DNA of 64,000 bases from Entoloma clypeatum. Its lineage: Eukaryota; Basidiomycota; Agaricomycetes; Agaricales; Entolomataceae. Of the stretch, positions 1 to 64,000 are shown piece after piece. The DNA is taken from positions 930,001-994,000 of the forward strand of contig OY751487.1 in the NCBI GenBank assembly GCA_963565915.1. Reading direction: 5' to 3'. Position 1 is the first letter of the stretch; every line of letters begins with the position of its first letter. The notes under the pieces were generated by a model, which was not told the DNA's origin, searched no databases, and saw nothing but the letters and a program-made list of their open reading frames with translations. Position numbers and translations under genes: made by a program.

Positions 1-825
1 TTTTGAATTGTATCCACCTTCTCAGTTTCCATCTCAACACATCCCTCACCAACCACATATCCCAATATAGGACATTTTGTTACTTCCCATAAACACTTCT
101 TCTCCTTTAGAAACAAATCATTGTCTGATAGGATCTGTAGGATTTCTTTGGTGTTTCGTGCGAGTTCTTCCTTGGTTTTACCGATAACCACAATGTCATC
201 CATGTAGATCATGCAGATACGTCGGCGGATCTGGTCCCGGAATAGACTAGCCATCATTCGAGAGAATGTTCCCGGGGAGTTGCAAAGACTGAAAAACATG
301 ACCAATGGTTCAAACAATCCTCAACTGGTGAGGAAGGCAGCTTTCCGTTCATTGCCCTCCTTAATCCGGACGTTGTTATAGCCCCACATGATGTCCATTT
401 TATTGAAGTAGACCGCATCTTTCAGTACGTCCAAGCGATTGGATATTTGTGGGAGTGGGAACTTGTCTTTGACCATGAATTTATTGACCATGTGGTAATC
501 TTGTACCAATCATTTGGAGCCATCCTTCTTGTTGATGAAGAAGCAAGGGGAGGCATAAGGGGATTTGGATGGGCGGATCTTTCCTGTTGCTAGACCCTCA
601 TCAATGAATGCGTCCAATTCTTCTTGTTCCTTTTGCGTCATAGGATATGTATTTCCCCCTAGTTCCTTTGGTGCGTCCAGTGTAAGTTCAATACCATGGT
701 CCCATTCCCTCTCCTTTGGGATCTTATCAAAGTTCTCTTTCTCGAAGAGATGAGCAAATTGTTCAACATATGAGGGTTGTTTGGTTGTGGGAGGTGGTGT
801 GGGAGTGACAGCTTCCAAAATAGGG
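1..825 (-). pseudogene. Ty3 chromovirus pol fragment (RT), second copy of family A
   Basis: The minus strand encodes part of a Ty3-type reverse transcriptase and runs off the left window edge. Visible RT landmarks include the KIRPSKSPYASPCFFINKKD block, the KMDIMWGYNN block and the YMDDIVV catalytic motif. It aligns collinearly with 25680-26495 of element A at roughly 90 percent identity by eye. Homology to A stops at about 825, where LINE sequence begins, so this copy is truncated and has no LTR in the window. Differences from element A are mostly transitions at CpG sites. At about 156 this copy keeps an arginine CGA where element A has TGA, so it retains a less decayed state there. It is a dead fragment rather than a gene. 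Confidence 0.9.
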
Positions 826-1985
826 TTCGAAGCCATGGTCCGAGCAATCAGGGACATGGTGAAAGAAGACCTTAGATTTCAGACCTGGTTCCTCAAACCA
901 AGGGACCAGGTTGCTGATGATGGCGAGTGCAGTTGCCTGCGAGGAGTGGAGATCCGGGTCAGTGGCATGCCGGATGGCGTTGACTGAGTCGGTAAAAATG
1001 TGGATTTCTTCCAGTTTGGAGAGACCCCCTAACAGACTGACCAGGTTGGAGAACCCGTGTCCGATGGCTAAGGTTTCAGTGTCGTCAGAGACTGCGAGGC
1101 CACCAGCCGCCCAGTCTTTGTTGATGGAGTATCCCATGTGCCAGGTTTCCCAAGCTGCAACAGCTTGATGGCCCGACGCTAGGGAGGGAACGGCCGTGTC
1201 CGTGACAATGATGGCGGATTTGTTAGAGCAGATGTTGGCATCAAACACCTTGTTAAGGGTGATGAGGTGCAGCTTCCTGGCTTCGGCTCGCTCCTTAGCG
1301 GTTTTGCTGTGGATAAGAGTGATGTCATGGATGATACGGTCGGGGAAGCAGTCTAGGACATGTTTCCCTGGCTCATTGTAATTATTGAAGGGTGATAGGG
1401 GGATAGTCACATTTGCACAGTATGCCCAGATATCGATGAGGGGGGATTTAAGGTTATACATGAACTCCGGGGAGTACCATGGTCGCTTCGAGGGGTCTTC
1501 CTCATTGCAGACCATGACAGTCATGTGTCGTGGTGCAAGAGAGTGCATACGGACATGGTTTCTGCAGGAGAGCTTCTTTAGGTGCAGGTGCACCGGGGGC
1601 AGACTGGCAAGGGATTTGACCGCCCCTGTGGGGGTGGTACAGAAGGCGCCCAGGATCCACAGGGCTGCGCGCCGCTGGACTCTGGAGATAGACTTGATGA
1701 CACCCTTGTTACGGGTGCCATCAAAGTTCCATAGATTACCACCATACAGGGTGATCGGTAGGATACACGATCGGTATAGGGTGTGTTTGTGTTTGGGCGT
1801 AAGTCCTCGGACTGAGTTTCCCAGTGAGAGTAAGGCTCCGGTTGCAGAGAAGGCCTTAGTGGCATATCGTTTAGCATGCTCAGTGAAGAGTAGCTTTCGA
1901 TCGAAGAAGAAGCCCAGGTACCTCCAGAAGGTCTTGGAAACAAGAGGGGAGTCGCTGGTGAAGGGCGCGTATCCTAGGTCAACCG
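826..1985 (-). mobile_element. LINE (non-LTR) fragment: RT thumb and RNase H domain
   Basis: One open minus-strand frame reads from about 1980 to 826. It begins in the C-terminal part of a non-LTR reverse transcriptase (YLGFFFDRKLLF, then LYRSCILPITLYGGNLW and the RRAALWILGAF block typical of fungal LINE polyproteins). It continues into a cellular-type RNase H domain (VTDTAVPS, IHIFTDSVNAI with the acidic residues, then HHVP). The frame stops being LINE-like in the middle of RNase H at about 826, where it abuts the Ty3 fragment, so the 3' end is missing. The 5' endonuclease and the RT palm are also absent. No target duplication is visible. Identity as a LINE remnant is firm; clade assignment is not attempted. 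Confidence 0.85.
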
Positions 1986-2009
1986 GGGGTTATTGTCACC
2001 ATTCTTTCT

Positions 2010-2110
2010 GGAGAAATGGAACACCCTATATTCTGCATGCACCTCCGACAGTCATTGCTCTGGCTCCAACCATCCATGACCCCAATGCGATGGACATCGA
2101 TTGTAAGGGC
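2010..2110 (+). mobile_element. Short Ty3 gag fragment (family C)
   Basis: About 90 bp closely match 31860-31950 of element C, covering the segment just before the CCHC zinc knuckle (PYILHAPPTV in this copy, PYILRAPPTV in C, both followed by NAMDID or NVMDID). The match ends before the knuckle. It is an isolated scrap, probably left by deletion or recombination between repeats. Confidence 0.7.
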
Positions 2111-2154
2111 AACCATCCGATTTCCTCAGTCCAACACCTCCAACACCTCCAACT

Positions 2155-2340
2155 AGTAGTGTTCAAAAGTTTGGTTTGGTTTGGTTAATTGACCCCAAAA
2201 CCATTAACCTAAACCTTAACTGGTTAAGAAATTTTCAGAAAAAAATCTAAACCAGACCAAACCATCATTAACCAGTTAATTTTTCATTGGTTTGGTTAAT
2301 TTGTTGGTTAAACTCAGTTAAACCATACAAATATCACAAA
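2155..2340. repeat. TTAACC/GGTTTGG-rich dispersed repeat, copy 1
   Basis: An AT-rich block dominated by GGTTTGGTTTGGTTAA and its complement. It starts with TAGTGTTCAAAAGT. A related block in inverted orientation ends at about 30417 with the complement of TAGTGTTCGAAAGT. The shared terminus suggests a short dispersed element (MITE-like). I could not define the other end or a target duplication. Confidence 0.5.
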
Positions 2341-3080
2341 TTGTCCACCAGAGCCATGTTACTTAGTTAATTTGCTGTTGATATAGGTTCACACATGATT
2401 AAACCATCCAAACACATGATTTTTGGCATGTGTGCCCTCATTGCAGAGTCAGCAAGGGGTGGATGCGTCGTTTCGACGTTGGATGACACGCATCATGCGC
2501 GCATCAAATGTGTCAAATACATGTAAACAAATCCCCAAAAACATCGCACATCTGCTTATTATGTCCACACAGGAACAAGTAAGGGTTTCTACTATATCAA
2601 TTAGGCAGGAGGGGACTATGTATCATCAAGTATGTATTTATTTTGTGAAACTTCGCCACGGACTTTGAGTTATAGAGGTGCCGTGCTCTGACCAAATAAT
2701 AATAAACAATGCGCAAAATGCATTGCGGGAATATGTATTCACCTTCTGACACACTGTGTATAATTTTTAGAAGTCTAGATAAGATAGAAATAATGAAATA
2801 TGCAGATTTCAGAAAAAGTGTCATATCTCCCTAATGAATGAACCAAATTTGAAAAACAAATGTGCTGTAAGATCATCTGGATGTGGAGGATCCAAAGCTG
2901 AAATAAAAAAATTGGGTCAAATTTTCGACCCATTTTGCACATATTCACCTTATGAAGTCCTTGAATTTTATTTGAATAGTCTCAATAGGTTTACATACAA
3001 TGATTCAATAATATATATATATTACAGGTAGTTGAAAGTGGTTGTGGAAAGAAGGAAGTAAGAAAATGCTGGTTTTTGTG
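2341..3080. other. No gene seen; AT-rich interval left of the KDZ transposon
   Basis: About 740 bp of AT-rich sequence with only short non-conserved frames. The last 11 bases (3070-3080) are the left copy of the direct repeat that flanks the KDZ element. I recognise nothing else here. Confidence 0.5.
3070..3080 (+). repeat. Left 11-bp direct repeat (TSD) of KDZ element
   Basis: TGGTTTTTGTG, identical to 14945-14955 on the same strand. It abuts the left inverted terminus and is best read as the target-site duplication. Confidence 0.75.
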
Positions 3081-3149
3081 AGGCATCCATGTAAGGTCTT
3101 GATAATGTTTCCAGCATTTTCTAGACATCTCGTGTTAATGTTCACTCAT

Positions 3150-3600
3150 TATAATGTGTGTACACCAGCAATTCAGCCCAAAATTCATCAAATTATAATG
3201 GGCCTGCCATGATAATAGCACCACATTATAATTACGCTTCCAGCGTCCCCAATCCTGGTATAGTCTCTCTCCGCGGCGTTATAGTTACCGTCCCCGCCCC
3301 TGTTATAATTCTCCCTGTTATAATTCTATTCACATTATAATTACCTTCCCCGTCTTATCATAATTCTATTCACATTATGATTACCTTCCTGGCCTTGTCA
3401 TAATTCTATTCGCGTGGTAATTACCTTCCCGCTATAATTCCGTTCCCATTACAATTCACCGCATTATAATGACCTTTCAAGCCACATTATAATTCCCAAG
3501 TACTGTTGATATTCCTCTGACATAATAATTACGTGCCCTGTTGTAAGTCCAGCCACATTATAATTCCACCTTCATTATAATCACCCTCCGGTATCCATGT
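3150..3600. repeat. ATTATAAT palindrome array, left KDZ subterminus
   Basis: Roughly every 20-40 bp the 8-bp perfect palindrome ATTATAAT (or a one-base variant such as GTTATAAT or ATTATGAT) recurs, usually as CATTATAATTACCTTCC-like units separated by C-rich spacers. More than a dozen units are visible. Similar arrays sit at the opposite end of the same element in inverted orientation, so these are subterminal repeats of the transposon rather than host sequence. Confidence 0.8.
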
Positions 3601-3800
3601 GATACAACGATCAATGTCCTCATTCTAACTCTGAATGCCATCGCACACTAGTTTATTATTGAGTGGTGTTGTCCCTGATTTCATGCAAAGTTCTTGACAA
3701 AATAATATATTGTAGGGATACGAGGAACATGAATTGGCATGAGGAGGAACTCGATAGATGAAATCATGAGGCGCGGTACCTCCCACGGCATACCAACAAT

Positions 3801-4308
3801 TCAACAGTTTGCCTGCACCAAAAACAAATCAAACTCTCGCGGGTGCAAGACAGCCGCGGCCTTGATAAGAAAGACTTGACGAGAGTGCGCGACAGTGATT
3901 TCAGAATCCCAGAAAAGGCGCTCCCATTGAAGATCTCCTCTATAGATCTCCAAACTCCTTCCCTCCAGAACACCCCGTCGCTCCAGAGTGACTTCGTGGT
4001 CCATCAATCGCAAAACCCCACCCTCATGAGGGTGCAAGAGAAACTGGAGGGGATGGGTGCTGTCCTTAAGTTGAATGAGTTTACCGAGACAGGGGACTCG
4101 GATGCATAAGTAGAGCACGTATGGGAACCCATATTACCAGCTTTACTGGCATGTTCATATCAATGACGGAGGTTCGCACAATGGTATCCGAGTCAGAGAG
4201 AGGACCCAATTCTATGTCACTCAGAGAGTCGACATCTATCACTGACGACATAGCTGAATCGGATGGTGGAAGGGGGCTTGTTAGCCGACCAAAATTGGTA
4301 CAGCACAT
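3801..4308 (-). CDS. Small unrecognised KDZ-cargo gene (two exons)
   Basis: A two-exon model on the minus strand joins an acidic N-terminal part (starting at an ATG near 4250, with DVDSLSDIELGPLSDSD) to a C-terminal part reading HPHEGGVLRLMDHEVTLERR and then VLHPREFDLFLVQANC. The intron has a GT donor near 4133 and ends at CAG near 4064. The product would be about 120 residues with no signal peptide or membrane segment. I recognise no family. The upstream neighbour's second exon overlaps this first exon in another frame, so the two models may be one mis-split gene. Coding status rests on open frame and plausible splice sites only. Confidence 0.35.
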
Positions 4309-4839
4309 GGGATGACGAAGTCAGTGACGAGGGTCGGCGCGCACCGGCCAGAAGTTCTTCCCATATTCCCAAGTAGGTTGCGAGCGGCTCGCTCTCGAGG
4401 ATGGTTTGATCAAGGAAGGGTGTAAGGCGAACCTGTTTCTCGCAAACCACACACTGTAACACAGGTCAGACAAAATCACGACAGGGTTGCAAAAAAAGAG
4501 GCCTACCCATTGATACCAGTGACCGATCCTCCAGCGAGGAAAGCCTGCTTGTGCGCCGTAGCAAAGCCTGGGTTTTTTGAGTCTGTGGCCCGCTCCACAG
4601 AGGCCGCCCTTCAGTTTAGGAACCAATTCAATGAGTAAGTTCTGGAGGCGGCGATTATTGAATCGCTGCGCTTGATCCCGCGTTGTGAAGGATTGCATGA
4701 GTGTATCCTGAGCACCTAATTGCCCGAAGGAGAGTGTGGGGCGGGGAGGATGTTTGGAAGGGTACGGCGTACTATTCAAGTTAGAAACACGGCGGATGAT
4801 GGAAGAACTGGCAGCAGGCATACCGTTGGGATGGTCCAT
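4217..4839 (-). CDS. Unrecognised KDZ-cargo gene (two exons)
   Basis: The minus-strand frame starts at an ATG at 4837-4839 (MDHPNGMPAASSS) and contains a basic helical stretch (TTRDQAQRFNNRRLQNLLIE) and IGHWYQW. A 53-bp intron (GTAGGC to ACAG, about 4500-4446) leads to a second exon beginning CVVCEKQVRLTPFL that ends at 4217. The two C-x2-C cysteines beside the splice junction might be half of a metal site, but no known domain is recognisable. It lies between the transposon's left subterminal array and the transposase, in the same orientation as the transposase. Function unknown. Confidence 0.4.
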
Positions 4840-4914
4840 ACTGATAGAATGAGAGGTATATATGTATATACCATGCGAGAAATAGAGTACCACAGGATTC
4901 GCCTGACAAGATCC

Positions 4915-4950
4915 ATTATAATGAGCAGCCACATTATAATGTGTCACAGT
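4915..4950. repeat. Isolated ATTATAAT pair
   Basis: Two CATTATAATG-type palindromes sit within 36 bp upstream of the 4217-4839 frame, matching the motif of the subterminal arrays. This may mark a promoter or an internal boundary of the KDZ element. Confidence 0.5.
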
Positions 4951-5351
4951 AGTAGTACGTGAATGCCATCACTTAAGCCTGGACGTGACATCTCTGCTCG
5001 CGTCAACAAGCTGAGTCAGAGTTTGGTGGTTTGTTTGCTCAATGTTGAATTCTCAACTATCCTGGACCGCATATACGCACTGACAGCCCATGGCTGTAGC
5101 AGAGGTATGATATTCAATATTATCATGGCATTCATGGCGTTCATCTCACGATTCTTTGACTGAAGAAGTCCCGTTCACACTGATCGCTGCAATCATTCAG
5201 ATGTTTCAATTTCTTGTGATCACGATAATCCTCACTATTCCACTCCAGCAAAAGTAATCAATCGTTCCGTGGTCCCTTGTTCTGATCTGCTACCCAGTAG
5301 ATGTACATGATATAACCCAATATTCCAATTTACCAACAAAGGTGAGGTCTC

Positions 5352-8300
5352 CTACATTTCATCATCTGAATCCTCCTCAATGACAATATGCAGCTCGTCC
5401 ATAGGCATGGGTTCCATACATTCCTCGCTGGTCAGGTATTTCTCCAACACTATTGAAGCTCGTTTTCTGATGTCGGCCCATCATGTTGTCCAGATTGTCG
5501 CACGTCAACGCTCGGCACGCGCGTGCTCTGCGGCGTATGCTGCAAGCCCTTCGGCCAAATGAGAGGCTACTGCCTGTCGACGACGAGCTTGTCCATCCCA
5601 CCACCATGCCTTCCACTCACAGAATTTGACGGAGCGACGCATCTCTTCTTCAACAAGCTGCATTTCTTCCCTCCATCTTGCAGCCCTGGCGCGGCACCTC
5701 AGCCACTCAACGCGAAGGTCTAAAGGGCATTTAGTAAGTAGCTGCAAGACTTGTTGGTGATGTACATGCTTCTGTCTCAGTGTTATCTAGTTCCGCACCC
5801 GTCATCAAGTACCAGATCTATGAGAGGGTTCGGCTTCCTTCCCCACGTGCGAGATTTGGGATGAATCAGGTTTCAGGCAGCGTTTCGAGCATTGAGAAAA
5901 CCTCTTCCAGGCTCAAGCCCAGTGCGTCATCCAAACCAGTGAGTTTCTGCATTTGACGGTCGATGTTTCCCTCCTCAGCTCTCAAAGCATGCTTGCCCAA
6001 CCCTCGAACATCCTCTGGATGCAGGATTTTCAATGAATCCTCCCACTCACTGTGTCCACCGAGCGCAACAAGGGTTGTCCTCGCCACGGTATACTTGAGC
6101 TGGGCAGCCCTAATTTTGTTCTCGGTTTGGTCTTGCAATGCTCGAAAACGCGTATAACTGCACTGTGAGTCGGCACTTTGAGATTTATACTTTGCAGCAT
6201 GGGTGCATTTCATTAGTTGGAGTCGGAGCTGGACGAGGGCCTCGGATGCCTGGGCAAAGCGTAGGCGTTGTTCCACTTGATCAACCCCTGCGATGCAGAT
6301 ATTGACTCGTTGATCAGGTGGTAGGGAGGATGGCAGATATATGCAAATAAGCTCTGGTGTGGAGGTGGGGATGTCAGATTGTTGTTGGTGGGATGTCAGA
6401 TAGTCGGCCAGGCCCAGGAGGTATTTTGTGCGAGCGGCAGCAGGTTCATTTGTCTCCGTAACAGGGTCGTTTCTTGTGTTGCCGTTAAGTCAGACTGTTT
6501 CACATCGAGAAGTAGTTCCTGTCTGTTTCGCATTACCATATTATTAAAACTCAACGATCATGTCTGTGACATACTGAGCATCCTCTAGATCCAGGGCAGC
6601 GATGATGAATTCACTGGGACTCAGACCCTCAAAATCGATTAGTGTCTCCCCTTTCGCGACCCTATCATGTTCCTCCTGTGACAGTTGACGTTTCACCTCT
6701 GCGAACATCACTTCTGCATGGGCTAAGTAAGAGGGAAGCCTCCCGAAAGCAATGAACAGCTCACTTTGATCAGGAAGATTATAGGGACAGTATTCATCGT
6801 GACTATGCTCCCATTTCTTGACTTGGTACTCCCATTCTCCCATTTGGTTTGTGTGCTCAGCACGGAGGCTTTTGCTGAATGCCAAAAATGCTCAATGGTG
6901 GACAATGGCTTGCGGAATTGCCAGGGACATCTTTCGGAGCAGGGTTGACTCTATAGCACAAGGTTGACAACAAATATAGAATCATTGATCTGACGTGCAT
7001 ACCTAGATCTAGGGTTTTCCTCCAGTTTGCGAAGTTGCAGAAGTCGTCGAGTGTATCCCATCTCCCACCTGGTCCCATCATTGAAACGGAAGATGCAATA
7101 CCGTTTAGCAGGGACCAATTTCTCTCTACCCGTTCTCCATCAGTGCGACCTACCCCAACAGCATAGTTGAATGAGTATGGTGCATGGCATTCAACAGTGT
7201 GAGCTTTGAGGTGAAACTTCGGCACGAGGTAGGTAATCTCAGCTGAGGGCGAGAGACGGAGACCTTCTGGTACAACTGGGGCATTGACGTGATTCAGAAA
7301 ATTCAAACCCCATTGGCAGGCGATATCGTATGACACAACCAGTCTTGGAATTGAGATGTTTCCGATACTTGATAAAAAAATGTAATCCATATTGCAATAG
7401 CTTGAACATATCACGGGTTAGCATTGTCGCTCATCAGATTCAGCAAAGGAACCTACCGTTTGCCAAGTTGTAAATCACCCATACCATTTGGTCGATACAT
7501 CTCATGGCGAGCACAGCTCACAGCGCCAACACCTGTAGCTCGTAATCCTTTCGAAATCTTAGTGTTTGCTGCCCATAATGCTGCAAAGCCGACGCAGTGC
7601 GAAATCTAGGGCATGGATTAGCCAAAGTTTGGCGCGCAAAATAAACATGGGGTGACCTCATCCTGATTAGCAAATCTTGATACATAATCAAGGTACGCTG
7701 GGTTCGCAACAAAGGTCCCCCATCCAGGGCCTAATGCCTCTCGATCAGTCTTGCCGGATCGCAAGCGGGCCTTTTGCTTGAAATTTGCATCTTCTGCAAG
7801 TATGAGGGCATAAAGCCATCTTATGAAAGTTATTGGTTTAGTTGTGATGTCTGCAAAGTATGGAACAGCTCACTGATCGGTGTTCCGTCCTGTCCTCCAG
7901 TCAGGTGGAAGATTGATATCGGGTAAAGGGCAAGATCGGCATGGAATAGACAGTTGTCCCTGAGCTGTCGCTTCAAAACCGGCAGGATCGTGGCCTCGTC
8001 CAGCCCTTTTCCCCATTTTGACATGCCACCACTCCCGGATCATGATCATCCATTGGGCAAGTCGATCCTGATCTGATGATTAGATTGCAACTGATGACAG
8101 ATGTCAATACGAACCGGTAAAGCCATCAACCCATCACCACACGACATCTGTTCAAGCCCACAATAGAAAGCAGTTGGTGCGAGCTGACCTTGAAGATTGA
8201 GGATATGAAAGGACCAAAGCACTTCCATTGTTGCTGCAGTTTGAGGGTCTTTAGGAGTGGATGGCCACCAATCTACTTCAATGAGTTGATCGTGAGGAGG

Positions 8301-9075
8301 AGGGGCATCGGGACATCCACAAAAGCTGAGGTTAACAACATGGATTCCATTTGTATGCAGAACAACGAAATTTTTCCGATTATGAATTTGATGTTGACAG
8401 GAGAATCCACCATGCCCGAGGTAAACACGATGGCCTAAATCTTGAAGAGATGTTCGTAGGAAATGCATGGCATTCCATTCCTGGCATAAAGTCTGAGTTA
8501 GAACAAAGGAGTCTGTCATGGAGAGGAGAACCAACCTCAATGTGATGCAGGGGAAGCATTTGGTGTTGGTTGAGAAGGCATGCCTTACAGTATAGCTGGT
8601 TTCCAAAACATGCATGACAGCGGTACAGCGCGTCTGGTGACTGACATGTTTCATTTGCACAGACTTGTGAATGGAGTCGTCCTCGGCCCTCAAGGGAAAG
8701 ACACGCGTCAAGATATCCCTGGCGATATGGCCTCCATGACACCAAAGGCTCATCCTGATTCATGCAATCAGACAAGGATCAGCACTCTATGAGTCTGTGA
8801 CTTACCGAGTTCACATATCGCTTAGCTTTGGTTTTTACATTGATTGAGGCAGGGCCAAGGTCAAGTTGGACCGATAGATGTTCAGCCAAGGCTCCTTCTT
8901 CAGCAATGTCACTATGTTGGGCAGGTATGGTAGTCATGACTCTGCGGGTTCTCCGCGCAATGTTGCTGAGTGTGAGAATGTCTTGATCGCCGAGAGAGGT
9001 TTGTGCAGAAAGATCTCCATTGAGATCGTAAACTTGGACATGGTTTGTCTTCTGCTTCTTGTTGGTGCGAGGCAT
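5352..9075 (-). pseudogene. KDZ transposase with CxC2-type zinc region, decayed
   Basis: A multi-exon gene starts at ATG 9073-9075 (MPRTNKKQKTN) and ends at TAG 5352. In order it shows a basic N-terminus, a cysteine cluster typical of CxC2-type KDZ proteins (CHACFGNQLYCKACLL), the FVVLHTNGIHVVNLSFCGC segment, WHVKMGKRAGRGHDP, then the core VSYDIACQW and GRTDGERVERNWSLLNGIAS with the conserved acidic residues, and a charged coiled-coil C-terminus ending EEDSDDEM. Introns of about 50 bp with GT-AG ends restore the frame at several places, for example at 8530, 7700, 7450 and 6990. After the catalytic core an in-frame TGA at 6892-6894 and an apparent frameshift near 6430 break the C-terminal helical region. 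The element has therefore probably lost autonomous activity unless the core suffices. Confidence 0.85.
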
Positions 9076-9099
9076 GTGTGGTAGCGGGGTCAGTCAAAT

Positions 9100-9774
9100 G
9101 AAGGGAGACGAGGAGAATTGTGGCATTATAACTGACTAGGATATTGCAAATTTACCATAAGCAGACAGAGAAAGACGAGAGACATGGAAATGTAGCTAGT
9201 CTCGAAATGAAGAGAGGGAAATAAGTGCACAGGTACAGGGTGTATTTGGAATATAGTGCACAGGAATCATAGCATGAAACACGAGAGTAGAATGGTGGCG
9301 TGAAATCGTGGTAACAAAATGGAGGCTGCGCGCCACCCAACCCGAGCCAACCATGCTCAACATGAAAGGCAAAGTGGCAATCGCTCCGAGATGTCCACGG
9401 AGGTAGCCATCTACCCGTAGAGCCCTAAGGACAGCACATAGCATCCAACTATCCATGTGGTGGTCCTGCAGCTTCGAGATGTCATTAAGGAAGATGAGCT
9501 GCTCGACGTGAATGGCGGAGAGTGGCTCATTGTCATCAAGAACAGCAACACCACACTGGGCAGGCATTACCATCAGCCACGCGACCAGCAATGAATCCTT
9601 CGTCCGGGAATACTATGCAATGGTATCAACAAAGGAGGAGGCTGTGCACGCATGGACAGTTAGCGCTCAGCGGCTTGCTATCGAAGTTATGCTGATGTAT
9701 GATCTGTGCAGGCACTTACCATGTGCGATGAATGGATGACATGACATCAGTGGCTGTGGGAATTTGAACTAACA
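9100..9774. other. Unassigned interval inside the KDZ element
   Basis: Lies between the 5' end of the transposase gene and the next plus-strand gene. A minus-strand frame (9196-9591) and a plus-strand frame (9512-9739) overlap; neither resembles a family I know. The segment probably contains the transposase promoter and perhaps one exon of an unrecognised gene. Confidence 0.3.
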
Positions 9775-10446
9775 ATGCCTTGTCCACGGCTGTATCGCAC
9801 CCAAGCTGAGAGGGAAGCAGCAAACAGAGCTAAGAGTTTGAGATCTTACCACAAGTGAGAGCTGTTATCTGCCTCTTTGAACTGAAGTTGACCTTTGGCA
9901 AGACACAAGGCTGCCATCAAGGTTTGTCAGCGATGTGGGTTATCACCAACAGATGATGCTGGCCATACAAAGGAGGAACATCAGAAGCTATCGTTTAGGT
10001 GCATTTCCAGTTCTGTCACCAACAGGATGTCTTTCTAATGGTGCAGTGGGGAGGCGCGATCGCAAGAAGAGCTTAAAAGAATGATGGGCATGTTGGACGA
10101 CTATGCCACTGCCTTGGCGCAATGAGTCGGATCGTCACCCACTGTTTTCATTGACAACATATGTACTCAGCTCCTGAACACCCTCCGAAGCGAAGATGTG
10201 GACAGCCCTCTCAGTCAACTCCAGCAACATATCACGACTTTCGAAAATCTCCATTGTGATGTTCTTTCCCTCCAAGCTGAGCTATCATGGTTAGAATTTC
10301 CAGAGGAGAAACGGATCCTCGACCACACCATTCGTCGAATCTCTTATATCGTATCTTCTCTACAGGAACTATGTTGTCTTGGCTCCACGGGTTATACAAC
10401 GTTAGATAGGGCATACACAAGTGGTGAATTGTCATATCAAAACTAG
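9775..10446 (+). CDS. KDZ-cargo gene: basic N-terminus plus coiled coil
   Basis: The start at 9775 gives a strongly basic, helix-prone N-terminus (YRTQAEREAANRAKSLRSYH). A GT-AG intron beginning at GTGAGA continues it as HKAAIK. Later exons give an acidic segment (EELKRMMGMLDDYATALAQ near 10070-10125) and a leucine-rich coiled coil ending SSLQELCCLGSTGY at 10198-10446. This layout, a bZIP-like basic start followed by a coiled coil, matches my recollection of a common transposon-linked hypothetical family in Agaricomycetes. Middle splice sites are not settled, and an in-frame stop just upstream of 10140 must be spliced out or is a lesion. The stop lies 14 bp from the convergent stop of the next gene. 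Confidence 0.45.
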
Positions 10447-10459
10447 TAATCAATGTTAT

Positions 10460-11296
10460 TTAAATACATGTGAGGTAGTCCCTATCCTTCTCATTGAGAC
10501 ATACTGTGCAGTCATCCAACTCGCCTTGGCTGGGACAGGGATACTGATTTTGGAGCACAACTTCGACAAAGCTTTTGCCGGCGCAAACCTCAAATATGGT
10601 CACAGCAGTAAACCAGGTCTCCATATGCTCATAGGCCTCCTGTGCATGTTCTAACCCATGGATCTGCTCATGGGCCTGTGACCTGAAAGACTATGAGTGA
10701 AGGACAGAGTTGAGAGGACCCGCACGCACCAAGAATTGAAGATCCCGGGGACTCACCCCTTAACAACGACCCACTTCGCATCATCTGACCTTTCAGCACA
10801 CAGGTAACGATATGGCCCATTCTGGAGATCGTCAATTGAGAGTCTCTCAGATGGTCCCTTGATGTCGAGGGAGGTCAAGGCGATCCTCGATGGCTTCAGA
10901 TAGTGTTTCCTCACGCCAAGTGGCATTGGTGGAGTTCGAAATTCTGCGTTCACAGACTTGGCGAGAACTGGGCGAACAGAGTGCGCGCGCAAAGCAGATT
11001 GCCAGAACGCAGTTGCTTCCTTGTATAAGTGGAAGGATTGGACATCTGGATATGGTACATTGCGGACGCTCTCGAGGACGGCTGTTGCGTCCGAGTAGAC
11101 ACCTGGTACAACACCACAAATTACAACGTAAAACATGGCTGACCTTGTGCAAAAATCAGCCTGACTTGGGATAAAGCAAAATTTGAGACGCTGACCATCA
11201 GGCTTAGTGGTATTCTCAACGAAGTAGATGCTGGGACCTGGGGGAAATTAGCGCTCCGATCAGATGAAAAGGTGTGGCTCACGCAGGCGGTAAGAC
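10460..11296 (-). CDS. RNase H1 N-terminal (viroplasmin-like) domain protein, KDZ cargo
   Basis: The minus-strand product contains FYVVICGVVPGVYSD followed about 20 residues later by VQSFHLYKEATAFWQSAL. This is the signature of the caulimovirus-viroplasmin/RNase H1 N-terminal domain, which binds RNA-DNA hybrids in RNase H1. Upstream in frame is IYFVENTTKPDGQRL; downstream, after a GT-AG intron ending near 10677, is a helical segment (EQIHGLEHAQEAYEHMETWF) and the stop at 10460-10462. No catalytic RNase H domain follows. The likely start is a short first exon near 11296 (MSYRLREP), which is uncertain. ATTATAAT palindromes lie just upstream at 11305-11390. It is inside the KDZ element, so it is cargo. 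Role is inferred only from the domain. Confidence 0.6.
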
Positions 11297-11304
11297 ATCA
11301 AAAC

Positions 11305-11395
11305 GCCGGCATTATAATGAGGAATGCAGGAGCTGCACAGTGCACAATGTAACGGCAATAACTCAGAACGCCGGCATTATAATGCAGCTGCCTTC
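11305..11395. repeat. GCCGGCATTATAATG repeats, internal
   Basis: Two copies of AACGCCGGCATTATAATG about 62 bp apart (near 11302 and 11369), with a weaker relative near 11690 (AACGCCGGCATGATGG). They sit between the divergent genes at 11296 (minus) and 11833 (plus) and share the palindrome of the subterminal arrays, so they may be a bidirectional control region. Confidence 0.6.
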
Positions 11396-11832
11396 AGGTG
11401 GACGAAGTGACAATAAGTACAACCTACTCAGTTTGGCTCTGGAACGCCACCATCATGCTTGGTATTGGGACGTTCCTCCGTCTTGACCTACATACCTTTT
11501 ATAGTTAGACTCCGAACTCCGCCGTTATGATTTCTACAGGATCATCAGTTTGACCTCAATATGAAGACTTGACCATTATATTGGGTACCCTTCCTCCGTC
11601 TCAGGTTGGGCTCTGAGGTCGCACCCAAACGGTGCAAAGTGGCCTGAACCACATACTTTAATGCATGGATTTAGCTCGGCTCCGAACGCCGGCATGATGG
11701 TGTCTACAGGGCAGTCAGAAAAGTGGACATCCGACATTTATATCAGGACATGACCATGAGAGCCTCCCACTCGACTTGAAGTTCATCTTGTCCCCGCCCT
11801 CACAGATCTCGCATTTCGATTTGTCGTTCATT

Positions 11833-14374
11833 ATGTCCCCACCCCCATCTAATCCTGCAGTGAATCAAGTGGATAAGTCCATTGCCGGGTTAAAGAAGAA
11901 GAAAAAGCGGACTGGCAGTGGAAAGAAGGCTGCTCCGAAGAATTCATCTGGTGGCAGAGGCTGCCCAGGCCATTTTCGGGGTATCAAGGCTGACTTTCTG
12001 CACCAACATGCCAAAACGTTCGTGGATGCCAAAGATTCACAGCGCTTCTATGACTTTATTGTTGATGCCTTCATCAATAAGTTCAGGTACAAGCTGGCCT
12101 ATGCAGAAAGCCCTCCTGAGGGTATGAAGTTGGAGGATTTAGCACCACCTACCGTGTTCGCCACCGAAGCAGAGCACAAGAATGCGGAGAAGGAGAGGGA
12201 GGACTATCGTCCCAGTCTCCGAAATGTGAGTATATCAAAATTTGAAACATGGGGCTTACATGATATTGAATCTTTGCAGAAGCTTGGTAACTGGTACCGG
12301 CATCACTATACGGAACATGCACCCAGTGTGACCATTGTATCCCAGTTGATTGGCAGCTTCATCAGTAGCGCGCAGTTGTGCCCTCCACAAAAGCAGAAGA
12401 TCCAGGATGCATACTATGAGGCTGCCTGGAGTCGACTCAAGCCTAAATTCGACGTGGAGTGGGAGGCGCAAAAGGGAACGGCCCTTGCAAACCAGGCAGT
12501 CGCTGAGAGAAACAAATTCATTGCGGAGGAGTTGGGTAGAGAACCAGAATGGTTTCATGAGGAATTGACAGCGCGAGTCGAAAAAAACCACAAATTGGCG
12601 ATGAAAGAGTGGAAAATGAAAACTCAATCCACAGCGACGGATAATACTGCAGGGGGAGAAGAGTAAGTGGCTCGCGCATTTACTTTGCCTATGCCAGCTC
12701 AGAAGTTTCAGAGCGGATATCGCGTGGAAGATGGCCCAAGATCTCATACCTGTTATTTTAGATGCCCTCGGTGGCTGGCTAGGCGGTACTTGTGTGCTTG
12801 TGCTCGCTGTCCCTCACAATATAAAGTTGGAGATGCTCGTGTCAGTGTGGTTGTGTGGAGGAATCGAGATACATGCTAACTCATCTCTCTCTGACAGTGC
12901 CCAGTCCAATACTTCGAATGGAGAAATTGATGAACTCATAGCTGAGCGTTACACAGAGCAGTGGAAGGAGTTCCTCACTTTCATGAAGATATACAGAAGG
13001 GCATATTTCAGTAAGCTGCAAAACTAGAATTTCTGACTGTGGCTGACATTGTCGAAAGAGCCAGACGATCCCAGGTTCAAAAATAAGGCAACACTAGAAG
13101 AAAATACAGCTCTGCGCAATGCAGGTGGGATGCAGAATACCGCCACGAACCCAGTAGCGGTCGGTCTTGAGATGGCAAAGTTGGAGACGATCCCCAATAC
13201 ACCTGGAAGCGATGCCGAGGGCGATCGAGACACGGAAGCACTCGGACTTGAGACGGAAGACCCAAGTTCGATCCAGTATGCCGGTGGCAAGACGATGTTA
13301 GAAACAGGCGTGGCAGAACGAAAGGACGATGCATGGGATCAATCAACAACGAAACAACTTCAATCCGGCGCGGAATCTCTGAGTCAGCTGACCACACCAA
13401 GTCACATGCCCCCACCATTACCCACCTCCAATGACATGAACTTCTTGAACTCCTTCTCCCTATTTGACGCGCCCTTTCCCAGAGTCCTACATGGGGGAGC
13501 CTCTGGAACTTCATCCGACACGACATTATGGACTGGTGATGCATCTCTCTTTCCTTGGATGTCCATGTTTGACACCAGCACTCAGCTTCCAGCAGGTTCG
13601 TTTCCTTTCCCATGCTCCCAACCGGTGTTGCCCCAGGCCCAATCTCCGGCCCCTTTCATCTTGCCTTCCTCTGGGTTATCTCTGGATGCCATGGCCATCT
13701 TTCAGTCTCAAATCTCGACCTCCATTCCTGGCTCGTTCGACGGAATGTCGGCAAGCAATCACCAACAATTCAGCCTGCCTGATATCATACATGGGACTGG
13801 CCCCATGGGTTTTCAGTCTGCCCTGGCGCAGTTTTCACATGACACATGGACTCCTCAAGCCTCTTACAATCCGATCTCCATCCCAGTCCCTTCCTATGTT
13901 GCCCCACCTTCCGAAGCTTTACCTGTCGCCGCTAACCCAACTGGCTTTACCCTGTCATTTCCTCCCCACGTTCCTGCTGGCATTCCCATGGACAGCGCCA
14001 TGACTGCAGAACCAGCAACCGCGAGGGTGGGAGGCAAATGAAAGGCCGCCGTGTCCACCAACTCGCAATCTGCAGCGGTAATGATGGTTACAACACAGTC
14101 CAAGAAAGGGAGGAAGAGTGGCGGCAAGGCTAATACTCAGTCTTTGCAATCGAATTCTACGGTCCCTGCCAGAGAACCACTGGCGAAGAAGGCAAAAACA
14201 AACGGCGGCGAGACCTCCGCTCTGCCTACAACCTCCAAGCCTGACTCTGTCCAACAGAGCACACACCACCCTGCGCCACCACCTTTGCGGGGGCCTACCA
14301 CCATTGTAGACCCCAAGAATCCCCCCCCCCGCATGGCCGGTAAGTTTGAATATCTTAAGATGTGGCATGCTTGA
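11833..14374 (+). pseudogene. Large KDZ-associated accessory gene with in-frame TGA
   Basis: Exon 1 (ATG 11833) has a lysine-rich start (KSIAGLKKKKKRTGSGKK), then a helical domain with DFIVDAFINKFRYKLAY. A GT-AG intron ends near 12279 and restores KLGNWYRHHYTEH. After the intron at about 12662-12698 comes DIAWKMAQDLIPVILDALGG, which resembles a widely multiplied family of TE-linked hypothetical proteins in Agaricomycetes (KLGxWYRxxY and WKMAxDLxP blocks, from memory). A long Ser/Pro/Gln-rich low-complexity region fills 13049-14038. A TGA at 14039-14041 is followed by the same frame open to 14374 with nuclear-signal-like basic clusters, so the original protein was probably longer. Biochemical function unknown. 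The exact splice near 13020 is unresolved. Confidence 0.55.
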
Positions 14375-14459
14375 TTCCAAACTGACTGCGTAAATTTAGG
14401 CCTGGCTGGGACTACATCCTACAGTAGTCGTCAGTATTGTTGTTCGTATATTAGACTCA

Positions 14460-14925
14460 ATCATAATGATGTTTGAATTATAATTACAATGATGCTTCAT
14501 TGAATTATAATGACATCAAATTATGATGACATTGAATGACCAGATTGTCGAGAGGTGAGCGCGAATTATAATGACGGCGAATTATAATGACATCAAATTA
14601 TCAGATTGTCGAGAGGGTGAGTGGGTGTCGAATTATAATGATGGCACTGAGTGACGTGTTATAATAATCACAGAATGTCGGGACGGCGAGTGAAATTATA
14701 ATGGCGGCGAATTATAATGTTCATCAGAGAAGAGATTGTCGGGGGGGTGAGTGGAATGATAATGATGTCGAATTATAATGACAGGCATACTGATCACAAT
14801 GGGATCCACAGTGGAGGGAGCATGGAATAATGACGAGGCTTCGGAGGGAGGATGGGACAGTGGGCTTCCATTATAATTCGACAAACATTAACACAAGGGG
14901 TACACAATTGACTGGAGATATTATA
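14460..14925. repeat. ATTATAAT palindrome array, right KDZ subterminus
   Basis: About fifteen ATTATAATGA-type units separated by G-rich spacers (CGAGAGGTGAGTG-like), oriented as the reverse complement of the left array at 3150-3600. The array runs up to the right inverted terminus. Confidence 0.8.
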
Positions 14926-14944
14926 ATGACCTTACATGGACTGT

Positions 14945-14955
14945 TGGTTTTTGTG
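14945..14955 (+). repeat. Right 11-bp direct repeat (TSD) of KDZ element
   Basis: Exact second copy of the 11-bp sequence at 3070-3080, directly outside the right inverted terminus. Confidence 0.75.
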
Positions 14956-15239
14956 TTTGAGAAAACCCATGATGCACTGTTGATCACGATTTACAGTGTG
15001 TTTGATGTATCATTTTGGAGTACAGACTTTCTACCATACATAGCTCATGTATCTAACTCTTTAAATACTTACTATTAGCTTCCAAGTATCTCTACATAAC
15101 TTAAGAACCCATTTTTGGTTCTTTTGGTGCCACGGTTTGGACCTCGAGGGCATGATTTTCAATGATGCGCATCGCTCAGCATTGACTGCCGAGCACGCTC
15201 GGCAATTGCCAAAAGTCAAACCATAAGTCGACTGCCAAA
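14956..15239. other. No gene seen between KDZ and element A
   Basis: About 280 bp of unique-looking sequence. The only structure noticed is a small palindrome, TGCCGAGCACGCTCGGCA, near 15187. The last five bases before 15245 are the CCTTC duplication of element A. Confidence 0.5.
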
Positions 15240-15244
15240 CCTTC

Positions 15245-15646
15245 TGTTATGCTTAACAAACCGTTCCAAGGTTCAGGCAGAGTATGCAGGAAAGTGGAAA
15301 GGCGAAGAGCAAAGTGATTGCTAAATCTAAGGAATCTACTACAGTACAAGAGGTTTATATAGGTACTGACTATAGGCAGTAGCGGATGAGTCAGTACTGC
15401 GGAAGGCAGTGCACATGAGTAAGGCGACTGCGGAAGGCTATGTACAGTGAGTAAGCTGACTGCAGAAAGTGAGTCAGCGCGGGAGCAAAGTATACTAAAG
15501 GGGATGACAAAGTAATGTAATGAGTCAGACTGGGAATCGAAGGTTGCAAAAGTAGACATTAGACATAGTGAGTTCATAAGAGGGCGCCGAGTCGGGCCGA
15601 TAAGTAAAAGATATGACGTGGTCCTCATACCGTAGAGTCTGTAACA
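15245..15646 (-). repeat. 3' LTR of element A
   Basis: 402 bp, downstream LTR relative to the minus-strand coding direction. Its inner flank carries a polypurine tract and its outer flank the CCTTC duplication. Confidence 0.93.
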
Positions 15647-15660
15647 TGTTCCCCTCTCCA
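15647..15660 (-). promoter_or_regulatory. Polypurine tract of element A
   Basis: Minus-strand sequence GGAGAGGGGAACA lies directly against the 3' LTR, the expected position for the plus-strand DNA primer of reverse transcription. Confidence 0.75.
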
Positions 15661-15680
15661 AGCTCTGTGTCCTCACAGAG

Positions 15681-16052
15681 TCACTGTCCCCATCCCTCGT
15701 TGTTGCCGGGATCGGACCAGTTCGGACTTTCCTTGAGGCTCCAATCATATATCAACTCCTCGTTGATGGCTACGGCGAGTTCAAGGCCTTTGATGGCCAG
15801 CTGAATGCGTCGATTTTCGATGACGAGGGTGCTGGTGTAATTCCCGAGAATTTGTTTCTCTTCGGGAGTCGGGGCAACGGGGAGATTGGACAACGAATGA
15901 AGTCGGATATTCATCTGGCGATGAAGGAGATTGGCGAGGGAAGTTTCAAGGGCATGGATTTGGTCTCTCATGGAGAGTGCTTTGTTCATAAGGGTGGCGA
16001 TGGCGGGATTGATGTCGGTGGTGGAGGTGGAGGTAACAATGGTGTTTGACAT
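15681..16052 (-). CDS. Element A 3' accessory ORF, 123 aa
   Basis: An intact minus-strand frame (MSNTIVTSTSTTD to NNEGWGQ) lies between the chromodomain end and the polypurine tract of element A, in the sense direction. The middle (residues about 20-100) is predicted helical with heptad-like leucines (LHSLSN, IENRRIQLAIKGLELAVAI), so a coiled coil or oligomerisation role is possible. It has no cysteines and no signal peptide. Chromoviruses do not normally encode a third ORF here. It stays open while pol has seven stops, which may be chance given its length. No family recognised. Confidence 0.5.
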   Translation of the reverse strand: MSNTIVTSTSTTDINPAIATLMNKALSMRDQIHALETSLANLLHRQMNIRLHSLSNLPVAPTPEEKQILGNYTSTLVIENRRIQLAIKGLELAVAINEELIYDWSLKESPNWSDPGNNEGWGQ

Positions 16053-16189
16053 GGCGGTGAGGATGGTGGAGAGATAGAAGTAGAATGGGGTGGCTATATT
16101 GGGCAGGGAGAAGACTAGAGCAGGGAACTCGGTGTGTGGTTGACTGATGAGGTCGATACTGCCATGGGTTTTGAGAACTCATCTTTTAT

Positions 16190-17651
16190 TGTGGACGAGA
16201 CGGGTTCTGCCGATGGAAATCATGGATCAAATCTTGAGCGTTCTGAACATTAGTTTGAGGTTCCCATGTGTTCTCTTCTGGACGATATCCTTCCCACTGG
16301 ACGAGATACTGGATCTTTCTGCAGAACTTTCGAGAGTCTAGGATTGTAGACACATGGTACTCTTCTCATCCTTCGACGATGATCGGATCAGGGGCTGGTT
16401 TTTTTTTCTGGATGGCATACTTCGGAGTTTCATATGGTGACAACAGAGTCTCGTTGAACACAGGGTGAATCATCTTCCAAGTCTTCGGAAGATCAAGAAG
16501 GTACGTGCTAGCTCCTTTCTTCTCTAGGACTTTGAATGGTCCATGTCGGAGTGCATCAAGTTTCTTTGAGGGGCGATCGGTCCTGATGTTAGTCCCTTCC
16601 AGCCACACCTTGCCTCCAATGTGGTAGTTCCGAGATGGACTTCGCCGTGTGTCAACTGTCTTCTTCATCTGATCCTGTGCTTGTTTCAGCGCTGCATTGG
16701 CTTCTTCTCGTGCCTGTTTGAGTTTTTTCAAGAAGTCGTTGGCAGCCGGATTGGTATCTTCTAACACGAGCTCTCCCTTCCACGGATGTAAACCATAGTT
16801 GAGGTAGAATGGGGTGTGCTTCATTGCCTGATGTTCTTTGTCATTGTACTGGAACTCTGCGATTGCGATCCATTCAGCCCAATCATCCTGTAGATGGTTG
16901 ACAAAGTTTTGTAAGAACGCTTCCGTCTCCTGATGCGATCGCTCGGCCTGTCCATCAGTCTGTGGGTGGTATGCGGTGGACAGGTTCCTCTTGATCCCTA
17001 ACATGCGGCAGAGTATCTCCATGAACTTCGCGGTGAAGTGCGGTCCCCTATCGCTGATGATCTTCTTGGGGATCCCATGAAGTTTCCATATCTGATCCCA
17101 ATAGATCTTGGCTAATCCTTCAGCTGATAGTTCCACGGTTGTCGGAATGAGGTGAAGCATCTTCGAATGTCTATCCGTGATGACCAGAATTGTGTTTTTT
17201 CCATCAGATTCTGGTATTGGTCCCATGACGTCAATTCCTATGTCTTCCCATGGGTGACTTGGTGCTGCATGGGGATGTAGCGGAGCATGTCACTTTTGTC
17301 GGTTAATCTTGTTGCGTTGACACGTGTCGCAACCCTTCACATACTTCTTCACATCATGCAGTATGGTAGGCCACCAGTAGGTGCGAGTGAGGAGTTCATG
17401 TGTCCGGTACTGTCCTGGATGTCCAGCCACTGGTGCATCGTGTGACTCGAACATCAATTCTTGTCGTAATTGTGTGTCTGGCGGGACATAGACTCGTTCT
17501 CCTGCATAGGTGATCCCATTCTCCTGCTGATACCAATGAGGATTCTTTTTTAGGCCCTGCGCTACTTCTGTCTCCATGCGGTTTGAACCCTTGATGCGTG
17601 CGATCCACAGATTTTCAATGGTTGTGACATTTCCAATTTTGATGGAATCAG
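16190..17651 (-). pseudogene. Element A pol, 3' part: integrase and chromodomain
   Basis: Continues element A pol beyond the element B insertion. The integrase zinc-binding region reads HDAPVAGHPGQYRT then CDTCQRNKINRQK. The catalytic core includes IGIDVMGPIPES, ISDRGPHF and TDGQAERSHQE, giving the D, D and E residues. A chromodomain follows (ILDSRKFCRKIQYLVQWEGY then NTWEP). In-frame TGA codons occur at 17290-17292, between zinc finger and core, and at 16366-16368, just before the chromodomain. The protein is therefore broken in three pieces. Confidence 0.88.
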
Positions 17652-18196
17652 TGTCACGTAGCGTGTTTCTCAACGTTGGAAAACGTCAGACGAGTCGGAG
17701 CGGAGTAGCGGAGGAGCGGAAAAAGCGGTGAGTGCGACGTTGGCAGAAAGGACCTGGCTTCAACTTGTGCGTTGCGCCCCACTCTGTGACTTGGTCCTCG
17801 ATTTTGGATTGGCGGATGTCGGATGAGCGGATGAGCGGATGAGCGGAGGTGATGGAGAGAATGCTCAAAGGCAAGTAGAGACAGATGCGAATGAGGTATA
17901 ACGTATGATATTTGAACTGAGGTTCTACAACAGGTTTGTACACTATTTATAGTAGACTAGAATGATCAGCATTACTATAAGTGATGTGCAGATATCGGAG
18001 TTGACCATCGGAACATTCGGAGTACGGAGAGTAGCAAATGAAAAGTGAACAACATATGTCTACTTGTAAGTATGGTTGAGATGTTACGTAGTAGAAGTAT
18101 ATTCAATATAAATAGAATGTCGTTGGAGCGGATGTCGGAGTGGATGAAATGTTGGAGTCGTCGGATAAGTCGGATGTGAATCGTATGGTTATGACA
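17652..18196 (-). repeat. 3' LTR of element B
   Basis: 545 bp, TGTCA...TGACA. By eye it contains about 18 CGG triplets, almost all as CGGA and all on the plus strand. Confidence 0.93.
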
Positions 18197-18213
18197 GTAT
18201 TTCCCTCTTAGGG
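18197..18213 (-). promoter_or_regulatory. Polypurine tract of element B
   Basis: Minus-strand AAGAGGGAAATAC abuts the 3' LTR of element B, the expected site for priming of plus-strand DNA. Confidence 0.7.
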
Positions 18214-18327
18214 CCAAACCCTGAGGCCCAGATGAGGTAATCCATGTGACCGTTGGTTGAAAAGCTTTGTGCGTGATCTTTCTCTCTTGTCACCCAACCA
18301 CAACATCTATCCCGACGCCTATCCGTT

Positions 18328-19328
18328 ATGTCCGCTGAGAACTCACCCCTCGCCGCTCTTCGTGCTGAAAGGGAGCGCCAGAAGAAGGTCACCGAAGAGT
18401 TGGAGAGGAAGCTGCAGGAGGCAGAGGAGCGCGCGAAGGAAGATGCAGAGCGCATGGAGGCGAAGAGGGCGGCGAAAGAGCAGAGACGAGCAGAGAGGAA
18501 GGCAGAGAAGGCGAAGGCGAAGGAACCGGTTGCGGGTGCGGGTGCGGATGCAGATGCGGCGAATGTGGAGGTGAAGAAGGTCTGGCTGCAGGGGGTTTTC
18601 AAGAATATGCCTGCGAGTTATGAGCAGGGGAAGGAGGATTGCACCTCCTGCTTGAAAGCGGGAGACTTGTGTTTTTGGCCACCGGAGTGACTTTTTTCTA
18701 TTTCTTTATACACTTCGTTATTAACTTGTTCTTTAGGAATGACAATGCTTCGTTGTGCTGGTGGTGCCAGCGTTTAAAACGAAGCTGCAGAACGGGAGCG
18801 GAAGCGGAGTCGGAGGTGAAGCGGAGGATGACCAAGGCGGTGAGGGTCGGAAAGGCTAAGGTGGCAGGTGGTGCGACGAAGAACGCGAAGGCGGGATCGT
18901 CCAAGGGAGAGGGGACCGCGGAGGGATTGCGGATAGCCGCAGTGTCGGAGGAGCCGGAGTTCATGCCGGAGGGGTTTGGTCTGCCAGAGGTGGTCATAGG
19001 CACGGAGGTGGTGAGAGGGCTTAGGAGCATGATAAGGGAGATGCGGCTGATAAGGGCGGAGTTGAAGGAACTGCGGGAGATCAAGGAGCTTTTGACGGTT
19101 ATCGCGTGGAGGGAGGATTCGGAGGCTTCGGAGGAGGGATCCGACGAGGACGAGGATGCGGAGGAGGATGATAGGATATTGGAGGAGTTGGCAAAGGAGG
19201 TAGAAGATGAAGAAGAAAAAGAAGAAGAAACAAAGAAGCGGAAGCGGATGGAGGAAGCGGAACAGGAATCCGGATCGGAGTGGAACGAGGAGACGCAGGG
19301 GGTATCTAACAAAAAACAGCAAAAGTAG
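18328..19328 (+). CDS. Antisense accessory protein of element B with Zn2Cys6-like cysteine pattern
   Basis: Two exons, 18328-18686 and 18737-19328, are joined by a GT-AG intron of 50 bp and give about 316 residues. The N-terminus is a highly charged helix (ERERQKKVTEELERKLQEAE), followed by WLQGVFKNMPASY. The cysteines then run CTSCLKAGDLC, eleven residues, CWWCQRLKRSC, that is C-x2-C-x6-C-x11-C-x2-C-x6-C. This is the spacing rule of fungal Zn2Cys6 (Gal4-type) DNA-binding domains, and the second half is split from the first by the intron. A helix (LRSMIREMRLIRAELKELRE) and a very acidic tail with a final basic patch follow. The gene is antisense to and convergent with pol (44 bp between stops). 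DNA binding is inferred, not shown. Confidence 0.75.
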
Positions 19329-19372
19329 TTTTTTGTTAGTATAAAATTTTAATAGATTTTCTTTTCTTTTTG

Positions 19373-22300
19373 TTACAAGCGCGATAAGGGGCCTGGCTTA
19401 GTTGGTTGAGCGGAGTGGAAGTCCGCTACCGTATCCGCTGCGTGTTCAAGCTCAGATGCGGGTAACCAAGAAAACTCTTCACTGGTGTCTTCATAACCTA
19501 ACCAGCGGACGAGGTAAAGGAGTTTGCAGCGTCGTCTTTTATTGATCTTTGAGTCGACGATTTCCGCAATTTCGTATTCGGTTTCTCGATCCATCTCGAG
19601 CGGAGGCGGAGGAGATTGTATCCGATTTGGAATCTCGTTAGGAGTTGCTGGTTCAAGCATGGATATGTGGAAGATGGGGTGTATAGCACGCATAGTGTCA
19701 GGTAGACGTAGTGTAAAGGAGTGCGTGCCAGGTTGGGCTATGATTTCAAATGGGCCAGCATATTTGTCAGATAACTTTTGGGTGGGTCGTGTGGTGCGGA
19801 AGAACTTGGCTTTAACAAAGACTTCTTGTCCGACGCGGAGCGGAGGAGGCGGAGAACGTCGGACGTCCGCAGGGCCTTGATAACGTTGTTGTGCCTCTGC
19901 GACAGCAGTCTTTAGTTCTTGATGTAATTCATCTAAGTCAACAATGTATTGTCGAGCTTTATCGGATGCTAGATCACGTTCTGGATGGAGTGTAATGTCG
20001 GGATGATAACCTTTGTTGGCGAAGAATGGTGATACACCTGTAGTGGCACTCGGAGTGTTGTTGTAAGCGAACTCTGCAAGCGGAAGCAAAGCGGACCAGT
20101 TGTCTTGCTGGTAGTTGCAGAAAATGTGGAGGTATTGTTTGAGTGTCTGGTTGGTGCGTTCGGTTTGACCATCGCCTTCGGGGTGATATCCAGAAGTGAA
20201 GTGAAGTCTCATGTTGAGGGCTTTTGCAAGAGAGCGGAAAAAGCAGGAGACGAATTCAGGTCCGCGATTGGATGTGACATTTTGCAGAACTCCGTGCTTG
20301 GAAAAGACGTGAAGCACGAAAAGGTTTGCTAGGTCTTCGGATGTGCAATCAATGGTGGTAGGAATGAAGATGCCTTGTTTAGTGAGGCGGTCTACAATGA
20401 CCAAAATCGCATCGGAGCCAGCGGATGTCAGAAGGGGTTCAATGAAGTCCATGGAAATAGAATGCCAGGGACGTTCAGGAATAGGGAGTTGTTTAAGCAG
20501 ACCATAGGGTTTATGATGTTGGGGTTTGGCGCGCATACAAGTGGTACATGACTTGCAATACTTTTTGACGAAGTCGTGCATTCCAGGCCAAGTGTATTCT
20601 CGTTGGATAAGACTAGTAGTCTTATTCTGACCAGGGTGTCCAGCGAGGATATGGTCATGCTTATTGCAGAGGATGCGGAGACGGAGGTGGGATGAGTCAG
20701 GAACGTAGATACGTCCATTGTGGAGTAGATAACCTGCTTCATTCACGATCCAGCGTGGATTAGGATTGTCGAGGAAAGAGGTGTAAATGGGATCGGTCGG
20801 AAGAGCGGAGAGGATGTCGGAGCGGAGCTGATCCGTATCCATGATGATTGTGGCATGGAGGACGGGCGTATATAACTCTGTTGCGCGAAGTGAAGTGGTG
20901 AGCTGTTCTTGTGTGAAGATGGGTTTGAAGTTGCTTGGGTTGACGGACGAATAGTCGCTATTTCCCTCTTTAGGGTAGACATCCCATCGTCTACTTAAAA
21001 GATCGGGCTTCGTACCTACACAGCCAGGGCGGAAGCGGATGACGAGATTGAACTGGCAGAGGTATTCGGACCAACGAGCTTGTTGACGTGATAAAATCTT
21101 GGTAGTAGAAAAGTACTCAAGATTTTTGTGGTCCGTTACGACATCGATCAGAGCAGCGGAGCCTTCAAGGTAGTGACGCCAAACCTTGAATGCATCGTGG
21201 ATCGCTAATAGTTCTTTGTTGTGGGTGTCATAGTTTAACTTGGGAGGTGTAAAGGTGCGGGAGTGGAAAGCGACTGGATGGATTTCGTCGTCGGAGGTGC
21301 AGATGGAGAGGATCACACCCAAAGCATAGTCGGAGGCATCGGTTTCGACGATAATAGGGCTGTCGGGAATCCAATGTGTAAGAACAGGTGCTGTGGTAAA
21401 GGCTTTCTTCAAAGTTTTGAAAGATTCGCGAGCGGAGTCGGAGAAGTGCCATTGTGTGTTTTTGCGGGTGAGTCGAGTGAGCGGAACGGTGATTTTGGAG
21501 TAGTAAGGAATGAATCGTCGATAAAAATTGGCAAAACCTAAGAAAGACTGAATATCTTTGACCTTCCTTGGTTCAGGCCAATCTTGAATAATTTTGACTT
21601 TCTTATCCGACATGCAGAGGCCTGTCGGAGAGAGGATAAAGCCAAGGTATTCAACAGTATCCGTAGAAAATTCGCATTTGTCTGCGCATGCATATAAGCC
21701 GTGTTGTCGGAGACGTCGGAGGACTTCGCGGACATGCTTCTGATGCTTGGAGGGAGAGTCGGAGTAGATGAGGATGTCGTCGAGATATATGGTAACATAC
21801 TTATTGAGCAGGTCGTGGAAGATGTCGTTCATGAAGCGTTGGAAAACGGCTGGGGAGTTGGTGAGTCCAAATGGCATGACAAGCCATTCAAAAGACCCGT
21901 AGTGCGTGCGGAAGGCGGTTTTCCATTCATCTCCTTCCGCTATGCGGACGAGGTGATAGGCGTGTCGGAGGTCGAGAGCCATATAAACACTGGCTTTTCC
22001 AGCGGTCTGGAGAAGGTCGGATATGAGCGGAAGCGGATATCGGTCCTTCTTTGAGATTTTGTTAAGACCACGGAAATCGACGCAAAGATGAAGGGAGCCA
22101 TCCTTTTTACGAACAAAAAGGACGGGAGCACCGTGCGGAGAGGAAGAGGGTCGGATGAATCCAGTGGTGAGGTGTTCGTCAATGAATTCACAGAGGGCAT
22201 TGAGTTCGGTTTGTGAAAGGGAGTAGATCGGACCGAACGGAGGAGCGGAGCCCTCTTCAAGTTCGATCTTGAGGTCGTAGGGATGGTGGGGTGGAAGGGT

Positions 22301-23049
22301 GTCTGCTTTTCCTTTACTGAAGACGTCAGCATAGTTGTGGTATTCTTCGGGTACGTTTGTCAAGTCGGGGGTGTCGGAAGCGGATGCGGAGTGAGCGGAA
22401 ACGGAGGGAGTCGAAAGGTGAAGTCGAAAGGATTGTGTACCAGGCAATTTGCATGCCCTCATAAATGCGGCTGCATCAATGAGTGAAATCTGCGGAGTGG
22501 ACTGCGGAGGTACGATCGGAGGTTCCGGAGGAGGAAGCGTAGCTGTCCTACCTTGGGAGGAGGTCGACGTCGATGTCGGAAACGGCTCTTTTTGCATCTG
22601 TGGATGGAAAGTGATACTGCCCAATACCCAGTCAATCATAGGATTGTGGCGGGTGAGCCAGTTGTATCCAAGAACCACGGAAGAAGTGGAGTCGAGCGGA
22701 GTAACATAAAAATCCTGTTCGAAAAATTCACCTGAAGGAAAACATATAGGTATTGTTACAACTTGAGTGATAAACGCATTAGAAGAACCATCGAAAAGCT
22801 TTAGTTCTAAAGGCGGAATAGCGGAGGTCGGAAGATCATAAGCAGAGGAAAAGTTAATGTCAATAAAACAGTGGGTAGATCCTGAATCAATAAGTGCTGG
22901 GACAGAATCTGAAGAGAAAAAAGAAGATGAGATATTGATACGTAAAGAGTTCGTATCGGAGAGAGCGGACGCGTTAAGTCGGATGGGAGCGGAGGCACGG
23001 AGAGAGTCAACGCAGTCCTCAGACCGTGCTTCATGAGGACCACTGCCTA
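19373..23049 (-). CDS. Element B Pol polyprotein (PR-RT-RNase H-IN-chromodomain)
   Basis: An uninterrupted minus-strand frame of about 1225 codons. Domains in order: aspartic protease (ALIDSGSTHCFID), reverse transcriptase with VDFRGLNKISKKDRYPLP and the YLDDILIYS catalytic motif, RNase H (ETDASDYALG, THNKELLAI), integrase zinc finger (HDHILAGHPGQ then CTTCMRAK) and core (SMDFIEPL, TSNRGPEFVS, GDGQTERTNQTLK), then a C-terminal chromodomain (IVDSKINKRRRCKLLYLVRW). It is entered from gag by a -1 frameshift at 23050-23056. No premature stop was seen. Chromodomains of this clade steer integration to heterochromatin marks, in keeping with its nested position. Confidence 0.93.
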
Positions 23050-23056
23050 TTTTTTT
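23047..23056 (-). promoter_or_regulatory. -1 ribosomal frameshift site between gag and pol (element B)
   Basis: On the minus strand gag ends TCA AAA AAA TAG. The seven adenines form the canonical heptamer A AAA AAA in the right phase, directly before the gag stop. Slipping back one base gives ATA GGC AGT GGT CCT, which is exactly the pol frame. Confidence 0.8.
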
Positions 23057-24018
23057 GACTCGATCTCCTTACCTTTTTCCTTGGCTTGAGTGCCAACTTG
23101 GGCGGCTTTCCCTTTAGCCTTGGAAGCAGAGGAGGTGGACTTGGGACAGTCCTTGACAGCGTGTCCGACGCTACCGCAGAATAAGCAAAGGTTATTATCG
23201 AAACGACGTTTGCGTTCTTGATACGTCAGTTTGCCGTCTTTGCCTAATTTACTGAAGAGGTCGGGTTTCGGAGCGGATGTGGAAGCGGAAGCGGTAGCGG
23301 GAGCGGAGGGTTTGGTTGATGATGTTTGTGGAGTGGATTGGTTCGGAGCGGATTGTTTCTTGTCGGACTTGAGAGTGGGTTTATCGGTTCTGGATTTCTC
23401 TCGTTGACATTCCCAGTAGCGAGTGTCAATAGTATGAGCCGCGGATCGTAGGTCTGGTAAAGACTTGATCTTGGGTTGTTGGGAGAGGATGTCCTTGATC
23501 CGATCCGGAAGTCCGACGTAGTAGCGGTGTCGGAGGGAGTTTTCATCCCAGTCAGTCTTGGTAGCAAGACGTTGGAATTCAACGTTGTACTTCAATATCT
23601 TTTGATTTTCCTTCATCCGTAGGTTGTCCAACTGTTCTTCGGCTTCGCCCTGAGGGTCAATGGTACCAAACTCGGAGCGGAGAAGTCGGACAAACTCGGG
23701 GAAAGAACCCCGCCAATTGGGTTCATCATCGTCTAGAATAAAGGGTTCAAAAAATTCGAGTGCTGTGCCTCGGAAGTAAGACATGGCAAAGTTGACTTTG
23801 GAATGTTCTGAGTCGAAGTTGTCGTTGTCGGAGAAGTAAAATTTGCATTGTAAAATGAATGTGGAGAGTTTGCGCAGATCGGATCCATCGAAGGTATCCG
23901 GTTCGTTGGCATACGACTTTTTCTTCTTTGTAACTCGACGTTTCAACTCTTTGGTCATGAGCAGAATGGCTTCAGCTAGATTGGGTTCCTGATCTGGATT
24001 GGAATCGGAGTTGTCCAA
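23047..24018 (-). CDS. Element B Gag
   Basis: 323 residues from ATG at 24016-24018 (MDNSDSNPDQEP) to TAG at 23047-23049. It contains a retrotransposon-gag capsid-like region (FILQCKFYFSDN, YFRGTALEFFEPF, LRMKENQKILKYNVEFQRLA) and a single CCHC zinc knuckle (CLFCGSVGHAVKDC). The linker is rich in Ser/Ala/Pro (KPSAPATASASTSAPK). The C-terminus is lysine-rich and ends at the slippery sequence that connects to pol. Confidence 0.9.
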   Translation of the reverse strand: MDNSDSNPDQEPNLAEAILLMTKELKRRVTKKKKSYANEPDTFDGSDLRKLSTFILQCKFYFSDNDNFDSEHSKVNFAMSYFRGTALEFFEPFILDDDEPNWRGSFPEFVRLLRSEFGTIDPQGEAEEQLDNLRMKENQKILKYNVEFQRLATKTDWDENSLRHRYYVGLPDRIKDILSQQPKIKSLPDLRSAAHTIDTRYWECQREKSRTDKPTLKSDKKQSAPNQSTPQTSSTKPSAPATASASTSAPKPDLFSKLGKDGKLTYQERKRRFDNNLCLFCGSVGHAVKDCPKSTSSASKAKGKAAQVGTQAKEKGKEIESKK

Positions 24019-24377
24019 ATCTCCATGTAAACTACCGTCGGAAGGAGGAGGAGATCCTCCTGGAGGTCTGCCGAATAAGCCAGAATTTAGAGGTGTGGAG
24101 GGTTCCGTTGGTGGGTTTAGTGGAGGACTGGCAGGAAGTGGTGGGAGCTGAGAGTTGGAAGAGGGCGGAGGAACGGATGGTCCGGGGGTAGGAGCGGATG
24201 ATGATGCTGTGGCTCCTCGAGGGGTAATGGTTACATTGCGTGTTCCTCAAAGAAAAGCAGAGCGTGGTGTGGAGGATGAATGTTCTGCTGCTGCACGAGC
24301 AGTCCTAGTTGTTCGAACTGTATTACGGGTTTGAGACATGTGGGTAGAGGTTGTTGGATAAATCAAAGAATGGTGGT
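24019..24377 (-). other. Element B leader between PBS and gag
   Basis: The 5' untranslated leader of element B RNA. An open frame (24032-24250) is Ser/Pro-rich and may be an upstream extension in another frame; no domain is visible. Confidence 0.5.
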
Positions 24378-24390
24378 AGTTCAAATATAC
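24378..24390 (-). promoter_or_regulatory. Self-priming PBS of element B
   Basis: Minus-strand sequence after the 5' LTR is GT then ATATTTGAACT. Those 11 nt are perfectly complementary to AGTTCAAATAT in the same LTR (24647-24657), which lies 33 nt below the TATA box. No tRNA-type TGG start is present, so priming by the RNA's own 5' end, as in Tf1/sushi chromoviruses, is inferred. Confidence 0.75.
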
Positions 24391-24935
24391 TGTCAAGTAG
24401 CGTGTTTCTCAACGTCGGAAAACGTCGGACGAGTCGGAGTGGAGTAGCGGAGGATAGGAAAAAGCGGTGAGTGCGACGTTGGCAGAAAGGACCTGGCTTC
24501 AACTTGTGCGTTGCGCCCCACTCTTTGACGTGGTCCTCGATTTCGGATTGGCGGATGTCGGATGAGCAGATGAGCAGATGAGCGGAGTTGACAGAGAGAA
24601 TGCTCAAAGGCAAGTAGAGACAGATGCGAATGAGGTATAACATATGATATTTGAACTGAGGTTCTACAACAGGTTTGTACACTATTTATAGTAGACTAGA
24701 ATGATCAGCATTACTATAAGTGATGTGCAGATATCGGAGTTGACCATCGGAACATTCGGAGTACGGAGAGTAGGAAATGAAAAGTGAACAACATATGTCT
24801 ACTTGTAAGTATGGTTGAGATGTTACGTAGTAGAAGTATATTCAATATAAATAGAATGTTGTTGGAGCGGATGTCGGAGCGGATGAAATGTTGGAGTCGT
24901 CGGATAAGTCGGATGTGAATCATATGGTTATGACA
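24391..24935 (-). repeat. 5' LTR of element B
   Basis: 545 bp, upstream LTR relative to transcription. It contains the TATA box and predicted RNA start. Confidence 0.93.
24647..24690 (-). promoter_or_regulatory. Core promoter of element B (TATA and predicted RNA 5' end)
   Basis: TATAAATA on the minus strand (24683-24690) is followed 33 nt later by AGTTCAAATAT (24657-24647), the sequence complementary to the PBS. The spacing fits RNA polymerase II initiation at that A. Confidence 0.7.
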
Positions 24936-24940
24936 ATCAG

Positions 24941-27113
24941 ATGTTTCACCCCCTTCAAAGAATTGTTCCTCCGTGAACATCTCCATTTGTACCACATCTT
25001 CTGCTTCCAACCGTTTCAAGAATAGTCCCTCCTTGAGCATTTGGTCACTGTCCTGTGGTTCGAGTTCCGCTTCATACCAGGGTAAGCGTGACAGGATGTC
25101 CGCTTTTGCATTGGTCTTGCCGGGCACATGCCGTAATTCGAAGTCATAGTCTTGTAACTTCATTTTCCAGCGTCGCTGTCATTGATTTAGGTCCTGAGGA
25201 CGACAGAAATATTCCAGGTTCTTGTGATCGGTCAAGATCTCGAAATGTTCCCTGGCTTCAAGCCGATAGTGTCTCCAATCTTTCAATGCTTCCATGACTG
25301 CCAGGAGTTCTTTGTCGTATATCTCGTAATTCTGTTCGGCCGCGGACATGGTCCGCGACAAGAACGCGATGGGGTGCCATTTGTCGTCTTGCTTCTGAGA
25401 GAGTACTGCTCCAATTGCATAGCCCGATGCATCGGTTTCAACCCTGAACTGTCCCTCTGGTTTCGGTAATGCCAAGACTGGTGCCGATGTAATTGCCCAT
25501 ATGAGACCTTCAAAAGCTTGCTGCTCTGTTGGTCCCCAAGTGAATGCCATACCGCCTGTGAGCGCGGTGAGAGGTTTTGCGATGTTTGAGTACCCTTCAA
25601 TAAAACATCGATAGAAGTTAGCAAATCCAAGGAACTTCTGAACTTCCTTTTTTGATGTGGGTGCTCGCCAGTTTCAGATCGTATCCACCTTCTCAGTTTC
25701 CATCTCGACATGTCCCTCACCAACCACATATCCCAATATAGGACATTTTGTTACTTCCCATAAACACTTCTTTTCCTTTAGGAACAAATCATTGTCCAAT
25801 AGGATCTGTAGGATTTCTTCAGTGTTTCATGGGAGTTCTTCCTTGGTTTTACCGATAACCACGATGTCATCCATGTAGATCACGCAGATACGTCGGCGGA
25901 TCTGGTCCTGGAATAGACTAGCCATCATTCGGGAGAACATTCCTGGGGAATTGCAAAGACCAAAAAACATGACCAATGGTTCGAACAATCCTCGACTGGT
26001 GAGGAAGGCAGCTTTCCATTCATCGCCCTTCTTAATCCGGACATTGTTATAGCCCCACATGATGTCCATTTTATTGAAGTAGACTGCATCTTTCAGTATG
26101 TCCAAGAGATCGGATATTCGTGGGAGTGGGAACTTGTCTTTGACCGTGAATTTATTGACCATGCAGTAATCTTGTACCAATTGTTTGGAGCCATCCTTCT
26201 TGTTGATGAAGAAGCAAGGGGAGGCATAAGGGGATTTGGATGGGCGGATCTTTCCTGTTGCTAGACCCTCGTCAATGAATGCATCCAATTCCTCTTGTTC
26301 CTTTTGCGTCATAGAATATGTATTTCCCCCTAGTTCCTTTGGTGCGTCCGGTGTAAGTTTGATACCATGGTCCCATTCCCTCTCCTTTGGGATCTTGTCA
26401 AAGTTCTCTTTCTCGAAAAGATGAGCAAATCGTTCAACATATGAGGGTCGTTTGGTTGTGGGAGGTGGTGTGGGAGTGACAGCTTCCAAGATAGGGTCTC
26501 CAGGCTTCCATTTCTGATCTGACTTTTTGGGTGCATCTTTGTCGCGCACCTCAACCATGCGAACCCGGTGTTTGCGACCATTAAGGTTAATCCTGAAATC
26601 CGAGTGTTTGGTTCGACACGTTGTTGGGCACCGGTTAAATGTTACCATGCCGGTTGTCCAATTGATTGTGGGGTTGTGGTGTACCAACCAGTCATGTCCC
26701 AAGAGCATGTCCGTTCTCCCAATGTCCAGTACCATTGCTTCCATGGTTTCCTGATGTGCTCCCAAATCCAGTTTGACTTCGGCAAGTTGGCTCGCTTTCT
26801 GTTGTCAATTTGGTGATCCATCCGCATTTAGAATTGCTATGGGTGGTATTCCTCACGTGGGGAGGTTCTGTTCGCGTACTATTCTGGGATGGATGCATGT
26901 GCGTTCACATCCGCTGTCAACCTCAGGTCGGATAACCTTTGGTCCTCGTCGTGTTTTGAGCTGAGCTAACAGCCTGATTTCTCGTCTTTTCGGAGGGTTA
27001 TCTCCCTTCACAATCTTAGTCGATGCAGTGGCTCGCTTGGCAGGGATGACATAGGTTCTATTGTCTGCAGTCATACAAGGCAAGCAAGTCCGTTTAATAG
27101 ATAAGGGTCGCAA
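24941..27113 (-). pseudogene. Element A pol, 5' part: protease, RT, RNase H
   Basis: The minus-strand pol of element A lies in the -1 frame relative to its gag. Protease remnants include VDSGCERTCI and LLGHDWLVHHNP. RT shows KIRPSKSPYASPCFFINKKD and the YMDDIVV motif. RNase H includes VETDASGYAIGAVLS and YDKELLAVMEAL, and ends in the linker with HVPGKTNAKADILSRLPW before the element B insertion. In-frame TGA codons occur near 26858, 26813, 25827, 25677 and 25179, most next to conserved arginine positions. The left-edge copy (1-825) has CGA at the position equivalent to the 25827 stop. Confidence 0.92.
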
Positions 27114-27124
27114 CTTAGCGTCGT

Positions 27125-27991
27125 TTAATCGGACCCTTCGGGAAAATCCTTCTCGTCGGCTTCTAAGATTGTGGTTTCATCATTCTCAGCATCTTCCTCG
27201 GACACCTTCCTAACCCTTCCAGAGTTCTTCTTTGGCTTGTGGCAGTTGCGCGCGATATGGCCTTCTTGGTCACAGTTGAAACACTTGCAACCATCTTTCT
27301 TCTTTGGAGCGCTACAGTCTTTAGTCAGATGACCGAAGCGTTGACAGTTGTAGCAACGGGCTACTCCTGCTTTGTCGATCTCCATGGTCTTGCCCTGACC
27401 ACCATAAGTGGCACCCGATCCGGTGCGCATGTCGCTGCCACCTCGGATGACCAGTGCGTGTCCTTCCATCTGTCGTCCCTTGTTTCGGATCTCCTTTGCA
27501 TAATCGGTGTATGTCTTGCCATTGCTAGCCACTTGTTCAGAGATTCTGCGGTTGATGTTTTTCTCTAGGATGTATTTCCCAGTTTCTTCGCCAAGGTTTG
27601 ACAGTTTCAAGAGTTCTTCAAATTCATCCAAGAATTCATCAACAGTGCATTTCTCTTGTTTCAGGACTTCGAGTCTTGCTTTGGCAGTGACCGACTTGTT
27701 GGCGATAGAGAATTGTGTGGCGATATCATCGGAAAAACCTAGCCAGGTGATGTTCTCGTTGTCAACGGCAAGAGCGTCTAACTTGTTACTGGCCCAGTGT
27801 CTGCCGGACCCTTCCATCATGCGGGATAGCACCGCAAGAATCTTCTGATTGTCTGTGAGGCTCTTTTGGAACCTGATGTATAGTTTGGTGGCTTTCCACC
27901 ACTCGTCAAAGGTGTATCTGTCCTTGAACATCCCAGGATCCTTGATGATCTTGGATGTATCCATTGTTTGTACAGCTGGGGCTTCTGCCAT
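27125..27991 (-). CDS. Element A Gag
   Basis: 288 residues from the first in-frame ATG (27989-27991, MAEAPAVQTMDTSK). The open frame continues upstream without an ATG to about 28360, so the natural start or a spliced leader is uncertain. A capsid-like region (YTFDEWWKATKLYIRFQKS, EVLKQEKCTVDEFLDEFEEL) precedes two CCHC zinc knuckles (CYNCQRFGHLTKDC and CFNCDQEGHIARNC) and an acidic tail (EEDAENDETTILEADEKD). Gag is still open although pol is not. Confidence 0.88.
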   Translation of the reverse strand: MAEAPAVQTMDTSKIIKDPGMFKDRYTFDEWWKATKLYIRFQKSLTDNQKILAVLSRMMEGSGRHWASNKLDALAVDNENITWLGFSDDIATQFSIANKSVTAKARLEVLKQEKCTVDEFLDEFEELLKLSNLGEETGKYILEKNINRRISEQVASNGKTYTDYAKEIRNKGRQMEGHALVIRGGSDMRTGSGATYGGQGKTMEIDKAGVARCYNCQRFGHLTKDCSAPKKKDGCKCFNCDQEGHIARNCHKPKKNSGRVRKVSEEDAENDETTILEADEKDFPEGSD

Positions 27992-28769
27992 GTCTAGAGT
28001 CTGTGGAGGAGAAGAGGGGTCGGGTTGTTGGGATGAAGATGGGGTTCGGGATACAGGTAAGGATTGAAAATGAGTCCCTGTTCTAGGCGTCTGTTCGATA
28101 TCTGACTGCGCGGAGTCAAAAGTAAATTCGTCAGGGGACTCGTCGGCGGAATCGGTGGCAAAACGTTCAGAGTATTTCCTCTGTAAATCTCTAAGGAATC
28201 TCTGTTCCTGCGCGTCTGTTGGTCTCGAGAAGGGGTCAAGTCTCTCGTTTCGTGCCCAGCGGTTGTACTTGGTCTGTTGTTCTTTGGTGGTGAAGTGGGC
28301 GTAGATCTGCTGCTTCGAGTAAGACGTGATGATGTGGCTCTGGGACGTCTCAATGTGAGCGTCCTAATCAATCTTCTGATAATGGTTGTCTGGACACCAA
28401 TAAACTCTCTGATCTCTGTGATCCGACCAGTCTGAGGTCCTTCTTGAACGCGAAAGCTTTCGAGTTCGTTCTGTCAGGCGTTGTAATGCCCAATCTGGTG
28501 TTGCCGAGCAAGATGGATGCTCTGTGCTATCTCGCCGTGGGGGCGATGCTCATCGTTGTCTAGTTCTTCATCAAGCACCTGCTGTAGGATGCGACGGATC
28601 TCCGATTCGATGTACTGCTGGATGAGTGTAAAATCGATACTGTCTCAAGGACTTAGCTCCTCCTGTCAGGCTTCTGGCGTGCTGAATGGGTTACTGGTAA
28701 AGTCTTCAAAGAAGCGCAACGTCTTGACTCGTCTGGTAGTTGCTCTCTTCGCTCTGGGCGAACCTAACG
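27992..28769 (-). other. Element A leader region
   Basis: The interval between the PBS and the gag ATG. The gag-proximal half is an open, Gag-like frame (QRFLRDLQRKYSERFATDSA) lacking an ATG; the LTR-proximal part shows no feature. A spliced or non-ATG start is possible. Confidence 0.5.
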
Positions 28770-28782
28770 AGATTTAGCAACT
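28770..28782 (-). promoter_or_regulatory. Self-priming PBS of element A
   Basis: After the 5' LTR the minus strand reads AG then TTGCTAAATCT. These 11 nt are complementary to AGATTTAGCAA in the LTR (28856-28866). The 2-nt offset and 11-nt length are the same as in element B. Confidence 0.75.
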
Positions 28783-29184
28783 TGTTATGCTTAACAAACC
28801 GTTCCAAGGTTCGGGCAGAGTATGCAGGAAAGTGGAAAGGCGAAGAGCAAAGTGATTGCTAAATCTAAGGAATCTACTACAGTACAAGAGGTTTATATAG
28901 GTACTGACTATAGGCAGTAGCGGATGAGTCAGTACTGCGGAAGGCAGTGCGCATGAGTAAGGCGACTGCGGAAGGCTATGTACAGTGAGTAAGCTGACTG
29001 CGGAAAGCGAGTCAGCACGGGAGCGAAGTATACTAAAGGGGATGATGAAGTAATGTAATGAGTCAGACTGGGAATCGAAGGTTGCGAAAGTAGACATTAG
29101 ACATAGTGAGTTCGTAAGAGGGCGCCGAGTCAGGCTGATAAGTAAAAGATATGACCTGGTCCTCATACCATAGAGTCCGTAACA
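28783..29184 (-). repeat. 5' LTR of element A
   Basis: 402 bp, nearly identical to 15245-15646, flanked outside by CCTTC. Carries the promoter of element A. Confidence 0.93.
28856..28899 (-). promoter_or_regulatory. Core promoter of element A (TATA and predicted RNA 5' end)
   Basis: TATATAAA on the minus strand (28892-28899) is followed 33 nt later by AGATTTAGCAA (28866-28856), the stretch complementary to the PBS. Confidence 0.7.
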
Positions 29185-29204
29185 CCTTCCCACACTCTTT
29201 ATTC

Positions 29205-29379
29205 CACCCACCTCCACTCCATCTGGCCACCACTGGCCCCTTCAAGCGCCCAATGGCCCTCTCTAACGCCCAATGGCCCGTCCTCATGCCCAACACCCCC
29301 CCCCCTGGTGCCCAACGACCCCAACTGATGACCAACAGCCTCCCTTTGTGCCTAACGGCCCCCACTCACGCCCAACAAC
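29205..29379 (+). repeat. GCCCAACG minisatellite, array 1a
   Basis: Degenerate tandem units of about 20-25 bp built around CGCCCAATGGCCC or GCCCAACGGCCCCCAC. The solo LTR at 29380-29705 interrupts the array, which continues on its other side. Confidence 0.75.
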
Positions 29380-29705
29380 TGTTAAACCAATCAAGTCAAA
29401 GCACTACTAGTGATAGCACTAGTCAGATACGATGTCAAGAATAGTCTGCAATTCACCAATTCACAGAGTTTGTTAATAGTTCTGTGTTTCGCAAGTTTGC
29501 AAAAGCAGTAATGTGTCCCAGTCCGGGACATAGTTGGATTCTGGTTCTGTATGCTACTGTTTTGTACAGAAATGCATGAGGTGTGATTCTAGGTGTCCAC
29601 TATATTGTGTTTCTGCTATTTTATATATAACTCTATATGTACTATATTGTAGAATGTTCCTTGACATGTAATAAAGTGTTTTATCACAAATATTGCACTT
29701 TAACA
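29380..29705. repeat. Solo LTR 1 (326 bp)
   Basis: Begins TGTTAAA and ends TTTAACA, flanked by perfect 5-bp duplications ACAAC (29375-29379 and 29706-29710). It contains a TATATATAA stretch and an AATAAA signal near its right end. No internal coding region remains, so it arose by LTR-LTR recombination. Confidence 0.85.
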
Positions 29706-29710
29706 ACAAC

Positions 29711-30005
29711 CCCCACTGGCATCCAACAGCCTCCTTTCACCCCCAATGGCGTTTCTCACCCGTCTCTCGTGCCCGAAAGCCATCTTTCATGCCCAACTGC
29801 CTCGACTCACACCCAACAGTTCCCACTCGTCCCCAACGCCTGTCTCTCATGCCGAACGGCCCCCCAACTCATGTCCAATGACCTGCACTCAAACACCCAA
29901 CGCCCAATGCCGTCCACACACGTCCAATTGCCCCTCTCTCCTGTCCAACAGGACCTGCAGCTGCGCCCAATGGCCTCACTCACGCTCAATGCCATCCATG
30001 CATGC
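29711..30005 (+). repeat. GCCCAACG minisatellite, array 1b
   Basis: Continuation of array 1a on the other side of solo LTR 1, with about twelve degenerate units of the type CATGCCCAACGGCCCCC. Confidence 0.75.
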
Positions 30006-30239
30006 ATAAAAAAAAAGGGGCTGGGGAGTGGGACAGACATGGGTTTTTTTTTTGTATTTACTGTAGTTAGACCAGTCTTGTTCTATAATTTAAGATTGGC
30101 GAGACTAGTGGGACCAGTCTTCCATTGGTCTTGTCTTATTTTCTGTCTGTCATTTCCATATGAGTGAGAGAGTAGTTTCCATAGACTGACTTCTATGTCA
30201 ATAGCTCAGATGACCTCTTGCTTTGTCTCAAGATTACTG

Positions 30240-30417
30240 GTTTAGAGTGGTTTAAACAGGTTAAACCTGGTTAATTTTTTTTTCCAAAAGTGATTAACTT
30301 AAACCAGTGGTATGTCTGAATCTCATTAACTCAAACCAGTTGGTTAACCAAACCACTGGTTTGGTTTGGTCTGGTTAGTGGTTAATTTTGTTTTTTAAAC
30401 TGGACTTTCGAACACTA
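30240..30417. repeat. TTAACC/GGTTTGG-rich dispersed repeat, copy 2
   Basis: Inverted relative to copy 1 at 2155. It ends ACTTTCGAACACTA, the complement of the start of copy 1. Rich in GGTTTGGTTTGG and TTAACCAAACC. Confidence 0.5.
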
Positions 30418-31034
30418 CCTCCGACCCATCCTCCGACCCTCCGACTGTTGTGGTATGTCTATTATTTATATGACTATACTTTACGTTTCCTTTCATTTCC
30501 ATCTATCTTCCAACACCTCCGCATCGGAGTGCAGGCCAGAGCAATGATTTATACCACCACATGCACACTTCCAATTTACATATTCCGTTCCCATCCCTAC
30601 TCCCGATCTTTGCCGTATTTCAACATTCCTCTCCTCATTTCCAATTCTCATCATCTATATAGCTGTCTAGCCTGCAAGGGAATTCTCAGAACTTTCTCTT
30701 TGGATTTTCCTTGCAAGGTATGCCTCGTATTGTACTTCGTAGAGTCTAATTTGACTTTGGATTTTCCTTGCAAGTTGTCCGATGTCGGAGTCGCTTCGGA
30801 GCACTTTGAAGTTGTTGGATCGTAAGGTCGCCCTTACAGTAGAAAGTTCTCTCTAAACGGACCAGGTACAAATTGTACTGTTGAAGCCATTCCGCGCTTC
30901 GGAGTTGACAACATGGACTTGAGTCCACCCTCCTCCGATTCCGGTACATCTGATGCCCCTTCTGATCCAGTGATCCCTCTTTCCACTGTTCCGCCTACCA
31001 CTCTGTAACTGGTGACTCTGTATTGCACATAGAA

Positions 31035-32235
31035 ATGGACAACCCCAAACGTCTTGCTGCACTTGAACACGTGTTTCAGGAACACCGCCAAACCCTCACC
31101 AACATTACCATGTGCCGCTATTCCACCTGCTCCCATTCCCAACCCCAACCCAATTCCCCCTCCAGTGGAGGCCCCAGTCCTGGCCTTTCCGCCAGCCCCA
31201 ATTGCACCTGCCAATCCAGGTGTGCGTCAGACCAACCCCGCAACTCCATCGGACTTTGACGGAGCACGTACCACTGGTTGGACTTTTCTTAATTCTTGTG
31301 AACTGTATATGGGACTGGTTCTGGAACAGTTTGCAGACAATCATGCTAGGATCTATTGGGCGCTTTTCTTCATGAAGAGTGGATGTGCTGCACGCTTCGC
31401 TGACTGCATCATCTGACAAGAGTGTCGGACCGGAGCTCTGTGCTACCAGACCTGGGTGCAGTTCCAAACCGCATTCATCATGGAGTTCACTCCGAAAAAT
31501 GAAGAACAAGACACATGGCTCATTCTTGAGGGAGAAGCCTATTACCAAGGTAATGGAGATGTGGAGGCTTACATTGACAAGTTCAAAGATTATGTTGAAA
31601 AGGCTGGGTACACCGAAGGAACAAACATAGTACTCAAGTTCCGACACGGCCTCTGATCTGACATCCAATCCGAAATTGCTACACTAACTTTTGGACAACC
31701 CATGGATGACAACCTGGATGCCTGGTATGCAGCTGCATGAGACAACAATGATAATCAAATCACCAATAAAGCTTTCAAGCCCACAGTTCCGACATGCCCA
31801 AACCCTTTCCACACTACTCCGACCACACCAAAGGCAGCGGCAGGATCTGTATTTCCCCGACCTTTCATCCCCTATATTCTGCGTGCACCTCCAACAGTTG
31901 TTGCTCCGACTCCGACCATCTGCGACCCCAATGTGATGGATATCGATGCCTCTCGCATCAGGGGTAAGAACACCAATGTATGCTTCAGATGTGGTAAAAC
32001 TGGTCATTTCAGTCACAAGTGTCCACTCCGATTCGACGTCCGATTCATGACATCGGACAAACAGGAGGAGTACATGATGGACCAACTAGCTGCTAAAGAT
32101 GCAGTGGTGTCTACTTATGATGTTGCCAGAGCGTCGGAGCAAGGGGAAAACAAACAAGAGGATTTTCCCCCCAACAACGAGAGAATGTTGTGCCCTTGTT
32201 GTCCACTAGCAATCATTATGCTTTCTTGTCTATAG
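31035..32235 (+). pseudogene. Element C gag with zinc knuckle, multiple TGA stops
   Basis: Starts MDNPKRLAALEHVFQEH at 31035, shifts frame near 31100, and continues with TPSDFDGARTTGWTFLNSCE, the typical chromovirus Gag entry. Further blocks are FTPKNEEQDTWLILEG, GDVEAYIDKFKDYVEKAGY and the CCHC knuckle CFRCGKTGHFSHKC. Three in-frame TGA codons break it, near 31415 (after DCII), 31655 (after FRHGL) and 31738 (after WYAAA). The last two sit where the family usually has arginine. Confidence 0.8.
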
Positions 32236-32239
32236 ATGA

Positions 32240-32840
32240 ATCAGAATTTACTCCTTCTCCCTATGACTCAGCGCAGAATGAACCCTCAGTCACACCTACC
32301 CCAACTCCGAAAGTCGTCCGACCCCGACTCCAGAAATGGGAACGACGACTTCTGAAAAAATACATCCTGGCCTCCGACAGCTCCAACAATGCTATTGAAC
32401 TAGATGTTGTTCTGGAGACAACAGATACCAAGGATACCCTGTCACAAAAGGCTCTTCTCGATAGCGGAGCGACTGGCTCCTTCATTGACTGCTCCCTGGT
32501 AGAGAAACATTGACTCAGTATCTGAAGGCTACAACATGCAATCCCTGTCTACAATGTTGACGGTACTCCAAATGACGCCGGAGCAATATTGGAGGTCCTG
32601 GATATTATACTCAGATATCAGGATCACACAGAGCGGACCCAGCTCGCAGTCACTGGACTGGGAAAGCAGGATATTGTACTTGGATTCACGTGGCTCAAGG
32701 AGCACAATCCCAAGGTAGATTGGACCTCTGGGGAGGTGAAAATGAGTCGATGTCCGGCTCATTGTTGGACGTGCCATCAGGAGGCCACTCAGGAGTGGAA
32801 GATCTGCAAATTTGAGCAGTTTCCCTCCCTCCATCAGCAA
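32240..32840 (+). pseudogene. Element C protease region
   Basis: The frame contains LLDSGATGSFID, the aspartic protease active-site motif, and further on QDIVLGFTWLKEHNPKVDW with a cysteine/histidine tail. TGA codons near 32512 and 32530 interrupt it. Homology ends before RT begins. Confidence 0.75.
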
Positions 32841-32870
32841 AATGTGGCCCTGCTATTTAACACTATATAG

Positions 32871-33060
32871 TGCTACATAATGCTGTAGTGACTCATAGTG
32901 GTGTAGTAAGGGTATATTAAATGTGTAGTGCTCTGTAGTGACTGGGTACATTGTATAGTGCTCTGTAGTGACAGGGTCTATTGTATAGTGCAACATAGAG
33001 TAACAGTGTACTAGTATAGTAGACAATGTTAGTGAGGTGTAGTGTTGTAGATAGAGGCTT
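32871..33060 (+). repeat. TGTAGTG-type degenerate tandem repeat
   Basis: Repeats of TGTAGTGCTCTGTAGTGAC and TATAGTGC over about 190 bp. A similar motif in inverse orientation occurs at 36382-36530. Confidence 0.65.
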
Positions 33061-33186
33061 AAGACTCAATCACACCATATGAAGCAAAAAACATGTGAAT
33101 TCGGCACATATACAATATGTATGCTAAGATGCATAAGGGCACTCAACAAAAGTTACTAGCTCCTTCCACATCTGCCATTCTCATGT

Positions 33187-33496
33187 TGTTGAAACTTTTC
33201 CCATCACGTAGATTAGATTTAGATTAGATCACATCACGTGACCATTACATATCTTTCTTACATATTTGTTTGGTTGGTACAAACAGTAGTACGGTATATA
33301 AGACCAGGAAACTGTCAATACCAACAAGTTGTCTCTTGACTCTTAACCAGCTCCATCGCTCTTACCAGCCTCAACCGCTCTCACCAGCCTCACTCCTCAC
33401 AAACCATGTAAGTGACTAGAACGGTTATGTAGAGTACTTCCACTGTAGCTGGTTGCTCAGTACATCTGTGGCTAACGCCCAGGTGGAACTTCAACA
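33187..33496. repeat. Solo LTR 2 (310 bp, copia-like ends)
   Basis: Starts TGTTGAA and ends TTCAACA, flanked by perfect CATGT duplications (33182-33186 and 33497-33501). Contains GGTATATAAGACC, a TATA box, and a pyrimidine-rich segment with repeated CACCAGCCTCA, as in many Ty1/copia LTRs. Confidence 0.85.
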
Positions 33497-33689
33497 CATG
33501 TCAGGCTCAGGCTATAGCCATGCATCATCTCTCGCAGTCCCTCACTTCATGCCTCCCACACTTCTGGTGTCATGCGCCTCCCACAGCTCCTTGTTGTTGG
33601 CGTGTGGTTCCTCATGTGATCCCTCCCACTGTTTGCGTGTCTGATGCTGTTCTCGCATCTTGCTAGGGCTATGTCCATGCATTGTTCCG

Positions 33690-34125
33690 AGGGGTGGTTG
33701 TTGGGCATGGAGGCAGTTGTTGGGCACACGGGATGGCCGTTGGGCACGGAGGGGCAGCTCTTGGGTGCAAGGGGTGGTTGTTGGGCACGGGGGCAGCGTT
33801 GGGCACACAGGATGGCTGTTGGACACAGAGGGCAGTTGTTGGGGATGGAGGGCAGGTCTTGGGTGCGAGAGATGGCCATTGGGGCACAGAGGCAGCCATT
33901 GGGCACACAGGATGGCTGTTGGGCATGGATGGCAGGTCTTGGGTGTGAGGGCCAGTCATTGGGGCACGGGGGCAGCCGTTGGGCATGGAGGGGTGGTTGT
34001 TAGGCACGGGGGCAGTCGTTGGGCACAAGGGCAGTTGTTGGGCACAGGGGCAGTCGTTGGGCATACAGGATGGCCATTGGGCATGGAGGGACAGCTCTTG
34101 GGTATGAGGGGTGGTCGTTGGGCAC
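33690..34125 (-). repeat. GCCCAACG minisatellite, array 2a (inverted)
   Basis: About eighteen degenerate units of roughly 24 bp (GTTGTTGGGCACGGGGGCAG). They are the reverse complement of arrays 1a and 1b. Because the unit is near a multiple of 3, open frames of repetitive Cys/Pro/Asn/Thr peptides appear on both strands; these are not real genes. Confidence 0.8.
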
Positions 34126-34583
34126 TGTTATGGATTCACTATCCATGGCATTGATCGCTCGGACAAGATACAAGACATAGAGGCCTTATCTGATTAATGG
34201 CCAGTTTCATCTTATCTATTGGTTTCAGGCTTACTATTCACTTTTACATCATTCGGGCCCCGGCCTCCGCTTACTCACTACAGTATGGTCATCGTTACCA
34301 TATCTAGATGGTTACTCTCACACATCCTTGACATCGTGTTACTTATTGGACTATACTTAGATACTCTGACTCATGCCGCAGCAGTTACCATAGACACCTA
34401 CTCCGGGTCCGCTTCTGGAGTCAGACCAGAACCGCTCTAGAGTCATCTAGATGACTCGACCTTCTAGTATATATAGGGTAGATACATTGCATGTATTCCC
34501 CAGATCTAGCAATCACCTTGGTATCTGCCTTTGCTACTTAAGCCTCTCTGCCTAAGCATCGCATGGGTTTGTCAACCATAACA
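34126..34583. repeat. Solo LTR 3 (458 bp, copia-like ends)
   Basis: Starts TGTTATGG and ends CCATAACA, flanked by perfect GGCAC duplications (34121-34125 and 34584-34588). It has a TATATATAGGG box near the right end. It inserted into a minisatellite unit. Confidence 0.87.
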
Positions 34584-34588
34584 GGCAC

Positions 34589-34665
34589 AGAGGGACAGCT
34601 CTTGGGTGTGAGGGTGGTCATTGGGCACACAGGACAGCCGTTGGGCACAACGGAGCCAAAGTGGG
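34589..34665 (-). repeat. GCCCAACG minisatellite, array 2b (inverted)
   Basis: Three to four units continuing array 2a beyond solo LTR 3. Confidence 0.7.
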
Positions 34666-34800
34666 AGGAGATGGTGGTCGAGGGAGGAAAAGATGAGTAT
34701 CAATCACAACCAGCAACATGGCTGGATATAACCGAGCGGAGTTTGAATGGACTTAGACGAAAATGTGGAACTGGTCACTTTGCAAAAATAATGAATGTTA

Positions 34801-35167
34801 CTGTAGTATTACGACCATAGATTCACGCCATGTTACGCGTTACGCAATAGGTTCACCAGGACAGGGTTCACAAGCCCGCATCACGTGTTACGGTCAGAAA
34901 TTCATTCATTTTTAACAGATCATCTTCTCAATTTGTGCTTTAAAAATTCCACCCTGTCACCATTCAAACAAAAAATGGCATTCAGACTCAGGGAAACACT
35001 GAATCCCAATCACTAGAGCCTGTGGCATTTGGTAGTCAGAAAAAATAAATAATATGTTACTTTTGGAACATATTCATGGAGATATGTTATGTGTTACGAG
35101 GGTCATATAGGTTCAGTTCACGACCCCGTGTTACGTGTTATGTGAACCTATGGTCGTAATACTACAG
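34801..35167. mobile_element. MITE, 367 bp, TA-flanked
   Basis: Perfect 20-bp terminal inverted repeats CTGTAGTATTACGACCATAG, extending imperfectly inward through GTTCAC and GTTACG motifs, with TA on both outer sides (34799-34800 and 35168-35169). No coding frame. TA duplication and size fit a Tc1/mariner-type MITE. Confidence 0.82.
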
Positions 35168-35224
35168 TAGTCTCATGATGCTACCACATACTGCATCAGT
35201 ACATGTCTATGGTGCTACCACATA

Positions 35225-36379
35225 CAGTGCCTCACAAAACTGATTCAATGTTTGCTACTTTGTGAATACCTTCAAAATAACTTTGCAAATAATGCCAATC
35301 AAAAGAAGGTATTGGTACCTGGTTAAAAGCCCTGCTTCAGGACTCTCAGAATGTGCAATAATTATGTAATTCCCATAAGAAATGATCAATATATGATCAA
35401 ATTACTTCAGGGACTCATTGAATCAGTTTTGTGAGTATATACAATAAATACAGTATTTTATACTTTAGTACTTGGTATTACCCCCCTTAGCTTTGATTAC
35501 TGCCTCTACCCTTCTTGGCATACTTTCTATCAGGTTTTGACACACTTCTGGCTCTATATTATTCCACACCTCTGCTGCTCTGTCCCAAATCTCCCAGACT
35601 CCCTTGGGTGGTGTTGGATATTCATTCAACTTCCTTTTAATATGAACCCAGAGGTGTTCAATAGCATTGAGGTCTGGGGACTGTGCAGGCCAATCCAGCA
35701 GAGCAATATTCTTGCTGTCCATCCATTTTTTGGCCTTCTTGGAGGTGTGCTTGGGGTCATTGTCCTGCTGAAAAATGATCTCCTCTTCAGAGATTCCACT
35801 CTCCTCCATGCTGGGCAGCAAATTGTCCTCCAAAATGGACACATACTGATCAGCATCCATTCTCCCCCAACCTCTGCAAGTCTCCCCACACCTTCCCAAC
35901 CCATACAACCCCAAACCATAATATTTTCTCCCCCAAACTTGACTGTGCCCTGAACCTCTCTTTTAATAAGCCCCTCACCCTTCTTTTTCCAGACCCATTC
36001 CTTGCCATCTGACCCATGATTAATTATGGAGGCTGTTGAGGTTGGATTCTTCTTATACAACTTTCCTTGACAACCCATCAGGGTTCTGTTCAAGTTCCAT
36101 CAGTAAGTCATGACAACTGGTTACCATACAACCAGTGAAGCATTTGATTCTGATAATTGCCATAGGTACTCACAAAACTGATTCAATGAGTTGCTGATTT
36201 AATTTAATCATATCTCCATGGATTCTGATCTAAATCATATGGTTCCTTTATATTCTGAAAGCCCTGAAGTAGGGCTTTCAATTATATACCAAAGGTTTAA
36301 TTCAATTGGTATTCTTTGCAGAGTTATCTTGAAGGTATTCAAAAAGCAACAAACATTGAATCAGTTTTGTGAGGCACTG
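35225..36379 (-). mobile_element. Tc1/mariner element with long palindromic TIRs
   Basis: Ends CAGTGCCTCACAAAACTG in inverted orientation, flanked by TA (35223-35224 and 36380-36381). Terminal inverted repeats are about 213 bp (35225-35437 and 36167-36379) and diverged. Each TIR itself begins and ends with inverted copies of CTCACAAAACTGATTCAATG, so that 20-mer occurs four times. A damaged transposase lies between. Confidence 0.85.
35465..36093 (-). pseudogene. Tc1/mariner transposase remnant
   Basis: The minus strand keeps the C-terminal two-thirds of a DDE transposase: GGENIMVWGCMGWEGVGRL in one frame, then after a frameshift near 35870 GRMDADQYVSILED, FQQDNDPKHTSKKAKKW (second catalytic D) and SPDLNAIEHLW (final E). 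The N-terminal helix-turn-helix and the block with the first catalytic aspartate (normally SDET) are missing or unrecognisable upstream of SDGKEWVWKKKGE. It cannot be active. Confidence 0.85.
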
Positions 36380-36381
36380 TA

Positions 36382-36530
36382 CTACATCACTACATCATAC
36401 TACAGCTCCTACAATGCTACAGCACTGCCATGGTACAGCACTATGGTGCACTATGGGACACTACAGTGCTACATGTGACTACATGTGGCTACAGCATCAC
36501 AGTATTTACTACAGTTTGCTACAGCCAAAC
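36382..36530 (+). repeat. CTACA-type degenerate tandem repeat
   Basis: ACTACAGTGCTACATG-like units, the inverse of the repeat at 32871-33060. Confidence 0.55.
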
Positions 36531-36731
36531 ATCTGGGTTTGCTGATGAGTCCCTACATCTACTCATTGGATTCATACCTGTAGTCATTCATGTGTCTTTC
36601 AGGTATATCTAAATATTAGACGTCCCTTTCTACTCGACCCTGAGGATCTCATTCGTGTGTCTTTCAGGTCCTTCCTACATCTTGAGGCCCGGCGGATGAC
36701 AGGAGTGTTAGAGTAGCCTCAGGCTGGTAGC

Positions 36732-39700
36732 TAGTGATGTGCAAGCTTGGGCTCGAAGCCCTAGGCCCGCCTAAGCCGGGCCAAGCCGGGCCTTCAGCGA
36801 TGGCTTCATCGGGCTTTTGGCCTGGCTTCAATCCATTGCAGGCCCAAGCCCAAAGCCCAAGCCCGGGCTTCACCTCCTTGAATTTCAAATTCTGTGTGAT
36901 GGGGGCTGTAATACTGTACAGTCCTTGATGTAGCCCTAATTTGCATTTTTTATGTATGTTCATACTACCCCCATCGATTCCCATCGAAATTCGCATCACC
37001 CCCACTGCCGCCAATGCTTGGGGCGCAAACTTCCAGGAAACGCGCCAGAAACCTGTCCAGCCGTCTTGCTGACGAATCAAATGATGGCGAATTTCAATTG
37101 AGCGCTCATCGCACCGCCCGTGCCCATGCTATTGACGAACATCGTCGTGCTGCAGCTGCAGCACTGACTCAGACTTCTGGTGAGGTTTCACACTCCGACG
37201 TCACCCCAGCCACCTCATCAGCACTTACGACTCTGCGCACATCATCACCAGCCACCACCAACAGCAGCAACACAGCCGATGCCTTGCATATAACGCCATC
37301 TGGAGCTACCGGAGCTGGGGAACATCTGAGTACAGGTATGTCATGTTTACTTTATCATCTATGCAACGAAATACTTACATTGAAACCTACTTACAGGTGG
37401 GAAACGAACTCGCTCGGCTGTGGTCAACGAGTCGGATTCTGAGGGGCCGCTGGCTGGTACCAAGAAGAAACAAACAAGGAAGACGAAGAAATCCACTGGA
37501 AAAGGTCTTCATATCTTATGGATCATTCCTATATTTCGACTCACCATTCCTATTGCAGCCTCAAAAAATACCGATGAGTCAGACTCTGGCACTGAAATCA
37601 GTTCCGCCGAGGATCTCGCGAAGGAATCGAACACCGACAATGATGGGGATGGGCCTGCTACTGGGAAGAAGAAGAAGAGTCGTGATGTTGACGAGTTTTT
37701 TGAGCCAGCAAAGAAAAGGGATGGAATTGTTCGTCGGTTATGTATCTTATGCAGGTAAGCCTCAGCATACTTTGACTTTGATACCCAACTGATCTCTTCC
37801 TTAGCAAAAATGGGCCAGACAAACTTCTCGTCCCCGATGTATCAACCCTTCGCCGCCATATTGAGAAGTATCATGGGGTATGTACCATCTCCATCATTCT
37901 CGTTCTACATACTACTCACCGGTCTTCAGGGTGTTTACCGTCACTGGGCCAAGGACAACGATTTTGAATCGCGCCTTGCTGGAGATGTGAAGATTGGCAA
38001 AGCCGCAGCCATGGCGGCGGCGACACCACTGCCGAACCAATCCTCCCTCAACAAACATCTTGTCGAAAAGCCTCAGCCGGAGCGAGTCATCCCTTACTCG
38101 GATGCGATCTTCCATGACACTGCGATTGAATGGCTCATTGCGACTGACCAGGTGTGTAGTATGATCGTCCTTTATTTGATCTATGTATAACACAGTCGTG
38201 TCCAAATCATCTAGCCTCTCACCGCTCTTGAACATCCGAAGTTCAAGGAGATGATTGGCATTGCAGCCTGTGTGACTAATGGTGTCAAGCTACCAAATCG
38301 CAAGGCCACACGAGCCCGTATTATCCAACTCTTCAAGGAGAATCTTTCAAATCTACAGGCAAAGTTAAATGTAAGTATCTTCAATTTCTTACTGATCAGT
38401 TTTGATTAATGAGCTTGATTATAGAGCGCTAGGGTATCAGGTGAAGTTAGCTTAACATGCGACGCGTGGAAGGCAGGCAATATGGATGCTTATTTTGCCG
38501 TGACTGGGCACTGGGTTGAGGAGGTTTCTCCTGGCGTTAACGAGGTTCAGGGGGCTTTGCTTGGATTCACACAAATGAATACCGCTCACAATGGCGCTCG
38601 TCTCGGTCGTGCCCTATATAAGATTGCAAAAAGACTTGGAATTACACACAAAGTAAGTGTTATATTTCTCTCATACTTCTTGCTTGCATATTGACACAGA
38701 AGGCTTAGATTGGATGGATCACATGTGATAACGCGAAGAACAACACGACAATGCTCAAGTATTTTGCCCGCTATATGAACAACTGCGAGTGTCGAGTGGG
38801 GATGGAGAAGTGGAATCGTTGGTCTCGCCACATTCGGTATCAGTATTTTATATGCTTAATCTCTATTGTTTTCTAAGTTGGAGGTCCTTAGATGCCTCGC
38901 TCATATTGTCAATCTCGCGACCCAAGCATTTCTATCTACATGCAGCAAATCAAAGTACTTTGATCCAGCAAATCCGGAAGGCCACGAACCTGATACAGAG
39001 GCAATACATCGTGATGTCATCGCTCTCATCCGGGCAATTACGGTCAAGGTAATTTTGTCATACTTATATATTTGTCACCTATACTAACACATCTTCAGGT
39101 TCGCTCTTCGGCCAAACGCAAGGGGTTGTTCCAGCAGCTTCAGACTCGTCAGGGAAGGGGTACTCTTCTCCTTCTCTTGGACATGGTGACAAGATGGTCC
39201 TCTATGTATGTCATGCTGCGTCGCGCATATTTGTTACAAAAAGTATGGATCCTATTTAAAAATCTTATGAAGCAAATTACTCATATCTTCTTAGTTTGCT
39301 GATGAGTTCGTCTATGAGATTGCTCGGGAGGAGTCAAACCTCGAGAAACGTCGGAAACTGGATGTGTTAAAGCTTTCAAGGGATGAATGGGAACGTGCTA
39401 AATTGATCATTGATCTCTTAGAGGTAAAGCTCGAATCATTAACCTGACATAATGTTTAACTATGCTCTGCAGTGGGCAGATATTGCACAGCAGGCCTTTT
39501 CGTCTGATACTATTCCCACTCTTCACAATGCACTTTCCGCTCTCGAGGCTTTGCATCAGGCTTGGTCAAGCCGTATCAACCGTGATAAGTATTCTGACTT
39601 TGCTGATGCTCTCCGTACTGGTGCCGCAAAGATACAACAGTATTATGAGCTAACTGCCAACTCGCATGCTTATACTATGGCCATGTGTAAGAATTAAGTC

Positions 39701-40825
39701 TTTTAAGTTTTCCTCATTTCTCATAGTGTACTTCTAGTACTTGATCCCTCGGTGAAGATGTCGTATTTCCAAAAGCACTGGAGCAAGGAGTTACAAGACG
39801 AGATTCTCAAATCTGCTGAGGGCATGGTATGTTTCTGCTGTTTATTTCCAGACTTTGTCAATACAAATCTTGATTCTTCTTTCAGTTCAAAAAACGATAT
39901 CTCAAGATGTATGGGAAGGAGGGCTGGCCGAAAGCTCCTTCGAAGACCTGGCCAGCTAGGATGAATGTATTGTTGGTGGAGAACTCAGGCGATGAGGAAG
40001 AAGCTGAAGCTCCCACTCCACCAACGAACAATGCTTGGCATGATGATTTTAACATGTATCTCAATGAAAAGCCAGAGAACAACATCCCATCTGGAATGAC
40101 ATTGGTCCAATGGTGGCGTGTATGCCAGTGTGCTGAATACTAATCCCATTAATTCATTCTAAGTTCTCTCGTTTAATCACAGAATCAAACAGATGTTCGG
40201 TATCATGTCTGGGCCTCACTCACCCGCGATTATCTTGCAATCATGGGTTCTTCTGTTTCCAGTGAGCGCGCATTTTCCACAGCCAGAATCACCATCACCA
40301 AACGTCGAAACCGCTTGCGTGGAGATATTGTCGAGGTGTTACAGTTCTTGAAGTGTCTCATTCGAAAGGACATCATATACAGAGAGGTTCCTAGCTGGGC
40401 TGTGCTCGAGTACGAGTTGGAGAATGTTGAGGAGGATGATGGTTCACCAGGCTGGGAAGATATTCCCAGTGGTGAAGCCTGGGACACATTTATTATTGAT
40501 GATGACGATGAACTTGAACCTAGTGCTGATGAGAGTGAGATGTAGGCGAGATTTATATTATTGATTTGAATTTCGACAATTGGCAGAAAACAAAAAATGC
40601 CATCATTCAATGGCAATGTGTAGGTTGGTGATGGAACATCAGGCGAACAACGAAAGTCGAAATACTGAAAATTGATAATACTAAGCCTGGGCTCAAGCCC
40701 AAGCCAGGCCTGACCAGGCCTGAGCCATTACAGAGGGCCTGGTTGGCAATATAGATGAGCCCGAGCCCTCCCAAGCCAGGCCCAAACCAGAGGCTTCAGG
40801 CCAAGCCCGAGCCCACACATCACTA
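36732..40825 (+). mobile_element. hAT DNA transposon, structurally complete
   Basis: Ends TAGTGATGTG in inverted orientation (36732-36741 and the complement at 40816-40825). They are flanked by 8-bp direct repeats CTGGTAGC and CTGGCAGT (36724-36731 and 40826-40833), which match at six positions with two C/T differences. The 100-140 bp inside each end are rich in GCCCAAGCCC and GGGCTT motifs. One multi-exon transposase gene fills the interior. Confidence 0.88.
37014..40545 (+). CDS. hAT transposase with BED-type zinc finger
   Basis: About ten exons splice by GT-AG introns of 45-70 bp into one open protein. The N-terminus is Ser/Thr/Ala-rich with acidic and lysine runs. A BED-like finger follows (CILC, about 19 residues, then HIEKYH). 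The catalytic region shows LTCDAWKAGNMDAYF, the ITCDNAKNN block with a conserved D, CLAHIVNLATQAF and DMVTRWSSMYVMLRRA. The C-terminus carries the hAT dimerisation motif SSERAFSTARITITKRRNRL and an acidic tail. Start ATG 37014, stop at 40543-40545. I found no premature stop in the spliced frame, so this is the best preserved DNA transposase in the window. Confidence 0.88.
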
Positions 40826-41130
40826 CTGGCAGTGGTAGCATGAGCGAAAAACTCTGGTGGTGGCAGATTCTATAAGTCTGACCAACAGAGTTGGCTATTC
40901 TTTAAGACCTTTGAAAATGATGATGATCGTTGTATTTAAAAGTTCATCGAGAGACCTACCGGTTACTGACATTTTAAAATGGTTTGAACGCGTCCCGTCA
41001 CAACACGCATCGAGCGTGACCATCGTCACGCCCATTGTTCAGACTTTTCGGATTGGCCAAAATTCGAGCCGCTTTGACCATTCTTCGAACGCTTTGGCTC
41101 CGCCGAGGATTGTGATAAAGCAGTCTCAAT
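40826..41130. other. Interval upstream of the FunK1 gene
   Basis: Contains the right hAT target repeat and presumably the FunK1 promoter. No TATA box or other feature is clear. Confidence 0.4.
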
Positions 41131-43501
41131 ATGTCGACCTCCACAAGAGCCTCCAGTTCTGCTTCCTATTCGTCCTCTTCCGAGATTAGCCATTCAAATT
41201 TGTCTTCGTGCTGTTCAGGTAAGTCTCCATGAAGCTATGGAATAGGATAATGACATTGAGCAACACACGAGTAGATATGTCGACACCTAGCAAGCGCGGG
41301 GTTGTCGGGCTCCCAGAAAATGCCACTCGCTCTACCATTCGTCCCTCATTGGAGGATGATATCAAACATAAAATATTCCTCGCAGACGTCAGGCTGTTCG
41401 TTCAGCACGTGTGGGGCGTAGACGAGACCACCATCGATCTCATCCGAAAGGGGACGTGGACTATCAAACCCGATGCTCTCCAAAGGTACAACGAGAAGAC
41501 CAACGATGAGACTGAGCTCTACCCCATATTCGTAGAAATCGCGGAAGATCTCATAGCAAAGGTCCGCACATTTGTCAAGCGCACAGGAAAAGGGTCTGTC
41601 GTATTCTGGGACAAAGGTGGCACCTGCAAGATCAAGTCACGATTCACGCGCCTGCAACCCGATATGTTGACATTGGCAGAGATGATCGAACGCCCCGTCT
41701 GGCTGATGCCGTGGCAGATATTCGAGTTCAAGAAGAAGCGAAGACCGGAAGCAGACCGGAAGCGAGGAGCTATTGCGTCTTCTACGAGCTCTGCTGTGCC
41801 TTCGCATTTGAGGGGTGTCATTTCAAGTGCCCGATCTTTTGGTAAACCGTCGAAGCAGGTACCCTCGAGTTCGCTGGCCATGAAGCGTCATGCGAAGGCT
41901 GCCGTTAGCGCGGAACCCATCCGCCGCCGGAGCGCGAGGATCGCCGCAGGCAGCGCATCTACCAGCCGTGGTGCCCGAACCTCCAGTGGCAGTGGCGCAG
42001 GTGCTTTTGGCGTCCTCCCACCGCCTCAAACCACGAGTCAGAAGCGCCAAAATAACGACGACGGCGGCAGTCAACGTCCAGCAAAACGCAGAAACATAGG
42101 CTACACCCAGGGCGAGCTGCAACTCGCCACGTACGCGCTGGAATGCATGACCAGCTCCACCCGCCTTTACACGTCAGGCATCTTCATCGACCGGACGTTT
42201 TTATCCTTGTGGTACTACGACAGCGTGTGCATCGTCCGCACTCTAGCCTTCAATTTTGCCGAGTTCCCCACTGCTCTCGCGCTAGTCGTCTACGCTCTCA
42301 GCGCCTGCGATCGCAAACACGCTGGCTTCGACCCTTGTATGGAGATAGGTACCGCTCCCGATGACGCTTCGAAAGGCGCGGGGCTTCCTCACATCGTCGG
42401 TTCCTGCATGACATTTCCGCTGCGCGACGGTTCTGGACGATCTGTGTCGTGGACCATCCAGAAAATCTTGTTTGAGTACCACGGCCTTATCGGTCGAGCG
42501 ACGAAGGTCTACTCCGCATTGCCAGATGGGGGTACAGAGCCTGAGGCCCTCAAAATCAGCTGGCCGCTTGTGTCACGCCAAAAGGAAGCGGTCATCATCA
42601 AGAAGGTTGTTGACGCCCTTCCGGGTTGGAGGGACCATCTTCCTGAAATCACGTTCTCCGCCACATACAACGCCGAGTTTTTGGACCTCCCTCGCGTTGA
42701 GCTCTTGAAATCAGTTTCAGCGACTGAATTTGAAGATCGCGAACTGCATGCGATAGCAATGAAATTGTACAAGAAATTGTGGGAAGTGGATGATGTCCAA
42801 GAGTTCAAGAGAGCTTTCGTCGATTGTGTGGAATGTGGGTTTTCGTTGCTCTTTCTTCTTTCTTATATGCTAACACGTTCCCTCTAGGTCACTACCATGC
42901 ATATACCGTAGCCAAGGTGCTTCACCGAGATCTCAGCGAGAACAACCTCATGTTCAAGCGCAAAGAAGGCGAGGTCAAGGGCATCGTCAACGATTGGGAC
43001 ATGGCTTCAGTCTTGAATGATGCCGGTGAGGTCCCTACTTCCGCAGCAAAGCACAGAACAGGGACTGTTCCATTCATGGCGCGCGATCTCCTGGTGGAGA
43101 ACCCTCCGCCTCATCTCTACCGCCATGATTTGGAGTCATTCTTCTTCGTGCTTGTTTGGGCCGCGATTCACTATGATCTCAAGAATAAAACTCGGCTGGA
43201 CACCGTCAAGCGTCTCGAGAACTGGAATTCCGAGCTCTCCCTAGCCCTTGACGTGAAGTCTGCTTTCATCACCAGCACGCAGACGTCCGATGCGGTGCTA
43301 AATCTGGTTCGAGAGGATATGCAAGAGCTTCTCGAATGGATCGACCCCCTGTTGGACCTTTTCCGCGCTGCGACGTGGTCGGTGCCAGCTAACCGAAGGA
43401 ACGTCACGGCGGTCGTGCAATATGATAACGCGACATACGGTGGTCGCCTTACATTCCACACCTTTATGGCAGCTATCAACCAGACACCTCGGTCTTCGTA
43501 G
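41131..43501 (+). CDS. FunK1-type fungal protein kinase
   Basis: Three exons: 41131-41218, 41272-42834 and 42888-43501. The serine-rich start (MSTSTRASSSASYSSSSE) continues through a 53-bp intron into MSTPSKRGVVGLP. A conserved N-terminal region (DDIKHKIFLADVRLFVQHVW) is followed by a basic, disordered linker, then the split kinase domain: IGRATKVYSA as the loop, EALKISW with the probable ATP-lysine, HRDLSENN catalytic loop and NDWDMAS in place of DFG. FunK1 kinases are greatly expanded in Agaricomycetes; substrates are unknown. A downstream start at 41277 would drop the serine tract. Confidence 0.87.
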
Positions 43502-44074
43502 TCACTCAAATAGGCAACAGGAAATTCACCCTTCGATACCCCATTACATATACATATATATCCCAAGAACATAGTAAATACCACTGTATATCATATCATC
43601 TATATCTTAGCTTCTGGTATCCGTTAACCGTTCTACCTCGCCGTACTCTGTCATACTCCGTTCATCAGGAGTCGCCAACGGGCCCAGCCAAGATTAGATT
43701 GGGATATCCCGTAACCTTGAAGCCACTGAGCTCGATGATTCAACAGTGTTGCTTGAAGGCTGAAGAGTTTTCCACATGCGGACGATTTGAGAACGAGAAC
43801 ATGAAGTGTGTATCAAAATGCGATGATGTTCTCAAGGAAAGGATTGCGGAGCCCTCGCCAAGCACCGAGAGCGACCGTGAACTATTGATGATCGAGGAAG
43901 GTAATTGACCACGTCGATCGTGAAGACTGGTGATGGGCCGATAATGCGCTCACCCAAGATGACACTAAGAAACGGGGAGGGCGACGCGAGCGATCCGAGC
44001 GTGAGGGTAACGGTTGAAACCTTGATGCGCAAATGGCCGCTTACTCAATCTTCCTCAGGCTGGCATTGTTCCAT
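43502..44074. other. Intergenic, no gene seen
   Basis: Holds the 3' region of the kinase gene and the 5' region of the next gene. A short frame at 43699-43908 resembles no family. Confidence 0.4.
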
Positions 44075-45161
44075 ATGTCCTCGATAAACCCTTCCTCCGA
44101 GTCGCAGTTCACGATTTCTGAGCCTCCCAATCCGGCCTGGGCCTTTGGGCAGAAGACTGATGTGACACCTGAAGGTCGAAAGTGGATGGACGGCGTCCAA
44201 TCTGGTTGGAAAACGATTGATGCGGCGACAGAGGATCCACGGTTCATATGCCTCCTTAGGGATGTACCTTCTTTGGCTGACAGTGCACCTAGCAAGTTGT
44301 ATTCCATTCTTATAAGTGGCATAGTCCCAAGACCCGTGGCATTCGTATCGTCAATCTCGGAAGATGGCCTCGAAAACTTGGCCCCATTCAGGTGAGAAAG
44401 CCCTACTATCTATCAGTTGTTCGCCATCCTCAGTGCGAACTCAGTTGGTTTAACCAGGTATATCACCCGAGAGAATGACGTGCTACTTTATTTGAGCTAC
44501 TTGAACCTGGTTGAATTAGGTTTCTGCATTTCCTCCAGTGATCTCCGTATCAGTAACCAGGAGCGCTGCTCTTACACGCGTCAAGGACACTGCAAGGAAT
44601 ATCAAAGCCACCAAAGAGTTCACAGTGAACATCATCAGCGAGCCCTGGGTTGCACAAGCAAATGTTTGCGCCGTGGATGCACCTGAAGGAATAAGCGAGT
44701 GGGCTTTCAGTGGATTAACCAGAGAATCAAGCGTTAGTTGGACACATTCCTTGTGTCTCCATACCGTTGAACGCCTCTGTAGGTTCACGTCCGAGCCCCG
44801 CGCGTCAAAGAGAGCGCCTTCAGCATGGAATGCGAGGTTCGCTTCTCCCGCAGATGCTTCGACTCTCATTAACCGATCCTTCAAGTTACTCGAATCGGTT
44901 GACATCAAAGACCCAAAGACGTCAATAGTCACGACCACACTTGTTCTGGGATCCGTCAAATATATCCATGTTCGCAACGACATGCTTGATGAGAACGGCA
45001 ATGTTGACCCAGGAAAACTCAAGCCGGTGGCCAGGATGGGCGGATCGTCATACGCAAAAGTCAACGAAGGTTACCATATCGAGCGACATAGTTGGCGAAC
45101 ACACGGAACGGAGCTTGTGGGGTTTGTGAGCGAGCTTGAGGATACATCCGTCTCCAAGTAA
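44075..45161 (+). CDS. Flavin reductase-like (FMN-binding split barrel) protein
   Basis: Five exons starting at ATG 44075 (MSSINPSSESQF). Exon 1 ends SGIVPRPVAFVSSISEDG, a classic flavin-reductase/DIM6-NTAB entry. A 13-nt exon (44445-44457) encodes the core of FSWFNQ, and exon 3 from 44520 gives PPVISVSVTRSAALTRVKDT and EFTVNIISEPW. Two more introns restore VHVRAPRVKESAFSMECE and SIVTTTLVLGSVKYIHVRND. The C-terminus reads GGSSYAKV. Members of this superfamily bind FMN and reduce flavin or act as oxidoreductases; the exact substrate cannot be given. No signal peptide, so cytosolic. Confidence 0.82.
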
Positions 45162-45672
45162 AGAAAACAAGAAGCCTCGCATGCCTCATCTTCTGTTGCT
45201 AGACTTAGACCTGAAACTTATTTGAACCGCGCGCTCAGTGGTGGGACCGGTTCGGTGGTTCAGCAGTTGTTATGCGAACCATGGAGCACCACCTCGACTT
45301 CTTGGTATTAGATTCTTCTTCCCCCCGAACTTCGCCGTGACAAGATACCAACAGCACCTAGGTTGGTATCAAAGGAGGTTAACCGTGGTGGGAGTGCCCG
45401 TCGCACAGCAACTACCCCAGGCAGTATTAACGGCTCCCAATCTTGGCGTTCGGTCATCACCGCGCCTGTCTTTCAAGTTGAACACCCACGACCAACGACA
45501 GTTCATCCTCCATTGAGTCTTAGACGAACACCTCCAAGTCTGAAAGCCCGCTGGTGATTTTTTGAGCCTGCTCTACAGTCATCTACTGGAGTCCTCAACG
45601 GGTCACAGTGAAAGTAACTCCACAGATATAAAGGAAGAGACCCGAGGCGTACTCTACTGACATCTTCGTATC
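45162..45672. promoter_or_regulatory. GH10 promoter region with TATA box
   Basis: TATAAA at 45627-45632, 46 bp upstream of the GH10 start codon. No other gene in the interval. Confidence 0.5.
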
Positions 45673-47197
<1,525 letters not shown>

Positions 47198-47711
47198 GGA
47201 GATCGGTCGTGGGCCTGCCCAGCCCACTGACATGTACTTGAACTCGGGGGGGGGGGAGGTAGATTCACTGTGTGGAAGTCATCCTAGTACTGTGTTAGAG
47301 AAAAAGAGTCGACGACCGCAGGTTTTGGACACTTGTGTCGTATTCGAGTTCGATGGTATGGCCCCCTTACATAGATCCAGTTTTTGATCTCTTAACAACT
47401 GTTCGTGTTCAGTGGTGGTAAGTGCTAATGAGAAGATTTTAGATCCAAATTCAGTTTGCAAGCAAGATCACGAGCGTGGGCATGTCTATACGAGTTGCTT
47501 TCACGCTGACACAATAGGAGCAGGTAGGATGTGTGCCGTCATGTTCAAGAAACCATTCAAGAGACAGAAAGATTCCTCAGCCTTGCCTCTTTGTTTTTGA
47601 GAGATCCATTACAATGCTCGATTAATTCAAGTAGATCGAAACTTCCATGTATCCCTAATGAGAAGGTCTAGTAAGATTCTGGTAATCGCCATATTCCCAA
47701 GTAAAACAATC
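47198..47711. other. Intergenic between convergent genes
   Basis: 3' regions of the GH10 gene and the lipase gene. A run of ten Gs occurs near 47248. No gene recognised. Confidence 0.4.
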
Positions 47712-49425
47712 CTATATGGTAACGATCAATAACTGTCTGGACACAAAGAGAAACCAAAGACGCACGATGCAATCCTTCTCCTCCTCGGCAACAGGCACTT
47801 CACGGCCATTATCAGGATCCCAATCTTCCTGTAATACATCGTCGATAACTCCCTTGATGGGGTGTGTGCGAACGCTAACGCTCCATTTCAGTTTGCTGAC
47901 GGTGTCGTAGCGGATGACTTTTCCGAGGTGGCAGCTGTGACGATAAAATATGAGACGAAGATCATTGTAATCTCCTGGGAATTACCCACCCGGTTTCTAA
48001 TGCGTAACCACCGATCGCGCAAGCTGAAGAAACCCCAGTGCAAGCACCAGGGGGGATAGGCTATGAGTAGTTTCAGCATGCGAAAGAGATCAACTGGTTT
48101 GGATGCTTACGTCGGCATTGTGATAGACATGTGTGATGTGGTGAGTAGATGGCTGGTGGGGTCTTAGAGATATGACAAGGATCGCGCAATTCTAAACGTA
48201 CCGGAGAGGGCAGATGTAACCGTTTAGCAGCCAGCTTCTCGCCCGGAGCTTCAAAGGTCACAACAGGAGCGCCAAATGTAGCCCCGATGAGCGATGCAAG
48301 GCCGCCACCCAGAGAGTGTCCTGGGATGAATATTAGGCTCGCCGAGTGTAGGAAGTTTTAGGAGTCGTACCAGTGAGCCAGATGTTGGCATTTGGGTACA
48401 TATAGGAAACGTTGTTGTATAAATTCTAAGGAGAGGCATCAATAAGGGCGTTGATACATGCAGAACTTGGATCTTACTGTTCCAATAGGGTAGAAGAGAC
48501 TATCATCAATGAGTGATCTTTCCAGGCAAGTTTGATCACAACGGTAGCCTCCTGAATGGCAGCCACATACTGTCGACCATGTAGGTCCGACGCGGGCGCA
48601 GCAGCACGAGAACAGGAGGTTATCGTTCAATTTGTCTTTACCCACAGTCGGTCCCCCTCCTCCAACCAGCCACCCCGCAGATGTCCCCTTCACGGATATG
48701 ACGACTGTTGAATTGTCCTCGGTGGCAAAGACATGACCGCGAAAGCCGTCAGCATCCGGCTCCCAACCAAAGGAGTAACTCTGCGATTTCAGGAGTGGGT
48801 GGTCAATAGGCAACCGCAAAGCCGTAGACATGAAATTACGCACGTACCGAATTCCAACCCGACCCCACCTCGTACCAGTCTTTATCACCTGGCTGGCCAT
48901 ACGAGTTGTAGGTCATCTTTGCTAGTTGTAGCAGTGATTGACGTTTCTCCACGTCTGGCCCAGGTATCTCCTGACCGTGCCACCTCAACGACTCAGACTG
49001 CATGTGCCTGATGGATCGGCTGCGCGCGTTCATGAACGCCGTATGTGACTCCGGAAGATATGTCTTGATCTGCCTGACCGGTATCTCGTAGGACTCCGAC
49101 ACGAAGGAGGGTGGTATATCGGCAAAGACGATATGGGAGCCATTCGTGACTCCATGCTCGTGTCGCAATTGAAATCTGAGTGGCACTGTTGTTTCATCGA
49201 CCTCCTTGGACCAGGTTAAGATGGAGATTAGCGTGTACAGTGCTGAAGGAAGAACCCCAAGCATTTCCTGTGCGAAGTTTGCAGTTCCAGCAGTTGATTG
49301 CCACTGTGCCGTGAGGGGTAAGGGAAGTGGCTGACTCGTAGCAAACCACGTGCAAATTAGACGAATTAGGCAATGCGTTGAAGACACTTGCCAGCGTTGG
49401 ACATCTTGTCGAGAAGAACTAACAT
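47712..49425 (-). CDS. ATG15: Atg15-type putative phospholipase (class 3 lipase)
   Basis: Minus-strand multi-exon gene, probable start at ATG 49423-49425. Conserved blocks: [53 protein letters not shown], a cysteine-rich stretch ([10 protein letters not shown]), [19 protein letters not shown] with the nucleophile serine in GHSLGG, then [38 protein letters not shown] and a C-terminus with [18 protein letters not shown]. In yeast Atg15 breaks down autophagic bodies and multivesicular-body vesicles in the vacuole. The N-terminal membrane anchor is not obvious in my model, so the first exon may be wrong. The last codons may involve a further intron. Confidence 0.82.
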
Positions 49426-50002
49426 GCTAGACCTCTTCTCGCCGCAGTCCAGCTGATTATCTGCCACAACACGTATACTCAGGCGGAAGCATCGGTATCA
49501 CCACCGACACGGCTATTTCGGATTTCCCCAGATTTCCCTACAAGTCATCACCAGGATACTTGATCTTCCCTCTCCATTTCATATATATCGGGACAAGGTC
49601 CAAGGAAGAGTAAGTATGTAACCTGCTCAATCTGATACTCATCTCTAACAAGTTTGCCATAAACTGGACCCTCTCTCCTCTCAATCATCGAAAGGCAGCT
49701 GCACAGAAAACGCACGGCGACTTCATGGAAACCTCTTGCTTCTTCAATCACCCCTGGATTCGTTGTGGTTCGTTGCAATGCAGGAACAGAACATCTGGTG
49801 GCTTTCGTTCGACACCATCAAAATGTGACGTACGATCACCATCTATCCTCGTCCTTGACTGTTAGGGCGGGACGGAACCACTGGAAGTATAAAAACCCCC
49901 CAACCATGTCAAGGGAATGTTCAGCAACCGCATCCCTTTTGACAAGGGCACCAGTACTTTCACTCAGTAACTTTTCACCCGCTCACCGTCTTTCAAGTCG
50001 CC
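49426..50002. promoter_or_regulatory. Upstream region of the small secreted protein gene
   Basis: Contains TATAAAAA at about 49888, 115 bp upstream of the ATG at 50003, and possibly the 5' region of the lipase gene on the other strand. A minus-strand frame at 49548-49778 is unassigned. Confidence 0.45.
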
Positions 50003-50225
50003 ATGAAATTCTCCACCCTCTCCACCCTTGCATCCGTGCTCATCCTCGCTCTGGGAGCGTACGCTGCACCTCTCCCGTACGTTACCTACTTCCAATATCC
50101 AAGAGTTTCATCGTTAACCTCGCACATAATCGTGCAGTGGCTCCTCGGTCGACGCGAGAGACAGCTTCAGCAACCCTTTCCAGGGAGACTGCAATGAAGG
50201 AGACTCACTTGACGGTTGTTTTTGA
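50003..50225 (+). CDS. Small secreted protein, 53 aa
   Basis: Two exons, 50003-50076 and 50138-50225. A clear signal peptide (MKFSTLSTLASVLILALGAY) is followed by AAPLP and, after a GT-AG intron that changes frame, a mature part of about 30 residues starting GSSVDARDSFSNPF and ending in CNEGDSLDGCF with two cysteines. The unspliced frame would instead give a basic peptide. The preceding TATAAAAA suggests a regulated, strong promoter. It could be a peptide effector, a cell-wall peptide or a pheromone-like product; there is no CaaX end, so it is not a farnesylated pheromone. No homologue recognised. Confidence 0.55.
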
Positions 50226-50652
50226 TAGGCGGGCGGGAACGGCGTTGCACGGCTGCTGGTGTTGCTCAAAGTTTTCTGTTGGATTCAAACGTTTCGATTC
50301 TGCTGTCTTTTGGATCGCCGTAGGGGATTCGTGGGGAATGCGAATATTGGGTTCTGTCGAGACTGTCTTTCTCTTATGCATGCGTGATCAGTCTGTTATA
50401 CTTCGAGCAGAAGGACCGAGGACCAGCAACGGACGCGTCGATGAAGCTATCCCCTGTTACTCTTTGGTCTTATAACTAATAGCGTTCGTGTTATCGTTGG
50501 AATCACATAAGTTCTCCCAAGCCAGCAGTCGAGCTACCGTCATTGTTCAAGTTGAAGTTCTAGTCCTCCAAGTCGATCAAGGAGCAAAAGCGTCACGGAT
50601 TATTCATTAAAACTCTCGATCAAGATTCATCCAAGAAATCAATCCAATCTTT
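50226..50652. other. Intergenic, no gene seen
   Basis: About 430 bp with no conserved frame once the small secreted gene is spliced. Confidence 0.4.
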
Positions 50653-51308
50653 ATGGATCTTGTTCTAGCAAGCAATGACCCATCACAAACCCTCTTGATT
50701 GCACCCGATGGCCCACGATATGAAATAAGCACACCGCGAGGTGCCGCAACCACCGTAGTTCGCATTGACGGCATCATCAGCACCGGGAAAGTGGGGACTC
50801 AGGTCGGACTCATAGAACAGAAAACGCACGCAACAACGTTGCGGTTATACAACACAGATCTTAAACTTGTCTTGCATCCACTCAGCACGGAAACAGCGGA
50901 AAAGTAAGTTTTGCTCTTCCCCCAATCTTCAAGTTTTCATTGAGTCGTTCAATGCTATATCCGATGATCGTTTCCCTAGCTCATGGACATTCACTGGGCC
51001 AGACAACCGCGCATACAAATGGCAGATATTCATCCAATACCCGGTGGTACGTTGCTCTGACTAGTAGTAACTTGGTCGTCATCTAATCTCATCGGCTCTT
51101 GTTATGGCATACTCAGTTGATGCTAAATGATGATTCTTACATACTCCTGGCACGATACCGCCGCGCTAAGCTCGGGATCGTCTCAAGATCTCGCAAAGCT
51201 TTCTTGGAGATCTCGCCTGCCGGTCTTGGTCTTGTCGACTTCATCGTTGTCACTTTCGTCTCCTTCATGAAGAATCGCATGACAATCGAGAGCGATGACT
51301 CGCAATAA
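50653..51308 (+). CDS. DUF6593-type protein
   Basis: Three exons: 50653 to about 50904, 50981 to about 51053, and about 51118-51308. The product of about 175 residues has LLIAPDGPRYEISTPRG, TTVVRIDG, SWTFTGPDNRAYKWQ, ILLARYRRAK, FLEISPAG and LVDFIVVTFVSFM. This ordered set (data-like beta strands, GPDxRxYxW, LDxIVVTFVY end) matches the Agaricomycete-expanded DUF6593 family, distantly like tubby/LURP beta-barrels. Cytosolic, no signal peptide; function unknown. Confidence 0.72.
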
Positions 51309-51644
51309 CCCCGACATCTTGTTATCTCAGTTACCGGGCCACGTAGCCGATCAAGCTGATCCTGGGTTGTCATTTTTCCATTTGTAGAATCAAATTCACC
51401 CACAGCCCCCATAAATTGGGAGCAACTGGATTACTATTTGACTAGCTGATGGTAGGCAGGTCAAGGAAGGAATCACAATGATTTCCACTTGGTCTTCCCA
51501 TTGGAATGCTAGCTCTCCCTGCGGCATTCGGCTAGGATCGTATGCAACGATTAGATTTATGTCGAGGGCATAGGGGACAATGACTGATAGCTAGATCGAC
51601 AACAGCGCATCGTCGCCCAAATCTAAGTAATGAAAACACCGAAC
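51309..51644. other. Intergenic between convergent genes
   Basis: 3' regions of the DUF6593 gene and the transporter gene; nothing else seen. Confidence 0.4.
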
Positions 51645-54450
51645 TTATCGGCGTCGAGCCTTTCCTTCATCATCACTCTCGTACCCTGACTCAGATCCGC
51701 AACAAGAGGACCCATCCTCATGCCGCTCAATTGCAGCTCTGTCCGCTTCTGAGCGGCAGTCGTTTAAATCCTTGTCAGGAATCTATCCAAAACAAATCAT
51801 TTCGTCTTCCAATCGGATTTACCAAAAGGCAAAAATTCTTGGACATACCAACAGGCGAAGCGTATACGCCAACAAGGACGCGCAAAGTGCAAGCGTGAAT
51901 ACCGATTTGAGACTCGCGGCATATGCATCCCTCGCATTGCGCTGTACATCAACAGGGAGCCTGTCAACCAGCCGCGCAGAATGTCGTATCTTTTTGATGA
52001 TCTGCCAGTAGGAAAGAATTTCGTAAAGCGTCAAGCGTCATAAACTGGTCTTCGCGAGATGGATTCTCACTTCGTCGGCGTTTGGAGAACGTATTCGAGC
52101 ATGTAACTCGGTGTCCAAGCGGGATTGAAATAGCGCCGATGCGGCTGCTAGACCTCCGACTTGACCTGAAGAAAAAAAATTTATTGAATTGAGGTGAGCA
52201 TAAGTATTCGATCAGGAGATTGAAAAAAATTTCATGCCTAGTCCACGCAATAACTGGGAGAACCCGGCGCCGATTGCTACCTGGTCACTGGGCAGACTTG
52301 CAACTAAGGCAACTGCAGTTGATAGGAGCAATACCTCAGAGAAACGGATCGAGGATATATATGTATGTAACCTACCGTACATCGTTTGGAGGACGACGCC
52401 GTTTCCGAATCCCAGAGGTATCTAGTTCAAGAATGAAGTCTTATTTCGATACATATGGGCCACCGCTGCCTACGCACGATTGTCAACCACTGGTGGGCCG
52501 GTGAAGACTTTTCTTCCAATTGCGTAAGAAGCAGCGATCCGAAGAAGGGCAAAGCGCCAAAGACCAGTGTCAAGGCTTTGTATCGTCCAATTTTGCGCAT
52601 CATCCACCTACGAAACGCGTTCATAAACGGCTTCTAATGAATTTCAAGACGACAGAAAGTCACCCAGCAAAGATTGACCCGGAGGAGATGGAGACGCTGT
52701 TTGGCAACAGATGTAGCCCTGAAGTGTCATGAATAAGCGGTTTTCATTACGAGAATGAGATGAGAAACACTGACCCGCCGTCGAAGCGGATGTCAGCATC
52801 ACTGTTTGAAACCAGAGCGGGAGGAAATACGACACGGAGAGGTTACAAACGGCCACGAGAGCATTGCTACTCCCAACAAGAATAGGGACTTTCTGTGTCA
52901 ACAAAGAGGGCGCTAAGACCGGTTCTACGGCGACGTAGATTTCATTGAAGAGGAAAAAAATCACAAAAAGAATGGACATCAGAAGAGTGGCCCAAACACT
53001 GATATCGGACCACTGAAGGAAGTTTGACGATGTGAGCGTAATATAAATCTCGTAAAAACTAGCAACACACCGGAAGATCTTCATTGTAGCGCTTACTCAG
53101 GAAGAGAAGCATACAACCGACCTTTGGCAGGTGTCAGGACTCGATGAATTTCGGGACTCGAGCACTCACGCATCCCATCAGAGCCATGCTGCCGCGATAG
53201 TCGATCCGCTTTAGGATTTCCCATGGAGTTCTACCTTTTCCCTGGTGATGATAGATGTCAGGAAGAAAAACCTGGAAAGACCAGAGTAAAACCTCACAGG
53301 CATGACATAACACAAATTGAACGAGACGAGAAACAGAGAGAGCGTGAAGAGAGGTATTTGCATCAAAAACGCCCATCGCCAGCCGAACCTAAAGTGAAAG
53401 ATTATCTATCCATGCACGATGTATAGCAGTGCTGCCACTCGCCAGTCCGCTATCAGGCCTCCAACGGGTCCTCCGAGTCCCATGCCCAGCTGTTTCTAAG
53501 CATGAACAATCTTTCTTTTCTCCTAAAGTGATATATGCCGTACCCCGTAAAACATCCCTCCTATGCTTTGAATGAAGCCACAAGTCTGAAAACAGCAGCC
53601 GTCAATTGTGTTTACTTTCGCCGAGCGTCGAAGCTTACGCGCAAACTATACATATCGCTGGTAATTATCCTATGCATTGTCTTTATGAGCGGACATGATG
53701 TTCAACATAGGAAATGCACGAACGCGGAGCTTGTGAAAATTCCTCCCCCGCCGATACCCGAGATCTAAGAAGGGTGTACGATACTTAATCGACGGATAGT
53801 CCAAAGGAATCAAAGGAACTCACAAATCGGGACAGGATAAGCATCTTCATACTGGTTGAAAACCCACATGCGAGGATTCCGACAGCTGCGAAGATAACGG
53901 CGGACTGATTAGCCGCCCTGCGGCCCATAGCATCGCTAAGACGCCCATAAAGTGGTGTGAAAGTGCAGGTCGCCAGAAGATACCTGTCAAGTCCAAAACT
54001 TGGGGTGTCGATTCATAGAAATGATAGAGATATTTACGATGTTCCAAGCCAACTCGCTTGATTAGAGCTGTTAAAGTCCGAAGAGATCGATGGCACCACT
54101 GAAGCAAAGAAGTGTTCGAACTTTGGACCTCATCTCAACAATCACGATGACTTACTGGTAGGGACAAGGGTCACTGCATATGAAGAACATGAAGTTGAAT
54201 GAGTTTCAGGGTCAAGACAAGGAGGGGACAAGTACGAACAATTCAGCGCCTGACGGTGATGGTTGAGTAACAAGATCAGAGAACTAAAGGCAGATAATCC
54301 CAGAGGACAACAGACCGAGAGGAACTGAGCCAGCCATATTCCGATTAGAATTCTTCTGCGTGTTTGAGGGGAGATGTCTAGTGGACCCGGCAGTTCGATG
54401 CGTTTCGGGACGGGATTTTGCAGCAGCGGGGCTCGTTCAGTGAAGGTCAT
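51645..54450 (-). CDS. MFS transporter, Vba/Fnx (vacuolar basic amino acid) type
   Basis: Start ATG 54448-54450 (MTFTERAPLLQNPVPKR); about fourteen exons. TM1 region IGIWLAQFLSV leads into TLVPTMVPSISSDF, NQASWLGTSYLLATCTF and the MFS signature GRLSDAMGRRAANQS. Later blocks are GLGMGLGGPVGGLIADW, FGWRWAFLMQIPLF, GKGRTPWEILKRIDYRGS, a charged loop with EPVLAPSLLTQKV, PLWFQTVML, NSVSISSGSIFAGWMM, PLGFGNGVVLQTMY and GFSQLLRGLGQVGG. After a last intron the tail reads IPDKDLNDCRSEA and ends EGKARRR at 51645. One intron (after LIAD) has a GC donor. The family exports or stores basic amino acids or drugs across vacuolar or plasma membrane; substrate not deducible. Confidence 0.85.
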
Positions 54451-56116
54451 GGTTTTGGATGCCAGGAGGTGCCAGAAGCGCATACGACGGGATGAGGTTA
54501 TATAGAACTACATCTTGCCGAAGTTGCTGGACCGTGGTTGAGCGGATGAACTCGAGCCAAGGTGCCAAGAGGTGGGGCTGAAAATGAATACGAGAACTGC
54601 AAGTCCACTGTCAAATTTTACTAGATAGCGGTTTCCAATGGACCGATGATGTAGTGCGGAAGGCGATAGGAGATGGAAAAGTAGTGTAATCTTTTTGTTG
54701 CCAAGCACGGCACGAACGATCATCAAAGACACTGATGGATGGGAGTGCACATGCCAAGGCATCGATGTTCTCAAAGGCGATTCTTGACGTCAATAAGAGT
54801 TGAGTGGGGCCGTAGTAACAGACTTACCTAAGTTATGCAAGATGGGGGCTTCCCGAGCATACTTAGTGCTTGGCATAGCTAAAGTGTGTAGAACGCCAAG
54901 GAATGATCACGATTGACGTGATTCCTCGGTTCGCGAGGTATCCAGATGCCTGGGCATTAGGACACACGTGTGGGGGGTCCACGTCAAGGTCGAAGGCTAC
55001 GGCTTTGGTCAAGCTCTCACAGTCCCTGAATGACTTGGTCCCCAGTATTCTGCCAAATCCTTGTAATAGAAAACCAGGCTCGGCAAGGTCAGTTGATGGA
55101 AGCGGCGTGAATCGGAGCCGAAGTGCAGTTCGACGGGGCTCGGGGCTCGACCGCATGTTGACAATGTACGTTGGTACGACGTTCGCATGACGTAACTGCT
55201 TCGCGACAACGGCCAAGTTCAACTGACTCATCCAGCATCCATCGACGACCGTTGAGGCCGTGCAAGTGCAAGTGTGGGGTAGCCTCGCGTCAATGCCATC
55301 AAAGATAGAAAGCACAGTAAAGTGACCCGGAATCCAGCATTCCGAAGACGGAGGTTTCATTGTATCCTTCTCTTTATGAAACGGTGTGTGTTACCTGGCA
55401 CCCACTCCATTTCATCATGAGTAAAACAGCATTGAAGGTTTGAAGGAAACCGTACAACGCACTGTTTATGTTCCTCCCACATCACCAACGTTCGATGTTT
55501 TTCCCCGAGTTTCCACGTCAGTCCCTTCAACTCTCGCAAGGTGACACATCGGGATCGGCACCGCCAGCTCTGAAAACCTTTGTGCAGCAGACATGCGCAT
55601 CACAAACGTGCTTCACGCATCGCGGACGACAGCCTAGATCCTCGATAAGCTCTCGCTCTCGTCATCGCGAACGTAACAGCAATGAACAGCACGGGCGGGG
55701 TCTTAGAGATGGCGTCGCTGCATCGGACGCAGAAGCTTCTCGTCCATAGACTGTCGCCATCTCGCGGTAATTTCGGGGAAGGCATCTTTAAGACGTTCCA
55801 AACCATGTTGAAGAGACGATCTGTACTTCGATGGAACTTCACAAGATGTTCGTTTCCTAACGTCGGCCTAAGCGGGAGTATGGCATGGAGAGGCTGAGAT
55901 GTAATGTGCTGAGAGTGCAGCAGCTGCGGCGTTTCCTCTGTAGTGACGATGCTGGATTTCTGATGATGACTCGGAGAGGTTCCATCTCGCCCCAATCTGA
56001 ACGTGGCTGTCTAGTGTTAGTGAGTATGTAGAGATGAGGACTGCTCCACACCTCCATCCGTTCTCCTGTCAGACGATGGTGGCATCACTATACATGGAGG
56101 CAAAATAAATATTGAG
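54451..56116. other. Unresolved segment, possible minus-strand gene
   Basis: Several minus-strand frames (54611-54793, 54863-55360, 55357-55539, 55600-55995) have plausible coding texture, for example HGLERLKDAFPEITARW and LANRGITSIVIIPWRSTHF. I could not join them with confidence or recognise a family. One host gene of about 1.5 kb with many introns is possible. Confidence 0.3.
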
Positions 56117-56166
56117 ACCCGTAGGTCTACCACTCCGGGAAAGCGTGTCATCCTTGTGCAGGGGCC

Positions 56167-56197
<31 letters not shown>

Positions 56198-56221
56198 TTC
56201 GTATGTCACCCCGAAGGGGAC
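56117..56221 (-). ncRNA. U6 spliceosomal snRNA
   Basis: The minus strand reads a 5' stem-loop GTCCCCTTCGGGG, ACATACG, then AATTGGAACGATACAGAGAA, GATTAGCATGGCCCCTGCAC and AAGGATGACACGC. These are the near-invariant U6 core, including the ACAGAG box that pairs with the 5' splice site and the AGC/internal stem-loop region. The 3' end after GACACGC diverges (TTTCCCGGAGTGG) and the only T-run is TTTT at about 56102-56105, so the end is approximate. It is divergent to the uS19m gene, 124 bp away. Confidence 0.88.
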
Positions 56222-56345
56222 ATTACTTATTAGGAAACTCGGATACACCCGACCTGGTTTTTGCATTTTGTTCAGCCAACGGGGTTGATGTTTGGTCCTG
56301 CCAAACACTAGACAAATTTGGGAAGGTGCTCAGCTTGAGCAATCC

Positions 56346-56788
56346 ATGCGGCCAACTCAGATTTTGGGGCGCTCTGCGTGGAAAGGTTGTTTTTTTTCTT
56401 CCTTTGTATGAAAGCTGCATTGTTGAAATCCCGTCGTTCCTAGGACCTTATTTCGTTGGCTTGCCGGGCCTGCGGGAGGCTCTCGTTAATCGAGTGCCAG
56501 TAAAGACGGACGCGCGGTCGTGTACCATCTTGCCAAATTTCGTTGGGTACGTGTTAAAGCCAACGTGGGAGAAGGCTGAAATGTTCAACGTTGACTAGAG
56601 TTCGGTTTATGGTTCATAATGGGATGGATTATATGCCGGTGCTGGTGACGCAGGATATGGTGGGGCATAAGTTGGGGGAGTTTGCACATACGAAGAAGAG
56701 GTTCCATTATAAGTGCGTCTTTTTTTTGTGGGTTTATCGTGGGCTTGAGTTGTGCTTATTTTTGTACAGGTCGACGAAGAATAAGTAA
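56346..56788 (+). CDS. RSM19: Mitochondrial ribosomal protein uS19m (Rsm19-like)
   Basis: Four exons: 56346-56385, 56444-56546, 56599-56712 and 56770-56788, with introns of 52-58 bp. The 91-residue product reads [59 protein letters not shown], then the family signature [17 protein letters not shown] and the end STKNK. Length and every block fit small-subunit uS19 of mitochondria, which contacts the ribosomal A site and head. Short length and full conservation make this call firm. Confidence 0.93.
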
Positions 56789-57185
56789 TTGGTCTGTTGG
56801 TAAAAGGACCGACCCGGGGTGGTTCAGGAAGCTACTTTTTGCATGTAGCAAGAATGACGATCCAAACCGCAAAAACGACGAAATCGCGGCAACAGTTTTT
56901 GAAATGCAAGAAATTGAAGATTTCTTGACGAAGAGATTCCTGATGCTGTTTCCCAACTTTGGATCTCTCTCTTTATCCCATAAGGGTACACCAATGGTAC
57001 GCGATGTCGGGCACCTTATTATATTTTAGTTTTAAATTATTATTAACATTGTAAAAATCGCAATGCAAGATATAGCTGACAGACCTCAACATCAACTTTA
57101 TTCTTTCATCTCCCGTCACATCATTTCTTAATGTCTGAGACACCCCCCTCATTTCTTCTGCCTCTAAACGTTCTCCAACCTCATT
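56789..57185. other. Intergenic, no gene seen
   Basis: About 400 bp between uS19m and the NTPase gene. It must contain the NTPase promoter; no motif stands out. Confidence 0.4.
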
Positions 57186-59270
57186 ATGCAAATCAGGCAT
57201 CCGCTTCCCGAACACGAGCAGCGAGCAAACGCAAACGCAGATGCTGACAACTGGACGTGGCCGCCTCGGCGTCAACTCGACCCGGGGAAGGTCGAGCATC
57301 AATTGTACGGATGGGAGAAGGCCGAGCAGGAATGGCAGGAGTTCACTGCCACATGGTGGGGACAATCCGAGGCGACGATTGGCGATATCTTGCCTCTCGG
57401 GCAATTGTCCCTGCCGGTCGGGAGGTTTCTGGACTCTATTCTTGTCCGCAAGTGCTATGTGGATATGTTCAACTATGTCTGGGCCCTCGGGTTGCATTCG
57501 GCGGCTGACGACGGAATCATCATCACTGGCCAGCCTGGTACCGGTGCGTATTCTGCCCTCTTCACTGTTCCAGCTCAGGTTATCATACACCATCATCGAA
57601 GGCAAAACCATGTTTCAACCCTACCTCCTTATCCGCCTCCTCCAACGCAAACAGGTAGTTTTATTCACCCTGGATGGCCAGGAGCTCTTCTTATTCTACC
57701 GTGGTAAAGCCTATACCGCGACCACTCATTCAGCGCCAGCACTCCCTGAGGCCAAGGAAAAGTCGTTCATCTGGTCGTTGTTTGATGTGAGCGAGAAAAA
57801 AGGTCCAGCAGGCCTGTTGATCGGTCCACAGTGCTTCCCTGTTCAGACGGCTTCTCCCGATCTGTCTCGCTACAAAGTGTGGCGAAAGCAGTACACACCT
57901 TGGATGACCGGCTTTCCGTTATGGACGCGTGAAGAGCTCGTACAAGGGTAATGTCTATACTTGACGGCGTATGCGTTTCGGTATCTGAATGTGTATTGTA
58001 CAGGTTGCAGCTCCAACCTCGGATCGAACGCCTGCTCTCAGAGCTGAGGTCGTTTTATAAGGGCTCGGTGAGCAAGAATAAGCGCTTTTGGTTGTTCCCG
58101 GGCACACATGCGCTCCTCGAAGATCGATTTCAAGACCAGGCCCCGCCAAAGCCCCAGGATGCCCTGGAATACCTCCTAGATATCGCAATCGAGCGCTTCG
58201 GCTACGCAGCTCGTGATGTGTACAGGGGGATTCTCAAATTCGAATCCCATACCGTGACTGCACTCCACTCTGGCAACGTAGGCGACATATCTCTCATGCG
58301 ACTCCGTGCACTTGCGTCCACTCTTGCAAGTGAAACCGGTATCGAAAACTACGAGGTCTGTGATCACATCCTCGCTCTGTTCCCGGTCGTCCGCGGGGAT
58401 TACTGGGCCGGTGTGGATTGGGAGGTAAACTTCAAGTCAGCGTGGGTCGCGAAGAAGTTTATGGACTCGCTGGACGTTGACGACGACGACCGTGACGACG
58501 AAGACAAGATCCACGAGATTTGCCAACAAATCTTCTTCTTTCTGAACATGCCACAGACGATCGGCATGGCAGGGTATTTCTTCGAGCTGCTCATTCGTCG
58601 GCTGTTAGCGCAAACCGCTATAGGCGATTTTTGGGCCCCCGCAGCAATATCCTCTGACAACACCGATGACTCGGAATTGACAGCCCGCTCTGATAAACCC
58701 ACTCCCATACCGACAGACGTGTGGTGTGTCAAGTCCAAAAGCCCCATCCACAGATTCAGCGATCTGCCCCAGCATCTCGAAAGCGATACGTACTACTGGG
58801 CGTACGCGCGGGATTACCCTCTGTTCGATGCTTTCACCGTCCACATCAAGAGCGCAGAGTCAGCTGTGTTGTGGATACTGTTGATGACGATGTCCCGCGT
58901 CCGCGAGGGGCCAGGGCCAGGCTATCAGAAGGTTCGTGACATCATAAGGAAGCTGAAGACGCAGATGCGCGACGAAACACCTCCGGGAAAGGGGGAGGGC
59001 GCCTCTGCGCCGTCAGTGGAAGTACGCTATCTTCTCGTCGTCCCGAAAGATGGCCTTGAAGGGCTACAATGTAAGTTCCCCGAGGGATGGGACGAGGACT
59101 GTGCGAGGGATGATCATCGTGGCAGCACCTACTGTTTGGAGATCCCTTTCACGGTACGTTCTATGCTGATTTCCGATGACGTCGCAACGTGTTTGATTTG
59201 AGCGAATCGATCTCTTTAGGCGAAGGACTTACGGGCAGAGTGCGACCCTCGGTACGTTCCGTTCGACTAA
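57186..59270 (+). CDS. P-loop NTPase of the Crinkler/RHS-like type
   Basis: Four exons: 57186-57543, 57602-57947, 58004-59153, and a final exon of about 50 bp ending at the TAA at 59268-59270. The first intron splits the Walker A loop, which becomes GQPGTGKT after splicing. Preceding it are WTWPPRR, LPLGQLSLPVGRFLDSILVR and the hydrophobic strand DGIIITG. Following it are LLIRLLQRKQVVLFT, FFxxFD-like FIWSLFDVSE, FPVQTASPDLSRYKVWRKQY and PLWTREELVQG. This order is typical of the NTPase part of fungal and oomycete Crinkler/retrotransposon-hot-spot proteins (recalled). The C-terminal 400 residues have no recognised nuclease or kinase. No signal peptide is visible. Confidence 0.7.
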
Positions 59271-59481
59271 CTAAATGGCACCCGGCCTCACTCCTTTTGT
59301 CTTCATGAACATGGACATCAGCAATTGAAAGATTCTTCATTTCTTCCACCGCGTTCTTGTTGTTCATATAATCGGATTACTTATATAAATAGCAAGTGGT
59401 ACGAAGGATAGACAAAGCCAAGGAATGTATATGTGAAAGAGACAACAAGCAATACATACATCTAGCAAACCGACATCATAT

Positions 59482-61218
59482 TCACTTCGAAGTTTGAGGC
59501 TGTTGAGCTTTCACGGCCTTGCGGATAGAATTGATCAGAATGTTCTGGTAGTCGCCGGACACAGTCCACATGGACACGCCTTTCATGCCGTTTGACTTCA
59601 CGAATTTACCCTTTTCCGCTGCATAGAAGAAAGCAAATCAATTTTCTGGAGCATCGGTACAATTCTGAAAATGAAATACCAAAGCTTTGTGCGTTGTCGT
59701 AAGCAACCAGAACTTGCGAAGTCTTGTTATAGACGTAGGGCTGCATAGCGTTTTTAGCATGAGAACCTTTCTTCGCCTCGCCCTATACGAGGACGGGTAT
59801 TCGTGCACGTACAGTCTGGGTGCAGTTATCGTAACGATACTCAATCCCGTGGGCAGGTTTCCCATCAGCTGCGAGGAACCCAAAGTCGACCAATCCCCAA
59901 AAGTTGAACAGGCCACCAGGGTTCTTGACTACTTTGCCACACTGATCTTTACCTAGATTAATGGGTTTGTACTCATAACGATCTGCTATTTGTTTTTTCG
60001 GGGGGATTAAAGCTCACCTGGGGCGTCATCCCATTTGTCACCGTTAGGTATACTCGTAAAATTCGGGTAGAGGACCAAATTCCCAGACGCATCGAGCGCT
60101 GAGGACGAGTTGACAAGGAAGCTGTGGCCATATGAAGCGACACCCAGCGATAGCTGTAGTGATTATTGCGTCAGATTGGTGGTATATGCATATGGAAAAT
60201 AAAGGGCGGTCAACCTTGTGGGCTGGGAAGCCCGCACTCGTCCAAGCCTTTAAAGCTTCCTGAAGGGACCCAACTCGGTGTTCTGGCGGTGCACACGAAT
60301 CATATAGCGGAGAGTTTGGACCAGCGGTGTTTGACCAGGGCCCGTAGTAGTCATATCCCATTATGGCTGCATTTTCCTTCAAAATTGCATGCTAGTACTT
60401 ATGAAACCGCGTACGCACCGGCATAATCTAATACCTTCGCGAATGCGGAGACGTCAGTCAGCGGCTTACCATCGAAGCCATTGAAGGGAGTTCCTGCGAT
60501 GGCGGCAGAGATGAGCAGGTGCTTGCCCACAGAATCTTCGCGAAGAGCTTGAAGGAAGGTCAGAAAATTGGCCGTGTCATTGACAGATACCACGTTGCAC
60601 TCCACGCCGGACCCATTGGGAAATTCCCAGCTAAGAAGTTTTGACGTTGATCAATACACCCTTTGCTTCCGCGTGAGGATGAACAACGTACTCAAATTCG
60701 AGACCGTCGAACTTGTACTTTGTGGCAAGGTCCACGACAGTCTTCACAAATGCAGTGCGGTTCTGGGCGGTGGCCACAGCCGACGAGAAAAACTGCGAAC
60801 CAGTCCAACCACCCACAGACATGATGGATTTGACTTTCTGCGGGAAACTGTGAGGTCGGTAGAGGTTGAACGGCAAGTGTGAACAGACCTTCTTCTCCGC
60901 GAGGGAAACAAAGTCCTCGATGACCGATAGACTGTTATTATCTAGACTCAGAGCATTGACATCAGGAGTAGTTTCGCTGATGGCATTAAGTCAGATTTCA
61001 CAACAAGAGGATGAGTTTTTTACTTTGACAACATACGCGAAAGCGAAATGCACAGCAGTGTATTTGTCCCATGGGATTTTAGACGGAGGCCATTCATGTC
61101 CGAGCCATGCAGAATACCATCCCGCCACAAACGTAGCATCATAGGTCTCGTTGTGGGATGACGCAGCGGCGAAGACGGAGGTCAGGGAGACTAGCCAAAC
61201 GAGGGGAAAGATATGCAT
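59482..61218 (-). CDS. Secreted GH18 chitinase
   Basis: Start ATG 61216-61218 with a signal peptide (MHIFPLVWLVSLTSVFAAAS). Blocks in order: VAGWYSAWLGHEWPPSKIPW, VHFAFAYVV, VKSIMSVGGWTGSQFFS (substrate-binding SxGG), then KFDGLEFDWEFP across an intron. This is the GH18 DGxDxDxE motif with the catalytic glutamate kept and its first inner D replaced by E. Then come LLISAAIAGTPFNG, NAAIMGYDYYGPW, CAPPEHRVGSLQEALKAW, SLGVASYGHSF and a C-terminal KGVSMWTVSGDY. The protein ends QQPQTSK at 59482. There is no chitin-binding module. It would cut chitin for wall remodelling or mycophagy. Confidence 0.88.
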
Positions 61219-62245
61219 TTTGAGTACACAAGTCGAATAAAGGTGCAACAGCAAGGCGGAACACGAGGACCAGAACCAGGAGTATTTCCGCTCTGGAGGC
61301 TATTTATCTTCGTCCCGACTTGCGGTCTCGTAGGCATTGTTGTATGTCAATGTACAGTGCGGCAGGCGGCACCTTAGCCTAGTATGATGACCCGAGTTCG
61401 CATGAGAAGAATATAGGCTCGGGTGTAGCAACCAACGAGAACTCGGATGCTTCGGATTATCAAATTAGCGTAAGCAATAGCCTGTATTACAACCCGAGAA
61501 GCTCCCGCAATGACTGGGGGGCGATATGTTATAGCGGTTTTTGGTGGGCGTTTGTCGACGTATACACAGAGCATTGGGATTGAGAAGGCGTGCTAGAAGG
61601 TATAGCCATTTGTGCCGCAAGGGACCAAGCAAAAGAAAATAATGCGGCAGAAAATTTCGATGAGTTTTTTCTTTTTTGGGTAATCGCGTGATATCGGAAA
61701 TTGCAGAGATTTTTCAGTTTACTGCGGCCGGGTGCCGTTACGAGGAAGCTTCACACCTCGTTGCCCGTGAGCGCTAGCGCCTCAAGTCAAGAAACCCGAA
61801 GCTTGTTCGCAGAAGATGATTCGCAAAGGGTCGTCATAAGAAATGGAGAAGCGCGAGTCGCAGGAAGCGTTCCATAAGCAGAAATAGTGCGGCGATGTGA
61901 ATGTTGACATTGTTCCGACGACAGTTTGAACAGCGTGGGTGACGCTTCCGAGTCACCGCTTTCGGAGAAACTCTGCCTGTTGAACGTTGAACCATGTTCC
62001 AATCGCCTTATGATCGAAGCATTGGTAACGAGACTGTGAGCCAGACATGGCGAACCTGTACATATGTTTCAGAGTCACGTCGTTGCTTTGGCGACGTCGA
62101 TTCAAAGGGCATTTGTGAACCCTACGAGACATCAAAAATAGTACTACAATCTGCGACACGACACAACAGCCAGAAACCGAGGTTTTTCCAACAAGATATG
62201 ACATCCGAGATATATATAAAAAAATCAAAATATGAAACCCTCAAT
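61219..62245. other. Intergenic, about 1 kb
   Basis: The upstream half (61219-61320) is the chitinase promoter, with GATAAATAG near 61305 on the minus strand. The remainder has no conserved frame on either strand. Confidence 0.4.
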
Positions 62246-64000
62246 CTAGTACTCAGCGAGCGGTATAACCTTGCCTGCAAGGACGTGAGTATTCAAATAA
62301 CGGACTAAGAAACACATCCAAACTTACCCACATCCGAATGAGCCGACCTCTTCCTCTGCCCAAGCAACTCCAGATCCCCAGCATCAAAGAACGAATATCC
62401 AGCTGCGTTGAACCACGCCCTCGTGAGTACCCAAAAGACCAACCAAACAAGAACAAAAAAAGGTCAAAACTCACGTAACCCAATACTCTCCTCCGTATCG
62501 TCCTCATCATCGCTCGACGAAAGGTATCCATACCCATTAATCGGCCTCCCCGTCTTCGAATCCCTCAACACGCCCAAATGATCAACAAACGGCGCCGGCC
62601 GCTCGTTCGCCGATCTGTGGAGCTGTATCAGCAGCCGCTGGATATCCAGCAGATATTTCTTGAGCGTGTCCAGCAGGCGCGGCGTTTGCAGGTGTTTCGA
62701 CGATGCACAGCTTGTAATAAAAATAAAAAATAAAAAAAAAGCACAGCGGTATGAGCTCAGGACAGGGAATCATGCAGAGAAAAACGACACATACAAACTC
62801 AACCGATCCTCCTTGATGATATACCCCATCCCATAGCCATCCGCCGCGACCGGTCCGAACCCGAACAGCCTCAGCGCAGGGTTACCGCAGTTGGACGTCG
62901 ACAGGATCGATGTGTTCAGCGTCTCCCACCCTGAATCCGTGAAAATCTTGGGCATTTTGGTGAACGCGGGCTCCGGCTTCTCGTTGGTATCCAGCTTCGC
63001 AAAGCCGCTTTCCAAAGAAGCGTCGCTTTGGGTTCCGGAAAGTTCACGGCGGAGGAGACAGTACAACGCGTACAAGTGCCTGGAGAGGTTCAGCTATGCA
63101 AGAAGAAGGCGGAGGAACAAGCAAAAAAACCCCTACCGGTCCTGCCCTAGCCCTTGTGCACATTCCTTAGTTAGCTGGACATGCCTCTCGCATGCCTTGC
63201 GGAGCGCAGCAACCTTTTGTGAGGCACTCGCTTCCGAATAGTATGTCTATATGCGTCAAATTATGAATGGGAGACCCGCATCATGATGCTACTAACCTTC
63301 ACGAACTCCACACTCTCCGCTTGAACGGACCGTATCGCCTCCGTCCTTCCATGCAGGAACGCCTTGGTCATCGCAGGCTCATACACACACTCAATTCGAC
63401 CTTTGCGATACGAACCATTAGTTCGGCTAGGGCAAGGTACTCAGGGGGAGGGAAGCTCACCATAAAGCCCAAAATAAGCCGCTTGAAACGCCATCTGCAC
63501 AAACGCATCCGGACTGAGCCCATGCCCCGTCACGAATCCCTTCCCGTAGCGGTAAAACTCCAGCGCCGCACATTCGTTTTGACAGATCAGCGCACTCAGC
63601 CTCGTCTCCGCAAACCTCACTCCTATCCTGAGAGGAGGCGAAATGTGCCAGTCCAGCTTCTTTGGCGTAGTGTCGATGGCGACAGGGCCGAATGTCGGTG
63701 AGGTGGAGGAGAGGGAGCGGAAGTTGTTTCGCGGAGCGGGGTGGAGGGGGTCAGTGGTGGGTTTGAAGCGCGGGGGTTTGTAGGATTTGGCGTAGGGGGA
63801 TAGACGAGCGTGGAAGAGCGTGGGCGCGGAGGGGTTGATGGAGCGCGCGAGGAGCATGAGGCCATCTGTAAAGATGTCTGCTGCAAACCTGATATTCCTG
63901 TGAATGTAAGAAATATGATATTTAAACAGTAGCTCACCTTAAGACGGTATGCCCATCAACACCGGTATGCTCAAAGTTGATTCCCGCCGACCCATCCGCA
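62246..64000 (-). CDS. Carnitine O-acetyltransferase, C-terminal part (5' end outside window)
   Basis: The minus-strand gene enters from beyond 64000 and ends at TAG 62246. The first visible exon gives NFEHTGVDGHTVLR with the catalytic histidine in the HxxxDG motif. Then come RFAADIFTDGLMLLARSINP, CAALEFYRYGKGFVTGHGLS, HLYALYCLLRREL-like text, SILSTSNCGNPALRLFGFGP and AADGYGMGYIIKED. The last exons read GYSFFDAGDLELLGQRKRSA and end GKVIPLAEY. Several GT-AG introns of about 50 bp are needed. The enzyme moves acetyl groups between CoA and carnitine for transport between peroxisome, cytosol and mitochondrion. Targeting signals lie in the missing N-terminus. Confidence 0.9.

Follow-up and report, generated by a model that had tools for sequence, protein, structure and literature searches.

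An antisense gene with a zinc-cluster-like cysteine pattern in a CGGA-rich Ty3 retrotransposon of Entoloma clypeatum

What does a fungal LTR retrotransposon do with a spliced gene that runs against its own gag and pol? According to the accessible text of PMC7264820, it is not known what function antisense genes serve in LTR retrotransposons. Such a gene is found in the window studied here, a 64,000-nucleotide stretch of Entoloma clypeatum (contig OY751487.1, positions 930,001 to 994,000), and the earlier note on this DNA had suggested that it encodes a DNA-binding regulator of the Zn2Cys6 type. Here, we examine the gene, its copies and relatives in the genome, the cysteine cluster it encodes, and the distribution of CGG-type words that such a regulator might read.

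The antisense gene and its host element

The carrier of the gene, element B, lies on the − strand. Its 3′ LTR of 545 bp (17652-18196) and its 5′ LTR (24391-24935) are identical at 526 of 545 positions (97%), and the target-site duplication ATCAG flanks them on the left (17647-17651) and on the right (24936-24940). A gag ORF of 399 amino acids with a Retrotrans_gag domain (23047-24246) precedes a pol ORF of 1231 amino acids (19373-23068) that encodes protease, RT, RNase H, integrase, and a chromodomain. Element B thus combines gag, the PR-RT-RH-IN order, the chromodomain, LTRs, and a target-site duplication, as Ty3 chromoviruses do. It is seemingly nested in a second Ty3 element, A (15500-29191); a repeat pair of 93% identity (15500-15653 and 29038-29191) surrounds it. 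Adjoining the LTR, a block TTAGGGC..AACCCT..GAGGC (18208-18230) recurs in locus L060 at about 265-300 and 640-690, and perhaps lies near the polypurine tract or belongs to a packaging site. Other repeats of the window comprise a 54-nt unit in three imperfect copies (GAATTATAATGAC..., 14502-14746) and an array of a ~20-nt repeat rich in TTGGGCAC (33720-34121).

The antisense gene has the pol stop (19373, − strand) on one side and the 3′ LTR on the other. Its extent on the + strand, 18328-19328, with two exons opposite gag/pol, agrees exactly with the earlier reading, as does the position of the 50-nt intron (18687-18736, phase 2, donor GTGACT, acceptor TTTAG). Exon 1 (18328-18686) encodes a highly charged N terminus and the first cysteine triad; exon 2 (18737-19328) adds the second triad, a basic linker, a heptad-like segment, an acidic tail, and a C-terminal SNKKQ. 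In the window copy the spliced product has 316 amino acids, and splicing indeed brings its six cysteines, the only ones of the protein (residues 105, 108, 115, 127, 130, and 137), into the spacing C-x2-C-x6-C-x11-C-x2-C-x6-C. The acidic tail that had been described is also present, D and E making up 32 of the 72 C-terminal residues; the helix said to precede it would correspond to the heptad-like residues 209-244, a reading of sequence alone. A leader of 131 nt, partly pyrimidine-rich (18197-18327, + strand), leads from the LTR to the start codon, and TATA-like words occur inside the 3′ LTR at 17944 and 18107. This stretch of LTR and leader may act as the promoter of the antisense gene.

That the element carries a conserved antisense gene with splice signals, as had been claimed, is borne out by its copies, located by searching the genome (~60 Mb, 20 contigs) with the antisense gene itself. 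The exon-1 core of family B matches 123 places, all 123 candidates having been scored; some of these matches are fragments of the same copy. We aligned 50 copies, namely the window copy and 49 fetched ones (L009-L058 minus L012, which is the window), and the genome holds further copies. The intron measures 49-51 nt in all 50, and GT-AG is retained in 48, the remaining two ending in AA; the donor reads GTGAGT in 39 copies, GTAAGT in nine, GTGAAT in one, and GTGACT in one (the window). Joined at the aligned exon borders, 32 copies give an intact spliced ORF, L043 among them although it lacks the AG, and 18 give a broken one. Conservation of the six cysteines among related elements, on which the earlier proposal had staked itself, holds within this genome: from first to last they are kept in 49/49, 49/49, 50/50, 48/49, 49/49, and 50/50 scorable copies. 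Six fetched copies encode an identical antisense protein and the family occupies at least 123 places; family B has therefore been recently active. The order LTR-gene-pol was also seen in seven of 12 loci, the other five not spanning all three.

The substitutions among these copies tell of selection. Variants common to at least two copies show an excess at third positions of the spliced frame in both exons, with an observed/expected (dN/dS-like) ratio of 0.61, whereas singletons have no such excess (0.95). By symmetry, the mirror frame of the − strand shows a similar bias for shared variants (0.67 for exon 2, minus+1; 0.60 for exon 1, minus+0); since synonymous bias alone leaves the strand undecided, it is the splice signals and the cysteines that decide it. 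Among 11 copies chosen for intactness and spread (55 pairs), dN/dS is 0.30 as a ratio of sums and 0.33 as a mean of ratios, below 1 as predicted, with a higher value of 0.60 for the pair formed by L017 and the window. The 3′ part of pol gives 0.27, and thus constraint on the antisense gene, in these chosen intact copies, is comparable to that on pol, in keeping with the conservation by which an aORF-3R, the antisense gene of plant Ty3 elements, is judged. L017 and L048 are further apart at synonymous sites in the gene than in pol (0.44 vs 0.17), and the antisense gene region seems to be a mosaic. That we are dealing with a functional gene of the Ty3 chromovirus superfamily is part of the explanation that we consider best, an explanation held as a whole with some reserve (see below).

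The cysteine cluster and the order of its halves

The gene is shared by several families. By way of a related pol near L070 we reached L071 and a second family, B2, whose type of exon 2 has at least 153 matches in the genome (150 of 184 candidates scored; 100% to 58% identity among the matches listed); exon 2 of the B5 type has 150, both counts including pieces of one copy. At L072 (B2) the joined ORF spans 309 amino acids across a 56-nt intron (GTAAGT-TTTAG), and at L073 (B3) 302 amino acids across an intron of 49 nt. Both triads are present at L074 (B4), where the exon join failed the scripted donor rule. L075 (B5), encountered in a region picked solely by clustered CGGA, encodes 287 amino acids antisense to pol, with a 52-nt intron (GTGAGT-CTTAG; alternative joins are possible). 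In a second such region without known gene, L076, an ORF with the pattern C-x2-C-x5-8-C was not found. B, B2, B3, and B5 share all six cysteines and a phase 2 intron between the third and the fourth; within B, 80% of residues agree with the window protein, against 29-34% in B2, B3, and B5. The 35 invariant columns over five proteins (two of B and one each of B2, B3, and B5) include the six cysteines, K134 in the basic loop, and the C-terminal KK. L073 combines a B2 first exon, up to the cluster, with a second exon different from that of L072, which suggests recombination between families.

Do these cysteines form a Zn2Cys6 cluster, as the earlier note had it? The spacing rule, C-x2-C-x6-C-x5-16-C-x2-C-x6-8-C in the available text of PMC2447501, is followed by the window protein, B2, B3, and B5, and to this extent the assignment stands. 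The PF00172 profile does not bear it out: in natural order the isolated core scores below the cut-off of 21 bits in family B (14.0-16.6), B2 (13.1), and B5 (14.6), and B4 gives no score at all. A Pfam search with the whole spliced protein, with E allowed up to 10, returned nothing. In some of these searches other Cys-rich families score about as weakly as Zn_clus: for the window core in natural order, PSI_integrin (E 0.048) comes ahead of Zn_clus (0.057), and for the B5 core ADD_DNMT3 (E 0.0033) ahead of Zn_clus (0.035). The antisense protein is thus not classed as a member of PF00172. The low score is apparently due to a swap of the two halves of the cluster, an explanation supported for B and weaker elsewhere.

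Canonical Zn2Cys6 clusters carry a basic, DNA-contacting loop in the first CxxCx6C and a neutral loop in the second. In the antisense protein the basic loop lies in the second triad, C-WW-C-QRLKRS-C (residues 127-137; 18756-18788, + strand), which resembles the first canonical half, and the first triad, C-TS-C-LKAGDL-C (residues 105-115; 18640-18672, + strand), resembles the second. In profile searches with isolated cores, the second triad of B aligns with the first half of Zn_clus (profile positions 2-15, 3-15, or 2-14), and the first triad of B2 and B5 with its second half (19-35 and 19-31). Put into canonical order, the halves of the B core reach 22.4-25.4 bits when joined by a short linker, and a long linker gives 17.3; half-swapping likewise raises B2 to 20.8, B5 to 19.2, and B4 from no score to 10.2 bits. 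We also built a small order-scoring matrix from host and PDB clusters, with B5 and the host row L002 at 1777 outside it. The six real clusters used with it all score below zero, and B (three of three copies), B2, and B4 score above zero; shuffles reach the B delta in 342-839 of 20000 cases, and those of B2 and B4 in 4921 and 6724, the latter two being weak signals. B5 is neutral (−0.43). The host cluster at L002 is weakly swapped-like itself (delta 3.49, reached by 6599 of 20000 shuffles). We regard the antisense cluster as zinc-cluster-like, its halves being probably swapped in family B, and its two triads would hold two zinc ions.

Where such a cluster came from can be narrowed in part. Capture of a present-day host Zn2Cys6 gene finds no support: a protein search returned the gene's own family only, and the host Zn_clus exon matches, of which there are at least 18, lie elsewhere. 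A distant host ancestor is possible. The host locus L002:1282-1986 (G000:C6:2385681-2388767) holds several zinc clusters in a row; across the boundary of two neighbours, a second half precedes a first half, and a half-swapped cluster could arise by such a route. Among PDB sequences the swapped core had no match, and the natural core three weak ones that look unrelated. The protein database returned no relatives of B (E up to 0.01) or of B2 and B5 (E up to 1), a negative that is weak for other fungi.

CGGA arrays with and without the gene

On the + strand, CGGA occurs 17 times in each LTR of element B, a count that 0 of 200 dinucleotide shuffles reach (expectation 2.6), and TCCG is absent; of the 18 CGG words of the LTR, 17 are followed by A. 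Over the whole element, read on the strand of the gene, CGGA occurs 147 times (39.3 expected) and TCCG 26 times (23.2 expected). The extended word RKCGGA reaches 103 against 13.7, and the strongest six-letter words are AGCGGA (46 vs 3.2) and GTCGGA (37 vs 4.0). Codon choice does not explain the arrays in pol, whose sense strand has 70 TCCG against 36.6 under synonymous shuffling (0/1000); gag has 21 against 13.2 (0/1000), and the antisense gene itself is slightly above codon expectation in CGGA (22 vs 17.2; 42/1000). The strand bias is imperfect, the word GCGGA occurring six times on the pol sense strand against 1.5 expected. Elsewhere in the window CGGA stays at its expected level (40 vs 40.9 and 106 vs 116.9), with the reverse word of RKCGGA somewhat raised at 30000-64000 (48 vs 30.6), and eight host loci taken as controls have no clear excess (5-17 vs 9.6-15.7). 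CGG-type sites are what Zn2Cys6 regulators bind; AmyR, one of them, binds CGGN8(C/A)GG and CGGAAATTTAA, according to the accessible text of PMC5468973. The proposal of a DNA-binding regulator comes through in part: the element is strongly enriched in a CGG-type word, yet the protein stays below the PF00172 cut-off.

The other gene-bearing families have arrays as well. CGGA is abundant at the B2, B3, and B4 loci (L071-L074; 12-56 vs 6.2-15.2 expected) and at B5 (L075; 46 vs 15.8), and TCCG is raised too in L071 (15 vs 8.3), L075 (16 vs 9.2), and a piece of B2 pol (9 vs 3.8). In all five families sampled (B-B5, each family other than B being represented by a single locus or a few) the arrays lie mainly on the strand of the gene. 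A genome-wide count on both strands gives 17,285 clusters of three CGGA with short gaps, and 1,675 of the reversed pattern. We took 200 of these clusters, the first 100 listed places per orientation, all on contig C1 and many from one element. Within 3 kb, 69 have a same-strand gene, none an opposite-strand one, and 131 have neither among the gene copies listed; at 5 kb, the figures are 104 for the same strand only, six for the opposite strand only, and 90 for no listed gene; within 7.5 kb the counts are 119 same-strand, three opposite, nine both, and 69 none. In decayed LTR copies, CGGA is not consistently better retained than other CpG (602/787 vs 533/768 in one direction, 597/839 vs 538/618 in the other).

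Are the arrays then a mark of the gene? Besides the five gene-bearing families, F2, L078, and element A were sampled, of which only F2 was seen at both ends. In F2 (L077, G000:C2:4397500-4399900; L079, G000:C2:4393100-4395300) the LTR closely follows pol and gag closely follows the LTR, leaving no room for an antisense gene there; yet the sense strand is rich in TCCG, in the same orientation as in element B (pol 18 vs 6.1, LTR stretch 9 vs 2.2, gag part 39 vs 12.6), and CGGA is raised as well in the gag part (26 vs 13.4). Nine TCCG of the putative F2 LTR fall inside 86 bases. An open frame of 393 amino acids with another Cys-rich pattern, CGLCARADGHIECQCGYYVCQKC, starts in this putative LTR and extends beyond it (L077:943-2121). 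L078, of another family and with its 3′ end possibly cut, is not enriched (13 vs 14.2). Element A has a mild excess of CGGA in its right part (19 vs 10.9; 2/200) and left part (11 vs 7.5; 27/200), and of TCCG in an integrase piece (8 vs 3.2; 2/1000). The arrays of F2 rule out that CGGA arrays mark gene-bearing families only and, with the mild excess in element A, imply that arrays need no gene in cis. Their occurrence outside the gene-bearing families points to a protein acting in trans, or to a host factor, or to an RNA signal.

Possible roles of the antisense protein

Overall, we tentatively suggest, with a confidence that stays somewhat below even, that the antisense protein is a zinc-cluster-like regulator that reads the CGGA arrays of its own element and of sibling elements and favours expression of the element. 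Transcription of the gene would probably begin on the + strand within the 3′ LTR. The product would consist of a highly charged N-terminal region, two triads that hold zinc, a basic linker, and an acidic tail; the heptad-like segment could mediate dimerisation, and the basic C terminus could direct the protein to the nucleus. There it may bind the CGGA words, whose one-strand excess runs over the LTRs, gag, and pol, and such a coat on the element may sustain expression, through activation or anti-silencing, as with the unrelated VANC proteins of plants. We infer the positive sign of the effect along with the binding of zinc and DNA. A more ambitious version is conceivable, if doubtful: a half-swapped cluster protein would read oriented CGGA arrays in LTR, gag, and pol, the elements would mark and protect or activate themselves genome-wide, and array families without the gene would ride in trans.

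VANDALs, the Arabidopsis elements that encode VANC, are DNA transposons. VANC is encoded by the transposable element, binds a short word in dense arrays of one orientation, and induces loss of DNA methylation (PMC5735166, text available in part). VANC21 and VANC6 resemble the system of element B, as far as the accessible portions of PMC5735166 and PMC10398659 go, in joining a TE-encoded protein with dense short words of one orientation. In its mode of action, VANC would be the closest analogue. Dense words mainly in one orientation are found on both sides, but VANDAL words, in the same partly available source (PMC5735166), stand mostly outside coding sequence and are enriched in a single family, whereas CGGA here is neither confined to non-coding DNA nor private to a family, lying also in gag and pol, in several families, and in F2.

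How well do other explanations fare? The arrays and the gene could be two unrelated features, the CGGA words recruiting a Zn2Cys6 activator of the host and the element's own protein acting otherwise, for example in nuclear import or integration. We hold this to be unlikely: a family with arrays and no room for the gene (F2), and a host with at least 18 Zn_clus exon matches, are in its favour, but five gene-bearing families have their arrays mainly on the strand of the gene, L078 is unenriched, and the excess of element A is mild. Slightly less probable is a self-limiting repressor that binds the CGGA arrays of the LTR and lowers transcription or integration of the element, a form of copy-number control. 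The recent activity of family B, with its places and identical proteins counted above, argues against repression, and the acidic C-terminal part would be more activator-like; anatomy and arrays, on the other hand, are equally compatible with it, and transcription opposite to gag-pol could interfere with the sense RNA. Less probable again is a role on RNA, in which the protein, or Gag, would recognise UCCG of the sense RNA, for example in packaging, or CGGA of the antisense RNA, the cluster being used on RNA or single-stranded cDNA. Such a role would fit the strong strand bias across gag, pol, and LTR and the arrays of a gene-less family that has gag (F2); yet the DNA sites of VANC21 are, in the portion of the literature available, equally single-oriented and dense, and the bias is imperfect in other families. 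Very improbable, finally, is a frame that lies opposite non-coding DNA by chance or arises as a by-product of a sense-strand ORF: the − strand mirror frame with its similar synonymous bias is in its favour, but at the level of sequence chance is, in our view, ruled out by the bias of shared variants, by splice and cysteine conservation, and by six cysteines kept across families at 29-34% identity with the same intron phase, and a mirror of a sense ORF by splice signals that point to the + strand (GT-AG in 48/50 copies, with a branch-like TTATTAAC).

An array-reading, zinc-cluster-like regulator, our preferred reading, can also be set beside other known genes. In the plant Ty3 elements Retand (TRP28), Grande (gene23), RIRE2, and PvRetro13, the aORF-3R likewise run antisense in the interval from pol to the 3′ LTR, and the gene of element B, antisense to gag-pol, occupies the same position; they too have many copies and are suspected of a nuclear or DNA-binding role (PMC7264820 and PMC11963269, in the text available). 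They differ in having other protein domains, the word "zinc" being absent from the main text of both papers, and in that a self-directed word array is not described in the accessible parts of these sources. In fungi, brtn of the Boty-like retrotransposons of Botrytis cinerea (Zhao et al. 2011) is also an additional antisense gene of a Ty3 element, one for which a citing paper, available in part, names a chromodomain, as in element B. The available portions of the citing papers do not name a function or domain of brtn, which is likened here to the gene of element B by description alone. With Gal4-type Zn2Cys6 regulators (PF00172) the antisense protein shares the spacing of its six cysteines, and a CGG-type word is abundant in the element; it differs from them in the order of the basic and neutral halves, apparently swapped in B, in a natural-order score below the cut-off, and in being encoded by a retrotransposon. 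Our search of the open literature by title, abstract start, and terms, with subscription papers mostly outside it, returned no retrotransposon-encoded zinc-cluster protein and no half-swapped zinc cluster, and the terms "antisense" and "additional ORF" are absent from two papers on basidiomycete elements and chromoviruses (PMC3411680, PMC2864245).

The gene of element B offers a testable biochemistry, that of the zinc cluster, together with a testable target, the CGGA arrays. For natural comparison there are several families with the gene and one, F2, that has arrays but leaves the gene no room. If the protein does read the arrays, this retrotransposon would possess a sequence-specific system of self-regulation or anti-silencing, and its cluster, by the order of the halves, would represent an uncommon variant of a DNA-binding domain that is very frequent in fungi.
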